Source: Streptomyces sp. RerS4 (GTDB lineage: Bacteria; Actinomycetota; Actinomycetes; Streptomycetales; Streptomycetaceae). Taken from it: a stretch of 64,000 nt of DNA. Positions 1 through 64,000 of this stretch are shown here, piece after piece. The stretch lies in assembly GCF_023515955.1 (NCBI RefSeq), contig NZ_CP097322.1, positions 4,822,501 through 4,886,500 of the forward strand, written 5' to 3'. The notes below the pieces were generated by a model. That model was not told the DNA's origin. It saw only the letters and a list, made by a program, of their open reading frames with translations, and did not search any database. A program made the position numbers and the translations under genes. Positions within the stretch are counted from its first letter, which is position 1. Each line of letters opens with the position of its first letter.

Positions 1-131
1 GCGCCGAGCGCGCCATGGACGAACTGCCGCCGCCCGGCGACCAACACGCCACGGCCCGCCGCGCCCTCGATCGGGAACGCCGCGCCTGGTACGCGGCACA
101 CCCCGAACTGGCCCCGTCCCGACACGGCTGA
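1..131 (+). CDS. C-terminal end of an unidentified protein (partial)
   Basis: The third forward frame is open from the window edge to a TGA at 129-131 and gives 42 residues ending in PELAPSRHG. The fragment is charged and helical-looking (AERAMDEL...RRALDRERRAWY) with normal Streptomyces codon use. It lies 156 bp upstream of the FxsT-like gene on the same strand, so it could be another member of an FxSxx-COOH type cluster (for example FxsB or FxsC). That is only a guess from position, because no motif is visible. Confidence 0.55.
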   Translation, partial: AERAMDELPPPGDQHATARRALDRERRAWYAAHPELAPSRHG

Positions 132-168
132 GGAACCCCGCGGCTGCGGTACCTTTCAATCCCGCACC

Positions 169-218
169 GCACCGCACCGTCACCGCGGCGCCCGCACCGC
201 ACCGTCACCGCGGCGCCC
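169..218. repeat. Two perfect 25-bp tandem repeats
   Basis: A 25-bp unit beginning GCACCGCACCGTCACC and ending GGCGCCC occurs twice without mismatch at 169-193 and 194-218, followed by a partial third start. It lies in the leader of the TIR/NB-ARC/TPR gene. It could be simple slippage or a regulator-binding array; nothing in the sequence decides between them. Confidence 0.8.
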
Positions 219-287
219 GCACCACAGCGCCCCGCCCCACCCCCTCCCACTCCAGTCCACCGCCGGGATTCCAGGGAGACGGCAGCC

Positions 288-3200
288 ATGACCGTTACCG
301 GTACGCGTCACGACCGCGACGGAGCCGCCCAGCCGCAGCGCTTCGTCATCAGCTTCGCGGGCTTCAACCGGCCCTGGGCCGCGTGGATCGCCCACCGCCT
401 GGAGGAGCACGGCCACCGCGTCGTCCTCGAACGCTGGGACCCCCAGAGCAGCCCCGGTCTGACCGAGGCCCTCGACGACCTGGCACGGGCCGGCGGCCGG
501 ATCCTCCTCGTCCTCAGCGAGCGCTACTTCTCCCTCGCCGCACAGGCCGACGACGAGTGGAACACCGCCCTGCGCACCGTCACCGAGGCCCACCCCGACC
601 GGTTCGCCGCCGTCTGCCTCACCGACGCCCCGCTGCCCAGCGCCGTCGCCGCGCTGGAGAAGACCGACCTGTGGGGCCTGGACGCCTACGAGGCCGAGTA
701 CCGCGTGCTGCGCCGGCTGGAGTTGCCCACCGACCGCATCGGCACGGAGTCCGGCCGGCGCGGGCCCCGCTTCCCCAACGACCCGCCCGAGGTCTGGGGC
801 CGCGTCCCGCGCCGCAATCCCCGCTTCACCGGCCGCAACGACGTCATCGGCCGGCTGCGGGCCGCCCTCACCGAAGCCCCGCCCGGCGCCTCCACCGTCA
901 CGCTGCTCGGCCTGTCCGGCGTCGGCAAGACCCAGGTCGCCACCGAGTACGCCTACCGCTTCGCCTCCGAGTACGACGTCGTCTGGTGGGTGCCCGCCGA
1001 GGACCGGCCCACCCTGCGCGAACGCCTCGCCGACCTCGCGCCCGCCCTCGGCCTGCCGCTCGGCGCCGGCAGCTACGGCGAGCAGATCCGGACCGTCCTG
1101 GAGGCACTGCGGCGCGGGTCCCCGTACCACCGCTGGCTGCTCGTCTTCGACGGCTGCGACCACCCCGACGACCTCACCGACCTCCTGCCCTCCGGCGCCG
1201 GCGACGTGATCATCACTTCCCGCAACCGCGAGTGGGCCACCCGCCACACCAGCCTCGTCGAGGTCCCCCTCTACGCCCGCCCCGAGTCGATCACCTTCAT
1301 CCGCCGCCGGGCCCGCCGGCTCACCGGGGAAGAGGCCGACCAACTCGCCGAGGCCCTGGAGGACTACCCCCTGGCCCTCGACCAGACCGCCGGCTGGCTC
1401 GCCGACTCCCCGATCGGCGTCGGCGAGTACCTGAACCTCCTGCAACGCCGGCTCGACTCCCACGAGGCCGTCACCCTCTCCGACGACTACCCGCTGCCCT
1501 TCCCGACCGCGCTGGCGATACTCCTCAACAACGTCCGCGAGAACTTCCCCGACGCCCTCGCCCTGCTGCGGCTGTTCGTGTTCTTCGCGCCCGGCCGGGT
1601 CCCGCTGCGCCTGCTGCGCGAGTTCCCCGCCGACGACGTACCCGAACACCTCGCCGGCATCGTCAACGACCAGATCCGCTGGAACGCCGCCCTCAACAAG
1701 CTCGTCCAGTTCTCCGTCGTCCGCCTGGAGTACTCCGACCTCTCCGTCGAGGAGGGCGGCGGCCTGGAAACCGTCCAACTGCACCGCATGGTCCACAACA
1801 TCGTCCGCGAGAACCTCGCCGAGGACGAGGCCGCACAGCTCTCCCGCGCCGTCCGCCAGGTCCTCGCCGCCGCCGACCCCGGCCGCCCCACCGACTCCCG
1901 GCTGTGGCCCCGCTACGCCGAACTCGTCCCGCACCTGGAATCCGCCGGGGTCCTCACCAGCAGCAACCCCCGCATCCAGAACTTCCTCCTGCACTGCCTG
2001 CGCTACCTGATCCTCGCCGGCGAGTACCACACCTGCCTGCGCCTGGCCACCCGCACCGACGCCGTCTGGCGGGCCATGCTCGGCGACGACCACGACCAGG
2101 TCCGCGAACTCAGCTACCACTACGGCGGCGCCCTGCGCATGCTCGGACACTTCCGACAAGCCGAACAACTCGCCCGCCAGGTCGCCGACCGACTCCTCGC
2201 CGAACGCGGCGACCGCGACCTCGAAACCCTGCGCGCCACCAGCACCTACGCCGGCGTCCTGCTCGGCACCGCCAAGTTCGACCAGGCCCGCGTTCTGCTG
2301 GAGCACGCCTTCGCCACCTACCGCGAACTCCTCGGCGAGGACGACGCCACCACCCTCGGCGCCCAGAACAACGTCGCCGTCGTCCTGCGCCTCCTCGGCC
2401 GCTACCAGGAGGCCTACGACACCGACCTCGACACCCTGCGCCGCCGCGAACGGGTCCTGCACGTCCGGCACATCGCCACCCTCTCCTCCGGCATCGGCTG
2501 CGCCATGGGACTGCGCCTCATGGGCCGCTACCGCGAAGCCCTCGCCCGCCAGGAACAGGGCCTCAAACTCAACACCCAGGTCCTCGGCGTCAACCACCCC
2601 CAGACCCTGCGCGCCGAACACAACCTCGGCATGTGCCTGCGCCGCTCCGGGGACATCACCGGCGCCGGAGCCCGCCTGCGCGGCGTCCTGGAACGCTCCA
2701 CCCGCGTCTTCGGCGCCGATTTCCCCTGGACCCTGATGGTCGCCTCCGACTACGCCACCTACCTGCGCGAATACGGGGACATCGAGGAAGCCCGCCGGAT
2801 CTCCGAGGAGGTGGTGCGCGGCTACCAGTCCCAACTCGGCCTCGCCCACCCCTACAGCATCGGCACCGTCGGCAACCTCGCCCTGGTCCTGCGCGCCCAG
2901 GGCGAACGGGTCGAGGCCCTCAACCTCGCCGAACAGGCCCTCGTCGGCATGCGCGGCGCCCTCGGCGAACGCCACCCCTGGACCCTCGGCTGCGCCCTCA
3001 ACGCCACCGGGCACCGCAACATCACCGGCCGCCTCGACGACGCCCTGACCCTGAGCCGCGAAACCCTGCGCGGAGCCGAACAGGTCCTGGGCCCCGACCA
3101 CCCCATGGCCCTCAGCGCACGGACCGCGCTCGCCGCCGACCTGCGCTCCGTACGCGAGGACGCGGAGGCCGCCAAGCACGAGGACGCCGCCCTCAAAGCC

Positions 3201-3290
3201 CTCACCCGCACCCTGGGCCCCCAACACGTCCACACCGTCTCGGCCCGCCAACAGGCCCGCCCCTACTGGGACTTCGAACCCCAGCCGTAG
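288..3290 (+). CDS. TIR/NB-ARC/tetratricopeptide-repeat protein (FxsT-like STAND NTPase)
   Basis: This 1000-residue protein has three modules. Residues about 18-145 are TIR-like (RFVISFAGFNRPW, strand ILLVLSERY, and an EW at E90-W91 where the TIR NADase glutamate is expected). Residues about 180-480 form an NB-ARC/STAND NTPase with Walker A GLSGVGKT (208-215), Walker B LLVFDGCD, the TSR sensor motif and a GLPLA-like DYPLALDQTAGWL. The remainder is a long array of TPR units of the LGxDHPxTLxxxxNLA type. Family knowledge: such proteins oligomerise on sensing a trigger, and the Streptomyces FxSxx-COOH peptide-modification systems include a related TPR protein, FxsT. No FxsA-type peptide gene is visible beside it, so a peptide-system or a defence role is inference. 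The ATG lies at the end of a GGGAGACGGCAGCC leader. Confidence 0.85.
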   Translation: MTVTGTRHDRDGAAQPQRFVISFAGFNRPWAAWIAHRLEEHGHRVVLERWDPQSSPGLTEALDDLARAGGRILLVLSERYFSLAAQADDEWNTALRTVTEAHPDRFAAVCLTDAPLPSAVAALEKTDLWGLDAYEAEYRVLRRLELPTDRIGTESGRRGPRFPNDPPEVWGRVPRRNPRFTGRNDVIGRLRAALTEAPPGASTVTLLGLSGVGKTQVATEYAYRFASEYDVVWWVPAEDRPTLRERLADLAPALGLPLGAGSYGEQIRTVLEALRRGSPYHRWLLVFDGCDHPDDLTDLLPSGAGDVIITSRNREWATRHTSLVEVPLYARPESITFIRRRARRLTGEEADQLAEALEDYPLALDQTAGWLADSPIGVGEYLNLLQRRLDSHEAVTLSDDYPLPFPTALAILLNNVRENFPDALALLRLFVFFAPGRVPLRLLREFPADDVPEHLAGIVNDQIRWNAALNKLVQFSVVRLEYSDLSVEEGGGLETVQLHRMVHNIVRENLAEDEAAQLSRAVRQVLAAADPGRPTDSRLWPRYAELVPHLESAGVLTSSNPRIQNFLLHCLRYLILAGEYHTCLRLATRTDAVWRAMLGDDHDQVRELSYHYGGALRMLGHFRQAEQLARQVADRLLAERGDRDLETLRATSTYAGVLLGTAKFDQARVLLEHAFATYRELLGEDDATTLGAQNNVAVVLRLLGRYQEAYDTDLDTLRRRERVLHVRHIATLSSGIGCAMGLRLMGRYREALARQEQGLKLNTQVLGVNHPQTLRAEHNLGMCLRRSGDITGAGARLRGVLERSTRVFGADFPWTLMVASDYATYLREYGDIEEARRISEEVVRGYQSQLGLAHPYSIGTVGNLALVLRAQGERVEALNLAEQALVGMRGALGERHPWTLGCALNATGHRNITGRLDDALTLSRETLRGAEQVLGPDHPMALSARTALAADLRSVREDAEAAKHEDAALKALTRTLGPQHVHTVSARQQARPYWDFEPQP

Positions 3291-3331
3291 GCAGCCGGAA
3301 GGCCCGGCCCCCCACCGAGCTTGGGTTCTAG

Positions 3332-3346
3332 TGGTCGTCGCAACAC
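3332..3346 (+). repeat. Left terminal inverted repeat of the IS30-like element
   Basis: TGGTCGTCGCAACAC directly follows CTAG and matches the inverted right end at all but two positions near the tip. It lies 18 bp upstream of the transposase GTG start. Confidence 0.7.
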
Positions 3347-3364
3347 CCCAGCTCAGGGGATGCG

Positions 3365-4594
3365 GTGGACTTCAAGATCCGGGAGATCCGAACGGCTCAG
3401 GGGCCGAAGAAGCTTCTGCGTGAGCGGGAGACATACTTCCGGCTCATGCAGCAGGGCTTCAGCAACGAGCACGCATGCCAGATCGTTGGCATCAACGCGA
3501 AGACCGGGCGCCGGTGGCGCAACGGTCGGCGCGCGGACCGCAAGCAGAAGGCGGCACCACCGGTACGACCCGTGGTGCCGCCTTCTGGTGCGTCCAGATA
3601 CCTGCGTGAGGACGAACGGATTTACATCGCCGATCGGCTTCGGGAGAAAGCGTCGATCCGTGCGATAGCCGCCGAGCTGGGCCGCAGTCCGTCCACGGTC
3701 AGCCGGGAGATCCGCCGCAACCGAACGAACGGGACCCGCGGCCTGTGGCACTACCGGCCCTACGCCGCCCAGGCCCGCGCCGATGCCCGCAGGCCACGCC
3801 CCAAGCCGGGGAAGATCAGCCAGAACCCTGAACTGCGGGGCTTCCTCCAGGCGTGCCTGGACAGGCGATGGAGCCCGCAGCAGATCTGCCAGGCTCTCCG
3901 AGCGACGTTCCCTGACCGACCGGAGATGCACGTGGTCCACGAGACCGTCTATCAAGCCCTTTACGTCCAGGGCCGAGGTGAACTGCGCCGCGAGGTCGCC
4001 CGCGCTCTGTGCTCGGGACGCACCCGCCGCAAGCCCCAGCGGCAGGCCAACTGCCGCCAGCCCCGCTTCAAGGACCCCATGGCCATGATCAGCGACCGGC
4101 CCGCCGAAGCAGAAGACCGGGCGGTGCCCGGACACTGGGAAGGCGACCTGATCATCGGCAAGGACAGTGGCTCCGCCATCGGAACCCTCGTCGAGCGTTC
4201 CACCCGCTACGTGATGCTCCTGCATCTGCCGAACGGCCGCAGCACCGAACTCGTCCGCGACGCCTTGGTCGACACGGTCAAGACCCTGCCGGCCCATCTG
4301 AAGCGATCCCTGACCTGGGACCAGGGCAGCGAGATGGGCCGACACCGCGAATTCACCCTCGCCACAGACATCCCGGTCTACTTCTGTGACCCGGCAAGCC
4401 CCTGGCAGCGAGGCTCGAACGAGAACACCAACGGCCTGCTACGGCAGTACTTCCCCAAGGGCACCGACCTCTCGGTCCACTCTCGCGAACACCTCGATGC
4501 GGTCGCGGCTGAGCTGAACGGCCGACCTCGCAGGACCCTCGACTGGGCAACCCCCGCTGCGCGTCTGCGTGAGCTGACAGCTTCCCTGAGCTGA
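3365..4594 (+). CDS. IS30 family transposase
   Basis: The 409-residue protein has the layout of IS30 transposases. There are N-terminal helix-turn-helix segments (ACQIVGINAKTGRRWRNGR, then SIRAIAAELGRSPSTVSREI near residues 98-117). A DDE catalytic core follows: first Asp in HWEGDLIIGK, second in LTWDQGSEM, and Glu in PWQRGSNENTNGLLRQYFP. All three acidic residues and the family's PxxRGxxENxNGLxRQYxPKG block are present, so it should be active. The start is a GTG just inside the left terminal repeat, and the ORF shows no frameshift. It converges on the passenger gene with a 7-bp gap between stops. Confidence 0.95.
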   Translation: MDFKIREIRTAQGPKKLLRERETYFRLMQQGFSNEHACQIVGINAKTGRRWRNGRRADRKQKAAPPVRPVVPPSGASRYLREDERIYIADRLREKASIRAIAAELGRSPSTVSREIRRNRTNGTRGLWHYRPYAAQARADARRPRPKPGKISQNPELRGFLQACLDRRWSPQQICQALRATFPDRPEMHVVHETVYQALYVQGRGELRREVARALCSGRTRRKPQRQANCRQPRFKDPMAMISDRPAEAEDRAVPGHWEGDLIIGKDSGSAIGTLVERSTRYVMLLHLPNGRSTELVRDALVDTVKTLPAHLKRSLTWDQGSEMGRHREFTLATDIPVYFCDPASPWQRGSNENTNGLLRQYFPKGTDLSVHSREHLDAVAAELNGRPRRTLDWATPAARLRELTASLS

Positions 4595-4601
4595 TCTCCG
4601 C

Positions 4602-4979
4602 TTACCTGGGATCGTCACTGTCCCAGGGATAGACAAAGGCGCCGGGCTGGACCCCCCATGCGTTGAGCACGATGGTCAGGTCAGACTCGTCCAGGACGTC
4701 AGCGGACCTGATGAGGGCTGCGCCGATGTCGTAGTCGAAGCCCTCAATGCGTTCGCCGTCGTACTCCCAATGCTCAAGGCGGAAGCCGCGGTAAGCGTCA
4801 CTGCGGGCCCAGCCCTCGTCCCGAGCCTGGACATCGGGGTCCCTCTGCTCGGGTCGGATGTCCACGAATGCGCGGCGATCCGGCCGCGACGCCAGGACTT
4901 CCGTGACCAGCCTCCTGCCGAGGCGGAGCGCGGTCAGCTTGTCCGTCGGCCAGTCCGATCCCTCATCCATGAGGCCCAT
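4602..4979 (-). CDS. Hypothetical acidic protein, passenger of the IS30-like element
   Basis: The 125-residue product is not recognised. It begins MGLMDEGSDWPTDKLTALR, has a basic patch (LASRPDRRAF) and an acidic Asp-rich tail ending PWDSDDPR, and shows no signal peptide or membrane segment. The ATG is chosen because AGGA lies about 8 nt upstream; a second ATG three codons in is possible, while the longer reading frame to 5156 starts inside the hairpin and terminal repeat and is unlikely. It lies inside the predicted ends of the insertion element, convergent with the transposase, so it is probably a passenger gene. Confidence 0.6.
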   Translation of the reverse strand: MGLMDEGSDWPTDKLTALRLGRRLVTEVLASRPDRRAFVDIRPEQRDPDVQARDEGWARSDAYRGFRLEHWEYDGERIEGFDYDIGAALIRSADVLDESDLTIVLNAWGVQPGAFVYPWDSDDPR

Positions 4980-5087
4980 TGTGTTCCTGCCCGTGGAGGG
5001 CTGAGGAGCCGGGGCCGCACGGCGACCCCTGCCAGCACTCACCCCAGGGCCCATCGGAGCGAATAGTGCAAGCCTGAGGCCGACGCA

Positions 5088-5124
5088 GCAGTGGCTCGGC
5101 TGGAAATCCCAGCCGAGCCACTGC
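5088..5124. terminator. Perfect 16-bp hairpin near the right end of the IS
   Basis: GCAGTGGCTCGGCTGG at 5088-5103 pairs perfectly with 5109-5124 around a 5-nt loop (AAATC). There is no T-tract. It lies 32 bp inside the right terminal repeat, upstream of the passenger gene. It may insulate the element from outside transcription or be a recombinase recognition structure. Confidence 0.6.
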
Positions 5125-5156
5125 CTACACTGCTCGCCAGACACGCCAGTGATCAC

Positions 5157-5171
5157 GTGTTGCGACGATCC
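5157..5171 (-). repeat. Right terminal inverted repeat of the IS30-like element
   Basis: GTGTTGCGACGATCC is the inverted counterpart of the left end and is followed directly by CTAG. It lies about 55 bp beyond the stop of the sucA-like gene. Confidence 0.7.
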
Positions 5172-5228
5172 CTAGAATCCGTCGAGGGGGACCGGGCCTT
5201 TCCGTTGGTACGGGGTGCGACGCGGCGG

Positions 5229-8200
5229 CTACGCCTCGAAGACCTCGTTCAGCAGCAGCTGCTGCTCGGCCTGGTGACGCTTGGCCGAGCCGACCGCCGG
5301 GGACGAGCCGTGCGGGCGCGAGATGCGCCGCAGGCGCTCGCCCGCCGGGACCTCCGCGCCGACCGCCAGGTCGAGGTGGTCGATCAGGTTCAGCGCGATG
5401 AACGGCCACGCACCCTGGTTCGCCGGCTCCTCCTGCGCCCAGATGTACTTCGCCGCGTTCGGGAACTTGGCGATCTCCGCCTGGAGCTCCGCACCCGCGA
5501 GCGGGTACAGACGCTCGATGCGGATGATCGCGGTGTCCGTGATGCCGCGCTTCTCCCGCTCGGCCTCCAGGTCGTAGTAGACCTTGCCGGCGCAGAAGAC
5601 GACCTTGCGGACCGCGTTCGGGTCCACGGTCGAGTCGCCGATCACCGGGCGGAAGGAACCGCTGGTGAACTCCTCCGCCTTCGACGCCGCCGCCTTCAGA
5701 CGCAGCATCGACTTCGGGGTGAAGACGATGAGCGGCTTGTGGTGCGGGTTGTGGACCTGCCAGCGCAGCAGGTGGAAGTAGTTCGACGGCAGGGTCGGCA
5801 TGGCCACCGTCATGTTGTCCTGCGCGCACATCTGGAGGAAGCGCTCGGGACGCGCGGACGAGTGGTCCGGGCCCTGGCCCTCGTAGCCGTGCGGCAGGAG
5901 CAGCGTGACGCCGCTGGTCTGGCCCCACTTCTGCTCGGCCGAGGAGATGAACTCGTCGACGACGGTCTGCGCGCCGTTGACGAAGTCACCGAACTGGGCC
6001 TCCCAGAGGACCAGCGCGTCCGGACGGGCCAGCGAGTAGCCGTACTCGAAGCCCATGGCCGCGTACTCGGAGAGCAGCGAGTCGTAGACGTTGTAGCGCG
6101 CCTGGTCGTCCGCCAGGTACTGCAGCGGGGTGTAGTCCTCGCCCGTCTCCCGGTCGATGAGGACCGCGTGACGCTGACCGAAGGTGCCGCGGCGGGAGTC
6201 CTGGCCGGACAGCCGGACCGGGGTGCCCTCCATCAGCAGCGAACCGAAGGCCAGGGTCTCGCCCATGCCCCAGTCGATCGTGCCCTCGTCGATCATCGCC
6301 GCGCGGCGCTGCAGCTGCGGCAGCAGACGCGGGTGCACGGTGACGTGTTCGGGGATGTTGACCTGGGACTCGGCGATCCGCTTCACCACGTCCTGGGAGA
6401 TCGCGGTGTTCACCGGGACGGGGAACTCCTGCGCGGTCTGCGCGGGAGTCACCGGAGCGCCGGCGGCGGGCTGCGTGGCGGCCTCGCGGACCTCCGCGAA
6501 GACCTTCTCCAGCTGGCCCTGGAAGTCCTGGAGCGCCTGCTCGGCCTCTTCCAGGGTGATGTCGCCACGACCGATGAGGGACTCGGTGTACAGCTTGCGC
6601 ACCGAGCGCTTCTTGTCGATCAGGTCGTACATCAGCGGCTGGGTGAACGCCGGGTTGTCCGACTCGTTGTGACCGCGGCGGCGGTAGCAGATGAGGTCGA
6701 TGACCACGTCCTTGTTGAACGCCTGGCGGAACTCGAAGGCGAGCCGCGCGACGCGGACCACGGCCTCCGGGTCGTCGCCGTTCACGTGGAAGATCGGCGC
6801 CTCGATCATGCGGGCCACGTCGGTCGCGTACATCGACGAACGCGAGGACTCCGGGGCGGCGGTGAAGCCGACCTGGTTGTTGATGACGACGTGGACGGTA
6901 CCGCCGGTGCGGTAGCCGCGCAGCTGCGACATGTTCAGCGTCTCGGCGACGACACCCTGGCCGGCGAAGGCCGCGTCACCGTGCAGGGCGACCGGCAGGA
7001 CCGTGAAGTCCGTGCCGCCCTTGTTGATGATGTCCTGCTTGGCGCGGGCGACACCCTCCAGGACCGGGTCGACGGCCTCCAGGTGCGAGGGGTTCGCGAC
7101 GAGCGAGACCTTGATCTGCTCCCCGTCCAGGCCCGTGAAGGTGCCCTCGGCGCCCAGGTGGTACTTGACGTCGCCGGAGCCGTGCATGGACTTCGGGTCG
7201 AGGTTGCCCTCGAACTCGCGGAAGATCTGCGCGTACGACTTGCCGACGATGTTCGCGAGCACGTTCAGGCGGCCGCGGTGGGCCATGCCGATGACGACCT
7301 CTTCGAGGCGGGCCTCGGCGGCCGAGTCGATGACGGCGTCGAGCAGCGGGATGACGGACTCGCCGCCCTCCAGCGAGAACCGCTTCTGGCCGACGTACTT
7401 CGTCTGCAGGAAGGTCTCGAAGGCCTCCGCCGCGTTCAGCCGGCGCAGGATGCGCAGCTGCTCCTCGCGCTCCGGCTTGGAGTGCGGGCGCTCGATGCGG
7501 TCCTGGATCCAGCGGCGCTGCTTCGGGTCCTGGATGTGCATGAACTCGACGCCGGTGGTGCGGCAGTACGAGTCGCGCAGCACGCCGAGGATGTCGCGCA
7601 GCTTCATCATCGACTTGCCGGAGAAGCCGCCGACCGCGAACTCGCGCTCCAGGTCCCACAGGGTGAGGCCGTGTTCGGTGATGTCGAGGTCGGGGTGCTT
7701 GCGCTGCTTGTACTCCAGCGGGTCGGTGTCGGCCATGACGTGGCCGCGGACCCGGTAGGAGTGGATCAGCTCGAAGACGCGGGCGGCCTTCGTGACGTCG
7801 TCGTCGTGCGAGGCGTCGATGTCCCGGTTCCAGCGGACCGGCTCGTACGGGATGCGCAGCGCCTCGAAGACGTCGTCGTAGAAGCCGTTCTCGCCGAGCA
7901 GCATGTTCGCGACGACGCGCAGGAACTCGCCGGAGGCCGCGCCCTGGATGACCCGGTGGTCGTAGGTCGAGGTCAGGGTCATGACCTTGGAGATGCCCAG
8001 CTTGTTCAGGGTGTCCTGCGAGGTGCCCTGGAACTCGGCCGGGTAGTCCATGGAGCCGACGCCCATGATGACGGACTGTCCGGGCATCAGGCGGGGCACG
8101 GAGTGGACGGTGCCCAGGCCGCCGGGGTTGGTCAGCGAGACGGTGACGCCGGTGAAGTCGTCCATCGTCAGCTTGCCGACGCGGGCGCGGCGGACGATGT

Positions 8201-9158
8201 CCTCGTACGCCTGCCAGAACTCGAAGAAGTTGAGCGTCTCGGCCTTCTTGATGCCGGCGACGACGAGCTGGCGGTCGCCGTTGGGCTTCACCAGGTCGAT
8301 CGCGAGGCCGAAGTTCACGTGCTCCGGCTTGACCAGGGTCGGCTTGCCGTCCTTCTCCGCGAAGGAGTAGTTCATCGACGGCATGGCCTTGATGGCCTGC
8401 ACCATCGCGTAGCCGATCAGGTGCGTGAAGGAGATCTTCCCGCCCCGGGCGCGCTTGAGGTGGTTGTTGATGACGATGCGGTTGTCGAACAGCAGCTTCA
8501 CCGGGACGGCGCGGACGGACGTGGCCGTCGGGACGTCGAGGGAGGCGTTCATGTTCTTCGCCACGGCGGCGGCGGGGCCGCGGAGCGTCACCAGCTCGGG
8601 GCCGGCAGGGGCCTCGGTGGAGGGCGCGGCCTTCGGGGCGGCGGGAGCGGCGGCGGCCGGAGCCGGAGCCTGAGGGGCAGCGGCCGGTGCGGCGGCCGGG
8701 GCCTGGGAGGTGACAGTCACAGCAGGGGCACCAGAGGGGGTGGCAGGAGCAGGGGCAGGAGCTGACACGGGCGCAGAGGTCGGCGCGACGGGAGACGTGG
8801 GCGCGGCGTCAGCCGCTCCGGTGGAGCCGGTGCTTGCACCGGCGCTCGCCGCCCCCGTGGCGGCGGCGTCGATCGCCTGCGTGACCCCGGCGGCGGAAGG
8901 AGCGGCCTGTGCGGAGGCGCCCCCCGTCGTCGCGGGCTTCTCGGGACCGTCCGACTTCACCGGAGCGCCAGCGCCCCCCGGCTTGTAGTCGGCGAAGAAG
9001 TCCCACCAGGCCCGGTCGACCGAGTTCGGGTCCTGGAGGTACTGCTGATAGATCTCGTCGACGAGCCACTCGTTCGCACCGAAGCCTGAGGCAGGGGTCT
9101 TCCCGCCTTCTGCTGATTCGGTCGTGGTGGTCGGGTTACTGGGGGACTGTGGCGACAC
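5229..9158 (-). CDS. sucA: Multifunctional 2-oxoglutarate dehydrogenase, fused E2 catalytic and E1 domains (Kgd/OdhA type)
   Basis: The roughly 1309-residue protein is the actinobacterial fusion. A short N-terminal SucA-like segment ([28 protein letters not shown]) is followed by an Ala/Pro-rich linker. Next comes an E2 succinyltransferase core with the [14 protein letters not shown] active-site motif, then a full E1 dehydrogenase with the thiamine-diphosphate site ([19 protein letters not shown]) and the C-terminal [14 protein letters not shown]. It decarboxylates 2-oxoglutarate in the TCA cycle and passes the succinyl group to a lipoyl carrier. The GTG start giving VSPQSPSN follows AGAGGG; a GTG nine codons upstream (9185) lacks a Shine-Dalgarno sequence. 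The gene follows a two-component system on the same strand after a 257-bp gap, so it probably has its own promoter. Confidence 0.97.
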
Positions 9159-9415
9159 GGCGGCAACCGCCCTCTTCCGCTTCACAAGGTATGGACAGCG
9201 GGAATAAAGGCTACGCCTCCCGGACGGTGTGATGCAGGCCGGGCGGTACTTCCGTCGTGCAGGTCACACCGAACGGCGGGTTTCGCCGCCTGGAATGGCG
9301 GGAAACCAGCCTGGTTCGGGTAGGGAACAGCCAGGTTGCGGCCCCCTGGCTTCGCACCCCTGACGATCGCGGGCACATGTGGCCGAGATCATGTCCTTAC
9401 GACTCGAACCCTACG

Positions 9416-10537
9416 TCAAGACGAGGCCGGCGAGCTGCCCGGAAGGGTGACGAGGATGCGGCACCCCCGGGCCGATTCGGCCACGCCGATGTGGCCTCCG
9501 TGCAGGCCAACGGCCCAGCGGGCGATCGCCAGCCCCAGACCGGTGCCCCCGTCGCCGCCCCCGGAGGACCCCCGGTTGAACCGCTCGAAGACCCGGTGGC
9601 GCTCCGCCTCCGGGATCCCGGGGCCCTCGTCGACGACCTCCAGGGCCAGGCTCCCCGGCGCGTCGCCCGCCCGCGCCCGGACGGTGACCCGACCGTGCGG
9701 GGGGCTGTGCTTGACCGCGTTGTCGATCAGGTTGGCCACCACCTGGTGCAGCCGCTCCGCGTCCGCGTACGCCGTCAGCTCCGACGGGAACACGTCCAGG
9801 TGCAGGTGCACGTCGTTGCGGGTGTGCCCGCCCGAACCGGTGGACAGCCCCGGCCGGCCCGCCGCCGCGAGGCCCGACTCCTTGAGCACCCCCGACAGGT
9901 AGGGCCACACCTCGAAGCGGCGGGCCCGCAGCGGCACGACCCCGTTGTCCACGCGGGACAGGTCCAACAGGGTCTCCACGAGCCGGCCCAGGCGTTCCGT
10001 CTGCTTCAGCATCGTGCGCATGGTCTCCGGATCGGCGTTCGACACCCCGTCCACCACGTTCTCCAGCACCGCCCGCAGCGCCGCGATCGGCGTCCGCAGT
10101 TCGTGCGAGACGTTCGCGACCAGTTCCCTACGGTGCCTGTCCACGGCCTCCAGATCGTCCGCCATCAGGTTGATCGTGACGGCCAGATCGCCCAGCTCGT
10201 CGCGGCGGCCCGCCCCGCGCACCCGGCGCGTGTAATCCCCGTGGGATATCGCCCGCGCCACCGTCGTCATGTCGTCCAGCGGCGCCGTCAGTCCGTGCGC
10301 CACGAACTGCGTGATCAGCATCGAGGCGATCACCGAGAAGACCGTGATGAACCGCAGCTCGGTATCGGTGCGCAGGGCCACCAGCAGCAGCCCCGTCGTG
10401 ATGAACACCGACACCACGACGAGCGTGCCCAGCTTCGTCTTGATCGAGAACGGCGAGAAGGGCCGCAGCCCCCCGGTGCGAGCACCGGCTCCACCGGAGC
10501 GGCTGACGCCGCGCCCTCGATCGCGTCCCGCGCTCAC
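9416..10537 (-). CDS. Two-component sensor histidine kinase
   Basis: The 373-residue membrane kinase has two N-terminal transmembrane segments (TKLGTLVVVSVFITTGLLL and an ITVFSVIASMLI stretch) with almost no extracytoplasmic loop. A HAMP linker, a HisKA dimerisation helix with NVSHELRTP, and a HATPase domain (N box NLIDNAVKHSPP, G1 DEGPGIP, G2 GGTGLGLAIA) follow. The GTG start overlaps the stop of the response regulator (GTGA), so the pair is translationally coupled. The tiny loop suggests sensing in or at the membrane. The signal and targets are unknown; the adjacent 2-oxoglutarate dehydrogenase gene may or may not be regulated. Confidence 0.93.
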   Translation of the reverse strand: MSAGRDRGRGVSRSGGAGARTGGLRPFSPFSIKTKLGTLVVVSVFITTGLLLVALRTDTELRFITVFSVIASMLITQFVAHGLTAPLDDMTTVARAISHGDYTRRVRGAGRRDELGDLAVTINLMADDLEAVDRHRRELVANVSHELRTPIAALRAVLENVVDGVSNADPETMRTMLKQTERLGRLVETLLDLSRVDNGVVPLRARRFEVWPYLSGVLKESGLAAAGRPGLSTGSGGHTRNDVHLHLDVFPSELTAYADAERLHQVVANLIDNAVKHSPPHGRVTVRARAGDAPGSLALEVVDEGPGIPEAERHRVFERFNRGSSGGGDGGTGLGLAIARWAVGLHGGHIGVAESARGCRILVTLPGSSPASS

Positions 10538-11274
10538 GACTGCGCCGGGGTCTCCAGGGCGTACCCGACGCCGTGGACCGTACGGATCCGCTCGGCGCCG
10601 ATCTTCCGGCGCAGCGCCTTGATGTGGCTGTCGACCGTACGGGTCCCCGACGCGTCGGCCCAGTCCCACACCTCCGCGAGCAGCTGCTCGCGCGAGAGCA
10701 CCGCGCGCGGCGTGCCCGCCAGGCACACCAGCAGGTCGAACTCGGTCGGCGTCAGGTGCACGTCCTCCGCCTGCACCCGGACCCGGCGCTGCGCGTGGTC
10801 GATCTCCAGATCGCCGAGGCGCAGCAGGGCCCCGCGCGGGGCGGTCGCGGCCAGCGTGGCCCGCTCCACCCGGCGCAGCAGGACGTGCACCCGCGCGGCC
10901 AGCTCCCGCATCGAGAACGGCTTCGTCATGTAGTCGTCCGCCCCGACGCCGAGCCCGACCAGCATGTCGGTCTCGTCGTCCCGGGCCGTCAGCATCAGCA
11001 CCGGGACCGGCCGCTGCGCCTGCACGCGCCGGCACACCTCCAGCCCGTCGAAGCCGGGCAGCATGACGTCCAGCACCAGCAGCTCGGGCAGCCAGCTCTC
11101 GGCCGCCGCCACGGCGGCCGGCCCGTCGTACGCCGTCTGCACCTGGAAGCCCTCGGCGCGCAGCCGGGCCGCGATGGCGTCGGCGATGGTGCGGTCGTCC
11201 TCGACCACGAGCACGCGCCGCTGGGCGCCGGGGGTGGCCGCGGCGCCGTTGTGGGTGGTGTGTGTCTGTTCCAT
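10534..11274 (-). CDS. OmpR/PhoB-family response regulator
   Basis: The 246-residue protein has a receiver domain (acidic pocket VVEDD, phospho-acceptor Asp69 in LVLDVMLPGFDG, Lys118 in YMTKPF). A C-terminal winged helix (LTPTEFDLL, RTVDSHIKALRRKIG, RTVHGVGYALE) binds DNA. It is upstream of and overlaps its cognate kinase by four bases. The ATG start gives MEQTHTTHNG and is preceded by GGGGCGGG; in-frame upstream codons give a leader-like sequence and are less likely. Confidence 0.95.
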   Translation of the reverse strand: MEQTHTTHNGAAATPGAQRRVLVVEDDRTIADAIAARLRAEGFQVQTAYDGPAAVAAAESWLPELLVLDVMLPGFDGLEVCRRVQAQRPVPVLMLTARDDETDMLVGLGVGADDYMTKPFSMRELAARVHVLLRRVERATLAATAPRGALLRLGDLEIDHAQRRVRVQAEDVHLTPTEFDLLVCLAGTPRAVLSREQLLAEVWDWADASGTRTVDSHIKALRRKIGAERIRTVHGVGYALETPAQS

Positions 11275-11391
11275 GTCCCGCCCCTGAAGATCCCGCGTGA
11301 TAGGGGTGCAGCGTAGAGGAGGCACCGGCCTGCGGCCATGCGGGGTTCGGACAGGGGGATGCGGGCTGACGCCCGGGGACGCCCAACTCTC

Positions 11392-12006
11392 CTACGGGGC
11401 CGCGTCGAAGGCCGGGAGCCGGTCGAGTACCTTCTCCAGGGCCGGAGCGAGCGCCCCTTGGTCGCCGCGCACGGTGTGGCCGCCGTAGGTGAAGGCGTAC
11501 GCGAATCCGTCGTACACGGGCGGATCGGCCTTCGCCTCCCGGGGCAGGCGGGCGAAGTCCGCCTCGCCCAGCGCCCGACGCAGGTCCGCCAGGGCGGCCC
11601 CCGTCAGCCGCCCGGTCTTCAGCACCTCGGCCTTGCCGTCGACCAGGGTCCACGAGCCGTCGGCCCGGACCAGCAGCCCCCTGGAGCGGCCGGCGAAGCC
11701 GCCGGTACGGATCACCGTGACGAGGTGCTCGGTCCGGGACTCGGGGGAGGCCGAGGGCGCGGGCGAGCCCGTGGGGCCGGGGCTGCCGGCGGGAGGTGTG
11801 GGCGTCGTGGGCGTGGGCGTCGTGGGGGTTGTGGGCGTCGCCCTCGCGGGGGCGCCGGGGCTCCCGGACGGCCGGGACGACGACCCGGCGGGCTCCGGGC
11901 GCCGCCGCCCGCAGCCGCCCAGCAGCGCCACCGCCAGCGCGGTCGCCGCCACCGCACCGGCCGCCCGTGGCGCCCGTACCGCTCCCGCCGTCCGCACCGT
12001 TCGCAC
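11392..12006 (-). CDS. Putative lipoprotein with Pro/Thr-rich linker
   Basis: The 204-residue protein has a lipoprotein signal (basic N-terminus, AATALAVALLGGC lipobox). A low-complexity Pro/Ser/Thr stretch rich in TPTTPT repeats spans the wall-proximal region. A roughly 100-residue globular domain follows (TEHLVTVIRTGGF...SWTLVDG...GRLTGAALADLRRAL...YAFTYGGHTVRGDQGAL), of a kind often seen in actinobacterial lipoproteins of unknown function. The GTG start sits 5 nt after GGAGG. It is divergent from the glycosyltransferase gene. Confidence 0.85.
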   Translation of the reverse strand: MRTVRTAGAVRAPRAAGAVAATALAVALLGGCGRRRPEPAGSSSRPSGSPGAPARATPTTPTTPTPTTPTPPAGSPGPTGSPAPSASPESRTEHLVTVIRTGGFAGRSRGLLVRADGSWTLVDGKAEVLKTGRLTGAALADLRRALGEADFARLPREAKADPPVYDGFAYAFTYGGHTVRGDQGALAPALEKVLDRLPAFDAAP

Positions 12007-12084
12007 ACCCACCTCCGCGGGTCCCGCACCGAACCCCGAGTATGGAGTCCCCACCCCGCTACGGAAAGCACCCCGGAGACCGTC

Positions 12085-13437
12085 ATCCGCCACCTGGCCC
12101 CCTGGCGCGCGCTGCCCCCGCTCCTCGCCCTCGTCCTCGGTGTCGTCGGCCTCGAACGCGGTCCCGGCGGCGGCAGCATGTGGCGCGACGAGTCCACCAC
12201 CTGGCAGGTCGCCCACCGCCCCCTGCCCGAGCTGGGCGGACTCCTCGGACAGGTCGACGCCGTCCACGGCCTCCACTACCTCCTCATGCACGGGGTGTTC
12301 GCCCTCTGGGACGGCGGCCTGTGGGCCCTGCGCCTGCCGTCCGTCGTCGCCACGGCCCTCGCCGCCGCCGGGGTGGCCGCCGTCGCGCACCGCCTCGCCG
12401 GCGAGCGGGCCGCGCTGATCGCCGGCTGCGCCTACGCCGTGCTGCCGCCCGTACAGATGTACGCGCAGGAAGGTCGCTCGTACGCGCTGGTCTCCGCCGC
12501 CGTGGCGTGGGCGACCTACCTGATGCTGCGCGAGCGGTGGGTCGCCTACGGGGTGGTGCTGCTGCTGGGCTGCTGGCTGCACGAGTTCGCCGTCCTCGCC
12601 CTCCTCGCGCACGCGCCCACCGCCCACCGGGCGCGCGGCTGGCGGTGGAGCGCCGCCGCGGTCTGCGCCGGACTGCTGCCGTTGGCGCTGGTCAGCGCCC
12701 GGCAGGCGCAGGCGCAGCTGGGCTGGCTCGGGCGGCCGAGCTGGCAGGACTGGCTGGCCTACGGGGTCCTCGCGGCGGCCGTCCTGCTCCTCGCCCGGGG
12801 CTGCGCGCAGCGCGAGCTGGTCCGCGTCGCCGTCCCCCTCGCCCTGCTGCCGGCCGGGCTGCTGATGGCGGTCTCCCTCGTCCACCCCTGGTACGTCGAC
12901 CGGTACGTCCTCTACGCGCTGGCCGGGCCCGCCCTGCTCATCGGGGCGCGGCTCGCCCGGACCCGGTCCTGGTGGCCGTGGCTGCTGGTCGCCGCGCTGC
13001 TGGTGCCCGCCGGCTGGTGGTCCGTCCGGCTGCGCACCCCCGAGGCCCGCAAGGACGACGTGCTCGCCGTCGCCGCCGCCGTCCGGGAGCGGGCCCGGCC
13101 CGGGGACGCGGTGCTGTTCATGCCGTCGCGCCGGCGCGAGTGGCTGCTGTCCTCCCCGGACCTCTACGCGGGCCTGCGCGACGTCGCCCTCGACCGCGGC
13201 CCGGCGGCCTCGCGCAGCCTCCACGGCACCGAACTGCCGCCCGAGCGGATCCGCGAGGCCCTGCTCCGCTCGCCCCGGGTGGTGGCCCTGCTGGACCCGG
13301 TGGGACAACCGCTGGACCCCTACCCCGCCGAGGCGGCCAAACGCGACACCCTGGCCGCCTCCTTCGAACGCTGCTCCGAGACCGCCGTCCGCGGAGCCCG
13401 GATCGTGGTGTACGCCCGCCCCGGCGACTGCGGCTGA
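12085..13437 (+). CDS. GT-C fold membrane glycosyltransferase-like protein (family 39 type); start uncertain
   Basis: The protein of about 450 residues has roughly ten transmembrane helices. A first helix (LPPLLALVLGVVGL) is followed by the acidic motif WRDEST in the first outer loop, as in GT-C enzymes that use lipid-linked sugars, and the C-terminal domain is soluble. No ATG, GTG or TTG precedes the first helix in this frame: the first is ATG 12178, inside the outer loop. ATC 12085 lies after GGAG at normal spacing and is used here as a placeholder. An ATG at 12042 would join this frame if one C of the C-run at 12047-12050 were extra, giving MESHPATESTPETVIRHL. Codon bias marks the frame as coding throughout. 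Confidence 0.75.
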   Translation: MRHLAPWRALPPLLALVLGVVGLERGPGGGSMWRDESTTWQVAHRPLPELGGLLGQVDAVHGLHYLLMHGVFALWDGGLWALRLPSVVATALAAAGVAAVAHRLAGERAALIAGCAYAVLPPVQMYAQEGRSYALVSAAVAWATYLMLRERWVAYGVVLLLGCWLHEFAVLALLAHAPTAHRARGWRWSAAAVCAGLLPLALVSARQAQAQLGWLGRPSWQDWLAYGVLAAAVLLLARGCAQRELVRVAVPLALLPAGLLMAVSLVHPWYVDRYVLYALAGPALLIGARLARTRSWWPWLLVAALLVPAGWWSVRLRTPEARKDDVLAVAAAVRERARPGDAVLFMPSRRREWLLSSPDLYAGLRDVALDRGPAASRSLHGTELPPERIREALLRSPRVVALLDPVGQPLDPYPAEAAKRDTLAASFERCSETAVRGARIVVYARPGDCG

Positions 13438-13520
13438 ACTCCGCCCCGGAGGAGCGCCGTCGAGTACGCGAGGATGAGCGGCGGGCCGCCCGTCCGCCAC
13501 GCCCCAGGAGGTTTCGCCGT

Positions 13521-14411
13521 ATGACCCCGTTGACACCGTCCGAGAACCCCGCCGTCGGGGCGGCGCCCGCGCCGGTGGCCTTGTCCGGGCCGCTGATCGG
13601 CGTCGAGCGGCTCGCGGAGCACCTCGGCGCGCCCGGCCTCGTCCTCTTCGACGCCTCCGTCGGCGCGCACCGGGGCGGCTCCCCGAGGCTGCCGGGCGCC
13701 CGGCCGTTCGACCTCGACGGGGCCCTGTCGGACCACGACGCCGCCGCCCCGCACACGATGCCCGGGGCGGACCGGTTCGCCGAGGCCCTGCGGGAGCTCG
13801 GCGTCGACGACACGGACGCGGTGGTCGTCTACGACGCCGCCGGGATCTACTCCAGCGCCCGCGCCTGGTGGATGCTGCGCGCCATGGGCTTCGACCGCGC
13901 GGCCGTCCTGGACGGGGGACTGCCGGCCTGGCGCGCCGCCGGCCTGCCCGTCGAGGACCGCCCGGCGGCCTACGAGGGCCCGCGCGGCTCCTTCACCGCC
14001 CGACCCCGTACCGGGCTGCTGGTCGACGCCGACACCGTCGCGCGGGCCCTGACCGATCCGGCGGCGGCGGTGCTCGACGCCCGCACCCCCGGCCGCTTCG
14101 AGGGCACCGCCCCGGAGCCCCGGCCGGGGCTGCGCGGCGGCCACATGCCGGGCGCGGTGAACCTGCCCTTCGGGGAACTCCTGCGCCCCGACGGCCTGAT
14201 GCGGCCGGCCGCCGAGCTGCGCGAGGCCTTCGCGCGGGCCGCCGGGGACCGGGAGCGGCTCTACTTCAGCTGTGGTTCCGGGGTCACGGCCTGCGTCCTC
14301 GCGCTGGGCGCGACGCTCGCGGGCCACCGCGACACGGCGGTCTACGACGGCTCCTGGAGCGAGTGGGGCCTGCCCTCGCCGGCGCGGCCGGTGGCCACGG
14401 GCCGCGCGTAG
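13521..14411 (+). CDS. Tandem-rhodanese sulfurtransferase (thiosulfate/3-mercaptopyruvate type)
   Basis: The 296-residue protein has two rhodanese domains. The N-terminal domain is the inactive partner (LVLFDASV, WWMLRAMGF, VLDGGLPAWRAAG). The C-terminal domain carries the active-site loop CGSGVTA with Cys251 after YFSCGSG. That loop composition resembles mercaptopyruvate sulfurtransferases (SseA) more than thiosulfate enzymes. It would transfer sulfane sulfur to cyanide or thiols in the cytosol. The start follows CAGGAGG with good spacing. It is downstream of the glycosyltransferase on the same strand, but no functional link is apparent. Confidence 0.92.
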   Translation: MTPLTPSENPAVGAAPAPVALSGPLIGVERLAEHLGAPGLVLFDASVGAHRGGSPRLPGARPFDLDGALSDHDAAAPHTMPGADRFAEALRELGVDDTDAVVVYDAAGIYSSARAWWMLRAMGFDRAAVLDGGLPAWRAAGLPVEDRPAAYEGPRGSFTARPRTGLLVDADTVARALTDPAAAVLDARTPGRFEGTAPEPRPGLRGGHMPGAVNLPFGELLRPDGLMRPAAELREAFARAAGDRERLYFSCGSGVTACVLALGATLAGHRDTAVYDGSWSEWGLPSPARPVATGRA

Positions 14412-14511
14412 AACTGCTGGTCCGCGGGTGTCCGGGCCGGGGGATAACCCCACCACCGGCTCGGGTACCGGCACCAGCGCGGAGCGTGACGGCCCCGGCC
14501 AGACTGACGGC

Positions 14512-15288
14512 ATGGCATCCCACACCCCGTCAGACCGCCCCGCCCGCACGCCCCTGGCCGCCGCCGCCTTCGCCGTCACCCTGTCGGCGGCCGCCCTGCT
14601 GGTGACGGCCTGCTCCCCGGTGGAGCGGGTCGCGACCAAGAGCGTCGCCGCCGACGCCACGGTCGCCGAGGCGGTCACGGCGGTGGAGGTCCTCGACGCC
14701 CGCAGCGGCGACGTCGAGGTCACCACGGGCGGCGGGCCCGGGGTGAGCATCCGCCGCACCGTGCACTACCGGGGCGACGCCGTGCCCCGGCCCGGTCAGA
14801 GCGTGTCCGGCGGGGTGCTGACGTTCACCGAGGGCTGCGCGGGCACGTGCCGGGTCGACTACCGCCTGGAGGTGCCGGCCTCGGCGAAGGTCAAGGTCAC
14901 CAACAGCAGCGGTCGGATCACCGTGACGGGCGTCGGCGCCGCCGAGCTGGAGTCGAGCTCCGGCGACGTACGGGCCGAGCGCGTCACGGGGCCACTGAAG
15001 ATCCGTACCTCTTCCGGTGACATCACCGGCACGGCCCTCGACGCCGCCGAGACCGCGGTGCGCTCGGGCTCGGGCGACGCGACCCTGGACTTCACGCGGG
15101 CGCCCGCCGCGGTGTCGGTCACCGCGAGCTCCGGCGACGTCACCCTGAAGGTCCCGTCGGCCCCGTACCGCCTGGAGACCTCCACGAACTCGGGCAGCCG
15201 CGACCTCACCCTCCCCGCCACCCCCACCGCCCCCTCCGGCCTCACCGTGCGCACCACCTCGGGCGACATCCGGGTGTCCGCCGTCTGA
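14512..15288 (+). CDS. DUF4097-like beta-repeat lipoprotein
   Basis: The 258-residue protein starts with a lipoprotein signal (LSAAALLVTAC, lipobox Cys near residue 34). It then forms a right-handed beta-like repeat: the phrase SSGDV/SSGDI or SGSGD recurs about every 20 residues (VTNSSGRITV, ESSSGDVRAE, RTSSGDITGT, RSGSGDATLD, TASSGDVTLK, RTTSGDIRVS). This is the pattern of DUF4097/adhesin-like domains with a putative auto-transporter-like fold, anchored here on the outer face of the membrane. Function is unknown. It is upstream of lon but has its own spacing and stop. Confidence 0.88.
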   Translation: MASHTPSDRPARTPLAAAAFAVTLSAAALLVTACSPVERVATKSVAADATVAEAVTAVEVLDARSGDVEVTTGGGPGVSIRRTVHYRGDAVPRPGQSVSGGVLTFTEGCAGTCRVDYRLEVPASAKVKVTNSSGRITVTGVGAAELESSSGDVRAERVTGPLKIRTSSGDITGTALDAAETAVRSGSGDATLDFTRAPAAVSVTASSGDVTLKVPSAPYRLETSTNSGSRDLTLPATPTAPSGLTVRTTSGDIRVSAV

Positions 15289-15351
15289 GTGGTCCCTGCG
15301 TTGTTCGCCCCCGGCGAACGGGAGTTGGGGAACATTGTCGGGCGCAGAACC

Positions 15352-15372
15352 ATTGAGTCGACATAGCTCAAC
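15352..15372. promoter_or_regulatory. HAIR-like HspR operator upstream of lon
   Basis: ATTGAGT, 7 bp, GCTCAAC at 22-42 bp before the start codon fits the HAIR consensus CTTGAGT-N7-ACTCAAG with one central and two outer mismatches. Published work on Streptomyces lividans showed that lon is repressed by HspR through such an element, so heat-shock control is likely here too. Confidence 0.8.
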
Positions 15373-15393
15373 TTCACTGCCGGAGGGAAGATC

Positions 15394-17793
<2,400 letters not shown>

Positions 17794-17815
17794 CCCGCGC
17801 GGCACCCACCTCCCC

Positions 17816-17852
17816 GGGCCCGGGGCACCCGCTTCGGCGGGGCCCCGGGCCC
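17816..17852 (+). terminator. lon terminator hairpin with TTCG tetraloop
   Basis: GGGCCCGGGGC (17816-17826) pairs with 17842-17852. After a single bulged A, an inner CCCGC/GCGGG stem closes on a TTCG loop, giving 16 pairs in all. There is no T-tract, as is usual in Streptomyces. Confidence 0.75.
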
Positions 17853-17952
17853 CCGCCGTACCCGCTGCGAAATACTGACCTCCGTACCGGGAGGCCCCAC
17901 GCCACCCGACCCACCAGGACTCACCCAGAGGCATCACGAAACGGAGCGGGAC

Positions 17953-18393
17953 GTGCACGGGAGCGAAGACCAGGAGTTCCTTGCCCTGGAGCGGGAACTG
18001 TCCGTCTTCCTCCGGCGGGCCCGCGCCTCCTCCGGCGAGATGGCCCGCGCCCTCCACCCCGAGCTGGAGCCGGCCGCGTACGGGCTCCTCGTACGGCTGG
18101 AGGCCGCCGGCCGCCAGCGGGCCACCGAACTCGCCGCCTACTTCGGCGTCGGCAAGGCCACCATGAGCCGCCAGCTGCGCGCCCTGGAGGTCCTCGGCCT
18201 GGTGGCCCGCGAGCCCGACCCGGCCGACGGCCGCGCCTTCCTCATCGGACTCACCGAGGAAGGGCGCGAGCGCTTCCTGCGGGTCCGGGGCGCCCGGCGC
18301 GAGCGGTACATGCGCAAGCTCGCCGACTGGGACCGCGGCGAGGTCGCGGAACTGGCGCGACTGCTACACCAGTTGAACTCCGGCGAGGAGTGA
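17953..18393 (+). CDS. MarR-family transcriptional regulator
   Basis: The 146-residue winged-helix protein has the MarR layout: a helical N-terminus (LERELSVFLRRARASSGEM), recognition region RATELAAYFGVGKATMSRQLRALEVLGLV and the wing REPDPADGRAFLIGLTEEG with the conserved DGR. Such proteins bind as dimers to palindromes, usually near their own gene. The GTG start has GGAGCG upstream. It converges on the PP2C-like gene after 47 bp; its target is not evident. Confidence 0.93.
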   Translation: MHGSEDQEFLALERELSVFLRRARASSGEMARALHPELEPAAYGLLVRLEAAGRQRATELAAYFGVGKATMSRQLRALEVLGLVAREPDPADGRAFLIGLTEEGRERFLRVRGARRERYMRKLADWDRGEVAELARLLHQLNSGEE

Positions 18394-18440
18394 CAACCTC
18401 CTCCGCTCAGAGCTCCGCTCCGGTCAAAGCTCCGCTCCGC

Positions 18441-19217
18441 TCAGAGCTCCGCGTAGACCACCGAGGCGTCGTCGTGCCGCTTGCGGCGGGCCGACGGGCG
18501 CAGCGGGTCGGACTCGATGGCGCGGACCCGGCCGATCAGCCCCTCCGCGCCCTCCTTGCGCAGCACGTCCAGGCACTCGGCCCAGTCGCCCTCCGCGAAC
18601 GTGTCCGTCCACCGGCTCGCCCCGTCCGTGAGCGCGGCCAGCGCCCGGACCTCCCCGCGCGGGGTGCGCCCGATCACCGCACGGGCCGCCACCTCCGGGT
18701 CGGCGGCCGCCGTGTAGAAGCCGCCGGCCGCGTTGCGCAGCGCGTCGGTGGCGGCCGTGGAGCCGAGCACCTCGCGCGGGATCCGGTCCAGCCGGTCGTC
18801 CAGCACCGCCGTCACCACGCCGCCGGGTCCGCGCAGCAGGAGCACCGAGTCGGAGAGCACCAGGTGCTCCACGTACGCCTCGTCCCAGCGCACTACGACC
18901 ACCGTCGCCTGCGGGGTGCGGACGTGAGAAAGGTCACAGCTGTCGCGGTGGGCGTCGGCGGTGTCCGTGATGGCCTCGGCGAGGATCCGGTCCAGCGGCA
19001 TGTCCCGCCGCGATCCGGACAGTTCGGTCAATCGGCCGCCCAAACGGGTCGAGAACCAGGCCACTCCGTGGACGCAGCCGTCGTCACCGCCGCGCGGCGG
19101 CGTCACCCCGTCGAGGACGACCAGGACGCCGCCTCCCGACGCAGGTGTCGCGGCCGACACCCAATCCTCATTGGGGCGTTCCGGGTTGCCGGGGGCCGTG
19201 GCCAGGTCGATGCGCAT
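18441..19217 (-). CDS. PP2C-like serine/threonine phosphatase domain protein
   Basis: The 258-residue cytosolic protein resembles compact PP2C-like proteins of actinobacteria. Asp-containing motifs appear at the N-terminus (NPERPNEDWV), then VLVVLDGVTPP, a mid motif LVLSDSVLLL, ALTDGASRW and C-terminal HDDASVVYAE. The metal-binding aspartates expected for PP2C (near NEDW, DGV, TDGAS and DDAS) seem to be present, although spacing is shorter than in classical PP2C. The ATG follows GGGGAG; longer upstream frames have poor starts. It is divergent from the conservon genes, with about 380 bp between them. Confidence 0.8.
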   Translation of the reverse strand: MRIDLATAPGNPERPNEDWVSAATPASGGGVLVVLDGVTPPRGGDDGCVHGVAWFSTRLGGRLTELSGSRRDMPLDRILAEAITDTADAHRDSCDLSHVRTPQATVVVVRWDEAYVEHLVLSDSVLLLRGPGGVVTAVLDDRLDRIPREVLGSTAATDALRNAAGGFYTAAADPEVAARAVIGRTPRGEVRALAALTDGASRWTDTFAEGDWAECLDVLRKEGAEGLIGRVRAIESDPLRPSARRKRHDDASVVYAEL

Positions 19218-19595
19218 GCGGTCATTCTCCCCGCCGGCACCGGGCCGACGCCGAGTAGGTACGTACCAATGTGCGGGGCGGACGGGAGCGCTCCGGGACG
19301 GCGTTACCGACGGTCCGGCCGCGATGTGGGCGGGCATATTGCCAAAGCCCGGCTCGATCTTTCAACCACCCGCCCACGACGGGCCCCTGACGCGGGATGT
19401 CCGAGTTGGTCGGCCACTCCTCCGTGATGTTCACTCCTTCGAGTGGCCGCGTGGGCGATGGGCGGCTCTCCTCCCAACACACTGCGAAGGTCTGAGGCGG
19501 TACGAGGGGGCAGGGGGCGTTTACTTGTTGACCGGCCGTTACCTCGGCCACACGAGTAGACGAGCACGAGCACACGTACAGGATTGCGAGCACCG
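19218..19595. promoter_or_regulatory. Intergenic region between the PP2C-like gene and cvnA
   Basis: These 378 bp hold no convincing gene. They must contain the divergent promoters. A TTGACC-type element lies about 70 bp upstream of the cvnA start, with no clear -10 at ideal spacing. Base composition is less GC-rich than in flanking genes. Confidence 0.5.
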
Positions 19596-22500
19596 GTGCA
19601 GAAGAAGCGGTCTCGGAAGAACGGCACCGCCAGCGCCGACGGACCCACCCGGGAGGGCAGACGCGTACGCGTCCGCAGCCGGCTGGTGGTCGGAGTGGCC
19701 GTCGCCGGACTCACCGTCCTCGCGGCAGGCACCCCCGCTGTCGTCTCCGCCACGAGGGAACTGAACGACTCCCAGCGCCTGGTCACCCTCGCGCAGCAGT
19801 CACAGCAGGCCCTCACCCTGGCCCACCTCCTCGGCGACGAGCGCGACGCCGTCGTCGAGTACGTGGCCAAGGGGCGGCCCGGCGGCGCCAAGGGCCCCGT
19901 CGACGAGCGCACCGGTCGGACCGACCGACAGATCGGCGAACTCAAGGCCGAAGCCGACGAGGACCTCACCCGCGCCCTCGGCAAGGTCGCCGCCGTCCGC
20001 GCCGAGGCCGTCGACGGCAAGGGCAGCGCCCTCGCCGCCCACCAGGCCTACGCGGGCCTCATGGACGAACTCCTCGCCCCCGGCGACCGGCTCGCCGAAC
20101 TCACCCCGCCGCGCGCCGAGGCCGCCCTCGCCGTCACCCGCCCCCTGACCCCGCTCGGCCGGGCCGTCGAACAGGCCGCCGCCACCCGCGGCCTGCTGCT
20201 CGCCGCACTGGCCGTCCCGCGCGGCGAACAGCCCCCGAACGCGGCGATCGTCGACGAACTCACCACCGCCTCCCAGCGGGCCCGCGTCCGCGAGCAGGCC
20301 GCCCTCGACGACTTCGCGCGCGCCGCGCGCCCCGACGTACGGCAGACCCTCGCCGCCACCGTCACCGGCCCCGAGGTCAAGACCGCTGACGACTACCTCA
20401 AGCGGCTCACCGACCGGCCCGTCCTGACCCCCGCCGACCGCAAGGTCGACGCCGGCGCCGTCGGCACCGCCCTGACCGCGCGCGTCGACCGCATGCGGTC
20501 CGTCGAGTCCACCCTCGCCGGCCAGCGCGCGAACGCCCTCGCCACCCTGCGCGACGACGACGTCACCCGACTGGAACTCCTCGTCGCCGGGCTCGGCGTC
20601 CTCTTCCTCTTCGTCGTCGGCTTCTCCACCGCCGTCGCCCGCTCCCTCACCCGCCCGCTGTCGGTCCTGCGGCGCGGCGCCGAACGGCTGACCACCGCCG
20701 AGGGCTCCACCGAACCCGTCCGCTTCACCGGACGCAACGACGAGTTCGCCGAGGTCGTCCGCCACCTGAACGCGGTACGCGACCAGACGGTCGCCCTGCA
20801 CACCCGCGTCGCCGGACTCGACGCCGACCGCCGCCGCCTCATCGGCCGCAACGAAGCCCTCTCCACCGGCCGCGAGGCCCTGGAGAGCGAACTCGCCTCC
20901 GGCCGCGCGGCCATGGAGCGCGAAATCGCCGAGCTGCGCGCGGGCCTCGAAGAGCACCGCCGCATCATGTCGACCACCTCCGTCTCCCTGTCCCTGCGCA
21001 CCCTCGGCCTGGTCGAACGCCAGCTCGCGGTCATCGAGGACCTGGAGTCCAAGGAGGGCGACCCCGACCGGCTCGCCACCCTCTTCAAGCTGGACCACCT
21101 CGCGACGGTCATGCGCCGCCACAACGAGAACCTGCTCGTCCTCGCCGGACAGGAACACGGCCACGGCCAGAGCCTGCCCGTCCCGCTGGTCGACGTCATG
21201 CGGGCGGCCGTCAGCGAGATCGAGCGCTACGAGCGCGTCGACCTCGCGGCCCTCCCCTCGTTCACGCAGGTCGCCGGCCACGCCGCCGACGACATCTCGC
21301 ACGTCCTCGCGGAACTGCTGGAGAACGCCACCACCTTCTCCCCGCCGGACGCCAAGGTGAAGGTCTCCGGCCGCGTCCTGGACTCCGGCGACGTGACGCT
21401 GTCCGTCGTGGACACCGGCATCGGCGTCACCGAGGACCGGCTCGCCTCGCTCAACGCCCGCCTGTCCACGCCCGACGCCTACGACGAGGAACCCGAAGCC
21501 GAACACGGCCTGGGACTCGGCCTGTACGTCGCCGGCCGGCTGGCCGCCCGCCACGGCGTCACCGCCGAGCTGCGCGCCGGCCGCCACGGCGGGACCGAGG
21601 CCCTGGTCGTGATCCCGGCCGCCCTGCTGCCGGCCACCCCGCCGGTCTCCCCGGTGCACAGCCTGGACGCCTCGGGCCTGCCCGCGTACCAGCTGCCCGG
21701 CGTGGTCGCCGAGGCCAACGAGAACACCCTCCCGCCGCGCCTGCGCCCGGAGCCGGCGGCCGCGACGGACACCGTGCCGGCGCCGCAGGCCGGTACCGCG
21801 CCCGACGCCGAGCCGGACGGCGCTCTCGACCTCGACGCCGATCTCGACGCCGACGCCGACGCCGACGCCGATCTCGACCTTGACGTCGACCTCGACATGG
21901 GCCTCGGCATGGACCTGGACTCCGTCCTGGCCAGGGGCGCGCAGGAGGACGCCGCGCGGGCGGCCGCCGCCGCCGACCTCGACGCCGAGACGCTGCCGCC
22001 CGCGGACCAGGTGTTCACCGCGCTCGCGCCCGAAGCGGAAGCCGAGGCCGAGCCCGAGGCCGCCGTCGAGCCGGAGCCCGCCGCCGAACCCACCGACGCC
22101 CCGGACGCACCCGAGGTCCCCGACGCGGCCGAGGAACTCCTCGCCCGCGTCGTACCCGACCCCGACGCGCCCGAGCCGACCCCCGAGCCCGTCGAGCCCC
22201 TCCAGGTGCCCGAGGAACAGGCCCGGGTGGTCCCGCTGGCCGAGGCCTTCGAGGCGGACGCGCCGACCCAGAGCGTCCCCGTCCCCCTCCCCGTCTCCGA
22301 CGCCGAGCAGTCCGCCCACCGGCGGGCCGCCGACGCCGACGACGGTTTCGTCCCGCGTCAGGGCAGCCACCCCGGCCACGACGCGGAGGCCGTCACCGAC
22401 AAGGGCCTGCCCAAGCGCACCCCGCGCGCCGGCAAGGCCCCCGTCGCCCGCCCCGCCGCGACCAGCCCCGAGCCGCCGCGCCGGGTGGACGCCGAGGAAC

Positions 22501-22631
22501 TGCGCCGCCGGCTCGGTGGCTTCTACCAGGGCGCCCAGGACGGGCGGCGCGTCGTGGCCGCCGAACTCGCGCGGGAACAGGGGCAGGGGCAGACCGACCA
22601 GGGGGACACCGCACAGGAGGCACGCACATGA
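19596..22631 (+). CDS. cvnA: Conservon sensor CvnA: nitrate/nitrite-sensing-type histidine-kinase-like membrane protein
   Basis: The 1011-residue protein has a basic N-terminus, TM1 (LVVGVAVAGLTVLAAG), a long extracytoplasmic helical domain of the nitrate/nitrite-sensing type, TM2 (LLVAGLGVLFLFVVGF), a HAMP and a coiled coil. A HATPase_c domain follows (ELLENATTFSPP, VVDTGIGV, EHGLGLGLYVAGRLAARHG). There is no canonical HisKA His-box, as usual for CvnA. The last about 340 residues are disordered and acidic, with an Asp/Leu/Ala run near residues 743-775 and Glu/Pro repeats. CvnA forms a membrane complex with CvnB, C and D, analogous to G-protein-coupled systems. GTG 19596 is preferred over TTG 19584 because the only ribosome site is too close to the TTG. 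Confidence 0.93.
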   Translation: MQKKRSRKNGTASADGPTREGRRVRVRSRLVVGVAVAGLTVLAAGTPAVVSATRELNDSQRLVTLAQQSQQALTLAHLLGDERDAVVEYVAKGRPGGAKGPVDERTGRTDRQIGELKAEADEDLTRALGKVAAVRAEAVDGKGSALAAHQAYAGLMDELLAPGDRLAELTPPRAEAALAVTRPLTPLGRAVEQAAATRGLLLAALAVPRGEQPPNAAIVDELTTASQRARVREQAALDDFARAARPDVRQTLAATVTGPEVKTADDYLKRLTDRPVLTPADRKVDAGAVGTALTARVDRMRSVESTLAGQRANALATLRDDDVTRLELLVAGLGVLFLFVVGFSTAVARSLTRPLSVLRRGAERLTTAEGSTEPVRFTGRNDEFAEVVRHLNAVRDQTVALHTRVAGLDADRRRLIGRNEALSTGREALESELASGRAAMEREIAELRAGLEEHRRIMSTTSVSLSLRTLGLVERQLAVIEDLESKEGDPDRLATLFKLDHLATVMRRHNENLLVLAGQEHGHGQSLPVPLVDVMRAAVSEIERYERVDLAALPSFTQVAGHAADDISHVLAELLENATTFSPPDAKVKVSGRVLDSGDVTLSVVDTGIGVTEDRLASLNARLSTPDAYDEEPEAEHGLGLGLYVAGRLAARHGVTAELRAGRHGGTEALVVIPAALLPATPPVSPVHSLDASGLPAYQLPGVVAEANENTLPPRLRPEPAAATDTVPAPQAGTAPDAEPDGALDLDADLDADADADADLDLDVDLDMGLGMDLDSVLARGAQEDAARAAAAADLDAETLPPADQVFTALAPEAEAEAEPEAAVEPEPAAEPTDAPDAPEVPDAAEELLARVVPDPDAPEPTPEPVEPLQVPEEQARVVPLAEAFEADAPTQSVPVPLPVSDAEQSAHRRAADADDGFVPRQGSHPGHDAEAVTDKGLPKRTPRAGKAPVARPAATSPEPPRRVDAEELRRRLGGFYQGAQDGRRVVAAELAREQGQGQTDQGDTAQEART

Positions 22632-23107
22632 CCGCGCCCAGTACGTACGGACTGAGCACCCAGGCCCGCAACCTGCAATGGCTGCTGACCGACCTGGTCG
22701 AGGAGGTGCCCGGCGTCAACTCCGTGGCCGTCGTGTCCTCGGACGGGCTACTGCTGCTCTCCTCCGAACCAGGAGCCGCGCAGCCGGCCGGCGAGAGCCG
22801 CCCCCGGGGCCCCCGCGGCGCCTCCGCGGACCTCGCCACCATCGTCTCCGGGCTCGGCAGCCTCACCACCGGCGCCGCCGCCCTCATGGAGTACGGCACC
22901 GTCAAGCAGACCATGGTCGCGATGGAGAACGGCTCCGTGTTCGTCATGGCCATCAGCGACGGCTCCCTGCTGGGCGTCCACGCCACGCCCGACTGCGACA
23001 TGAGCGTCGTCGCCTATCACATGGCCCTGTTCGTCGGCCGCGCCGGCCACGTCCTGACCCCCGAAGTCCGCAGTGAGCTGCGCCAGTCGATGGAGAAGAC
23101 CCCGTGA
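22628..23107 (+). CDS. cvnB: Conservon protein CvnB, roadblock/LC7 domain
   Basis: The 159-residue protein has the roadblock/LC7 fold typical of MglB-like small-GTPase partners: helix LSTQARNLQWLLTDLVEEVPG, strand VNSVAVVSSDGLLLLSS and TMVAMENGSVFVMAISDGSLLGV. Its ATG overlaps the cvnA stop (ATGA), so translation is coupled. In studied conservons, CvnB binds CvnC and controls CvnD nucleotide exchange at the membrane. Confidence 0.95.
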   Translation: MTAPSTYGLSTQARNLQWLLTDLVEEVPGVNSVAVVSSDGLLLLSSEPGAAQPAGESRPRGPRGASADLATIVSGLGSLTTGAAALMEYGTVKQTMVAMENGSVFVMAISDGSLLGVHATPDCDMSVVAYHMALFVGRAGHVLTPEVRSELRQSMEKTP

Positions 23108-23487
23108 GGAGTACGGCCTCCGACCGGCTGCCGATACGCGGCGCCGACCGGCGCCCCGCCCGCGTCCGCCCGTACTCCCTGACGGGCGGTCGCACCCGCT
23201 TCCCGCAGGTGCTGCTGGTGGAGACGTTCGTCGCGACCCTGGACAGCGGCCCGGCCAAGACGCCCGACCGGATGCCCGAGATGCGCGCCATCGTCGAGGT
23301 GTGCCGCCGCATGCGCACCATCGCCGAGATATCCGCCCTGCTGAAGCTGCCGCTCGGTGTGGTCCGGGTCCTGGTCAGCGACCTCGCCGACCAGGGCCGG
23401 ATCCGCGTCTACGGCGGCGGGCACGGCACCGGCCGTCCCGAGCGCGCACTGCTGGAAAGGGTGCTCAGTGGTCTTCGCCGTCTCTGA
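23104..23487 (+). CDS. cvnC: Conservon protein CvnC, DUF742
   Basis: The 127-residue DUF742 protein has an N-terminal RPYSLTGGRT motif, which is characteristic, and a C-terminal winged-helix-like part (EVCRRMRTIAEISALLKLPLGVVRVLVSDLADQG) ending LLERVLSGLRRL. It overlaps cvnB by four bases (GTGA) and cvnD by about 20. It acts with CvnB and CvnD in the membrane-associated complex; any DNA binding is unproven. Confidence 0.95.
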   Translation: MRSTASDRLPIRGADRRPARVRPYSLTGGRTRFPQVLLVETFVATLDSGPAKTPDRMPEMRAIVEVCRRMRTIAEISALLKLPLGVVRVLVSDLADQGRIRVYGGGHGTGRPERALLERVLSGLRRL

Positions 23488-24103
23488 ACCCGTCGCGGAG
23501 CCGGCCGTGCTCCCGGACGACGACCCCGTCCAGCCCTGGCAGTACGACCGCTCGCGCGCGCCCGTCGCCGTCAAGGTGCTCGTCGCCGGCGGCTTCGGCG
23601 TCGGCAAGACCACCTTCGTCTCCTCCGTCTCGGAGATCACCCCGCTGCGCACCGAAGCGGTGATGACCCAGGCGAGCGTCCCCACGGACGACCTGAGCGG
23701 GACCCCGGACAAGAGCACCACGACCGTGGCCATGGACTTCGGCCGCATCACCCTGGACGACGACCTCGTGCTGTACGTGTACGGGACGCCGGGCCAGGAG
23801 CGGTTCTGGTTCATGTGGGACGACCTCGTACGCGGCGCCATCGGCGGGCTCGTCCTGGCCGACACCCGCCGGTTGAGGGACTGCTTCCCCGCGCTGGACT
23901 ACTTCGAGAGCTGCGGGCTCCCGTACGCGATCGCCGTCAACCACTTCGAGGGCTCCCGCTCCTACGACGTCGAGGACGTGCGCGAGGCGCTCACCATCCC
24001 GCCCGCCGTACCCGTCGTGATCATGGACGCGCGGCGCCGGGACACGGTCGTGGAGTCGCTGCTCACCCTGGTGGGCCACGCGCTGGACCAGACCCCCGAA
24101 TAG
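23468..24103 (+). CDS. cvnD: Conservon GTPase CvnD
   Basis: The 211-residue protein is a Ras-like/MglA-type small GTPase. The P-loop is GGFGVGKTTFV, switch-region threonines lie in KSTTTVAMDFGRI, the G3 motif is YGTPGQERFW, and a VNHF segment stands in for G4 NKxD. This is the usual CvnD deviation. GTG 23468 overlaps the end of cvnC and has AAGG upstream. It is the switch of the conservon. Confidence 0.95.
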   Translation: MVFAVSEPVAEPAVLPDDDPVQPWQYDRSRAPVAVKVLVAGGFGVGKTTFVSSVSEITPLRTEAVMTQASVPTDDLSGTPDKSTTTVAMDFGRITLDDDLVLYVYGTPGQERFWFMWDDLVRGAIGGLVLADTRRLRDCFPALDYFESCGLPYAIAVNHFEGSRSYDVEDVREALTIPPAVPVVIMDARRRDTVVESLLTLVGHALDQTPE

Positions 24104-24152
24104 CCGAAGCCGTCGCCGACCTCCCCGGCGCCGCCCAGATGGAGAACGTGAA

Positions 24153-25451
24153 ATGCGCAGGATACTTGTCGTGGGGGCGGGCCAGTCCGGCCTTCAGCTG
24201 GCCCTCGGCCTCCAGGCGAAGGGCTACGAGGTCACCCTCATGTCCAACCGGACGGCGGACGAGATCCGCACCGGGCGGGTCATGTCCACGCAGTGCATGT
24301 TCGACACCGCGCTCCAGCACGAGCGCGACCTCCAACTGAACTTCTGGGAGCGGCAGGCCCCCCGCATCCAGGGCGTCGGCCTCTCCGTCGCCGCCCCCGA
24401 CGCCTCCCGCGCGATCGACTGGCTCGGCCGGCTCAAGGGCTACGCCCAGTCCGTGGACCAGCGCGTCAAGATGGCCGGCTGGCTCGACGTCTTCACCCAG
24501 CGCGGCGGCCAACTCGTCGTCCACGGCGCCTCGGTCGCCGACCTCGACTACTTCTCCCGCACGTACGACCTCGTGCTCGTCGCCGCCGGCAAGGGCGAGC
24601 TGGTGTCCCTGTTCGACCGGGACGCGGCCCGCTCCCCGCACACCACCCCACAGCGCGCGCTGGCCGTCTCCTACGTGCACGGGCTCGGGCCGCGCCCCGA
24701 GCACCCGGACACCGAGGCCGTGCGCTGCAACGTGGTCCCGGGCGTCGGCGAACTGTTCGTCATGCCGACCCTCACCACGTCGGGGCGGGCGGACATCCTC
24801 TTCTGGGAGGGCGTCCCGGGCGGCCCGCTCGACGTGTTCACGGGCGTCAAGGACCCCGCCGAGCACCTGGCGCTGACGCTGGGGCTCATGGAGAAGTTCA
24901 CCCCGTGGGAGTACGCGCGCGCCACGAAGGTGGAGCTGACGGACGCCGGCGGCACGCTCGCCGGCCGCTACGCGCCCGTCGTGCGCAAGCCGATCGGCCG
25001 ACTGCCGGGCGGCGGCCTCGTCCTGGGCGTCGCCGACGTGGTCGTGACCAACGACCCGATCACCGGGCAGGGCTCGAACGCGGCGGCCAAGTGCGCGGCC
25101 TCGTACCTCTCCTCGATCCTCATGCACGGCGACAAGCCGTTCGACGAGGCGTGGATGAAGGCCACCTTCGACAAGTTCTGGTTCACGACCGGCAAGCCCG
25201 TCACCGACTGGACCAACGCGATGCTGGGCGCCCCGCCCGAGCACGTGCTGAACCTGTTCGGCGCGGCCGGGCGGCTCCAGCCGGTGGCGAATCGTTTCGC
25301 CAACGGCTTCGACAACCCGGCCGACTTCGACGCGTACTTCTACGACCCCGAGGACGCGGCGGACTACCTCGCGGAGGTGTCGGTGTCGGTGGCGTCCGCG
25401 GACTCGTCGGCAGCGTCCTCCTCGGCGTCCGGCGCCGCCTCGGCGGAGTAG
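24153..25451 (+). CDS. Styrene/indole monooxygenase-family FAD protein
   Basis: The 432-residue flavoprotein has an N-terminal Rossmann GAGQSGLQLALGL for FAD and the StyA-family segments NRTADEIRTGRVMSTQCMF and KPIGRLPGGGLVLGVADVVVTNDPITGQGSNAAAKCA. Family members epoxidise styrene or oxygenate indole and use FADH2 supplied by a separate reductase; no reductase gene is visible nearby. It starts 49 bp after cvnD and probably belongs to the conservon transcript, where other conservons carry a cytochrome P450 (CvnE). The last 25 residues are Ser/Ala-rich and overlap the 3' end of the opposite-strand NlpC gene by 88 bp. The substrate is unknown. Confidence 0.9.
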   Translation: MRRILVVGAGQSGLQLALGLQAKGYEVTLMSNRTADEIRTGRVMSTQCMFDTALQHERDLQLNFWERQAPRIQGVGLSVAAPDASRAIDWLGRLKGYAQSVDQRVKMAGWLDVFTQRGGQLVVHGASVADLDYFSRTYDLVLVAAGKGELVSLFDRDAARSPHTTPQRALAVSYVHGLGPRPEHPDTEAVRCNVVPGVGELFVMPTLTTSGRADILFWEGVPGGPLDVFTGVKDPAEHLALTLGLMEKFTPWEYARATKVELTDAGGTLAGRYAPVVRKPIGRLPGGGLVLGVADVVVTNDPITGQGSNAAAKCAASYLSSILMHGDKPFDEAWMKATFDKFWFTTGKPVTDWTNAMLGAPPEHVLNLFGAAGRLQPVANRFANGFDNPADFDAYFYDPEDAADYLAEVSVSVASADSSAASSSASGAASAE

Positions 25452-26623
25452 CCGGCGTCGTCGCCCGCCGTCGCCGCCTGCGGCAGCGGCGGCGGGGTGA
25501 ACTCCTTCAGCGGAGTCCCCTCCGGATCCGGCCGCACCGCCCCCAGCAGCGGATTCGCCGCGATGGGGGAGACCTTGACCCGCGCCCCCGGACGCGGAGC
25601 CTGGATCACCTTGCCGTCCCCGACGTACAGGGCCACGTGCGTGGCCTTAGGGAAGTACACCACCAGATCCCCGGGCCGCAGCTCCTCCAACGGCACCCGG
25701 GGCAGCCGCGCCCACTGCTCCTGACTGGTCCGCGGAATGGGCCGCCCCGCCTCCTCCCACGCCCGGGAGGTCAGCCCGGAACAGTCGAACGACGCCGGCC
25801 CCTCCGCGCCCCACGCGTACGGCTTGCCGATCTGCTCCGCCGCGTACCGCAACGCCGCCCCACCGGCCGCCGTCGGCGTCCCGGTCCGCGCCGGCAGCCG
25901 GCCCGAGGCCACCAGCTCCCGCTGCGCCCCCGCCGTCACCGCCCGCTCGCGCGCCCCGAGCCCCGCCAACTGCTCCGGGGTGAGCGCCGCGAGCAGCGCC
26001 TCGACCTCCTTGAGCCGCCCGGCCACCTCCACCTGCCGCCGCTTCCGCTCGGCGGCGAGCGCCCGCTGCGCGTCGAGGGCCTGACGGGCCCCGGCCGCGA
26101 GTACGCCGGCCCGCTGCTCACCCCGCTCCAGCCGCGCCACGACCCCGGCCCGCCGAGCCCCCTCACGGGCGGCCAGCCGCCGCTGGTCGACGGCCTGCTG
26201 GGGGTCGCCGGAGAGCAACATCCGCAGGTACGGCGAGAACCCCTGGGCACTCTGATACTGCTCGCGGGCCAACCGCCCGGCGGCCGCCTTCTCGGCACCG
26301 AGGGCGGAACGGGCCCGCCCGAGCTCGGCGGTGAGCCGCTGCTCCTCGCCCTGGCGGGCCTTGAGGGCGACCTCGGCGGCGTTGTAGGCCTCAGTGGCCT
26401 CCTCGGCCCGCTGGTAGAGCCCTTGCAGCCGGACCAACAACTGCCCGACGGGCAGCGCCCCGGCCGCGCCCGGCGGCCCGGCGGCGGGGGCGGGGGCGGG
26501 GGCGGGGTCGGTCGCGGGGATGGGGTCGGCCGCCGGGGCGGGGTCGGCCCGCACGGCGCCGGGGGGCCCGGCGGCGACGAGGAGCGTGACGAGACAGGCG
26601 ACTCGCAATAGTCGTTTTGTCAT
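25364..26623 (-). CDS. Secreted NlpC/P60 peptidoglycan hydrolase
   Basis: The 419-residue protein has a signal peptide (KRLLRVACLVTLLVAAG), then a Pro/Ala linker with repeated PAPA/DPAP. A coiled coil follows (residues about 65-230) of the kind that regulates RipA/CwlO-like hydrolases, then an NlpC/P60 domain with catalytic Cys in SFDCSGLTSRAWEEAG and His in KATHVALYVGDG. It would cut the D-Glu to diamino acid bond in stem peptides of the wall. The C-terminal about 40 residues are acidic and overlap the StyA-like gene. The ATG follows GGAGGG. No ydaO-type riboswitch is visible in the 170-bp leader. Confidence 0.93.
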   Translation of the reverse strand: MTKRLLRVACLVTLLVAAGPPGAVRADPAPAADPIPATDPAPAPAPAAGPPGAAGALPVGQLLVRLQGLYQRAEEATEAYNAAEVALKARQGEEQRLTAELGRARSALGAEKAAAGRLAREQYQSAQGFSPYLRMLLSGDPQQAVDQRRLAAREGARRAGVVARLERGEQRAGVLAAGARQALDAQRALAAERKRRQVEVAGRLKEVEALLAALTPEQLAGLGARERAVTAGAQRELVASGRLPARTGTPTAAGGAALRYAAEQIGKPYAWGAEGPASFDCSGLTSRAWEEAGRPIPRTSQEQWARLPRVPLEELRPGDLVVYFPKATHVALYVGDGKVIQAPRPGARVKVSPIAANPLLGAVRPDPEGTPLKEFTPPPLPQAATAGDDAGYSAEAAPDAEEDAADESADATDTDTSAR

Positions 26624-26724
26624 GTAATCCCTCCGTGGTGCCCGATGCTTCCACGGAGACCGAGGCGATCGACCGACCCCGTGCGGCGGGGTGGGACCTG
26701 CCACCCGGATGGGGGTGGGGGCGA

Positions 26725-26749
26725 CGGGGTGCCGGCGGGCGGGATCAGG
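26725..26749 (+). repeat. Left copy of a 25-bp inverted repeat flanking the APH gene
   Basis: This starts CGGGGTGCCGGCGGG and ends GATCAGG. Its exact reverse complement occurs at 27935-27959, and the phosphotransferase gene lies between them. No target duplication is visible outside the repeats. Confidence 0.9.
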
Positions 26750-26795
26750 AGAAAAGGCCTCGTGCGTGCGTTTGGGGGTGGCTACGGTGCTGATC

Positions 26796-27701
26796 ATGAC
26801 GACGGTGAAGATGCATGCCGACGAGGTCGACATGGACGAGGCGCTTGTCGGGCGGCTGATTGCCGCACAGTTCCCGCAGTGGGCGGATCTGCCCGTCGTG
26901 AAGGTGCGGTCGGCCGGTACGGACAACGCGATGTTTCGACTCGGGTCGGAGCTGGCCGTGCGTTTGCCGCGCATTCCTGACTCCGTGGGGCAAGTGGCCA
27001 AGGAGAACCGGTGGTTGCCCCACCTCGCTCCCCATCTGCCGTTGCCCGTTCCGGTGCCGTTGGGGGAGGGTGTTCCCGGGGAGGGCTTCGCGTTTCCGTG
27101 GTCCGTTTACGGCTGGCTGGACGGCGAGAACCTCTTTGACGAGCCGCCGGCCGATCTGCGCGATGCCGCCGTCCGGCTCGGTGACTTCGTCAGCGCCCTG
27201 AGGCGGATCGACACCACCGGCGGTCCTCGGTCCTTCCGGGGCGGGCCCGTCGCGACACGTGATGACGGCGTCCGGGCCGCCATCCGCGATCTGGGCGCCG
27301 ACGGAACACTGGACGCAGACGCGGCCACCGCGTTGTGGGAGGAGACCCTTCGGCTCCCGCAGTGGCAGGACGCACCCGTCTGGCTCCACGGTGATCTCCT
27401 GCCGGGCAACCTGCTGGCCCAAGACGGCCGGCTCGCCGCCGTCATCGACTTCGGGGGCGTGGGCATCGGCGACCCCGCCTGCGACATGATGGCCGCCTGG
27501 ACCCTCCTCACGCCTGAGACCCGCCCCCTGTTCCGCGAAGCGGCCGCCGTGGACGACGCCACGTGGGCCCGAGGCCGTGGCTGGGCCCTCGCCTTCGGCC
27601 TCACCGCCGAGCACTACTACCGCCAGACCAACCCGACCCTGGCCGCCGTAGCCCACCGAACCGTCTCCCAGGCCCTTTCCGACCGAGCCCAACCCATTTA
27701 G
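26796..27701 (+). CDS. Aminoglycoside phosphotransferase (APH)-family kinase
   Basis: The 301-residue kinase-like protein has VRSAGTDNAMFRLG as a nucleotide-loop equivalent, the Brenner motif LHGDLLPGNLL, and the metal motif IDFGGVGIGDPACDM, as in APH(3')-like and choline/fructosamine kinases. The substrate cannot be named, and many Streptomyces members are not resistance enzymes. Codon bias is weaker than in neighbours, with more A/T at third positions in the first part, and the gene sits between perfect 25-bp inverted repeats, suggesting acquisition. GTG 26787, with GGGGGTGG upstream, is an alternative start adding three residues. Confidence 0.9.
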   Translation: MTTVKMHADEVDMDEALVGRLIAAQFPQWADLPVVKVRSAGTDNAMFRLGSELAVRLPRIPDSVGQVAKENRWLPHLAPHLPLPVPVPLGEGVPGEGFAFPWSVYGWLDGENLFDEPPADLRDAAVRLGDFVSALRRIDTTGGPRSFRGGPVATRDDGVRAAIRDLGADGTLDADAATALWEETLRLPQWQDAPVWLHGDLLPGNLLAQDGRLAAVIDFGGVGIGDPACDMMAAWTLLTPETRPLFREAAAVDDATWARGRGWALAFGLTAEHYYRQTNPTLAAVAHRTVSQALSDRAQPI

Positions 27702-27872
27702 CCCCGCCCGGATGCGCCAGGGTGCTCCCCAGTGCGATCTGATCGTCCTAACGGGCGGGCAGCGACCCAAGACGGTCGTCATTCGCCGAGAAGAGGGGAG
27801 CGCGTAGCGATCCGGTGCGCTGGGGGCTCCCGAAGGGGGCCATGAGGTGCCCGGATGCCCGGGAAGGCTGAC

Positions 27873-27905
27873 GGCCCCGACCCCTCGCTCATCGCTGACG
27901 GGGCC
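27873..27905. terminator. Bidirectional hairpin between convergent genes
   Basis: GGCCCCG (27873-27879) pairs with CGGGGCC (27899-27905) around a 19-nt loop, between the APH gene and the opposite-strand SHOCT gene. This position suits a shared terminator. Confidence 0.5.
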
Positions 27906-27934
27906 GGTCCTGGTCGGGAAATCCCCATACCCTC

Positions 27935-27959
27935 CCTGATCCCGCCCGCCGGCACCCCG
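27935..27959 (-). repeat. Right copy of the 25-bp inverted repeat flanking the APH gene
   Basis: This is the exact reverse complement of 26725-26749. It lies 4 bp from the stop codon of the SHOCT-domain gene. Confidence 0.9.
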
Positions 27960-27963
27960 CCCC

Positions 27964-28386
27964 CTACCCCCGCCCCAGCAGCAGGGCCTTGGCCGTCGTG
28001 AACTCCTCCGGGGTGAGCAGCCCCTCCCGGGCCAGGTCGGCCAGCTGCGTCAGTTCCGCCACCAGCTGCCCCGACCCCGCCGCCTTTGCGCCCCCCGCCC
28101 CCACACCCTCCGCCCCCGCAGCCCCGCCCGGCTCCGCCCCCGCCTCCGGCGGAGCCTCCTCCCAGGGCTCCGGCTCCGCGCCCGGGTCCTCGTACCGGGC
28201 CGCCTCCACCAACGCCTCCACCTCCTCCTCCGCCAAGACCTCCGCAGCTCCCTCTCCCGCCGCCTCCCCCCACTCCGCAGCCCCCGCCCCCGCCCCCGCC
28301 GCGCGCCTCAGCATCCCCCGCAGCAGCGGGTGCCCCGGGGCGCGGGGCGTCGCCGTGACCTTCGTGCCCACCGGCCGAATGAACAT
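27964..28386 (-). CDS. SHOCT-domain protein
   Basis: The 140-residue protein has a basic N-terminus (FIRPVGTKVTATPRAPGH), a low-complexity Ala/Glu/Gly/Pro middle and a C-terminal SHOCT motif (ELTQLADLAREGLLTPEEFTTAKALLL), a short helical hairpin typical of oligomerising membrane or stress proteins. Its ATG overlaps the stop of the upstream DUF6325 gene by one base (TGATG), so the two are translationally coupled, as often in Streptomyces. Function is unknown. Confidence 0.88.
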   Translation of the reverse strand: MFIRPVGTKVTATPRAPGHPLLRGMLRRAAGAGAGAAEWGEAAGEGAAEVLAEEEVEALVEAARYEDPGAEPEPWEEAPPEAGAEPGGAAGAEGVGAGGAKAAGSGQLVAELTQLADLAREGLLTPEEFTTAKALLLGRG

Positions 28387-28775
28387 CAGGCCACCTCCAC
28401 CCGGTCCGCCGGGATCCGGACCGAGCCCACGATCCGCCCGCCGGCCGCCCGTACGGCCAGTGCCGCGTCCTGTGCCCACACGTGCTCGACCAGCAACAAC
28501 AGCGCGCAGCTGCCCCGCTCCAGCAGTTCCGCCGCCTCCCGCACGTCCTCCGGGCCGATCAGCCGCGCGACGTCGCGTCCGACGAGGATGCCCCGTAGCT
28601 CCACGAACTCGTCGAACTCCGCCGCCAGGACCTCCCCGGCCGCCGTCTTCGTCGCGACGAGCCCGTCGATCAGGCGCACCACCCCCGTCTTCCGCAGCCC
28701 CATGACGGCCTCGACCGCCGGGACCCGCAGCTGCTCCTCCGGGAAGGCGAGGACGATGAACTCCACAGGTCCCAT
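28386..28775 (-). CDS. DUF6325 family protein
   Basis: The 129-residue protein has the family's features: an N-terminal GPVEFIVLAFPE strand, then VVRLIDGLVATKTAAGEV and the C-terminal CALLLLVEHVWAQDAALAVRAAGGRIV. The fold is probably ferredoxin-like, with possible membrane association. It precedes the SHOCT gene in a coupled pair and is divergent from the FtsW/RodA-type gene (96 bp between). No enzymatic motif is seen. Confidence 0.9.
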   Translation of the reverse strand: MGPVEFIVLAFPEEQLRVPAVEAVMGLRKTGVVRLIDGLVATKTAAGEVLAAEFDEFVELRGILVGRDVARLIGPEDVREAAELLERGSCALLLLVEHVWAQDAALAVRAAGGRIVGSVRIPADRVEVA

Positions 28776-28871
28776 ACGGCGCGGCTCCCTACTCCTGACC
28801 GTTTCTGACGACTCTTCGGCACACTATGACATAACCGGACATACCTGCCCCACCCTTGCTACGTTTCCCCC

Positions 28872-30260
28872 ATGACCGCTCTGACGGCGAAGGTGACGGA
28901 GCCCGCTCCGCTCCCGCCCCCCGACGCCGACGCCCCCAAGCGTCGCGGCGTCGAGCTGACCCTCCTCGCCGGCGCGGTCCTGATCTCGGTCCTGGGCCAC
29001 TCCTACGTAGCCCTCACAGGCGGCCCCACCCCGAGCCCCACCCCCACCCCCCTCACCTCAACCCCCCACTACGCCGCAGCCCTCTCCCTCACCGCCCTCC
29101 TGGCCCACCTCGCCGTCCGCCTCCGGGCCCCCTACGCCGACCCGCTCCTCCTCCCCATCGCCGTCCTGCTCAACGGGCTCGGGCTCGTCCTCATCCAGCG
29201 CCTCGACCTCGCCACCCCCGGCGAGGCCGGCGCCGGCACGCAGCTGCGCTGGTCCGCGCTCGGGGTGGCGCTGTTCGTGCTCGTCGTGGTCGTGCTGCGC
29301 GACCACCGCGTCCTCCAGCGGTACGCGTACCTGTCCGTCACCGCGGCCCTCGCCCTGATGCTGGTCCCCGTCTTCTTCCCGGCGGTCAACGGCGCCCACA
29401 TCTGGATCCGGTTCGCGGGCCTGTCCTTCCAGCCGGGGGAGTTCGCGAAGATCCTGCTCGCGGTGTTCTTCGCCGCCTACCTCGCCGCGAACCGCACCGC
29501 CCTCGCCCTCACCGGCCGCCGCCTGTTCTGGAGGCTGCGCCTGCTGCCCGGCCGGGTCCTCGGCCCGATCCTCGCGATCTGGCTGCTCAGCGTCGGGTTG
29601 CTGGTCCTGGAGCGGGACCTCGGCACCTCGCTCCTCTTCTTCGGCCTCTTCGTGATCATGCTGTTCACGGCCACCGGTCGGATCGGCTGGATCGCCATCG
29701 GCCTGCTGCTCGCCGCCTTCGGCGCCTACGCCGTCGGCACCTTCGAGCCGCACGTGCACAGCCGGGTCGACGACTGGCTGAATCCTTTCGCCTCCATCGA
29801 GCGCGGCGAGGGCCCCGGCCAGCTCGCCCAGTCCCTCTTCGCCTTCGCCGCCGGCGGCCTGCTCGGCGCCGGCCTCGGCCACGGTCAGTCGTTCCTCATC
29901 GGCTTCGCCGCCAAATCGGACTTCGTCCTCGCCACTGCCGGCGAGGAGCTCGGCCTCGTCGGCCTCACCGCGATCCTGCTGCTCTACGGGCTGCTCGTCT
30001 CCCGGGGTTTCCGCGCCGGCCTCGCGCTGCGCGACCCCTTCGGGCGCCTCCTCGCCACCGGACTCGCCTCGATCGTCGCGCTCCAGGTGTTCGTGATCGC
30101 GGGCGGCGTGACCGGTCTGATCCCGCTCACCGGCATGGCCATGCCCTTCCTGGCCCAGGGCGGCTCGTCCGTCGTCACCAACTGGATCATCGTCGCCCTG
30201 CTGGTCCGGCTCAGCGACAGCGCCCGCAGACCCCGGCCCCCGGCGGAGGGGGCCGCGTGA
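28872..30260 (+). CDS. FtsW/RodA/SpoVE-family SEDS glycosyltransferase
   Basis: The 462-residue protein has about ten to twelve transmembrane helices and SEDS signatures: NGAHIWIRFAGLSFQPGEFAKI, the catalytic-Asp loop SVGLLVLERDLGTSLLFFG, the VDDWLNPF block, and C-terminal GLIPLTGMAMPFLAQGGSSVVTNW. SEDS proteins polymerise lipid II into glycan strands together with a class B PBP. The next gene encodes that partner and overlaps by four bases (GTGA). The N-terminal Pro/Thr-rich insert (GPTPSPTPTP) is unusual for the family. Confidence 0.96.
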   Translation: MTALTAKVTEPAPLPPPDADAPKRRGVELTLLAGAVLISVLGHSYVALTGGPTPSPTPTPLTSTPHYAAALSLTALLAHLAVRLRAPYADPLLLPIAVLLNGLGLVLIQRLDLATPGEAGAGTQLRWSALGVALFVLVVVVLRDHRVLQRYAYLSVTAALALMLVPVFFPAVNGAHIWIRFAGLSFQPGEFAKILLAVFFAAYLAANRTALALTGRRLFWRLRLLPGRVLGPILAIWLLSVGLLVLERDLGTSLLFFGLFVIMLFTATGRIGWIAIGLLLAAFGAYAVGTFEPHVHSRVDDWLNPFASIERGEGPGQLAQSLFAFAAGGLLGAGLGHGQSFLIGFAAKSDFVLATAGEELGLVGLTAILLLYGLLVSRGFRAGLALRDPFGRLLATGLASIVALQVFVIAGGVTGLIPLTGMAMPFLAQGGSSVVTNWIIVALLVRLSDSARRPRPPAEGAA

Positions 30261-31729
30261 TCCGCTACATCCGCTGGTGCGCGTACTTCTGCGCCCTGCT
30301 GCTGCTCGCCCTGCTCGTCAACGTGGCCCGCGTGCAGGTCTGGGAGGCCGCCGCCTACGGGGCGAATCCGGCCAACAAGCGCCCCGTCATCGCGCGGTAC
30401 GCCGAACCGCGCGGGGACATCCTGGTCGACGGCAAACCCGTCACGGGCTCCCGCGACAGCGGACAACTCCTGCGTTACGAACGGACGTACGCCGACGGCC
30501 CCCTCTACGCGCCCGTCACCGGCTTCTCCTCCCAGACGTACGGCACCAGCTTCGTCGAGCGCGCCGAGGACGCGATCCTGGCGGGCACCGACCCGGGGCT
30601 GTCGGCGTTCCCGCTCTGGTACGAGCTCTCGCGCGGCCGCCCCGGCGGCGGCGACGCGGCCACCACCATCCGGGCCGCCCTCCAGACGGCCGCGTACCGG
30701 GGCCTCGGTGGCAAACGCGGGGCGGTGGCCGCGCTGGAGCCGGCGACGGGCCGGATCCTGGCGCTGGTCAGCAGCCCCTCGTACGATCCGGGCCTGCTGT
30801 CGGGCACGGGCACGCGGGTCAAGGCGGCCTGGGAGCGGCTGAACGCCGACCCGACCCGGCCGATGCTGAACCGGGCGCTGCGCGAGACGTACCCGCCGGG
30901 TTCCACGTTCAAGATCGTGACGGCCGCCGCCGCCCTCGACGCGGGCGTGGTCACCGACGCCGACGCCCCCACCCAGACTCCCGACCCGTACCCGCTGCCC
31001 GGCACGGACACCCTGCTGCCGAACGCCGGCACCGGCTGCGAGGACGCCTCGATGGCTGAGGCCGTGCGGTGGTCCTGCAACACGGTGATGGCGAAGATCG
31101 GGGTGCGGGTCGGGCTGCGGCGCATGGTGGCGGCGGCCGAGCGCTTCGGCTTCAACGACGGCGGGCTGCGCGTGCCGTCGTGGGTCTCGCGCTCCGACTT
31201 CGACACGGACATGAGCCTGGACCAGCTGGCCCTGTCCTCGATCGGGCAGTTCAACACGAAGGCGACGCCGCTCCAGATGGCGATGGTGGCGGCGGCCGTC
31301 GCTAACGGCGGCGAGGTGCGGACCCCCTACCTGGTGGACCGCACGACGCAGGAGGACGGCTCCCCGGTCCGGCGCGCCGATCAGCGCACGCTGAGCCGCG
31401 CGATGAGTCCGTCGACGGCGCTGCGGATGCAGGAGCTGATGGTGAGCGTGGTCGAGGACGGCACCGGGCGCAACGCGGCGATCCCCGGCGCGGTCGTCGG
31501 CGGCAAGACGGGCACCGCGCAGCACGGGGTGGGCAACGCCGGTACCCCGTACGCCTGGTTCATCTCCTGGGCGAGGGCCGAGGACGCGCCGCAGGCGGCG
31601 GTGGCGGTCGCGGTGGTGGTCGAGGACGCGGTGGCCGACCGGCGGGGCATCAGCGGCAACAGCGCGGCGGCGCCGATCGCCCGCGCGGTCATGGAGGCGG
31701 CACTGTCGGCCCGGCCTCGGCGGCGCTGA
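30257..31729 (+). CDS. Class B penicillin-binding protein (transpeptidase)
   Basis: The 490-residue protein has an N-terminal membrane anchor (AYFCALLLLALLVNVARVQ), a pedestal with PRGDILVDG, and a transpeptidase domain with SxxK in PPGSTFKIVTAAA, SxN in RWSCNTVMAKIG and KTG in GGKTGTAQ. It cross-links peptidoglycan with its SEDS partner, to which it is translationally coupled. It lacks the long C-terminal PASTA domains of PbpB, fitting the PbpA-like group. Confidence 0.96.
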   Translation: MIRYIRWCAYFCALLLLALLVNVARVQVWEAAAYGANPANKRPVIARYAEPRGDILVDGKPVTGSRDSGQLLRYERTYADGPLYAPVTGFSSQTYGTSFVERAEDAILAGTDPGLSAFPLWYELSRGRPGGGDAATTIRAALQTAAYRGLGGKRGAVAALEPATGRILALVSSPSYDPGLLSGTGTRVKAAWERLNADPTRPMLNRALRETYPPGSTFKIVTAAAALDAGVVTDADAPTQTPDPYPLPGTDTLLPNAGTGCEDASMAEAVRWSCNTVMAKIGVRVGLRRMVAAAERFGFNDGGLRVPSWVSRSDFDTDMSLDQLALSSIGQFNTKATPLQMAMVAAAVANGGEVRTPYLVDRTTQEDGSPVRRADQRTLSRAMSPSTALRMQELMVSVVEDGTGRNAAIPGAVVGGKTGTAQHGVGNAGTPYAWFISWARAEDAPQAAVAVAVVVEDAVADRRGISGNSAAAPIARAVMEAALSARPRRR

Positions 31730-31739
31730 AGGGCCGCTG

Positions 31740-32441
31740 TCACCGATACACCCGAAGCCGCGTGACCTCGTAGGACATCTCCGTCACCCCCGGTCCGGGC
31801 GCGGGGTGGTAACGCCCGGCCGACACCGACAGGTTGACGATGAGGTACGCGCGCCAGCCGCGGCCCACGCCGCGCCGGTCGGAGAAGACGCGGGTGCCGT
31901 TGACCCACCACACGACGGAGCTACGGCCGAACTCGACCTTCAGGTCGACCCAGGCGCCGGGCGCGACCTGCGGATCGCGGTGGTAGAGGTGTGCCTCGCG
32001 GACGTGGTTGGACAGTTCCAGCAGGTCGGGGTTGTCGGGGTGGTACTCGAAGACGTCGACCTCCTGGTCGCCGTCGCGCCAGGTCCAGATCGCCGGCCAG
32101 GCCCCGACCTCCTCCGGGAGGCGGATCCGGGCCTCCAGCACGTCGCCGGTGCGCACCGTGAACCCCTCGTCGCTGCCCTCGGTGGTGAGCAGTCCGGTGT
32201 CCCAGTTCCCGTCGGGGCGCGGGGTGGCGCGGAAGGTGCCGCCGCGGCTGTAGGCGGGGTCGGCGGTGAGGTGGTCGAGCTTGTTGTCCCCCGGATTGAC
32301 GGGCCCCCCGTCGGGATACGCCCAGGACCGCCCGGCCACCCACTGCGCGGCCGACCCGAAGTCGGCCTCGAACACCACCTCCCGCCGCCCCCCGACCAAC
32401 GACCCCACCCACCGCACCCACCCGAAAGCGCCCGTAGCCAT
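31740..32441 (-). CDS. Glycoside hydrolase family 16-like protein without obvious signal peptide
   Basis: The 233-residue protein has a jelly-roll GH16 core: SWAYPDGGPVNPGDNK, NWDTGLLTTEG, WPAIWTWRDGDQEVDVFEYHPDN (catalytic ExDxxE as EVDVFE) and VVWWVNGTRVFSD. GH16 enzymes cut beta-1,3/1,4-glucans or related galactans. No signal peptide is seen at either candidate start, odd for a secreted glucanase; the N-terminal GWVRWVGSLVGG is only weakly hydrophobic. It converges on the PBP gene with a 10-bp gap. Confidence 0.8.
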   Translation of the reverse strand: MATGAFGWVRWVGSLVGGRREVVFEADFGSAAQWVAGRSWAYPDGGPVNPGDNKLDHLTADPAYSRGGTFRATPRPDGNWDTGLLTTEGSDEGFTVRTGDVLEARIRLPEEVGAWPAIWTWRDGDQEVDVFEYHPDNPDLLELSNHVREAHLYHRDPQVAPGAWVDLKVEFGRSSVVWWVNGTRVFSDRRGVGRGWRAYLIVNLSVSAGRYHPAPGPGVTEMSYEVTRLRVYR

Positions 32442-32503
32442 ACCCCTTGGTGTGCCCCCCACCCCCGCACGCCACGCGCCTGTTCTCACTCAGAGTAATC
32501 ACA

Positions 32504-33634
32504 CTATTCCCGTGCCGCGGATCCCGCCGACCCGCCCGCGCCCTCCTGGATGGTGGCCTCCACCTCCGCCACGCGGGCGCGTTCCTCGGCCGCGAAGCGT
32601 TCGCGGTCGAGGGATTCGGCGATCTCCTCGTCCTGGGTCATCAGGAGGTCGAGGTTGGAGTCGCCCATGTCGAAGACGCCCATGTCCAGGTACGCCTTCT
32701 GGAGGCGGTCGCCCCACAGGCCGATGTCCTTCACGCACGGCACGATCCGGCTGAAGAGGAGCTTGCGGAACAGCCGCAGGAATTCGGACCGTTCGCTGAA
32801 CTCCTCGGCCTCCTTCCTCGGGACGCCGAAGTTCTCCAGCACCTCCACCCCGCGCAGCCGGTCGCGCATCAGGTGGCAGCCCTCGATCACGAACTCCTCG
32901 CGCTCGCGCAGTTCGGCGTCCGTCAGTTGCCGGTAGTAGTCGCGCAGGGCCATGCGTCCGAAGGCCACGTGGCGGGCCTCGTCCTGCATCACGTAGGCGA
33001 GGATCTGCTTCGGCAGCGGCTTGTCCGTGGTGTCGCGGATCATGCCGAACGCCGCCAGCGCCAGCCCCTCGATGAGCACCTGCATGCCCAGGTACGGCAT
33101 GTCCCAGCGGGAGTCGCGCAGGGTGTCGCCGAGGAGTTCCCGGAGGTGGTCGTTGGCCGGGTAGAGCATCCCGACCTTCTCGTGCAGGAAGCGGCCGAAG
33201 ATCTCCGCGTGGCGGGCCTCGTCCATGGTCTGGGTGGCCGAGTAGAACTTCGCGTCGAGGTCGGGCACCGACTCCACGATGCGCGCCGCGCACACCATCG
33301 CGCCCTGCTCGCCGTGCAGGAACTGGCTGAAGTTCCAGGCGCTGTAGTGGCGTCGCAGGTCGCCCTTGTCCTTCTCGGTCATCTTGGCCCAGTACCGCGT
33401 CCCGTACAGGGTGAGGACCTCGTCGGGGGTGCCCAGCGGGTCGTACGGGTCGACCTCGATGTCCCAGTCGATGCGTTTGGCGCCGTCCCACTGCTTGTCC
33501 TTGCCCTTCTGGTACAGGGCGAGGAGCCGTTCGCGGCCGCCGTCGTACTCCCAGCTGAAGCGGGCCGAACCGGAGGCGGGGATCCGCCAGACGTCCTCGC
33601 CCGGGGCCTTGGTGTAGAGCTCGTGCGTCGACAC
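32504..33634 (-). CDS. Ferritin-like diiron protein
   Basis: The 376-residue, mostly helical protein has two diiron half-sites: EQGAMV with DEARHAEIFGRFL, and an EG in VLIEGLALAAFGM with DEARHVAFGRMAL. This E...ExxH pair pattern is typical of ribonucleotide-reductase-like oxygenases of unknown substrate in actinomycetes. The N-terminal about 50 residues (RFSWEYDGGRERLLALY) are characteristic of the family. A reductase partner is not nearby. The GTG start has GGAGG upstream. It is divergent from a second, unrelated diiron gene. Confidence 0.88.
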   Translation of the reverse strand: MSTHELYTKAPGEDVWRIPASGSARFSWEYDGGRERLLALYQKGKDKQWDGAKRIDWDIEVDPYDPLGTPDEVLTLYGTRYWAKMTEKDKGDLRRHYSAWNFSQFLHGEQGAMVCAARIVESVPDLDAKFYSATQTMDEARHAEIFGRFLHEKVGMLYPANDHLRELLGDTLRDSRWDMPYLGMQVLIEGLALAAFGMIRDTTDKPLPKQILAYVMQDEARHVAFGRMALRDYYRQLTDAELREREEFVIEGCHLMRDRLRGVEVLENFGVPRKEAEEFSERSEFLRLFRKLLFSRIVPCVKDIGLWGDRLQKAYLDMGVFDMGDSNLDLLMTQDEEIAESLDRERFAAEERARVAEVEATIQEGAGGSAGSAARE

Positions 33635-33827
33635 TGACGCCTCCTGGTCTCACGTACTTCCGTACAGGACTGGACGGTTGGCAGCGTCACACGTTGCTAG
33701 ACGTGGGGTCAACAAGTCGCGCGCGGGGGATTGACGGCCTTGCTGACGAGCAGTCTCATAAGAGGTGACCGCCGGTAACCCGGAGGTGCCCAGAGCCGAG
33801 CCATCCACACGCGAGGTGCCCGAAGCC

Positions 33828-34757
33828 ATGACGACAGTGACGCAGCGACCCGCGCTCAGGGACGCCCTCGGTCTCCTCAAGGACCGCGAACAGGTCGCCG
33901 AGCGCCTGCTCGAATCCTCGGCCAAGCACTCCTTCGACCCGGACACGGAACTCGACTGGGACACCCCGCCGGTCGAGGGCAAGTACTACTGGCCGCCCGA
34001 GCTGATCTCCCTCTACGACACCCCGATGTGGAAGCGGATGGGCGAGGAGCAGCGCGTCGAACTCTCCCGCCACGAAGCCGCCGCCCTCGGCTCGCTCGGC
34101 ATCTGGTTCGAGATCATCCTCATGCAGCTCCTCGTCCGCCACATCTACGACAAGTCCCCGACCAGCAACCACGTCCGCTACGCCCTCACCGAGATCGCCG
34201 ACGAATGCCGGCACTCGATGATGTTCGCCCGCATGATCCGCCACCACGGAGCCCCCGAGTACCCCGTCTCCCGCGTCCACCACAACCTCGGCCGCGTCCT
34301 CAAGACGGTCTCCACCACCCCCGGCTCCTTCGCCTGCACCCTCCTCGGCGAGGAGGTCCTCGACTGGATGCAGCGCCTGACCTTCCCCGACGAGCGCGTC
34401 CAGCCCCTGGTGCGCGGCGTCACCCGCATCCACGTCATCGAAGAGGCCCGCCACGTCCGCTACGCCCGCGAGGAACTGCGCCGCCAGATGCTCACCGCCC
34501 CGCGCTGGGAACGGGAGCTGACCCGCGTCAGCTGCGGCGAGGCCGCCCGCGTCTTCTCCCGCGCCTTCGTCAACCCGGCCGTCTACGAGAACGTCGGCCT
34601 CGACCGGCGCGAGGCCGTCGCCCAGGTCAGGGCCAGCGGCCACCGCCGCGAGGTGATGCAGACCGGCGCCAAGCGGCTCACCGACTTCCTCGACGACATC
34701 GGCGTGCTCAGCGGAGTCGGCCGTCGACTCTGGCAGATGTCCGGCCTCCTCGCGTAG
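33828..34757 (+). CDS. AurF-like diiron oxygenase
   Basis: The 309-residue protein fits the p-aminobenzoate N-oxygenase AurF family. It is helical, with ligands in SRHEAAALGSLGIWFEI, ALTEIADECRHSMMFARMI, LGEEVLDWMQRL and HVIEEARHVRYAREEL. Characterised relatives oxidise aryl amines or act in secondary metabolism; no biosynthetic cluster surrounds it, so the substrate is unknown. ATG 33828 has GAGGTG upstream; GTG 33765 would add 21 residues. The TetR gene starts 22 bp downstream, probably in the same transcript. Confidence 0.88.
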   Translation: MTTVTQRPALRDALGLLKDREQVAERLLESSAKHSFDPDTELDWDTPPVEGKYYWPPELISLYDTPMWKRMGEEQRVELSRHEAAALGSLGIWFEIILMQLLVRHIYDKSPTSNHVRYALTEIADECRHSMMFARMIRHHGAPEYPVSRVHHNLGRVLKTVSTTPGSFACTLLGEEVLDWMQRLTFPDERVQPLVRGVTRIHVIEEARHVRYAREELRRQMLTAPRWERELTRVSCGEAARVFSRAFVNPAVYENVGLDRREAVAQVRASGHRREVMQTGAKRLTDFLDDIGVLSGVGRRLWQMSGLLA

Positions 34758-34779
34758 CGGTCTCGTCTACGCTGCACAC

Positions 34780-35493
34780 ATGACCGTACGGGCCTACCGC
34801 AGACTGGGCGTCGAGGAGCGGCGGGCCCAACTCCTCGACGCCGCCCTGGCGCTGTTCGCCCAGCGGGCACCCGAAGAGGTCTCCCTCGACGACGTCGCGG
34901 AGGCCGCCGGGGTGTCCAGGCCGCTGGTCTACCGGTACTTCCCCGGCGGCAAACAGCAGCTCTACGAGGCGGCCCTGCGCTCGGCGGCCGACCTGCTCGA
35001 ACTGTGCTTCGCCGAACCCCAGTCCGGCCCCCTCACCCGCCGACTGTCGCGCGCCCTGGACCGCTACCTGGCCTTCGTGGACGAACACGACGCCGGCTTC
35101 GCCGCCCTCCTCCACGGCGGCAGCGTCGTCGAGACCTCCCGCACCACCGCGACGGTGGACGGCATCCGCCGCGCCGCCGCCCACCAGATCCTCGTCCACC
35201 TCGGCGTGCCCGCCCCCGGCCCGCGCCTGCGCATGATGGTCCGCACCTGGATCACGGCCGTCGAGGCGGCCTCGCTGATCTGGATCGACGAGGGCAAACA
35301 GCCCGAGGTCGACTCCCTGCGCGACTGGCTCGTCGACCAGTTCATCGCCCTCCTCACGGCCACCGCCGCCACCGACCCGCAGACGGCCGCCGCCGCGCGG
35401 GCGGCGCTCGCGCTGGAACCGGCGGACGGCCCGGTCGGCGTCCTCGCCCGGCGTGTCGTCCCCGTGGTCTCCGAGGCCGCGCACCTGCTGTGA
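34780..35493 (+). CDS. TetR-family transcriptional regulator
   Basis: The 237-residue protein has an N-terminal HTH (RRAQLLDAALALFAQRAPEEVSLDDVAEAAGVSRPLVYRYFPGGK, quoted here only as its two halves ending SLDDVAEAAGVSRPLVYRYF). A helical ligand-binding and dimerisation domain follows. It lies directly after the AurF-like gene and may regulate it and the divergent ferritin-like gene. No operator was identified with confidence. Confidence 0.95.
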   Translation: MTVRAYRRLGVEERRAQLLDAALALFAQRAPEEVSLDDVAEAAGVSRPLVYRYFPGGKQQLYEAALRSAADLLELCFAEPQSGPLTRRLSRALDRYLAFVDEHDAGFAALLHGGSVVETSRTTATVDGIRRAAAHQILVHLGVPAPGPRLRMMVRTWITAVEAASLIWIDEGKQPEVDSLRDWLVDQFIALLTATAATDPQTAAAARAALALEPADGPVGVLARRVVPVVSEAAHLL

Positions 35494-35526
35494 CGCGCGC
35501 CGGGTGGCACGGGTGACACTGGTGGG

Positions 35527-35814
35527 GTGAGAAGCGAACCGACCCCCTTCGAAGGGGGCCCGATGGACGGCAGGGTCCTCCCCGTCCTCGTCGGCCCGAC
35601 CGGCCACCCGCCGAAGTGGTACGAGATCCCCGTCCCGGCCCCGGACGGCGGCCCCCCGACGGTCCTGCTCTACGAGCGCGTCCCGGCCGGCTACACGAAG
35701 CGGCTGCACCTCCAGAAGGGCTGGAAGTACGCCTTCTCCCCAACGGGTGAGAAGCCCCGCCCGCGCTGGCCCTGGACGAAGCCCCCGAAGCCCCCGAAGC
35801 CCCCGACCCCCTGA
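35527..35814 (+). CDS. Small conserved-looking hypothetical protein
   Basis: The 95-residue protein has the pattern GRVLPVLVGPTGHPPKWYEI, then VLLYERVPAGYTKRLHLQKG and WKYAFSP, and ends in a Pro/Lys repeat tail (PKPPKPPTP). Codon bias supports coding and the GTG start is 33 bp after the TetR stop. I recall similar small proteins in streptomycetes but cannot name a function. Confidence 0.7.
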   Translation: MRSEPTPFEGGPMDGRVLPVLVGPTGHPPKWYEIPVPAPDGGPPTVLLYERVPAGYTKRLHLQKGWKYAFSPTGEKPRPRWPWTKPPKPPKPPTP

Positions 35815-35903
35815 GCCGTCCGAGTCGGGAGCCGTTAGGACCCTTGAGCCGTCCGAACCCCTGAGCCCCCGGAGCCGGGGCCCCGGGACCAGGGCCGCCC
35901 GGG

Positions 35904-36497
35904 TCAGCCGTCCGTACGCCCCCGCCGCAGCATCGCGAAGCCCAGCCCGGCGGCGCCGACGGCCGCGATGCCGCCGCCCGCCGCGAGCAGCAGCATGCCG
36001 TCGCCCGGCCCGTCGGCGAGGGTGTTCAGCCGCAGCGCGTCGGCGGTCCCGATCGGGCCGCGCTCCTCGGCCGGCGTGACGTGTCCGCCGCCGCGCGTCC
36101 CCGTCTTGTGTCCGTCCCCGGCCACCAGGTGCGAACCGCCCTCGGGGCGGGTGCCGTCGACCCACGAGGACAGCCGGCCGTCGGGCCGCAGCGCCGCGTG
36201 CAGCTCACCGGTGTTCCCGAAGCCGGTGAACCCGTCCCGGCTGGTCAGCGTCGCCACGGTGGCACCGGCGCGCACGATGTCGGCCTGGTACGCGTCCTTC
36301 GCGACCCGGTACACCTTCGCCGTCGACCGGCCGTCGGCCAGCGCGACGCTCTTGACGAGCGTGCGCCGCGCACCCGGCGCGGAAGCGGCCGGCGCCCCCT
36401 CGGCGAACGCGGCGGCGGCGGGCAGTGCCAGCAGACCGGCGGCGCAGGCGGTCACGGCGACGGCGCGAACGGTGGTGCGGCGGCTGACGGTGTTCAC
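35904..36497 (-). CDS. Secreted protein with C-terminal membrane anchor
   Basis: The 197-residue protein has a signal peptide (RAVAVTACAAGLLALPAAAAFA) and a globular extracellular part (KVYRVAKDAYQADIVRAGATVATLTSRDG...LHAALRPDGRLSSWVDG). It ends in a C-terminal transmembrane helix (GGGIAAVGAAGLGFAML) with a basic stop (RRGRTDG) and no clear LPXTG. The GTG start has GAAGGA upstream. Function is not recognised; wall or membrane surface location is inferred. Confidence 0.82.
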   Translation of the reverse strand: MNTVSRRTTVRAVAVTACAAGLLALPAAAAFAEGAPAASAPGARRTLVKSVALADGRSTAKVYRVAKDAYQADIVRAGATVATLTSRDGFTGFGNTGELHAALRPDGRLSSWVDGTRPEGGSHLVAGDGHKTGTRGGGHVTPAEERGPIGTADALRLNTLADGPGDGMLLLAAGGGIAAVGAAGLGFAMLRRGRTDG

Positions 36498-36702
36498 GGG
36501 CTTCCTTCGACGCGGGCAGGAGGACCGGCAGTGGGGCCGGAGGGCAAGTGGGTCCAGAGGGCACCAACGTAGGCGGCGGCCGTTGCGATATGGCGCTGGC
36601 CTTGTAACAGCAATGCCGCAGCGACCCGACGGAGTCGTTACACAACAGGGGGATTGCCGCCGGCGGCGCCGCCTGCTCCCATGGAGGGCGGGGGTGAGGG
36701 CG

Positions 36703-37497
36703 ATGCGCGCACTCAAGGTGCTTCCGAGCGGTCGGCCCGGCCGGGGCATGCTGTACGTGAACGGGCCCGACGGGCGGGCGGTCGCCTGGTACGACCGTCG
36801 GACCAACCGGATCAGCGTACTGTCCGACGATCAACGCGACGCCGTACTGGCCGCCCTACGCCCGTACTTGACCGGTGGCTGGACCGTGGGCCCGCCCCCC
36901 GTCCCCACCGCCGCCGAGCTGCGCCGCCTGGCCCTGCCACCCGACGAGGACCTGGCCCCGAACCGGCCGGGGGAGATCCTGATCGGCGAGCTCGCCTACG
37001 GAACCCCGGGCAGCCGGGCCCGCCACCGGCTCCGCCAGGACCTCCACGCCCGGCAACGGGTGGGCGCGGAGCTCGACGCCCTCGAAGCCGCCGACTGGCG
37101 GGCCCTGCACGACGTCCCGCTCCCCGGACTCGGGCTCCTGGACCACCTGCTCGTCGGCCCGTCCGGGGTGCTCGCCGTCCGCACCGTCCCGGGCCGCCGT
37201 CAGCGGGCCCGGATCGGGGACCTGCTGCTCACGGTGGGCCGCTCCGAACCCCGCCCCGACCCGCGCTGGATCCGCCGCGCGGCGGCCTGCGCCGCCCGGC
37301 TGTTGACGGCGCCGGTGACCCCGGTCCTGGCCCTGGCCGACGCCTCCCGCGTGGAGGTGGCCCCGACCGTCCGGGACATCCTGGTCCTCCAACCCCCGAC
37401 GGCCGCGAGCACGCTCAGGGGGATACCCCAGTGCCTCAAACCCCCGGATGTGGAAGCCCTGTTCGGCCTGGCCCGCAGCCTCCCGACCTGGACCTGA
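36703..37497 (+). CDS. NERD-domain-like protein
   Basis: The 264-residue protein has a nuclease-related-domain-like segment: GELAYGTPGSRARHRL, ALEAADWRALHDVPLPGLGLLDHLLVGPSGVLAVRTV matches the NERD pattern of a hydrophobic strand, D-H and a following strand. The N-terminal MRALKVLPSGRPGRG and LYVNGPDGRAVAWYDRRTNR resemble Streptomyces NERD proteins. GTG 36694 with GGAGG is an alternative start adding three residues. It converges on the Ku gene with a 21-bp gap. Proximity to repair genes is suggestive only. Confidence 0.78.
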   Translation: MRALKVLPSGRPGRGMLYVNGPDGRAVAWYDRRTNRISVLSDDQRDAVLAALRPYLTGGWTVGPPPVPTAAELRRLALPPDEDLAPNRPGEILIGELAYGTPGSRARHRLRQDLHARQRVGAELDALEAADWRALHDVPLPGLGLLDHLLVGPSGVLAVRTVPGRRQRARIGDLLLTVGRSEPRPDPRWIRRAAACAARLLTAPVTPVLALADASRVEVAPTVRDILVLQPPTAASTLRGIPQCLKPPDVEALFGLARSLPTWT

Positions 37498-37518
37498 GGC
37501 GGCCGTCGGGCCGTCGTA

Positions 37519-38658
37519 TCAGGCCGAACTGCGCTTTCTGGGCGCCGCCTTCTTCGCCGCCGTCTTCTTCGCGGAGGCCGAAGTGGACTTCGACGCGCCG
37601 GACTTGGAGATCGTGGACTTCGACGCGGTGGACTTCGTCGTGGACTTGGCGGCCGTGGACTTCGAAGCGGAAGCGGTCGACTTGGACGCCGTCGACTTGG
37701 CCGTCGACTTCCTCGCCGAAGCCGAAGAGGCCGTCTTCTTCGCGCTCGAAGCCGTCGACTTCTTCCCGCCCACCGCCTTCGGCGACGCGGCCGCCGTCTT
37801 CTTCACCCCCCGCCGGATCGGCGTCACCTCGGCCTCGGGCCCCTCCTCGCCCGTCTTCTCGCCCGTCTCCTCGGCCTCGCCCCGCGAGGCCTTCGCCGCC
37901 CGTACGCTGCTCTCCAGCGCCGCCATCAGGTCGATGACCTTCCCGCCCGCCGGCTCCACCACGGCCTCCGTCGGCTCGAACGCGCCGCTCGCCTTCGCCT
38001 CCAGCATCGACTCCACGGCCTCGCGGTAGTCGTCGTGCAACGAGGCCATCTCCACCTCGCCCAGCGTCGCCATCAGCGCGTCCGCCAGGTCGAGTTCGGC
38101 CTCCCGCACCGACACCGACGCCTCCGGCGCCACCCCCTCCGGCTCCCGGATCTCGTCCGGCCACAGCAGTCCGTGCATCGCGATCACATCGTCGACGACC
38201 CGCAGCATCCCCAGCCGCTCCCGCCCCCGCAGCGCGAACTTGGCGATCGCCACCTTCCGGCTGCGCTTGAGCGCCTCCCGCAACAGCGTGTACGGCTTGG
38301 CCGCCGTGGCCCCGTTCGCCGCGAGGTAGTACGCGGCGTCCATCTGGAGGGGATCGATCTCGTCGGCCGGGACGAAGGACACGATCTCGATCGTCTTCGT
38401 CGTCGGAATGGGCAGCTGCGCCAGGTCCTCGTCCGTGATCGGGATGATCGACCCGTCCGCCTCCTCGTACCCCTTGCCGATCTCGGAGCCGGACACCTCC
38501 TCCCCGTCCAGCTCGCAGACCTTGCGGTACCGGACGCGGCCGCCGTCGGTCACATGGATCTGACGGAAGGAGATCGAATGACTCTCGGTGGCGTTGACGA
38601 GCTTGATCGGAATGCTGACCAAGCCGAAGGAGATCGCCCCGTTCCAAATGGATCGCAC
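37519..38658 (-). CDS. ku: Non-homologous end joining protein Ku
   Basis: The 379-residue bacterial Ku starts MRSIWNGAISFGLVSIPIKL, with the core beta-barrel and bridge region (RYRKVCELDGEEV, VPADEIDPLQMDAAYYL, GLLWPDEIREPE). It binds DNA ends as a homodimer and recruits LigD. The last about 110 residues are an extended Lys/Ser/Thr/Ala repeat tail (KSTASKST units), longer than the minimal family and typical of Streptomyces Ku; it may aid DNA binding. It is divergent from the LigD-type polymerase gene with a 31-bp gap, so both are likely controlled from the shared region. Confidence 0.97.
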   Translation of the reverse strand: MRSIWNGAISFGLVSIPIKLVNATESHSISFRQIHVTDGGRVRYRKVCELDGEEVSGSEIGKGYEEADGSIIPITDEDLAQLPIPTTKTIEIVSFVPADEIDPLQMDAAYYLAANGATAAKPYTLLREALKRSRKVAIAKFALRGRERLGMLRVVDDVIAMHGLLWPDEIREPEGVAPEASVSVREAELDLADALMATLGEVEMASLHDDYREAVESMLEAKASGAFEPTEAVVEPAGGKVIDLMAALESSVRAAKASRGEAEETGEKTGEEGPEAEVTPIRRGVKKTAAASPKAVGGKKSTASSAKKTASSASARKSTAKSTASKSTASASKSTAAKSTTKSTASKSTISKSGASKSTSASAKKTAAKKAAPRKRSSA

Positions 38659-38689
38659 GGTTCCTCCTGATTCGTGGCAATCTCATCGT

Positions 38690-39574
38690 ATGACGCCGAT
38701 CACCATGGTGGAGGGGCGTCGGATCGCGCTCAGCAACCTGGACAAGGTCCTGTACCAGCGGACCGGCTTCACCAAGGGCGAGGTCCTGCACTACTACGCC
38801 ACCATCGCGGACCACCTCCTCGCGCACGTCCGGGACCGGCCGGTCTCCTTCCTGCGCTATCCGGACGGCCCCGACGGGCAGCTGTTCTTCACCAAGAACC
38901 CGCCGCCCGGTACCCCCGAATGGGTGAGGACGGCCCCCGTGCCCCGCTCCGATGACCCCCGCGCCGAACAGGTCGTCGTCGACGACCTGCCGAGCCTGAT
39001 GTGGGCCGCCAACCTCGTAGTGGAGTTCCACACCCCCCAGTGGCGCGCCGGCGCCCCCGCCATCGCCGACCGCATCGTCTTCGACCTCGACCCCGGCCCG
39101 CCCGCCGGCGTCGTCGAGTGCTGCGCCATCGCCCTGTGGCTGCGCGAGCGGCTCGCCGCCGACGGACTGGAGGCCTACGCCAAAACCTCCGGCTCCAAGG
39201 GGCTCCACCTGGCCGTGGCGGTCGAGCCGACCCCCTCCGAGCAGGTGTCGGCGTACGCCAAGGGCTTGGCCCAGGAGGCCGAACGGGCGCTGCCCGAGCT
39301 GACCACCCACCGGATGGCCAAGGACCTGCGCCCCGGCAAGGTGTTCGTCGACCACAGCCAGAACGCCGCCGCCAAGACCACCGCGGCCCCCTACACCCTG
39401 CGGGCCCGCGCCCTGCCGACCGTCTCCGCGCCCGTCTCGTGGGAGGAGGTCACCGCCTGCCGTACCCCCTCCGACCTGCTGTTCCTCGCCGACGACATCC
39501 CGCCGCGGCTCGCCGCCGACGGGGACCTGTTCGCCCCGCTGACCGACCCGGACCGGGCGGGGAGGCTGCCGTGA
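38690..39574 (+). CDS. ligD: LigD-type DNA polymerase/primase domain protein
   Basis: The 294-residue AEP-family polymerase is the stand-alone POL part of LigD. It has the N-terminal GRRIALSNLDKVLYQRTGFTKGE signature split here as IALSNLDKVLYQ and TGFTKGEVLHYY, the metal motif VFDLDPGPP with catalytic aspartates, TSGSKGLHLAV, and C-terminal DHSQNAAAKTT. It fills gaps at broken ends during NHEJ. It overlaps the ligase gene by four bases and is divergent from Ku. Confidence 0.95.
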   Translation: MTPITMVEGRRIALSNLDKVLYQRTGFTKGEVLHYYATIADHLLAHVRDRPVSFLRYPDGPDGQLFFTKNPPPGTPEWVRTAPVPRSDDPRAEQVVVDDLPSLMWAANLVVEFHTPQWRAGAPAIADRIVFDLDPGPPAGVVECCAIALWLRERLAADGLEAYAKTSGSKGLHLAVAVEPTPSEQVSAYAKGLAQEAERALPELTTHRMAKDLRPGKVFVDHSQNAAAKTTAAPYTLRARALPTVSAPVSWEEVTACRTPSDLLFLADDIPPRLAADGDLFAPLTDPDRAGRLP

Positions 39575-40491
39575 CCACGGACCCGCCGATCCGCGTCGCC
39601 CTCGCCGTCGCCGTACGGAGCCTGCCGCAGGGGGCGGGTCTGGCGTACGAGCCCAAGTTCGACGGCCACCGCCTCGTGGTCGTGCGTACGGCCACCGGTG
39701 TCGTGCTCCAGGCCCGCTCCGGGCGCGACGTCACCGCGGCCTTCCCCGACCTGGTGGCCGCCGCCCTCCTGCTGCCCGCCGGGACGGTGCTCGACGGCGA
39801 GGTGGTGGTCTGGAGCGCCGGCCGCACGGACTTCGCGCTGGTCCAGCGGCGGGCCGCGGCGCCGACGGCGGCCCGCGCGGCGGTGCTCGCGCAGAGCCTG
39901 CCGGCCTCGTACGCGGCGTTCGACGTGCTGGAACTGGCCGGGGTCGACGTGCGCGGGCGCCCGTACGAGCGTCGCCGCGCGCTCCTCGTCGACCTGCTGC
40001 TGCCGCTCGGCCCGCCGCTCCAGCCCGTCCCGATGACCACCGACGTCGAACTGGCCGAGACCTGGTACGAGACCCTGCCCGCCAGCGGCATCGAGGGGCT
40101 GGTGGTGAAACGGCTGGACGAGGCCTACCCGGCCGGCCGGCGCGCCTGGCGCAAGCTGCGCCACACCGACGTCCGCGACGCGGCGGTGGTCGGCTACACC
40201 GGGACGCCGCGCCGCCCGTCGGCGCTCGTCCTGGTGCCGGCCGGGGCGGAGGACGAGACCCCGCTGGTGTCGAGCCCGCTGTCGGCGGGGCTGCGGGCCG
40301 AGCTGGCGGCGGCGCTGGCAGCCAGTGGGAAGGCGGGTCGCGCCCCTGTGTCGATCGCGACGGCGATCGGCGTCGGGGACGTGCCGTACCACCCGCTGGA
40401 CCCGCCCCTGGCCGCCGAGATCCGACACACCTCGACCCGCCACCCGCCGCCGGAGGTACTCCGGCTCCGGACGGACCTGACAGACCTCTGA
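39571..40491 (+). CDS. ATP-dependent DNA ligase (NHEJ ligase domain protein)
   Basis: The 306-residue ATP-dependent ligase has the adenylation motif EPKFDGHR with catalytic Lys29, DGEVVVW, AAFDVLELAGVDV, GLVVKR and WRKLRH. A C-terminal OB-fold follows. It is a separate polypeptide from the polymerase domain, whereas mycobacterial LigD fuses POL, nuclease and LIG; the LigD nuclease module is absent from this locus. The GTG start overlaps the polymerase stop (GTGA). A perfect terminator covers its stop codon. Confidence 0.95.
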   Translation: MTTDPPIRVALAVAVRSLPQGAGLAYEPKFDGHRLVVVRTATGVVLQARSGRDVTAAFPDLVAAALLLPAGTVLDGEVVVWSAGRTDFALVQRRAAAPTAARAAVLAQSLPASYAAFDVLELAGVDVRGRPYERRRALLVDLLLPLGPPLQPVPMTTDVELAETWYETLPASGIEGLVVKRLDEAYPAGRRAWRKLRHTDVRDAAVVGYTGTPRRPSALVLVPAGAEDETPLVSSPLSAGLRAELAAALAASGKAGRAPVSIATAIGVGDVPYHPLDPPLAAEIRHTSTRHPPPEVLRLRTDLTDL

Positions 40492-40517
40492 CCCGCGCGG
40501 GAGGCGCGGGTCAGAGG
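40485..40517 (+). terminator. Perfect 14-bp terminator hairpin after the ligase gene
   Basis: CCTCTGACCCGCGC (40485-40498) pairs exactly with 40504-40517 around GGGAG. It overlaps the ligase stop codon and lies between convergent genes, so may serve both. Confidence 0.7.
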
Positions 40518-40541
40518 CTGTGGCGGATCAGGCGGCTGAGG

Positions 40542-40946
40542 TCAGGCGTGGGCGCCGCGCCCCGCGTCCGGGGGAGCGCCGGGCTGGGGGTGCGGTCCGG
40601 GCCCCTCGGGCTGCTCGTAGCCCGATTCGCGCTCGGCGCGCGCCTCCTCGGGGTGGCTGTGGGGGCGGGACCCGAAGTTCCCGTAGCCCTGCATCTCGTG
40701 CGGACGTAGACCGCCCTCCGGGATCTCGACGTCCTCGCGCTCCTCGCGCACCTCGTGCACCGCGCCGCCGTTCGGCAGGTGCGGCTGGCTCTCGGGGGTG
40801 GGCGGCGGCGGCTCCTTCGCCCGCACGCGCTGGCCCAGCTTGAACCCCCCGAGGAGGAACCCGGCCACGATGATTCCGACCACCAGGAACCACGCGATGT
40901 CGGTCAGGATCCTGTCCAGCGCGATGTAGGTCAGGGTCGTGTTCAT
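40542..40946 (-). CDS. DUF6479-type small membrane protein
   Basis: The 134-residue protein has one transmembrane segment (IAWFLVVGIIVAGFLLGGF), followed by LGQRVRAKEPPPPTPESQ and a polar Pro/Glu/His-rich tail containing GGLRPHEMQGYGNFGS. This is the pattern of the Streptomyces DUF6479 family, of unknown function. ATG 40946 is chosen because the membrane segment then starts near residue 17; a longer frame to 40985 has no ribosome site. A G-rich tract on this strand lies just upstream. Confidence 0.85.
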   Translation of the reverse strand: MNTTLTYIALDRILTDIAWFLVVGIIVAGFLLGGFKLGQRVRAKEPPPPTPESQPHLPNGGAVHEVREEREDVEIPEGGLRPHEMQGYGNFGSRPHSHPEEARAERESGYEQPEGPGPHPQPGAPPDAGRGAHA

Positions 40947-41740
40947 ACACCCCATTTTCCCGCACTTAGCCCCAATATGCGCCACCCAACCCCCGCCAAC
41001 CGGCCCAACCCCCCACCCCCCAGCCGCCCACCCCGCCGCCCCACTTCACCACCGGCGGCACACCTACCCCGCCGCCGGCCCGCCCGGCCCCCCACCGCAC
41101 CCGGTCCACCGGCCACACCTGATCGGCTGGACGCCCAGCCGCCGCCCCGCCCGCGCCCCCGACCGCATCCGGTCGCCGGCCGCCCCGTCGCCGGTCCGCC
41201 TGGTCCGCCGGCCCATTCGGGGCACCAGCTCTGCCCGGCCCCAGGGCATACCCGGGCGCCGGCCGTGCTCGATCCGTAGGCCCGCCCGGCCCGCCCGGTC
41301 CTCCGCCCGCACCTGATCCGCCGGCCGCCCCGCCGGGTCCGCCGATCGCATCCGGTCCGCCGCCGCCCCCGCCGGTCTGCCTGATCCGCTGGCCCATGCG
41401 GGCCGCCGGGCACGCCGGGGCACGGCCCGACGCCGCCCGCTTCCGATCCGTTGGCCCGCCCCACGCGCCCGGTCCCCGAACCGCATCCGGTCCGCCGCCA
41501 CCCGCTGCCGCCCCGCCGCCCACTCGGCCGCCAGCTCTGCCCGGCCCCCGGGCATGGCCCGGCGCGGCCCGCATCCGATCCGCAGGCCGCCCGGCCCGCC
41601 GGGCCTGCGGCCCCCGGTCCGGGCAGGCCCGGCGCGCCAACGCGCTCACCCGGCTATACGCGCCAGCGACCGCACCCACGTCGTCCGGCGCGGCACGGAT
41701 GGCACGGGCGCGCCTGCCAGGACCCGTCCCCCTCCCCGCC
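40947..41740. other. Gene-free stretch with G-rich tracts and degenerate repeats
   Basis: Nothing here looks like a real gene. The first about 110 bp on the minus strand are runs of three to six G separated by one to three bases. The rest (41080-41640) is a degenerate GC-rich repeat region in which ATCCG, GGCCCGCC and CTGATCCG recur. Open frames exist on both strands only because stop codons are rare at this composition. Confidence 0.7.
41225..41605 (+). repeat. Degenerate GC-rich direct repeats
   Basis: Two about 75-bp copies (41225-41300 and 41531-41605), 306 bp apart, share CCAGCTCTGCCCGGCCCC, then GGGCAT, CCCGG, GATCCG and GGCCCGCC with few differences. A partial third copy lies near 41391-41461. 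Shorter phrases recur throughout. It has no CRISPR geometry and is not coding. Confidence 0.65.
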
Positions 41741-42727
41741 CTACCGCAGGGGACCGTTCGAATCCCGCAGCAGGCCCGCGCCCTCCTTGCCGCCCAGCAC
41801 GCCGAGGATCTCCGCGCAGATGGCGAGCGCGGTCTCCGGAGGGGTCTTCGCCCCCAGGTCCAGCCCGATCGGCCCGTGTACCCGGGCCAGCTCCGAGCCC
41901 GTCACCCCGGCCGCCACGAGCCCCTCGGTGCGCCGCGCGGTGGTCCGCCGCGAGCCGAGCGCACCCACGTACGGAACCCCGAGCGCGAGCGCCAACCGCA
42001 GGGTCGGCACGTCGAAGTCCTCCTGGTGGCTCAGCATCACCAGGCAGGCGGCGTCCCGGTGCGCGCCGAGCACCTTCTCGGCGTCGACGGCGTTGTCCAC
42101 CGTCACCGCCTCCCACCCCAACAGCTCCGCCTGCCGCTCGATCACCTCGGCCAACTCACCGCCGCCCCCGATGACCACGTACGGCGCCGACGGGTACGCC
42201 TCCACCAGCACCAACCCCGAGCCCCCGTACAACGCGTCCCGGCCCGGCCGCCGCGTCCCCAGCAGTTCCCCGGCCCGCCGCGCGGCGTCATCGGCCGCCG
42301 GCTCCCCGGCCCGTACGACCTCGCTCTCGGCGGTGTCCGCGCCCTCCCCGAGCCGCGTCACGAGCGCCACCCCGGCCCCGGCGCCGAGCAACTCCCACCA
42401 CTCGGCCGGAATCGCCGCCAGCGGCTGCAGCAGCACCTCGGCCTGCCCACCGCAGGTGAGCCGCGCGTCCTCGGCCTCGGCCCGCCCCACGGACACCTCG
42501 CACACCCGCGCCGTACGGCCGCCGCCCTCCATGGCCCCGGCCTCGGCGACGAGTTCGGCGTCGAACACCCCGCGGTACAGGGCCCCGAAACACTCCCCAC
42601 CCGCGTCCACGAGCACCGCCCCGGCAGGATCCCGCGGCCCGAACCCGGACTCGGTCACGGGCCGCGCCAGGAACGCCACCCGCCCCTCGGCCACCCACCG
42701 CCGTGCCGTCTCCGCCAGCTCACGCAT
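41741..42727 (-). CDS. XdhC family protein (molybdenum-hydroxylase maturation)
   Basis: The 328-residue protein has an N-terminal XdhC/CoxI domain (GPRDPAGAVLVDAGGECFGAL, CGGQAEVLLQPL) and a C-terminal Rossmann-like XdhC_C domain (YVVIGGGGELAEVI, ACLVMLSHQEDFDVPTL, YVGALGSRRTTARR, GPIGLDLGAKTPPE). XdhC proteins bind and sulfurate the molybdenum cofactor for xanthine dehydrogenase-like enzymes. No such dehydrogenase genes are here, so it serves a distant operon or has a different role. Confidence 0.93.
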   Translation of the reverse strand: MRELAETARRWVAEGRVAFLARPVTESGFGPRDPAGAVLVDAGGECFGALYRGVFDAELVAEAGAMEGGGRTARVCEVSVGRAEAEDARLTCGGQAEVLLQPLAAIPAEWWELLGAGAGVALVTRLGEGADTAESEVVRAGEPAADDAARRAGELLGTRRPGRDALYGGSGLVLVEAYPSAPYVVIGGGGELAEVIERQAELLGWEAVTVDNAVDAEKVLGAHRDAACLVMLSHQEDFDVPTLRLALALGVPYVGALGSRRTTARRTEGLVAAGVTGSELARVHGPIGLDLGAKTPPETALAICAEILGVLGGKEGAGLLRDSNGPLR

Positions 42728-43037
42728 CGTCGTAGCCCCATCCTGTACGCGCTGTCTCCCCGCAAAGTGCCTGGTCAACGGCACAAAGCGGCCCACCCAC
42801 CACCCTACGCACGCCCCCACCCCCCACCCACCCCCCAATCCCACAGACCCCACCCCACCCCCCTCGTACAGACCACCGGAACACCGATCACCCGACGTGA
42901 CGAAATCCCTCCCGAATCTCACCGTCCGTACAGGCAACAGGAAACCTCCGGGATGCCGCCCGCAGCCCGGTATCGCATGCCACACTCGCCTCTGAATCGA
43001 TCTCCAAGGGCGCCATATCTCTCGGGAGTTGCCTTCG
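42728..43037. promoter_or_regulatory. Divergent intergenic region with C-rich tract
   Basis: This 310-bp gap separates the XdhC gene and the HTH regulator and has no gene. About 60 bp near 42811-42871 are almost entirely C and A on the plus strand, giving several G-runs on the minus strand that could form a quadruplex. The remainder, nearer the HTH gene, is less GC-rich (CGAAATCCC, TATCGCATG) and likely carries its promoter. Confidence 0.6.
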
Positions 43038-44303
43038 ATGAACACCTGGTCGGCCGTGGGGCCCGAACTGCGTCGATTACGCCATCAGGCCGGATACACG
43101 CTCACTGAATTGAGCCTGGCGGTGAACTACTCCAAGGGATATCTGAGCAAAGTGGAGCGGGGGAAGGTGAAGCCGTCGCCGGATCTCGTTCGCCGCGTCG
43201 ACACCTTTCTCCGCGCCAAAGGAGCATTGCGCAGACTGGTCGAACCATCCCCTCGGAACCGAACCGCGGCCGTCCGGGCGAACGACGATGCCGGGCCAGT
43301 GGACCGCCGCTGGGAACTCGATCCGGCCGAGCTGCTCGCCGTCGGCGTCGACACCCTGATCGGCACGGTCCTCAAAAGACCCGGCCACGCGACATCCTCC
43401 GGCGGGACCGCTCTCCTCGACGCCCTCACCACGCAACTCGAACAGTCGCGCGCCCTCGGTCAGTGCTGCGATCCCGCCACCCTGCTCCCCGTACTGGAGG
43501 CCCAGACGCGCTCCGTCGTGGCGCTGCTGTCCACGGGCGCCCCGCGCGACCGCCTTCCGCTCCTGGTCCTCGCCTCGCGGTTCGCGGAGTTCGCGGGCTG
43601 GATGGCTCAGGAGGCGGGCATGGTCCGGGCGGCGCTGTCCTGGACCGCCGACGCCGTGCTGCTGGCCCAGGCCGGAGAAGATCCGCACCTGGCCTCGTAC
43701 GCCCTGGTCCGCAGGGCGCTGGTCACCCTGTACGACGGCGACTCCTCCGGCACGATCGGGCTCGCCGCGCAGGCCCAGACCGACGGGCGACTGCCCCCGA
43801 GGATCCGGGGGTTGGCCGCGCAGCGCGAGGCCCAGGGCCACGCCCTCGCCGGCGACGAACTCGCCTGTATGCGCGCCCTGGAACGGGCCCGCCGGAGCCT
43901 GGCCGCAGCCGAGGGGGACGCCGGGCCCGGCCCCGTGATCGGCACCACGAACCTCGCTGATCCCGCCGCCATGGTCACCGGCTGGTGCCTGTACGACCTC
44001 GGCAGTCCGCGCGAGGCGGCCCAGGTCCTCGACCGGGAATGCCACCGCATTCCCGAGAACGCTCTCAGGACGCGTACGAGATACGGATTCCGGCGGGCGC
44101 TCGCGCATGCCGCGGCGGGGGAAGTCGAACATTCCTGCGCCATTGCCCAGGGCCTGCTCGACATGAGTGTGGCCACCCCGTCCGCGACGGTTCGCTCCGA
44201 CATCCGACGTCTGTCCGACGAACTCGGTCGCTATCGCGTCAACCGCGCCGTCCGCGAATTGCAACCCGCCTTGGCCTGGGCTCTCAAACCGGCCCTCATC
44301 TGA
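43038..44303 (+). CDS. XRE-type helix-turn-helix regulator with helical repeat C-terminus
   Basis: The 421-residue protein has an N-terminal XRE HTH (LRRLRHQAGYTLTELS, YSKGYLSKVERGKVKPSPDLV) followed by a long all-helical, TPR-like region (AREAQGHALAGDELACMRALERA, MVTGWCLYDLGSPREAAQVLDREC). This architecture occurs in Streptomyces regulators next to small accessory operons. It precedes the TIR gene by 106 bp on the same strand and may sense a signal for that operon. ATG 43038 has GGGAG upstream. Codon bias is slightly weaker at its 5' end. Confidence 0.9.
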   Translation: MNTWSAVGPELRRLRHQAGYTLTELSLAVNYSKGYLSKVERGKVKPSPDLVRRVDTFLRAKGALRRLVEPSPRNRTAAVRANDDAGPVDRRWELDPAELLAVGVDTLIGTVLKRPGHATSSGGTALLDALTTQLEQSRALGQCCDPATLLPVLEAQTRSVVALLSTGAPRDRLPLLVLASRFAEFAGWMAQEAGMVRAALSWTADAVLLAQAGEDPHLASYALVRRALVTLYDGDSSGTIGLAAQAQTDGRLPPRIRGLAAQREAQGHALAGDELACMRALERARRSLAAAEGDAGPGPVIGTTNLADPAAMVTGWCLYDLGSPREAAQVLDRECHRIPENALRTRTRYGFRRALAHAAAGEVEHSCAIAQGLLDMSVATPSATVRSDIRRLSDELGRYRVNRAVRELQPALAWALKPALI

Positions 44304-44409
44304 ACTTCTCCACCCTTCACACCCGCCCAAGCCGGCCCGCGCCCATAAGCGTGCCGTCTTCATGAGCGTCGTCCTTACGCGTGCTTTCCCGCCAGGAGAG
44401 GAATCCGCC

Positions 44410-45237
44410 ATGCCCGAAATCTTCGTCAACTACCGCACCGGCGACGAGGAAGCCACCGCCACCCTCATCGAACGAGAGCTCTCCCGCCGGTTCGGGGACG
44501 ACCGCGTCTTCCGTGCGAGCAAGTCGATCCGCCCCGGACAGGCCTTCCCTCGGGAACTCCTCACGGCGGTGCGCCGCAGCAGCGTCCTGCTCGCCGTGAT
44601 CGGCGAGAAGTGGGTCACGGCCCCGGGTCGGTCCGGACGTCCGGCCCTCGAAGACCCGCAGGACTGGACGCGCGTCGAGATCCGGGAGGCGATCGAATGC
44701 GGCGCGCACGTCGTCCCCGTACTGGTGGGCCGCTCCACCCGTCTCGAACGCGGCATGCTGCCAGCCGAGTTGGCGGAGCTGGCCGACCACCAGTACCGCC
44801 GGTTCGACCACCGCAACGCCGAGAGCGATCTGAGGCGGCTCGGTGACGACCTGGCCGAGCTGGTCCCCCGACTCGCCGGGGCCGACCGTACGCCCCCGCA
44901 GGCCGGCACCGACACGGACGCCGATCCCACGGGCGCCACCCGCATGCGGGTCCGCGACATCCGCCACGAACAGCGCGGAGGCATCGGCTTCCTCAACGGC
45001 AACCTCGACAGCTTCATCAGCGAACCGAACGGCCCGATCCACACCGGCTCCGGAGCCCAGTACAACGGCCCCTCCTTCAACGGCGAGGGGATGGGCGTGA
45101 ACTTCGTGGCCGGCGACAACTCGGGCGGCATGCGCCAGTACGTCGAAAGCGCCGACGACCACCGCACCCCGCGCAACCGGGACCACGACCGTGACCGCGA
45201 CCACGACCGCGCCGAGCGCCGCCGGGACGAGGCGTGA
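44410..45237 (+). CDS. TIR-domain protein with C-terminal HTGSG motif tail
   Basis: The 275-residue protein starts with a TIR domain (PEIFVNYRTGDEE, VLLAVIGEKWVTA, WTRVEIREAIECG with W86 and candidate NADase Glu90, VVPVLVGRS). A linker follows, then a Gly/Asn-rich segment near residues 190-240 (GGIGFLNGNLDS, GPIHTGSGAQYNG, GVNFVAGDNSGG) and a charged RDHDRDRD tail. Bacterial TIR domains commonly cleave NAD+ or make cyclic ADP-ribose signals in phage defence. The start follows AGGAGAGGA. The stop overlaps the next start, so it is the first gene of a three-gene coupled operon. Function in defence is inference. Confidence 0.88.
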   Translation: MPEIFVNYRTGDEEATATLIERELSRRFGDDRVFRASKSIRPGQAFPRELLTAVRRSSVLLAVIGEKWVTAPGRSGRPALEDPQDWTRVEIREAIECGAHVVPVLVGRSTRLERGMLPAELAELADHQYRRFDHRNAESDLRRLGDDLAELVPRLAGADRTPPQAGTDTDADPTGATRMRVRDIRHEQRGGIGFLNGNLDSFISEPNGPIHTGSGAQYNGPSFNGEGMGVNFVAGDNSGGMRQYVESADDHRTPRNRDHDRDRDHDRAERRRDEA

Positions 45238-47195
45238 TGACGGAAGACGGTTCCGAAGACGCCACCGAGGGCAGGGCCGGCCCGACGCACACCGGCTCCG
45301 GGCCTCAGACCAACAACTACTCCTTCCACGCCGCCCCGCACCGGCAGCGGCCGGACCCGCTGTCCATCGCCCGCGAGCGGCGCAGGGATCTGCGCCGGCG
45401 CTTCGTCCGCCCGCCCCGCTTCGGTGAAGCGGCCCACCGGATCGCGGAGCCGGGAGCGGTCGTCCTGCTCCGGGGGTCGCCGGGCACCGGGCGCCACGCC
45501 GCGGCGACCGTACTCCTGCACGAGGCGCCCGACCAGGTCTCCGGTCCACAGGGGCGGTTCGAGGAACTCACGGTGGCGCGGCCTGATGACACCCTGGACG
45601 CCGGCCCTCGCGACCGCTTCCTTCTCAACCTCTCCGCTGTCTCCTCCGCCGACTACATCGAGGCACAGCAATCCCTCGCCCTGTACCGGTCGGCCGTCGA
45701 AGAGGCCGGGGCCCGGCTGGCCGTCGTCCTCCCGTCGGGCCTGGACCACCTCCTGGATCCGCAGTTCGAGCCCCTCGTCGTACTCCTGGAACGGCCCCAC
45801 GGTCCCGCGGTCGTGCGACGCTCCCTGCGCCTGGCGGGCATCCCCTTCGAGGACGAGGACCTGCGTACCGAGGCACTGACCCGGTTCTTCGCCGACGATC
45901 CGATGCGTGAGCTGGCCCGCTTCTGCGCGACCGTCGATCGCGCCCGCGCCGGTGGCCGCCACGGAAACGCGTTCCGCGCATGGGCCGACGAAGCCCTCGG
46001 CGCCGTCACCCACCGAGCGGCCGAGGCAGCCCAGCAGATCAAGGAGGTGAGGTCCGCCGAGGGCCGCGCCCTCCTCCTCAGCACCGCGATGCTGCACGGC
46101 TTCCCGGCGGACACGGTCTTCCACAGCCGAAGCAGGCTGCTGCGGGCGCTGGGACACCGCCCCGAGGACGACGGAACGGACGCGGCCCTCTTCGTACGCG
46201 ACGACCTGCTCGACGAGCTGACACGACTGCGCATCAGCAGGGACGCACGGGGGCTGGTCACCTTCGACCACCTGGAATACGACGCGGCGATCCGCCGCCA
46301 CTTCTGGCTGCACTTCCCCGACCTGCGTCGGACCTTCGGAACCTGGGTGGAGGACGTCCTCGCGCAGGGCGACGTCACCGACACGGACCAGCAGGCACTG
46401 ACCGAGCGGTTCGTCGAACGGATCCTCGATTCCGGGGGGCCCGCCGAGATCTTCGACCTCGTACGGCGCTGGACCGACAGCGACTCGCCCCGCCCCCTGC
46501 ACGCGCCGGCCGCGACCGCGCTCGAAGTGGCTCTCGCCGACGAACGCCACGTCAGAAAGGTCTTGGACCAGATCCGGACCTGGTCACGGGAACCCACTCT
46601 CCCCGACGGTCTGCTGCGCGCGCTCACCGACGTCTGCCGGGACCCGATGTCCGCGACCCACCCGTACCACGCGGTCGTCCGACTCCATCACCTGGCACAT
46701 CACCCCGCGGGCGGGAGTGCGCGCGAGGCGCTCTTCGCCCTCGTGGCGAGTGACCCGAGGCTCCTGCGCTACCTGCACCGGCGCATCGCGGCCTACCTCG
46801 GCCCCCGTTCGCCGGGCAACATCGCCCTCCTCCTCGACCTCTACGAGGACGCGGTGCTGCCAGCCGACCTGCCCTGGCCGGACCTGGCCAAGGTCTGGCG
46901 CGCCGCGATGGACTTCAGTGACCGGCACGACTGGGCCCCGCTCGTGCACCGCTGGCTCAGCGCCGTCCTGCGGATACCCGAAGAACGGCGCGAGGCGGCC
47001 CTCGGCGTTCTGGTCGACGCCGTCGCGGGCAGCGATCGGCACGGCAACCAGCTGTACACCTCCACATGCCACTGGGCGGCCGGCCGGCCGGAGCGCACCG
47101 CGACCGCGACGTGGCTGCGCCACGGCATCGACGTCGCCCAAGGACTCGTCCCGGACGAGGCCGTCCCCTCGCCCGAGTCGGAAGGAGTGCGATGA
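45237..47195 (+). CDS. Unrecognised 652-aa protein with degenerate P-loop and HTGSG motif
   Basis: The N-terminus has GPTHTGSGPQTNNYSF (H18-G22), the same short motif as in the preceding TIR protein. A nucleotide-binding-like start follows (GAVVLLRGSPGTGRHAAATV, residues 73-92). The Walker A lysine and Ser/Thr are replaced by Arg85? and His (GSPGTGRH, 80-87), and no clear Walker B is seen. The rest is helical (ALTRFFADDPMRELARF, HFWLHFPDLRRTFGTWVEDVL) and could be a winged-helix/repeat region of a STAND-like or pseudo-ATPase protein. It is not a known family to me. ATG 45237 is preferred over GTG 45234 for ribosome-site spacing. Confidence 0.8.
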   Translation: MTEDGSEDATEGRAGPTHTGSGPQTNNYSFHAAPHRQRPDPLSIARERRRDLRRRFVRPPRFGEAAHRIAEPGAVVLLRGSPGTGRHAAATVLLHEAPDQVSGPQGRFEELTVARPDDTLDAGPRDRFLLNLSAVSSADYIEAQQSLALYRSAVEEAGARLAVVLPSGLDHLLDPQFEPLVVLLERPHGPAVVRRSLRLAGIPFEDEDLRTEALTRFFADDPMRELARFCATVDRARAGGRHGNAFRAWADEALGAVTHRAAEAAQQIKEVRSAEGRALLLSTAMLHGFPADTVFHSRSRLLRALGHRPEDDGTDAALFVRDDLLDELTRLRISRDARGLVTFDHLEYDAAIRRHFWLHFPDLRRTFGTWVEDVLAQGDVTDTDQQALTERFVERILDSGGPAEIFDLVRRWTDSDSPRPLHAPAATALEVALADERHVRKVLDQIRTWSREPTLPDGLLRALTDVCRDPMSATHPYHAVVRLHHLAHHPAGGSAREALFALVASDPRLLRYLHRRIAAYLGPRSPGNIALLLDLYEDAVLPADLPWPDLAKVWRAAMDFSDRHDWAPLVHRWLSAVLRIPEERREAALGVLVDAVAGSDRHGNQLYTSTCHWAAGRPERTATATWLRHGIDVAQGLVPDEAVPSPESEGVR

Positions 47196-48121
47196 GCACG
47201 TACCTGCCGTGGATCTTCCTGGCGGTGACGCTGGGGGCGGCGGTGGCACTGATCCTGGTGAAGCGCGCGGAACGCGCCCGGCTGCGTGCCCGCGTCCACC
47301 ATCAGCAGTCCACCGAGACGGCGTCCGAACCCCAGCAGCCCGCCGAGCCTCCTTTCCAGGAGATCCACTTGGAGCGGGTCGCCGTCCCCAGCTCCCTGCC
47401 CGACTACGACTTCCTCTTCTCGGCGTCCGTCTGGTGGCGCCCCGCCGGTACCCAGGGCACGGTGCCGCACGGCAACCGTTCCGGCCTCGCCGCGGCCCAT
47501 GTGATCAGGCGCGCCCAGGAGTTCACGCGCAACGAACGTCCCGAACGCCACGGGGCCGTCCAGTACCTCCTGGAGGAAGCCCTCGGCACCCACACCCTGG
47601 ACGACACGGCCACCCTGGTCGTGATGGCCACGGACGTCACCCTGGCCTTGGTCCCCGAGGACCGCGACCGACTCCGCAAACTGGCGGGCCTGCGCAAGGA
47701 AGAGGACACCTGGGAGCAGGAGCGCCAGTACGAGCGCAGTCGACGCAAGTACCTGGCCGACGAGGTACTCCAGACCCCGGGCAGCGCGGCGGTGTGGTGG
47801 CTCTCGCGGCACGAGGAAGACATCGAGCGCGCCGTGGAACTCCTCGGCCCCTTCGCACAGCTCTCGGCGGCGTCGAACAACACCGAGGTGGCCACCCTCT
47901 TCCGACACCTGGTCGAACGACCGTCGACCCCGACTGAGGAGCCCACCGTGGACGTCCTCACCTGTGTGACGGCCCTCCTGGACCTCCTCGACCTGTCCCC
48001 CGACTCCCCGGACGGAGAGGCCTTCCTCCTCCGCCTCGAAGCCTGGCTCGACTCGGTCGACCGCTCAGAAGAAGCCGCCCGCCTCCGCGCCCACTTCCTC
48101 CCACCCACCCCCGAGGAGTAG
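47192..48121 (+). CDS. Membrane-anchored hypothetical protein, third gene of the TIR operon
   Basis: The 309-residue protein has a single N-terminal transmembrane helix (YLPWIFLAVTLGAAVALILV, residues 4-23) and a basic cytoplasmic-looking stop (KRAERARLRARV). A soluble helical region follows (PSSLPDYDFLFSASVWWRP, RLRKLAGLRKEEDTWEQERQ coiled-coil-like, FLLRLEAWLDSVDRSEEAAR). Its ATG overlaps the preceding stop (ATGA) and AAGGAG lies upstream. Band-7/SPFH-like features (DVTLALVPEDRDRL) are only suggestive. It could place the operon products at the membrane, consistent with a membrane-disrupting or sensing role; this is inference. Confidence 0.85.
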   Translation: MSTYLPWIFLAVTLGAAVALILVKRAERARLRARVHHQQSTETASEPQQPAEPPFQEIHLERVAVPSSLPDYDFLFSASVWWRPAGTQGTVPHGNRSGLAAAHVIRRAQEFTRNERPERHGAVQYLLEEALGTHTLDDTATLVVMATDVTLALVPEDRDRLRKLAGLRKEEDTWEQERQYERSRRKYLADEVLQTPGSAAVWWLSRHEEDIERAVELLGPFAQLSAASNNTEVATLFRHLVERPSTPTEEPTVDVLTCVTALLDLLDLSPDSPDGEAFLLRLEAWLDSVDRSEEAARLRAHFLPPTPEE

Positions 48122-48138
48122 CCGCCCGCACATACGCG

Positions 48139-48177
48139 AAGACCCCGTCTCAGCGAACTCGCTGATGGCGGGGTCTT
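48139..48177. terminator. Hairpin between the TIR operon and tRNA-Arg
   Basis: AAGACCCCG (48139-48147) pairs with CGGGGTCTT (48169-48177), and an inner TCAGCG/CGCTGA adds to the stem. A second perfect 7-bp hairpin (GCACTTC/GAAGTGC, 48181-48198) abuts the tRNA 3' end. Together they likely end transcription from both sides. Confidence 0.7.
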
Positions 48178-48195
48178 TGGGCACTTCATGCGAAG

Positions 48196-48267
48196 TGCCC
48201 CCGGCAGGATTCGAACCTGCGCACACGGCTCCGGAGGCCGTTGCTCTATCCCCTGAGCTACGGGGGC
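48196..48267 (-). tRNA. tRNA-Arg (anticodon CCG)
   Basis: The minus strand folds as a cloverleaf. The 7-bp acceptor is GCCCCCG/CGGGGGC with discriminator A, the D arm is GCTC/GAGC, and the anticodon stem ACGGC/GCCGT holds loop CTCCGGA (anticodon CCG). The T arm is GCAGG/CCTGC with TTCGAAT. Length is 72 nt; the 3' CCA is not encoded. On the minus strand TAGTGT (48302-48297), about 30 bp upstream, could be its -10. Confidence 0.97.
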
Positions 48268-48421
48268 GTGTCGTTCGCTGTGCGGCGACGGGTTGAACAC
48301 TACCAGCTCCCGCGGGGTGATCAGGAACGGATTCCGGTGGGACGGGGAGGTCGGTCGCCCGGAGGGGGTGGAAGTGGCGAAAACCCGGACGCGGGGGCTT
48401 AGGGCAACCTACTCTCAAGGT

Positions 48422-48844
48422 GTGCCAGGCGCCCCGCGCCGGGTGCTTGTTGTCGACGACAACAAGGTCATCCGGCAGCTGATCAAGGTCAATCTCGAGC
48501 TGGAGGGCTTCGAGGTCGTGACCGCGAACGATGGTGCCGAGTGTCTGGACATCGTCCACCGCGTGTGTCCCGACGCGATCACCCTTGATGTGGTCATGCC
48601 CCGGCTGGACGGGTTCGGGGCCGCCGCGCGGTTGCGGGCCGATCCGCGGACGCGGCATCTGCCCGTCGCCATCGTCAGTGCCTGTACGCAGCACGAGGTC
48701 GAGGCCGGCATCGCCGCCGGGGTGGACGCGTTCGTCGCCAAGCCGTTCGAGCCCGCCGAGCTGGTGCGGGTCGTGCGTCGGCTCGTGGAGCGCAAGGAGC
48801 GGTGGGAGAGGAAAGGGGAGCCCGCCGGGCGCGGGGGGAGGTAG
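48422..48844 (+). CDS. Single-domain response regulator
   Basis: The 140-residue protein is a receiver domain with little else: VLVVDDNKVIRQLIKVNLELEGF, phospho-acceptor Asp56 in AITLDVVMPRLDG, AIVSACTQHE and Lys in FVAKPFEP, then a basic tail. It lacks a DNA-binding output, so it may act by protein contact. Start GTG 48422 is chosen from recalled Streptomyces homologues starting PGxPRRVLVVDD; TACTCT lies just upstream and the transcript could be nearly leaderless. A longer frame with an upstream GTG exists. Confidence 0.92.
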   Translation: MPGAPRRVLVVDDNKVIRQLIKVNLELEGFEVVTANDGAECLDIVHRVCPDAITLDVVMPRLDGFGAAARLRADPRTRHLPVAIVSACTQHEVEAGIAAGVDAFVAKPFEPAELVRVVRRLVERKERWERKGEPAGRGGR

Positions 48845-48911
48845 GGAGCCCCCTGTTCACATGGCGAAACCCGATGCGTGACCCGGGGGCTTCTCCCCTA
48901 CGCTGGGTGGC

Positions 48912-49883
48912 GTGACCCCCGCCGACCTCTCTCGTGCCGTCGTACGCGCCGTACGCCGTGCCGTCGAGGACGGGGAACTGGCCGGTCCCGCCCCCGCGCG
49001 GATCGTCGTCGAGCGGACGCGGCCCGGAGGGGTGGGGGAGTACGCCACCCCGGTCGCCTTCCAGCTCGCGAAGGGTACGCCGCACCGCCCCGCCGACGTG
49101 GCGCGGGAGCTCGCGTCCCGCCTGGCCGGCGAGCCCGGCATCACCCGGGTGGAGGTCACCGGCCCCGGGTTCCTCAACTTCACCCTCGCCCCCCGCCCCG
49201 CCGCCGACCTCGTACGCGAGGTGCTCGGCCGCGGCCTTCGGTACGGGTATGCCGAGGACGCGTACGAGGCCACCGCGGCGAGCACGCCCGCCCCCGGCCC
49301 GCGCGAGCGCGCCGTACGCGAGACCGTCGACCGGATCCGGGCGAGCCAGGGGCAGGGCCCCGCCGCGCCCCGCGTCGCACCTCTCGCGCACCGGGACCTC
49401 GACGCCCCCGCCCGCTACGGAGCCGACGCCGCCCGGTGGGCCATGCTCGCGACCCCCGCCCGCGAGACCCCCCAGTTCGACGCGAGCCTCCTCGTCCAGG
49501 ACGAGTCCAACGAGTTCTTCCTGGTGCGGTACGCCTTCACGCGCGTCCGGGCCTTGGTCCGGGAGGCCCGCCGACTCGGATGTGAGGGGGAAGTAGGGGA
49601 AGCAGGGGGAGAACCCGCCCACGGGCAGCGCGTGCTCGCGCTGCTGGGGGAGTATCCCCTCGTCCTCGAAGCCGCCGCCTTTCACCAGGCGCCCGAGCGG
49701 ATCGCGCGGCACCTCGTCGCCGTCGCCGACGCGCTCCTCGACTTCCAGTACGCGGTCCTGCCCATCGGGGACGAGAAACCCTCGGCCGCCCACCGCGCCC
49801 GGCTGGCCCTCGCCGAAGCCGCCGGGACGGTGCTGGCCGGCGGCCTGGCCCTCCTCGGCATAGCCCCACCCGACAGCTTGTGA
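48912..49883 (+). CDS. nrtL: ArgRS-related DALR anticodon-binding protein NrtL
   Basis: The 323-residue protein resembles arginyl-tRNA synthetase ends: an Add-1-like N-terminus (EYATPVAFQLAKGTPHRPADVARELASRL split here as EYATPVAFQLAKG and PADVARELASRL) and a C-terminal DALR domain (FLVRYAFTRVRALVREARRLG, LLDFQYAVLPIG). It lacks the catalytic Rossmann core (no HIGH/KMSKS). I recall it as NrtL, conserved upstream of lysA in Streptomyces, like the argS-lysA arrangement in other actinobacteria. It precedes lysA by 35 bp. Confidence 0.85.
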   Translation: MTPADLSRAVVRAVRRAVEDGELAGPAPARIVVERTRPGGVGEYATPVAFQLAKGTPHRPADVARELASRLAGEPGITRVEVTGPGFLNFTLAPRPAADLVREVLGRGLRYGYAEDAYEATAASTPAPGPRERAVRETVDRIRASQGQGPAAPRVAPLAHRDLDAPARYGADAARWAMLATPARETPQFDASLLVQDESNEFFLVRYAFTRVRALVREARRLGCEGEVGEAGGEPAHGQRVLALLGEYPLVLEAAAFHQAPERIARHLVAVADALLDFQYAVLPIGDEKPSAAHRARLALAEAAGTVLAGGLALLGIAPPDSL

Positions 49884-49918
49884 ACCGCTGAACCGCTGAA
49901 CCGCGAAGAGAGATACCG

Positions 49919-51310
49919 ATGAGCCGCTCCGCCCATCCCGCCGGGCCCCGCCACGCCGACGTCCTGCCCGAGGGCCACTACGCGCCCCCGCCGGCCGACC
50001 TGAACGCGCTGGACGAGAAGGTCTGGGCCCGGACCGTGACGAGGAACGACGACGGGATCGTCACCGTCGGCGGCATCGAAGTGACCCGCCTCGCGGAGGA
50101 GTTCGGCACCCCCGCCTACTTCCTCGACGAGGAGGACTTCCGCGCCCGCTGCCGCGCCTGGGCGCACGCCTTCGGCAAGGACGCCGACGTGTTCTACGCC
50201 GGCAAGGCCTTCCTCTCCAAGGCCGTCGTGAAGTGGCTCAAGGAAGAAGGCCTGAACCTCGACGTCTGCTCCGGCGGCGAGCTGACCACCGCCCTCGCCG
50301 CCGGCATGCCCGCCGACCGGATCGCCTTCCACGGCAACAACAAGTCGGAGGACGAGATCCGTCGGGCCGTCACGGCCGGGGTCGGCCGGATCGTGCTCGA
50401 CTCCTTCCAGGAGATCGCCCGCGTCGCGCACATCGCCCGTGAGCTGGGCGTACGCCAGCCCGTGCAGATCCGCGTCACCGTCGGCGTCGAGGCGCACACC
50501 CACGAGTTCATCGCCACCGCCCACGAGGACCAGAAGTTCGGCATCGCCGTCGCCGACGGCTCCGCCGCCGAGGCCGTCCGGCGGGCGCTCGGGCACGACA
50601 GCCTGGAGCTGCTCGGCGTCCACTCCCACATCGGGTCCCAGATCTTCGACATGGCCGGCTTCGAGGTGTCCGCCAAGCGGGTGGTCCGGCTGCTGGCCGC
50701 CGTCCGCGACGAGCACGGCGTGGAGCTCCCCGAGATCGACCTCGGCGGCGGCCTCGGCATCGCGTACACCTCCGCCGACGACCCGCGCGAGCCCCACGAG
50801 ATCGCCAAGGCGCTCACCGAGATCGTGGCGCGCGAATGCGAGAGCGCCGGCCTGAAGGCCCCGCGCATCTCCGTCGAGCCGGGCCGCGCCATCGTCGGCC
50901 CCACCGCCTTCACCCTCTACGAGGTCGGCACGATCAAGCCCCTCGAAGGGCTGCGCACGTACGTCTCCGTCGACGGCGGCATGTCCGACAACATCCGCAC
51001 GGCCCTCTACGACGCCGAGTACGCCGTCACCCTCGTCTCCCGCGTCTCCGACGCCGAGCCCATGCTGGTCCGTGTCGTCGGCAAGCACTGCGAGAGCGGT
51101 GACATCGTGGTCAAGGACGCGTTCCTCCCCGCCGACCTGGCGCCGGGCGACCTCCTCGCCGTTCCGGCCACCGGGGCGTACTGCCGCTCCATGGCCAGCA
51201 ACTACAACCACGCCCTGCGCCCGCCGGTCGTGGCCGTGCGCGACGGGCAGGCGCGGGTGATCGTCCGCAGGGAGACGGAGGAGGATCTCCTGCGTCTGGA
51301 CCTGGGGTGA
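49919..51310 (+). CDS. lysA: Diaminopimelate decarboxylase LysA
   Basis: The 463-residue PLP enzyme is of fold type III. The PLP-Lys is in [13 protein letters not shown], with [50 protein letters not shown] and [14 protein letters not shown] (catalytic Cys-Glu-Ser-Gly-Asp). It makes L-lysine from meso-diaminopimelate, the last lysine step. It leads the lysA-hom-thrC-thrB group, downstream of nrtL. GAAGAGAG precedes the ATG. Confidence 0.98.
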
Positions 51311-51353
51311 TTCCATTGTTTTCCGGACCGGGGTTCCGACCCTCAAAATAGGT

Positions 51354-51402
51354 GTCTCACTCAATGGACCGAGGATGGAAAGTCCTGTCCATTGAGTGAG
51401 AC
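51354..51402 (+). promoter_or_regulatory. Perfect 16-bp hairpin in the lysA-hom gap
   Basis: GTCTCACTCAATGGAC (51354-51369) is the exact inverse of 51387-51402 across a 17-nt loop. The loop contains AGGA and TCCT able to extend the stem past a two-base bulge. Outer GGTG/CACC segments can stack further. It lies 64 bp before the hom start with no T-tract. A lysA terminator, a protein-binding inverted repeat or an attenuator are all possible. Confidence 0.75.
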
Positions 51403-51465
51403 TGGTTCACACCTGACGCGCAAACCGCGCGCCGGGAGCGAAGAAGATCGAAAGGCGTAGGTCAA

Positions 51466-52758
51466 ATGATGCGTACGCGTCCGCTGAAGGTGGCGCTGCT
51501 GGGCTGTGGAGTGGTCGGCTCAGAGGTGGCGCGCATCATGACGACGCACGCCGACGATCTGACGGCGAGGATCGGCGCCCCGGTCGAGCTGGCCGGCGTG
51601 GCCGTGCGGCGCCCGTCCAAGGTCCGCGAGGGCATCGACCCGGCCCTGGTCACCACCGACGCGACCGCCCTCCTCAAACGGGGCGACATCGACGTCGTCA
51701 TCGAGGTCATCGGCGGCATCGAGCCCGCCCGCACCCTGATCACCACCGCCTTCGAGAACGGCGCCTCCGTCGTCTCGGCGAACAAGGCTCTCCTCGCCCA
51801 GGACGGCGCCGCGCTGCACGCCGCCGCCGAGCAGCACGGGCTGGACCTCTACTACGAGGCCGCCGTGGCCGGCGCGATCCCGCTGGTCCGCCCGATGCGC
51901 GAGTCCCTCGCCGGCGACAAGATCAACCGGGTGATGGGCATCGTCAACGGCACGACGAACTTCATCCTCGACAAGATGGACTCGACCGGCGCCGGCTATC
52001 AGGAGGCGCTCGACGAGGCCACCGCCCTCGGCTACGCCGAGGCCGACCCCACCGCCGACGTCGAGGGCTACGACGCCGCCGCCAAGGCCGCCATCCTCGC
52101 CGGCATCGCCTTCCACACCCGGGTGCGCCTCGACGACGTCTACCGGGAGGGCATGACCGAGGTCAGCGCCGCCGACTTCGCCTCCGCCAAGCGCATGGGC
52201 TGCACCATCAAGCTCCTCGCGATCCTGGAGCGCGCGGCCGACGGCGAGTCCGTCACCGCCCGCGTCCACCCGGCGATGATCCCGCTCAGCCACCCGCTGG
52301 CCTCCGTCCGCGAGGCGTACAACGCCGTCTTCGTCGAGGCCGAGGCCGCCGGGCGGCTGATGTTCTACGGGCCCGGCGCGGGCGGCTCGCCCACCGCGTC
52401 CGCGGTCCTCGGCGACCTCGTCGCCGTGTGCCGCAACAAGCTCGCCGAGGCAACGGGGCCCGGCGAGTCGGCGTACACCCAGCTGCCGGTCAGCCCCATG
52501 GGGGACGTCGTCACCCGCTACCACATCAGCCTCGATGTGGCGGACAAGCCGGGCGTCCTCGCCCAGGTGGCGACGACCTTCGCGGAGCACGGAGTCAGCA
52601 TCGACACCGTCCGCCAGCAGGGCAAGGACGGCGAGGCCTCCCTCGTCGTCGTCACTCACCGCGCGCCCGACGCCGCCCTCTCGGGGACCGTCGAGGCGCT
52701 GCGGAAGCTGGACACCGTGCGCGGTGTCGCCAGCATCATGCGTGTTGAAGGGGAGTAA
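51466..52758 (+). CDS. hom: Homoserine dehydrogenase
   Basis: The 430-residue protein has an N-terminal NAD(P) Rossmann (VALLGCGVVGSEVA), the homoserine dehydrogenase core (SANKALLAQ, YYEAAVAGAIPLVRPM, GIVNGTTNFILDKM, EADPTADVEGYDAAAKAAIL) and a C-terminal ACT domain (DVADKPGVLAQVATTFAEHG). It reduces aspartate semialdehyde to homoserine; the ACT domain usually mediates threonine inhibition. The ATG lies after a GGTC leader; a second ATG follows directly. It is 6 nt upstream of thrC and follows the hairpin. Confidence 0.98.
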   Translation: MMRTRPLKVALLGCGVVGSEVARIMTTHADDLTARIGAPVELAGVAVRRPSKVREGIDPALVTTDATALLKRGDIDVVIEVIGGIEPARTLITTAFENGASVVSANKALLAQDGAALHAAAEQHGLDLYYEAAVAGAIPLVRPMRESLAGDKINRVMGIVNGTTNFILDKMDSTGAGYQEALDEATALGYAEADPTADVEGYDAAAKAAILAGIAFHTRVRLDDVYREGMTEVSAADFASAKRMGCTIKLLAILERAADGESVTARVHPAMIPLSHPLASVREAYNAVFVEAEAAGRLMFYGPGAGGSPTASAVLGDLVAVCRNKLAEATGPGESAYTQLPVSPMGDVVTRYHISLDVADKPGVLAQVATTFAEHGVSIDTVRQQGKDGEASLVVVTHRAPDAALSGTVEALRKLDTVRGVASIMRVEGE

Positions 52759-52764
52759 GGACCC

Positions 52765-53835
52765 ATGAGCAGCAATCGCACCCACCAGTGGCGCGGGATC
52801 ATCGAGGAGTACCGGGACCGGCTGCCGGTCACGGACACGACCCCGGTGGTCACGCTCCGCGAGGGCGGCACTCCCCTCGTCCCCGCGCAGGTGCTGTCCG
52901 AGCGCACCGGCTGCGAGGTCCACCTGAAGGTCGAGGGCGCCAACCCCACCGGGTCCTTCAAGGACCGCGGCATGACCATGGCCATCACCAGGGCCAAGGA
53001 GGAGGGCGCGAAGGCCGTCATCTGCGCCTCCACCGGCAACACCTCCGCCTCCGCCGCCGCGTACGCGGTGCGCGCCGGCATGGTCTGCGCCGTCCTCGTG
53101 CCGCGCGGCAAGATCGCGCTCGGCAAGATGGGTCAGGCGCTGGTGCACGGCGCCAAGATCCTTCAGGTGGACGGCAACTTCGACGACTGCCTGGACCTGG
53201 CCCGCGCGCTGTCCGACAACTACCCGGTGGCGCTGGTCAATTCCGTCAACCCGGTGCGCATCGAGGGTCAGAAGACGGCCGCGTTCGAGATCGTCGACGC
53301 GCTCGGCGACGCCCCCGACATCCACGTGCTGCCCGTCGGCAACGCCGGCAACATCACGGCGTACTGGAGGGGCTTCAAGGAGTACAAGGCCGACGGCCTT
53401 GCCTCCCGTACGCCGCGCGTGTGGGGTTTCCAGGCCTCCGGCTCGGCGCCGATCGTGCGCGGCGAGGTCGTCAAGGAGCCGCACACCATCGCCACCGCGA
53501 TCCGCATCGGCAACCCGGCCTCCTGGGAGTACGCGCTCGCCGCGCGCGAGGAGTCGGGCGGCTTCATCGATGAGGTGACGGACCGTCAGATCCTGGCCGC
53601 CTACCGCCTGTTGGCCGCGCAGGAGGGCGTCTTCGTGGAGCCCGCCTCGGCCGCGTCGGTGGCCGGGCTGCTGAAGGCCGCCGAGGCCGGTCTCGTCGAC
53701 CCGGGTCAGACGATCGTGTGCACCGTCACCGGCAACGGCCTGAAGGACCCCGACTGGGCGGTCGCCGGCGCTCCGCAGCCGATCACCGTTCCGGTGGACG
53801 CCGAGGCCGCGGCCGTGCGCCTCGGCCTGGTCTGA
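52765..53835 (+). CDS. thrC: Threonine synthase
   Basis: The 356-residue PLP enzyme has [19 protein letters not shown]-Lys in [35 protein letters not shown], and [17 protein letters not shown]. It converts O-phosphohomoserine to threonine. It is tightly linked to hom (6-nt gap) and ends before a strong hairpin, so thrB probably has a separate promoter. Confidence 0.98.
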
Positions 53836-54164
53836 CACCGGGCCCGGCCCGACCCTGAGGCCCACGCCCCGTCGCCGGGTTCCGGAACCATCCGGAACCC
53901 GGCAACTCGGCCCGTACGACACGAAAAGTCAACGGAAGCCCTCGGAAGCCGACGGAAGTCGACGACACGCATCGTGCGCCTCCTGTGCGCCCTATGTCGC
54001 GAGAGAACCTTCCTTCGATACGCTGTACTTACATCCGCCACCGCGCATATGACCGCGGTGCTGCCCCAAGGGCCTTCGGGTGTCGTGCGTTCTCCAGTAC
54101 ATTCGCAGCGAAGATCCCGCACCGCCGCCAGATCTCGCACAGTCACAAGGAGTGTCATCGACCG
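53836..54164. promoter_or_regulatory. Gap between thrC and thrB (329 bp)
   Basis: It contains the thrC terminator, then three CGGAAG hexamers about 10 bp apart (53934-53960) and a less GC-rich segment (GATACGCTGTACTTACATCC) that could hold the thrB promoter. No gene is convincing. Confidence 0.55.
53874..53903 (+). terminator. thrC terminator hairpin
   Basis: GCCGGGTTCCGGA (53874-53886) pairs perfectly with 53891-53903 around ACCA. It follows the thrC stop by about 40 nt. Confidence 0.75.
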
Positions 54165-55103
54165 ATGGCAGGTCCAGCGTTCCGCGCCGCCGCCGTACGA
54201 GTGCGCGTCCCCGCCAGCAGTGCCAACCTCGGCCCCGGATTCGATGCCTTCGGCCTGGCCCTGGGGCTCTACGACGACGTGGTCGTCCGCGTCGCCGACT
54301 CGGGCCTGAACGTCGACATCGCGGGTGAGGGCGCCGACACCCTCCCGCGCGACGAGAGCCACCTCCTCGTGCGCGCCATGCGCACCGCCTTCGACCTGCT
54401 GGGCGGGCAGCCGCGCGGCCTGGAGGTCGTCTGCGCCAACCGCATCCCGCACGGCCGGGGCCTCGGCTCCTCCTCCGCCGCGATCTGCGCCGGCATCGTC
54501 GCCGCCCGCGCCGTGACCATAGGCGGGGAGGCCAAGCTCGACGACGCGGCGCTCCTGGAGCTGGCCACCGAGATCGAGGGTCACCCCGACAACGTCGCCG
54601 CCTGTCTCCTCGGCGGCTTCAGCCTCGCCTGGATGGACGGCGGGAGCGCCAGGGCGATCCGTATGGAGCCGGCGCGTTCCATCGTTCCGGTGGTCTTCGT
54701 CCCCGCCAACCCGGTCCTGACCGAGACCGCGCGGGGCCTGCTCCCGCGCACGGTGCCGCACGTGGACGCGGCCGTGAACGCGGGCCGCGCCGGTCTGCTC
54801 GTCGAGGCCCTGACCAGGCGCCCCGAGCTGCTGCTGCCCGCCACCGAGGACCGGCTGCACCAGGAGTACCGTCTCCCCGCGATGCCCGAGAGCGTCGCGC
54901 TCGTGGCCCGACTGCGGGCGGACGGTATCCCCGCGGTCATCTCCGGCGCCGGCCCCACGGTCCTCGCGCTGGTCGACAACGACGCGGCCGACAAGGTCGC
55001 GCGGCTCGCGGGCGAGGGATGGGCGGCGAACCGGCTCGCCCTCGACACCGCGGGCGCGAGCGTCCTTCCGCTGGGCACCCAGGGCGGGCAGTCCGTGTCG
55101 TAG
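54165..55103 (+). CDS. thrB: Homoserine kinase
   Basis: The 312-residue GHMP kinase has VRVPASSANLGPGFDAFGLAL quoted in part as PASSANLGPGFDAFGLAL, ATP loop PHGRGLGSSSAAICAG, EGHPDNVAACLLGG and ISGAGPTVLALV. It phosphorylates homoserine for ThrC. The ATG gives MAGPAFRAA; AAGGAG is 13 nt upstream, a little far. An unusually long gap with a terminator separates it from thrC. Confidence 0.97.
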   Translation: MAGPAFRAAAVRVRVPASSANLGPGFDAFGLALGLYDDVVVRVADSGLNVDIAGEGADTLPRDESHLLVRAMRTAFDLLGGQPRGLEVVCANRIPHGRGLGSSSAAICAGIVAARAVTIGGEAKLDDAALLELATEIEGHPDNVAACLLGGFSLAWMDGGSARAIRMEPARSIVPVVFVPANPVLTETARGLLPRTVPHVDAAVNAGRAGLLVEALTRRPELLLPATEDRLHQEYRLPAMPESVALVARLRADGIPAVISGAGPTVLALVDNDAADKVARLAGEGWAANRLALDTAGASVLPLGTQGGQSVS

Positions 55104-55124
55104 CGACACGGCCCCGTCCGGGCG

Positions 55125-55143
55125 GGCGGCCGGGCAGGCCGCC
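55125..55143 (+). terminator. Hairpin after thrB
   Basis: GGCGGCC (55125-55131) pairs with 55137-55143 around GGGCA, 22 nt after the thrB stop, within a very G+C-rich segment. Confidence 0.55.
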
Positions 55144-55200
55144 GGCCCGCGGAAGGGGCGATTGCCGGTGATTGAGAGGGGGAATGTCTGTTGGATCCGG

Positions 55201-55520
55201 TAGTGTTAATCTCAAGTGCGCATCCGAAGCCGCCATGGCTCGGTGCTCAGTGTCCCCATCCGGGACCACCTTTCTTCCGGGAGCCTCCCCGACTGCTTTG
55301 ATCGCTGCCAGCAGTTTCGAGCACGCTCCGGAATCGGCGTGACATTCCCACGCTTCCAGCTCGGGGCTTCTCGCCGGAACCACCCACGCACGTTTCTCTC
55401 CGCCGTACATCTTCCGGCGGACCACCGCCCCGGCACGGTCCACACCTAGGACCGTTGTCGGACAGCACAACCGGTCGCCGAGCCAGACAGGCCGACGTCC
55501 GCTCCAGGGAAGGACCCTTC
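55201..55520 (+). promoter_or_regulatory. Long leader of rho with putative -10 TAGTGT and a small open frame
   Basis: A -10-like TAGTGT (55201-55206) lies about 315 bp before the rho start, with no good -35. GTG 55216, just downstream, opens a 77-codon frame (RIRSRHGSVLSV...) that stops at 55449. A long 5' leader fits Rho autoregulation known in other bacteria. No known riboswitch is recognised. Confidence 0.5.
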
Positions 55521-57622
55521 GTGAGCGACACCACCGATCTGATGGGCGCTGCCGACACCAACGTCGACACCAGCGCTCCCGCCGCGGGCGCCGCCCCCAA
55601 GCGACGCCGCTCCGGCACCGGCCTTGAGGGCATGGTCCTGGCCGAGCTGCAGCAGGTCGCGTCGGGCCTCGGTATCAGGGGCACCGCGCGGATGCGCAAG
55701 AGCCAGCTGATCGAGGTCATCAAGGAGGCGCAGGGCGGCAGCGCTGCCAGGCCGCGGCCCCCGCCGCGGACGCCGCCGAGACCAAGCCGAAGCGCCGCGC
55801 CACCAGCAAGGCCCGTACGGGCGAGGCCGCCGCGCCCGCCGAGAAGCCCGCCGTCCCGGCGCAGATCGAGATCCCGGGCCAGCCGGCGGGCAGCCCCGCC
55901 CGCACGGGCGAGGCCGAGCGCGCGGCGGAGGACGCCCCGGTCGGCGAGCGCCGCCGCCGTCGGGCGACCGCTCCCTCGGGCAGCCCCGAGTCCTCGGCCC
56001 CCGCCGCCGTCGTGCAGGTCGAGCAGAAGACCGAGACCGCCCCCGTCGCCACGCAGACCGAGGTCAAGGCCGAGGCCGCCACCGCGATCTCCACGCAGGG
56101 CCAGGGCCAGGCGCAGGAGGGCGAGGGCCGCACCCGTCGTGACCGCCGTGACCGCGGCGAGCGCGGTGACCGTGCCGAGCGCGGTGACCGTGCCGAGCGC
56201 GGCGACCGCCAGGGCCGTCGCGAGCGGGGCGCCAAGACCGACGAGCAGGGCGGCCAGCAGCAGGGCGGCCAGGCCGGCCAGGGCGGCGGCCGTCAGGACC
56301 GTGCCGACCGCCAGCAGCAGGGCGGCCGGGGTCAGGGCCAGCAGGGTCGTCAGGACCAGGGTCCGCAGGACGACTTCGACGGCGAGGACGGCCGTCGCGG
56401 CCGTCGCGGCCGCTACCGCGACCGTCGCGGTCGTCGTGGCCGTGACGAGTTCGCGCCGAACGAGCCGCAGGTCGCCGACGACGACGTGCTGATCCCCGTC
56501 GCGGGCATCCTCGACATCCTCGACAACTACGCGTTCATCCGGACCTCGGGCTACCTGCCCGGCCCGAACGACGTGTACGTCTCCCTCGCCCAGGTCCGCA
56601 AGGCCGGTCTGCGCAAGGGTGACCACACCACCGGTGCGGTCCGTCAGCCCAAGGACGGCGAGCGCCGCGAGAAGTTCAACGCGCTCGTGCGCCTGGACTC
56701 CGTCAACGGCATGGCGCCCGAATCCGGCCGAGGCCGGCCGGAGTTCCAGAAGCTGACCCCGCTCTACCCGCAGGACCGGCTCCGCCTGGAGACCGACCCG
56801 GGCGTGCTGACCACCCGCATCATCGACCTCGTGTCGCCGATCGGTAAGGGTCAGCGAGGCCTGATCGTGGCCCCGCCGAAGACCGGCAAGACCATGATCA
56901 TGCAGGCGATCGCCAACGCGATCACCACCAACAACCCCGAGTGCCACCTGATGGTCGTCCTGGTCGACGAGCGTCCGGAAGAGGTCACCGACATGCAGCG
57001 GTCGGTCAAGGGCGAGGTCATCTCCTCGACCTTCGACCGCCCGGCCGAGGACCACACCACCGTCGCCGAGCTGGCCATCGAGCGCGCCAAGCGTCTCGTG
57101 GAGCTGGGCCACGACGTGGTCGTCCTGCTGGACTCCATCACCCGTCTGGGCCGCGCGTACAACCTCGCGGCGCCCGCCTCCGGCCGCATCCTGTCCGGTG
57201 GTGTCGACTCGACCGCGCTCTACCCGCCGAAGCGCTTCTTCGGTGCCGCGCGCAACATCGAGGACGGCGGCTCGCTGACCATCCTGGCCACCGCGCTCGT
57301 CGACACCGGCTCGCGCATGGACGAGGTGATCTTCGAGGAGTTCAAGGGCACCGGCAACATGGAGCTCAAGCTCGACCGCAAGCTCGCCGACAAGCGCATC
57401 TTCCCGGCCGTCGACGTCGACCCGTCGGGCACCCGCAAGGAGGAGATCCTCCTCAACAGCGAGGAGCTCGCCATCGTCTGGAAGCTGCGCCGGGTGCTGC
57501 ACGCGCTCGACTCGCAGCAGGCGATCGAGCTGCTGCTCGACAAGATGAAGCAGACGAAGTCGAACGCCGAGTTCCTGATGCAGATCGCCAAGACGACCCC
57601 GGCCGGCAAGAACGACGACTGA
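55521..57622 (+). CDS. rho: Transcription termination factor Rho, with an apparent one-base frameshift
   Basis: GTG 55521 starts [19 protein letters not shown], followed by the Rho N-terminal helix domain ([36 protein letters not shown]). At about 55747 the coding frame moves by one base: the frame reading [20 protein letters not shown] continues through a long Arg/Gly/Gln-rich insert, the primary RNA-binding OB fold, and the RecA-like ATPase (P-loop [24 protein letters not shown]) to 57622. Adding one C to GCTGCC at 55747-55748 restores a single frame of about 700 residues. No slippery site is seen, so this is either a sequencing error or a real lesion. Rho is a hexameric RNA translocase that ends transcription. 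Confidence 0.9.
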
Positions 57623-57638
57623 CCGGATCGCCGCGCAC

Positions 57639-57679
57639 CACGACCGCCCCCGCCGCACCTCGCGGCGGGGGCGGTCGTG
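57639..57679 (+). terminator. rho terminator, 18-bp perfect stem
   Basis: CACGACCGCCCCCGCCGC (57639-57656) pairs exactly with 57662-57679 around ACCTC, 17 nt after the rho stop. It is one of the strongest hairpins of the window. Confidence 0.8.
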
Positions 57680-57836
57680 CGTTCGCCCCCGCCCCGCGAC
57701 CTCCCCGAGACCTCCCTGTGACCTTTGACGCACTCGACCACCGCGCGAGTCGTGGAACCCTGGAACCCGCTCGTCCGTCTGAGTGAAAGAGGGCGGGTCA
57801 AGCAGGGGTGTACCGGACGGCAGGACTGAGGAGAGC

Positions 57837-58934
57837 ATGAGCGAGGAACGCAGGGGGCGCGGCCGCCGTGCCGTCACACGGCGCCGACGGAAACCCCCGC
57901 GCCGCCGGGGCTTCGTGCTCGCCGCCTGGATAGCGGCCGGCGTGGTCCTGCTGGGCGGCGCCGGCCTGGGATACGTCTACTTCAAGCTCAACGGCAACCT
58001 GAAGAGCGTCGACATCGACCAGGCCCTCGGCAAGGACCGCCCGGCCAATGTCGACAACGGCTCGATGGACATCCTCGTCCTCGGCTCCGACTCCCGGGAC
58101 GGCGCCAACAGCCAGTACGGCTCGGACGACGGCGGCTCGGCCCGCTCCGACACCGCGATGATCGTCCACCTCTACGAGGGGCACCACCAGGCGAGCGTGG
58201 TGTCCATCCCCCGCGACACGATGCTCCCGCGCCCCGCCTGCACCACCGCCAACGGCAAGACCAACGCGGGCAGCAAGCGGGCCCAGTTCAACGAGGCCTT
58301 CACGATCGGCGGGGCCGCCTGCGCGGTGAAGACCGTCGAGAAGATGTCGGGGATCCGCATGGACCACTACATCGAGGTCGACTTCACGGGCTTCAAGAAG
58401 ATCATCGACAACCTCGGCGGGGTCCCGCTGACCACGACGAAGCCGATCAAGGACAGCGGCAGCCACCTCGACCTCCCGCCCGGCGCCCACACCCTCAACG
58501 GGGAGCAGTCCCTCGGCCTCGTCCGGACCCGCAAGAGCGTCGGAGACGGCAGCGACCTGGGGCGCATACAGCTCCAGCAGGCCTTCATGAAGGCGCTGAT
58601 CAAGCAGGTCAAGGGCATCGGCGTCTTCGACAACCCCAAGCGGCTGCTCGACCTCGCGGACTCCGCCACCAAGGCCATCACCACCGACAAGCCGCTGGGT
58701 GACGTGAAGTCCCTCATGGGCTTCGCCCAGGGCCTCCAGGGCATCGGTGCGGAAAACATGCACATGATCACCCTGCCGGTGATGGGCGACCCGCTCGACG
58801 ACGACCGCGTGGTGCCGCTCACCAAGGAGTCCCAGATGGTCTGGGACGCCCTCCTGGCCGACCGGCCGATCCCCGCGCAGGCGACGGAGAAGTCCGCCGG
58901 CGACAAGAGCGCGGCCGGGGCGATCGTCCAGTAG
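57837..58934 (+). CDS. LytR-CpsA-Psr (LCP) family protein
   Basis: The 365-residue protein has a basic cytoplasmic start (RRAVTRRRRKPPRRRG), one transmembrane helix (VLAAWIAAGVVLLGGAGLGY) and an extracytoplasmic LCP domain with ILVLGSDSRDG, RSDTAMIVHLYEG, VSIPRDTMLP and YIEVDFTGFKKIIDNLGGV. LCP enzymes transfer teichoic acid or other wall polymers from lipid carriers to peptidoglycan. The start follows GAGGAGAGC. It stands between rho and rpmE as in related genomes. Confidence 0.95.
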   Translation: MSEERRGRGRRAVTRRRRKPPRRRGFVLAAWIAAGVVLLGGAGLGYVYFKLNGNLKSVDIDQALGKDRPANVDNGSMDILVLGSDSRDGANSQYGSDDGGSARSDTAMIVHLYEGHHQASVVSIPRDTMLPRPACTTANGKTNAGSKRAQFNEAFTIGGAACAVKTVEKMSGIRMDHYIEVDFTGFKKIIDNLGGVPLTTTKPIKDSGSHLDLPPGAHTLNGEQSLGLVRTRKSVGDGSDLGRIQLQQAFMKALIKQVKGIGVFDNPKRLLDLADSATKAITTDKPLGDVKSLMGFAQGLQGIGAENMHMITLPVMGDPLDDDRVVPLTKESQMVWDALLADRPIPAQATEKSAGDKSAAGAIVQ

Positions 58935-59034
58935 GTGCCGGGGGCGCAGGCGCGAGCGGGGGCGCGGGAGCCGGCCGGAACGGGTCCGGAATAGATGGCG
59001 TGTCGTCCCCGTTGAGGGGAGCGTTCTCAGAATT

Positions 59035-59062
59035 TTGACAGGCGGCCCGGTCCTGGCAGACT
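59035..59062 (+). promoter_or_regulatory. HrdB-type promoter of rpmE
   Basis: TTGACA (59035-59040), 16 bp, CAGACT (59057-59062) match the vegetative -35/-10 consensus well, about 75 bp before the rpmE start. Confidence 0.75.
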
Positions 59063-59138
59063 GGTCTGTCGGCCCCGGTTCACGCAGTGCGCAATTCGGC
59101 TCCTGCGACCCGGCGCCCTCCCGAATCTAGGAGACACC

Positions 59139-59357
59139 TTGAAGCGCGATGTTCACCCCGAGTACGTCGAGACCCAGGTCAGCTGCACCTGTGGCGCGTC
59201 GTTCACCACCCGTAGCACCCTGACCGAGGGCACCATCCGTGCCGAGGTCTGCTCCGAGTGCCACCCGTTCTACACGGGCAAGCAGAAGATCCTCGACACC
59301 GGTGGCCGTGTGGCCCGCTTCGAGGCCCGCTTCGGCAAGGGTGCGGCCAAGAAGTAG
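59139..59357 (+). CDS. rpmE: 50S ribosomal protein L31, zinc-binding (C+) form
   Basis: The 72-residue protein has [18 protein letters not shown], with four zinc-binding cysteines (Cys16, Cys18, Cys38, Cys41) of the C+ L31 type. Under zinc starvation, streptomycetes replace it with a paralogue lacking these cysteines; that paralogue is not in this window. TTG start with TAGGAG upstream. A terminator with a T-rich tail follows. Confidence 0.97.
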
Positions 59358-59365
59358 CGCGACCC

Positions 59366-59420
59366 AGGCGCCGGTCACCGGCCGCCCCCTGACCACGCGG
59401 GGGCGGCAGGACCGGCGCCT
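59366..59420 (+). terminator. rpmE terminator
   Basis: AGGCGCCGGT (59366-59375) pairs with ACCGGCGCCT (59411-59420), with an inner CCGCCCC/GGGGCGG stem, followed by TTTGTCGT. It is the most typical intrinsic terminator of the window. Confidence 0.85.
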
Positions 59421-59475
59421 TTGTCGTCGTTCAGCCCAGCCCAGCCATTTTTGACTTTCACCACAGGAGCACCCG

Positions 59476-60555
59476 ATGTTCGAGGCGGTCGAGGAACTGA
59501 TCGGCGAGCACGCCGATCTTGAGAAGAAGCTCGCCGACCCGTCGGTCCACTCCGATCAGGCCAACGCCCGCAAGCTGAACAAGCGCTACGCGGAGCTGAC
59601 TCCGATCGTCGCCACCTTCCGCGCGTGGAAGCAGACGGCCGAGGACATCGAGACGGCCAAGGAGCTGGCGGCCGACGACCCCGACTTCGCCGCCGAGGCC
59701 AAGGAACTGGGCGCGCAGCGCGAGGAGCTCACCGAGAAGCTCCGCCTGCTGCTCGTCCCGCGCGACCCCAGCGACGACAAGGACGTGCTCCTGGAGATCA
59801 AGGCGGGCGCCGGCGGCGACGAGTCCGCCCTGTTCGCCGGTGACCTGCTGCGCATGTACCTGCGCTACGCCGAGCGCGTGGGCTGGAAGACCGAGATCAT
59901 CGACTCCACCGAGTCCGAGCTCGGCGGCTACAAGGACGTCCAGGTCTCCGTCCGCACCAAGGGCGGCAACGGCGCCACCGAGCCCGGCCAGGGCGTGTGG
60001 GCCCGGATGAAGTACGAGGGCGGCGTGCACCGCGTCCAGCGCGTGCCGGCCACCGAGTCCCAGGGCCGCATCCACACCTCCGCCGCCGGCGTGCTCGTCA
60101 CCCCGGAGGCCGAGGAGGTCGAGGTCGAGATCAACGCGAACGACCTGCGCATCGACGTGTACCGCTCCTCGGGCCCCGGCGGCCAGTCCGTCAACACGAC
60201 CGACTCCGCCGTCCGCATCACGCACATTCCGACCGGCGTGGTCGCCTCCTGCCAGAACGAGAAGAGCCAGCTCCAGAACAAGGAGCAGGCCATGCGCATC
60301 CTGCGCTCGCGTCTGCTGGCCGCCGCCCAGGAAGCCGCCGAGCAGGAGGCCTCCGACGTGCGTCGCAGCCAGGTGCGCAGCGTGGACCGGTCCGAGAAGA
60401 TCCGTACGTACAACTTCCCGGAAAACCGGATCTCGGACCACCGGACCGGTTTCAAGGCGTACAACTTGGACCAGGTGCTCGACGGCGACCTCGACTCGGT
60501 CATCCAGGCCTGTGTCGACACGGACTCCGCGGCGAAGCTCGCGGCCGCGCACTGA
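59476..60555 (+). CDS. prfA: Peptide chain release factor 1
   Basis: The 359-residue protein has the class-I release factor layout. The peptidyl-tRNA hydrolysis motif GGQ is in [14 protein letters not shown] and the codon-recognition PxT motif (PAT) in [17 protein letters not shown], specific for UAA/UAG. The start follows CACAGGAG. It is followed by prmC, which methylates its GGQ glutamine. Confidence 0.98.
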
Positions 60556-60598
60556 CCCTCGCTCCACCCCCCGTACGACAGCAGCCCGGAGGACCAGC

Positions 60599-61444
60599 GT
60601 GAACTTGCTGCTTGCCGAGGTGGCCCAGGCCACCCAGCGGCTGGCCGCCGCCGGCGTGCCCTCTCCGCGTTTCGACGCGGAGGAGCTCGCGGCCTTCGTG
60701 CACGGCGTCAAACGGGGGGAACTGCACCACGTCAAGGACGCGGACTTCGACGCCCGCTACTGGGAGGCCGTCGCCCGCCGCGAGGCGCGCGAGCCGCTCC
60801 AGCACATCACCGGCCGCGCCTTCTTCCGCTACCTGGAGCTCCAGGTCGGCCCCGGGGTGTTCGTGCCCCGGCCCGAGACCGAGTCGGTCGTGGACTGGGC
60901 CATACAGGCCGTCCGGGCGATGGACGTGGTCGAGCCGCTGATCGTGGACCTGTGCACCGGCTCCGGCGCCATCGCGCTCGCCATGGCCCAGGAGGTGCCG
61001 CGCTCGCGCGTGCACGCCGTCGAGCTGTCCGAGGACGCGCTGCGGTGGACCCGTAAGAACGCCGAGGGCTCACGGGTCACCGTCCACCAGGGCGACGCGC
61101 TGAGCGCGCTGCCCGAGCTCGACGGACAGGTCGACCTGGTCATCTCCAACCCGCCGTACATCCCGCTCACCGAGTGGGAGTACGTCGCCCCCGAGGCCCG
61201 CGACCACGACCCCGAGATGGCGCTGTTCTCCGGCGAGGACGGCCTCGACACCATCCGCGGGATCGAGCGCACCGCCCACCGCCTGCTGCGACCCGGCGGC
61301 ATCGTCGTCATCGAGCACGCCGACACGCAGGGCGGCCAGGTGCCGTGGATCTTCGCCGACGAGCGGGGCTGGGCCGACGCCGCCGACCACCCCGACCTGA
61401 ACAACCGCCCGCGCTTCGCCACCGCCCGCAAGGCCCTGCCGTGA
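60599..61444 (+). CDS. prmC: Release-factor glutamine methyltransferase PrmC
   Basis: The 281-residue SAM-dependent methyltransferase has SAM motif VDLCTGSGAIALAMA and substrate motif ISNPPYIPLTEW. It methylates the GGQ glutamine of release factors, increasing termination efficiency. GTG 60599 follows GGAGGACC; it lies 44 bp after prfA. Confidence 0.97.
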   Translation: MNLLLAEVAQATQRLAAAGVPSPRFDAEELAAFVHGVKRGELHHVKDADFDARYWEAVARREAREPLQHITGRAFFRYLELQVGPGVFVPRPETESVVDWAIQAVRAMDVVEPLIVDLCTGSGAIALAMAQEVPRSRVHAVELSEDALRWTRKNAEGSRVTVHQGDALSALPELDGQVDLVISNPPYIPLTEWEYVAPEARDHDPEMALFSGEDGLDTIRGIERTAHRLLRPGGIVVIEHADTQGGQVPWIFADERGWADAADHPDLNNRPRFATARKALP

Positions 61445-61493
61445 GCGCCACGCCCCTTTCCGCCACACCCCTGCTGCACGAGGAGTCCCGCTG

Positions 61494-62141
61494 ATGGCCC
61501 GGCGATACGACTGCAACGACGCGACGGACCGCAAGACGGGTCTGCGTGAAGCGGCATCCGCAGTGCGCCGCGGCGAGCTCGTCGTGCTGCCCACCGACAC
61601 CCTGTACGGGATCGGCGCGGACGCCTTCAGCGCCGAGGCCGTCGGTGACCTGCTCGCCGCCAAGGGGCGCGGCCGCAACATGCCCACGCCCGTGCTGATC
61701 GGCTCCCCGAACACCCTCCACGGGCTCGTCACGGACTTCTCCGAGCAGGCCTGGGAGCTCGTCGACGCCTTCTGGCCGGGCGGGCTCACGCTCGTCGCCA
61801 GGCACCAGCCGTCGCTGGCGTGGGACCTGGGGGAGACCCACGGGACCGTCGCCGTACGCATGCCCCTGCACCCCGTCGCGATCGAGCTGCTGACCGAGGT
61901 CGGCCCGATGGCCGTCTCCTCCGCGAACCTGTCGGGGCACCCGGCGCCCGAGGACTGCGACGCCGCGCGCGCCATGCTGGGCGACTCCGTGTCCGTGTAC
62001 CTGGACGCCGGCCCGACCCCGAGCACCCTGCCGTCGTCGATCGTCGACGTCACCGGGAAGGTTCCCGTCCTGCTGCGTGCGGGGGCGCTGACCGCCGAGC
62101 AGCTGCGGGAGGTCGTACCCGACCTCGAGGTGGCTCCGTGA
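61494..62141 (+). CDS. L-threonylcarbamoyladenylate synthase (Sua5/YrdC/TsaC family)
   Basis: The 215-residue protein has the YrdC domain (GELVVLPTDTLYGIGADAF, KGRGRNMPTPVLI, TVAVRMPLHPVAIELL, AVSSANLSGHPAPEDC, PSSIVDVTGKVPVLLRAG). It makes threonylcarbamoyl-AMP for t6A at tRNA position 37. It has no Sua5 extension, so is the short YrdC/TsaC form. AGGAG lies upstream. The stop overlaps the next gene. Confidence 0.95.
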   Translation: MARRYDCNDATDRKTGLREAASAVRRGELVVLPTDTLYGIGADAFSAEAVGDLLAAKGRGRNMPTPVLIGSPNTLHGLVTDFSEQAWELVDAFWPGGLTLVARHQPSLAWDLGETHGTVAVRMPLHPVAIELLTEVGPMAVSSANLSGHPAPEDCDAARAMLGDSVSVYLDAGPTPSTLPSSIVDVTGKVPVLLRAGALTAEQLREVVPDLEVAP

Positions 62142-62794
62142 GCCCTCAGGGGCGTGGCATAGCCGACGGGGGCCTGCCGGCCGCCGCCGGGGGAGAGTCC
62201 TTCCGCATACTCCACGTCAGCACCGGCAACGTCTGCCGCTCGCCCATCACCGAGCGGCTGACGCGACACGCCCTGTCGCACCGGCTGGGGGGCCTCGTGA
62301 CCGGAGACCTCATCGTGGAGAGCGCGGGCACCTGGGGCCACGAGGGGGCGCCGATGGAGGCCAACGCGGCCGCCGTCCTCGCCGACTTCGGGGCCGACGC
62401 GTCCGGGTTCACCGGGCGGGAACTGCTCGACGAGCACGTCATACGCGCCGACCTGGTGCTCACCGCCACGCGGGACCACCGGGCGCAGGTCATCTCGATG
62501 GGGCACTCGGCGGGCCTGCGCACCTTCACGCTGAAGGAGTTCACGCGGCTCGTGCGGGCGATAGATCCGGCCACGTTGCCGCCGCTGGACGAGGGGATGG
62601 CGGAGCGGGCGCGGGCGCTGGTGCGGGCTGCCGCGGCGCTGCGGGGGTGGCTGCTCGCGCCGTCCGCCGACGCCGATGAGGTGTACGACCCGTACGGGGC
62701 GCCGATCACCTTCTTCCGCTCGATCGGCGACGAGATCAACCAGGCCCTGGACCCCGTCGTCACCGCCCTGACGGGCGTCACCGCTTCGCGCTGA
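62138..62794 (+). CDS. LMW protein-tyrosine-phosphatase-like protein with Ser in place of the catalytic Cys
   Basis: The 218-residue protein has an LMW-PTP fold: ILHVSTGNVCRSPITERL, SAGTWGHEGAPMEANA, DEHVIRADLVLTATRDH and DPYG acid loop region. In the phosphate-binding C(X)5R loop the usual first Cys is Ser28 (STGNVCR; Cys33, Arg34 remain). Without it ordinary phosphatase chemistry should fail, unless Cys33 substitutes. Family members here may be pseudophosphatases or bind arginine phosphate. GTG 62138 overlaps the Sua5 stop (GTGA). Confidence 0.9.
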   Translation: MSPQGRGIADGGLPAAAGGESFRILHVSTGNVCRSPITERLTRHALSHRLGGLVTGDLIVESAGTWGHEGAPMEANAAAVLADFGADASGFTGRELLDEHVIRADLVLTATRDHRAQVISMGHSAGLRTFTLKEFTRLVRAIDPATLPPLDEGMAERARALVRAAAALRGWLLAPSADADEVYDPYGAPITFFRSIGDEINQALDPVVTALTGVTASR

Positions 62795-62919
62795 GGCAGG
62801 CTGGGGCAGTACGCCGGGGCCGGCGGTCCGGCCGGCCGGAAATGTGGCGGGGCGGGCGGTTCGGGGGGTGGGGGCCTACAGTGGCTGGTACCTGATGGGC
62901 AGCCCTCTGGAGTCGCGCC

Positions 62920-64000
62920 ATGAGCGTCATCACCCCGCCCACGGACCTGCTGCGGCAGCAGGATCCGCAGATGGCCGACGTACTCGCCGGAGAGGCGCAG
63001 CGGCAGGCGACCACGCTCCAGATGAGCGCCGCCGAGAACTTCACCTCGCCCGCCGTCCTCGCCGCCCTCGGCTCCGCGCTCGCCAACAAGTACGCCGAGG
63101 GCTATCCCGGCGCCCGCCACCACGGCGGCTGCGAGTACGCCGACCTGGCCGAACGCACCGCCATCGAGCGCGCCAGAGCCCTCTTCGGCGTCGAGCACGC
63201 CAACGTGCAGCCGCATTCCGGTTCCTCCGCAGTCCTCGCCGCCTACGCCGCCCTGCTGCGCCCCGGCGACACCGTGCTGGCCATGGGCCTGCCCTACGGC
63301 GGCCACCTCACCCACGGCTCGCCCGCCAACTTCTCCGGCCGCTGGTTCCACTTCGTCGCCTACGGGGTCCACCCCCGCACCGGCCTCATCGACTACGAGC
63401 AGGTTCAGCGCCTCGCCCGTACGCACCGGCCGAAAGCCATCGTGTGCGGGTCGATCTCCTACCCGCGCCACCCCGAGTACTCGGCGTTCCGCGAGATCGC
63501 CGACGAGGTCGGGGCCGCGCTCGTCGTGGACGCCGCGCACCCCATCGGGCTGGTCGCCGGCGGGGCCGCGCCCAGCCCCGTCCCGTACGCCGACCTGGTC
63601 TGCGCGACCACGCACAAGGTGCTGCGGGGCCCGCGCGGCGGGATGGTGCTGTGCGGGGCGGAGTACGCCGAGCGGGTCGACCGGGCGGTGTTCCCCTTCA
63701 CCCAGGGCGGCGCGCAGATGCACACCATCGCCGCCAAGGCGGTGGCCTTCGGGGAGGCCGCGGGACCGGACTTCGCCCGCTACGCGCACCGGGTCGTCGC
63801 CAACGCCCGCGCCTTGGCCGGCGCCCTGATCGAGCGCGGCTTCGGCGTGACGACCGGCGGCACCGACACCCACCTCATCACCGCCGACCCGGCTCGGCTC
63901 GGCCTCGACGGACCCACCGCGCGCGGCCGGCTCGCCGCCGCCGGGATCGTCCTCGACACCTGCGCCCTGCCGTACGGGGACCAGCGCGGGATCCGCCTGG
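62920..64000 (+). CDS. glyA: Serine hydroxymethyltransferase-like protein (partial, runs off the window)
   Basis: The first 360 residues of a PLP-dependent SHMT-like protein are present: AAENFTSPAVLAALGSALANKYAEGYPGARHHGGCEYADL in parts (AAENFTSPAVL, KYAEGYPGARHHGGCEYAD), DAAHPIGLVAGG, and PLP-Lys233 in CATTHKVLRGPRGG. SHMT interconverts serine and glycine with tetrahydrofolate. The IGLVAGG motif and HH in place of YY/YH differ from housekeeping GlyA, fitting a second glyA paralogue in streptomycetes. The C-terminus is outside the window. Confidence 0.93.
   Translation, partial: MSVITPPTDLLRQQDPQMADVLAGEAQRQATTLQMSAAENFTSPAVLAALGSALANKYAEGYPGARHHGGCEYADLAERTAIERARALFGVEHANVQPHSGSSAVLAAYAALLRPGDTVLAMGLPYGGHLTHGSPANFSGRWFHFVAYGVHPRTGLIDYEQVQRLARTHRPKAIVCGSISYPRHPEYSAFREIADEVGAALVVDAAHPIGLVAGGAAPSPVPYADLVCATTHKVLRGPRGGMVLCGAEYAERVDRAVFPFTQGGAQMHTIAAKAVAFGEAAGPDFARYAHRVVANARALAGALIERGFGVTTGGTDTHLITADPARLGLDGPTARGRLAAAGIVLDTCALPYGDQRGIRL

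What the first reader, a model, noticed from the sequence alone, without database searches (positions are those of the whole stretch)
43038..48121. Coupled TIR / degenerate-P-loop / membrane-protein operon with its own HTH regulator
Sequence: three genes with stop-start overlaps (TGATGA at 45235-45240, ATGA at 47192-47195) after an HTH-TPR regulator gene. The first encodes a TIR domain with a candidate NADase glutamate (W86, E90), the second an unknown protein with a P-loop-like loop, the third a one-TM protein. Knowledge: TIR domains act as NADase or cyclic-ADPR signalling effectors in prokaryotic immune systems, often paired with an NTPase and membrane partner. Inference: this may be an undescribed defence or stress-signalling module; order and coupling suggest a complex.
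Basis: partly seen in the sequence, partly recalled or inferred. Interest (0 to 1): 0.82.

Follow-up and report, generated by a model that had tools for sequence, protein, structure and literature searches.

The report
Matched-tag TIR suicide-signalling cassette in Streptomyces
A four-gene bacterial cassette joins an NAD-destroying TIR enzyme, a worn-down immune-receptor-like NTPase and a membrane scaffold protein; the enzyme and the NTPase carry the same short tag, which suggests that they find each other by a prion-like handshake, much as in animal and fungal immune cell death.

Summary
HTH, TIR, P-loop and membrane genes lie in the same order in 42 of 46 homologous loci from about a quarter of the Streptomyces genomes sampled, in many different neighbourhoods, mostly with 4-bp overlaps. 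The TIR keeps the SARM1-type WxxxE motif (W86, E90) in 47 of 47 proteins. The second protein is a STAND-like NTPase (nSTAND3) whose Walker-A Lys is Arg in all 43 homologues. The third is a divergent SPFH (prohibitin/stomatin-like) membrane protein. Related cassettes replace the TIR by a class III cyclase-like protein, and there the tag differs but again matches its partner: the own partner ranks first in 17 of 39 divergent cassettes, against about 1 expected. This is the layout of amyloid NLR signalosomes and of the effector-associated-domain principle. Most likely it is an NAD-depleting suicide or defence signalosome anchored at the membrane. Its chemistry, amyloid assembly and anti-phage role are untested. 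I found no named system with this composition.

The parts
43038..44303 (+). HTH_31 + TPR-like regulator of the NsdA family
   Evidence: Pfam HTH_31 E=1.8e-13; NCBIfam NF053720 E=7.8e-50; at position -2 from the NTPase in 43 of 46 loci
44410..45237 (+). TIR-domain effector with G/N-rich C-terminal tail
   Evidence: TIR_2 E=6e-10, 47 of 47 members hit; profile matches SARM1 TIR E=5e-13
44665..44679 (+). WxxxE motif of the TIR domain (W86, E90), candidate catalytic Glu
   Evidence: invariant in 47 of 47; aligned with SARM1 DWVHKEI
45031..45081 (+). effector copy of the shared motif: GPIHTGSGAQYNGPSFN (TIR residues 208-224)
   Evidence: local alignment with the NTPase N-terminus, shuffle p=0.002; DNA repeat D3
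45237..47195 (+). STAND-like NTPase (nSTAND3-related) with winged-helix-like region and alpha-solenoid; degenerate P-loop
   Evidence: 37 of 43 homologues hit Pfam nSTAND3, best 1.6e-7 (the window copy itself has no hit); AF2 pLDDT 87, pTM 0.85; Foldseek hits include STAND 6mfv and CED-4
45279..45329 (+). receptor copy of the shared motif: GPTHTGSGPQTNNYSFH (NTPase residues 15-31), in the low-confidence N-terminus
45474..45497 (+). degenerate Walker A, GSPGTGRH (Lys replaced by Arg)
   Evidence: G83, G85 and R86 invariant in 43 of 43
47192..48121 (+). single-TM, divergent SPFH-like (prohibitin/stomatin-type) membrane protein
   Evidence: AF2 pLDDT 88; Foldseek top hits PHB1/2, vault, HflK/C, stomatin, best E=1.3e-4, prob 1.00; hhalign E=4.4e-6 to the cognate family A7, 4 of 13 members of which hit Pfam Band_7
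47357..47767 (+). SPFH-like domain and the long helix after it (residues 56-192)
   Evidence: secondary structure of the model, Foldseek
48137..48179 (.). hairpin between the operon and the tRNA, likely transcription terminator
   Evidence: -34.6 kcal/mol, z=-7.2; the T-run is short and the terminator scan did not call it
48195..48267 (-). tRNA-Arg (CCG); the cassette lies at its 3' side
   Evidence: ARAGORN; variable neighbours, two of them integrases, at the same tRNA in relatives

Best explanation
The cassette encodes a membrane-anchored suicide signalosome. Shown by sequence: a TIR effector of the SARM1 NADase type, a nucleotide-binding-deficient-looking STAND protein, an SPFH-like membrane protein and a dedicated HTH regulator, kept together. 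Also shown: the effector's C-terminal tail and the STAND protein's N-terminus (low confidence, probably disordered) carry the same motif, and in related cassettes both copies change together even when the effector is a cyclase-like protein. Inferred: on sensing an invader or stress through its alpha-solenoid, the STAND protein, gathered in an SPFH ring or microdomain at the membrane, exposes and clusters its N-terminal motif. The motif templates or captures the matching tail of the TIR protein, probably as a short cross-beta (amyloid-like) assembly. TIR domains then self-associate and degrade NAD+, killing or arresting the cell so that the infection does not spread along the hypha. The matching motif acts as a pairing tag that separates this pathway from sister cassettes. 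The HTH protein probably sets the level of the operon.
For: Order kept in 42 of 46 loci, TIR adjacent to the NTPase in 46 of 46, -4 bp overlaps in 40 of 46 (TIR/NTPase) and 31 of 44 (NTPase/SPFH). 89 flanking genes fall into 60 families, so linkage is not just shared surroundings. WxxxE invariant, SARM1 match. nSTAND3 hits in 37 of 43, model and Foldseek. SPFH. Motif: 35 of 43 TIR cassettes at shuffle p<=0.01, same-locus mean score 57 against 43 cross-locus. Across 39 cassettes below 55% NTPase identity, including cyclase-type ones, the own partner ranks first in 17 (mean 1, maximum 6 in 5000 permutations) and mean Z is 6.1 own against 1.0 other. Codons of identical residues agree 60% against 54% expected, so matching is held at protein level and is not fresh DNA duplication. 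Parallel design described for filamentous bacteria, with BASS motifs sometimes on TIR effectors (PMC7889193).
Against: No wet data; amyloid formation was not computed and BASS profiles were not available. The SPFH assignment rests on fold and on an intermediate family; direct profile comparison with three Band_7 proteins of the genome failed. About a fifth of TIR cassettes (8 of 43) show no significant motif match; at least L032 and L033 are explained by a start called too late, but the L057/L058/L060 and L065/L071/L073 groups look truly diverged. The window's own pair has moderate Z (3.8, rank 9 of 39). Absence from phages and near absence from plasmids and restriction to one order also fit a developmental role.
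Confidence: 0.5

Rival explanations
1. Same complex and tag-based pairing, but the output is developmental or stress signalling (NAD+ turnover or a cyclic ADP-ribose-type messenger that feeds the NsdA-type regulator), not defence.
For: The regulator belongs to the NsdA family, whose namesakes act on Streptomyces differentiation and antibiotic output (own knowledge; titles); a sister cassette pairs a cyclase-like protein with a Crp-type regulator, which looks like a messenger circuit; the TIR-type cassette was found only in the order of the window among the genomes searched.
Against: Patchy presence (about a quarter of the genus), internal deletions that fuse HTH to the last gene (L087, L089), up to three copies in one genome (G165) and changing neighbourhoods fit a defence cassette better than a developmental one.
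Confidence: 0.3
2. The shared motif is a plain docking peptide, for instance both proteins bind the SPFH ring through the same peptide, with no amyloid-like assembly.
For: The motif is Gly/Asn/His/Thr-rich and short (12-25 residues); the SPFH-like gene goes with both effector types, so a common third partner could select for like tags.
Against: A common docking site would favour one tag everywhere, yet the tags differ between cassettes and match within the pair; paired short motifs at effector C-terminus and NLR N-terminus are the described amyloid layout (PMC7889193; PMC12261475).
Confidence: 0.3
3. The shared motif is a by-product of local duplication or gene conversion, without function.
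For: It is visible as a DNA repeat 248 bp apart in the window.
Against: Synonymous codons in matched residues agree hardly more than codon use predicts (0.60 against 0.54); matches persist across cassettes with below 55% identity.
Confidence: 0.05

Closest known systems
Bacterial amyloid (BASS) NLR signalosomes (Dyrka et al. 2020, reviewed in PMC7889193)
   Same: Adjacent or overlapping genes; the same short motif at the effector's C-terminus and the NLR's N-terminus; in filamentous actinobacteria; TIR effectors noted as a minority case
   Different: Here the NTPase has a degenerate P-loop, an SPFH-like membrane gene and a dedicated regulator are part of the cassette, the effector can be a cyclase-like protein, and the tag diversifies by cassette; membership of the tags in BASS1-10 was not testable
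Effector-associated-domain systems and inactive-STAND ternary systems (Kaur et al. 2020 PMC7159879, 2021 PMC8195603)
   Same: Sensor NTPase and effector carry the same adaptor; inactive STAND modules; TIR and cyclase effectors; multicellular bacteria
   Different: The adaptor here is a short, probably disordered motif and an SPFH-like protein takes the fourth place; MoxR, vWA and VMAP genes do not belong to the conserved four-gene order (not searched for by model)
SARM1 and prokaryotic TIR NADases (Thoeris ThsB, SpbK and others)
   Same: TIR fold with WxxxE catalytic glutamate
   Different: Only 8 of 47 members touch the PADLOC ThsB model, best E=6.8e-6; no ThsA in the conserved cassette
Pycsar (cyclase plus effector)
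   Same: Sister cassettes have a class III cyclase-like protein
   Different: Recalled lead only; in the sister cassettes the cyclase-like protein is tied to a STAND protein and an SPFH-like protein; not tested against Pycsar models

Membership tests
TIR NADase (SARM1-like) | TIR fold matched by curated model | tested here: met
   TIR_2 in 47 of 47; PDB profile match to SARM1 E=5e-13
TIR NADase (SARM1-like) | conserved catalytic Glu in WxxxE | tested here: met
   W86 and E90 invariant in 47 of 47
TIR NADase (SARM1-like) | NAD+ hydrolysis | not testable with these tools
   needs protein
STAND NTPase | STAND/P-loop domain by model and fold | tested here: met
   37 of 43 members hit nSTAND3 PF20720, though not the window copy; Foldseek hits STAND 6mfv, CED-4, ORC
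STAND NTPase | intact Walker A lysine | tested here: not met
   Arg in 43 of 43; window copy also has Asn at the Walker B Asp. So: STAND-like, probably not an active ATPase
SPFH / Band 7 protein | match to Band_7 model | tested here: inconclusive
   No direct Pfam hit and hhalign to three Band_7 proteins negative; the cognate family A7 hits Band_7 in 4 of 13 and matches gene 4 at E=4.4e-6
SPFH / Band 7 protein | TM helix + SPFH fold + long helix | tested here: met
   Model pLDDT 88; Foldseek prob about 1.00 to prohibitin, stomatin, HflK/C, vault; TM-scores are low over full length
BASS amyloid NLR signalosome | same motif at effector C-terminus and NLR N-terminus in adjacent genes | tested here: met
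BASS amyloid NLR signalosome | motif belongs to one of the BASS1-10 families | not testable with these tools
   profiles not held; the source paper did not come up in the library
BASS amyloid NLR signalosome | motif forms cross-beta amyloid and seeds its partner | not testable with these tools
   needs peptides; AF2 leaves the N-terminus at low confidence
Named anti-phage system (PADLOC) | hits to the models of the system's proteins | tested here: not met
   No hits for window genes 2-4; weak ThsB hits in 8 of 47 TIRs, PDC-S73 in 2 of 43 NTPases
Class III nucleotidyl cyclase (sister cassettes only) | cyclase fold with two metal-binding Asp | tested here: inconclusive
   Profile hits PDB 3mr7 cyclase E=5e-4; second Asp invariant, first present in 6 of 7; no Pfam hit

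The most novel reading that the evidence does not exclude
A large, unnamed modular immune family of Streptomyces and its order: (TIR NADase or cyclase-like effector) + degenerate STAND protein + SPFH membrane scaffold + matched regulator, in which each cassette carries its own pair of prion-like tags, so that many parallel signalosomes are kept apart by tag specificity.
Probability: 0.4. Interest if true: 0.87.

Novelty: new variant of a known kind. Interest (0 to 1): 0.74.

Why it matters
Animal necroptosis and fungal incompatibility pass a death signal from an NLR receptor to an executioner by templating a short amyloid motif, and the bacterial counterparts are mostly predictions. Here is a widespread cassette in genetically tractable bacteria with a recognisable enzymatic effector (NAD+ loss is easy to measure), a matched pair of tags that can be deleted or exchanged, and dozens of natural variants, some with a different effector. 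That makes the question whether bacterial NLR-like proteins signal by motif templating, and what sets specificity, directly testable. The SPFH-like partner also links such a signalosome to membrane microdomains, next to a prohibitin-type scaffold.

Tried and rejected
A whole-collection scan with the NTPase found nothing by back-translated patterns; the whole-genome tool found it. An att-site duplication of the tRNA-Arg 3' end on the far side of the cassette: not found. An empty site in the nearest relative with the XdhC flank (G012): the flank is there, but argS-lysA lies elsewhere in that genome, so there is no clean empty site. Direct profile comparison of gene 4 with the genome's own Band_7 proteins: negative. 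A search with the gene 4 alignment over the genus failed technically and was replaced by the single protein. Gene conversion as source of the shared motif: disfavoured by codon comparison. No paralogue in the own genome.

Full report
What is there. The window carries, between an XdhC-family gene (41741-42727, minus) and a tRNA-Arg followed by a response regulator, argS and lysA, four genes on the plus strand: HTH-TPR regulator 43038-44303, TIR protein 44410-45237, P-loop-like protein 45237-47195, one-TM protein 47192-48121. The genus is probably Streptomyces: a relative of the same genus, G280, has a 2,808,962-base contig that equals in length the record NZ_CP081497.1, Streptomyces sp. BHT-5-2, found by protein search (an inference from length). 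A strong hairpin (-34.6 kcal/mol, z -7.2) at 48137-48179 closes the operon.

Co-occurrence. The P-loop protein has a relative at E<=1e-3 in 50 of 199 genomes of the genus, and the TM protein in 53. I fetched 46 loci from 44 genomes: TIR lies directly upstream in 46, the TM gene directly downstream in 44, the HTH gene at -2 in 43, all four in 42; of the four exceptions, two have a shortened NTPase gene (L052, L054) and one is cut by a contig end (L075). The TIR/NTPase overlap is -4 bp in 40 of 46. The 89 flanking genes fall into 60 families, so the cassette is kept as a unit in many settings. Decayed copies exist in which the start of the HTH gene is fused to the end of the TM gene (L087, L089). 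The cassette-type NTPase was not found outside the genus among 296 genomes of the phylum, but the TIR cassette is present in another family of the order (L095, L096, L099).

Gene 2. All 47 TIR homologues hit TIR_2. Their profile matches SARM1 NADase structures at 5e-13, and DWxxxE is aligned with the SARM1 catalytic segment; W86 and E90 never vary. NADase activity follows from established knowledge of TIR enzymes, not from a test here.

Gene 3. 37 of 43 homologues hit Pfam nSTAND3, the best at 1.6e-7, though the window copy alone hits nothing. The model (pLDDT 87, pTM 0.85) shows a P-loop domain, a small beta hairpin with helices like a winged helix, and an alpha-solenoid; Foldseek finds AAA+/STAND folds, among them the STAND-TPR protein 6mfv, CED-4 and SAMD9. 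The Walker A lysine is Arg in all 43, and the window copy has Asn at the Walker B position. It is best described as a degenerate STAND protein, likely binding nucleotide weakly or not hydrolysing it.

Gene 4. No family model matches. The model (pLDDT 88) has a TM helix, two strands, two helices, a strand and a long helix; the best PDB folds are prohibitin, vault protein, HflK/C and stomatin, all with SPFH domains. Full-length TM-scores are low because helix angles differ. Direct profile comparison with three Band_7 proteins of the same genome failed, but the proteins in the same place of sister cassettes match gene 4 at E=4.4e-6, and 4 of 13 of those hit Band_7, best 1.3e-4. I take SPFH-like as likely (about 0.85).

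The shared motif. The TIR tail has GPIHTGSGAQYNGPSFN and the NTPase begins with GPTHTGSGPQTNNYSFH; the pair is even visible as a DNA repeat. In 35 of 43 TIR cassettes the tail and the N-terminus resemble each other at shuffle p<=0.01. AF2 leaves the NTPase motif at low confidence, as expected for a disordered segment.

Effector swap. NTPase relatives in the wide sense (99 of 148 genomes of the order at E<=1e-6, TIR-type ones included) lie mostly in cassettes in which the effector is a protein related to class III cyclases (PDB 3mr7, E=5e-4), the regulator, where checked by model (L078), is Crp-like with a cNMP-binding domain, and the downstream gene is often SPFH-like. Here too effector tail and NTPase start match, with other sequences: FSHTGEHGIQAYN / FSHSGEHGIQAYN (L078), GSLVGGDQHGVSGGDVTGDVVLGGS / GSLVGGDQHGVSGGQVTGDVILGGS (L139), QKAKAKGRARVVQVGGN / QRAKASGHAHVTQVAGD (L082). 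In 39 cassettes below 55% identity, the own NTPase is the best match of the effector tail in 17 and among the top three in 26; permutation gives a mean of 1 and a maximum of 6 for first rank. Identical residues use identical codons in 60%, against 54% expected from codon use, so the match is maintained in protein, not freshly copied DNA.

Mechanism. A receptor-like protein and an effector with the same short motif, encoded by overlapping genes in filamentous bacteria, is the arrangement on which amyloid NLR signalosomes were proposed, with TIR effectors mentioned as a minority case (PMC7889193; PMC8086366 and PMC12261475), and it obeys the effector-associated-domain principle (PMC8195603). By analogy, the STAND protein senses, clusters its motif, recruits the TIR tail and so activates NAD+ loss. 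The SPFH-like protein would gather the complex at the membrane. Sensing, clustering, templating and killing are inferred.

Context. The cassette lies at the 3' side of tRNA-Arg(CCG). At the same tRNA in relatives the neighbouring gene differs from genome to genome and includes two phage-type integrases, a transposase, a Ku gene and a CdiI-type immunity gene. In G012 the XdhC flank is followed by a YgjP-like gene and a type I restriction HsdR gene. Codon position 3 G+C of the four genes (0.83-0.90) is below that of lysA, hom and thrC (0.96-0.97). These point to acquisition at a variable site but not to a classical defence island.

Verdict. A real, conserved, apparently unnamed module; new variant of a known kind. 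Literature outside the open-access library was not searched, so an unindexed description cannot be excluded.

Noticed in passing
L078, L079, L082, L084-L086, L094-L153: Sister cassettes: Crp-type regulator, class III cyclase-like effector, STAND-like NTPase, SPFH-like protein, often a further ~170-aa protein with 2-3 predicted TM segments; effector and NTPase again share a locus-specific motif. The whole NTPase family, TIR type included, is in about two thirds of the order's genomes sampled.
   Followed up: partly
L082:8137-8895 (-) and L082:6116-8137 (-): Shared motif contains VVQVGGN / VTQVAGD, reminiscent of the RHIM core VQVG.
   Followed up: no
L087, L089: Remnants in which the start of the HTH gene is fused in frame to the end of the SPFH-like gene: the cassette is lost by internal deletion.
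   Followed up: partly
L058, L059, L060, L064, L069, L070, L076: A related small gene (about 145-150 aa) follows the SPFH-like gene in this subgroup; possible fifth cassette gene.
   Followed up: no
window 48195-48267 and L158-L173: tRNA-Arg(CCG) next to argS-lysA has a different neighbour in nearly every relative, including phage-type integrases and a CdiI-like immunity gene: probable integration site.
   Followed up: partly
L077:2516-6646 (-): In G012 the XdhC flank is followed by a YgjP-like metallopeptidase and a type I restriction HsdR gene in place of the cassette.
   Followed up: partly
window 45627-45629 (NTPase residue 131): The window copy has Asn where 41 of 43 homologues have the Walker B Asp.
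   Followed up: yes
L081:8572-9111 (-), L107, L113, L114, L127: Some NTPase relatives have a 165-180 aa upstream protein that is neither TIR nor cyclase-like: a possible third effector or partner type.
   Followed up: no
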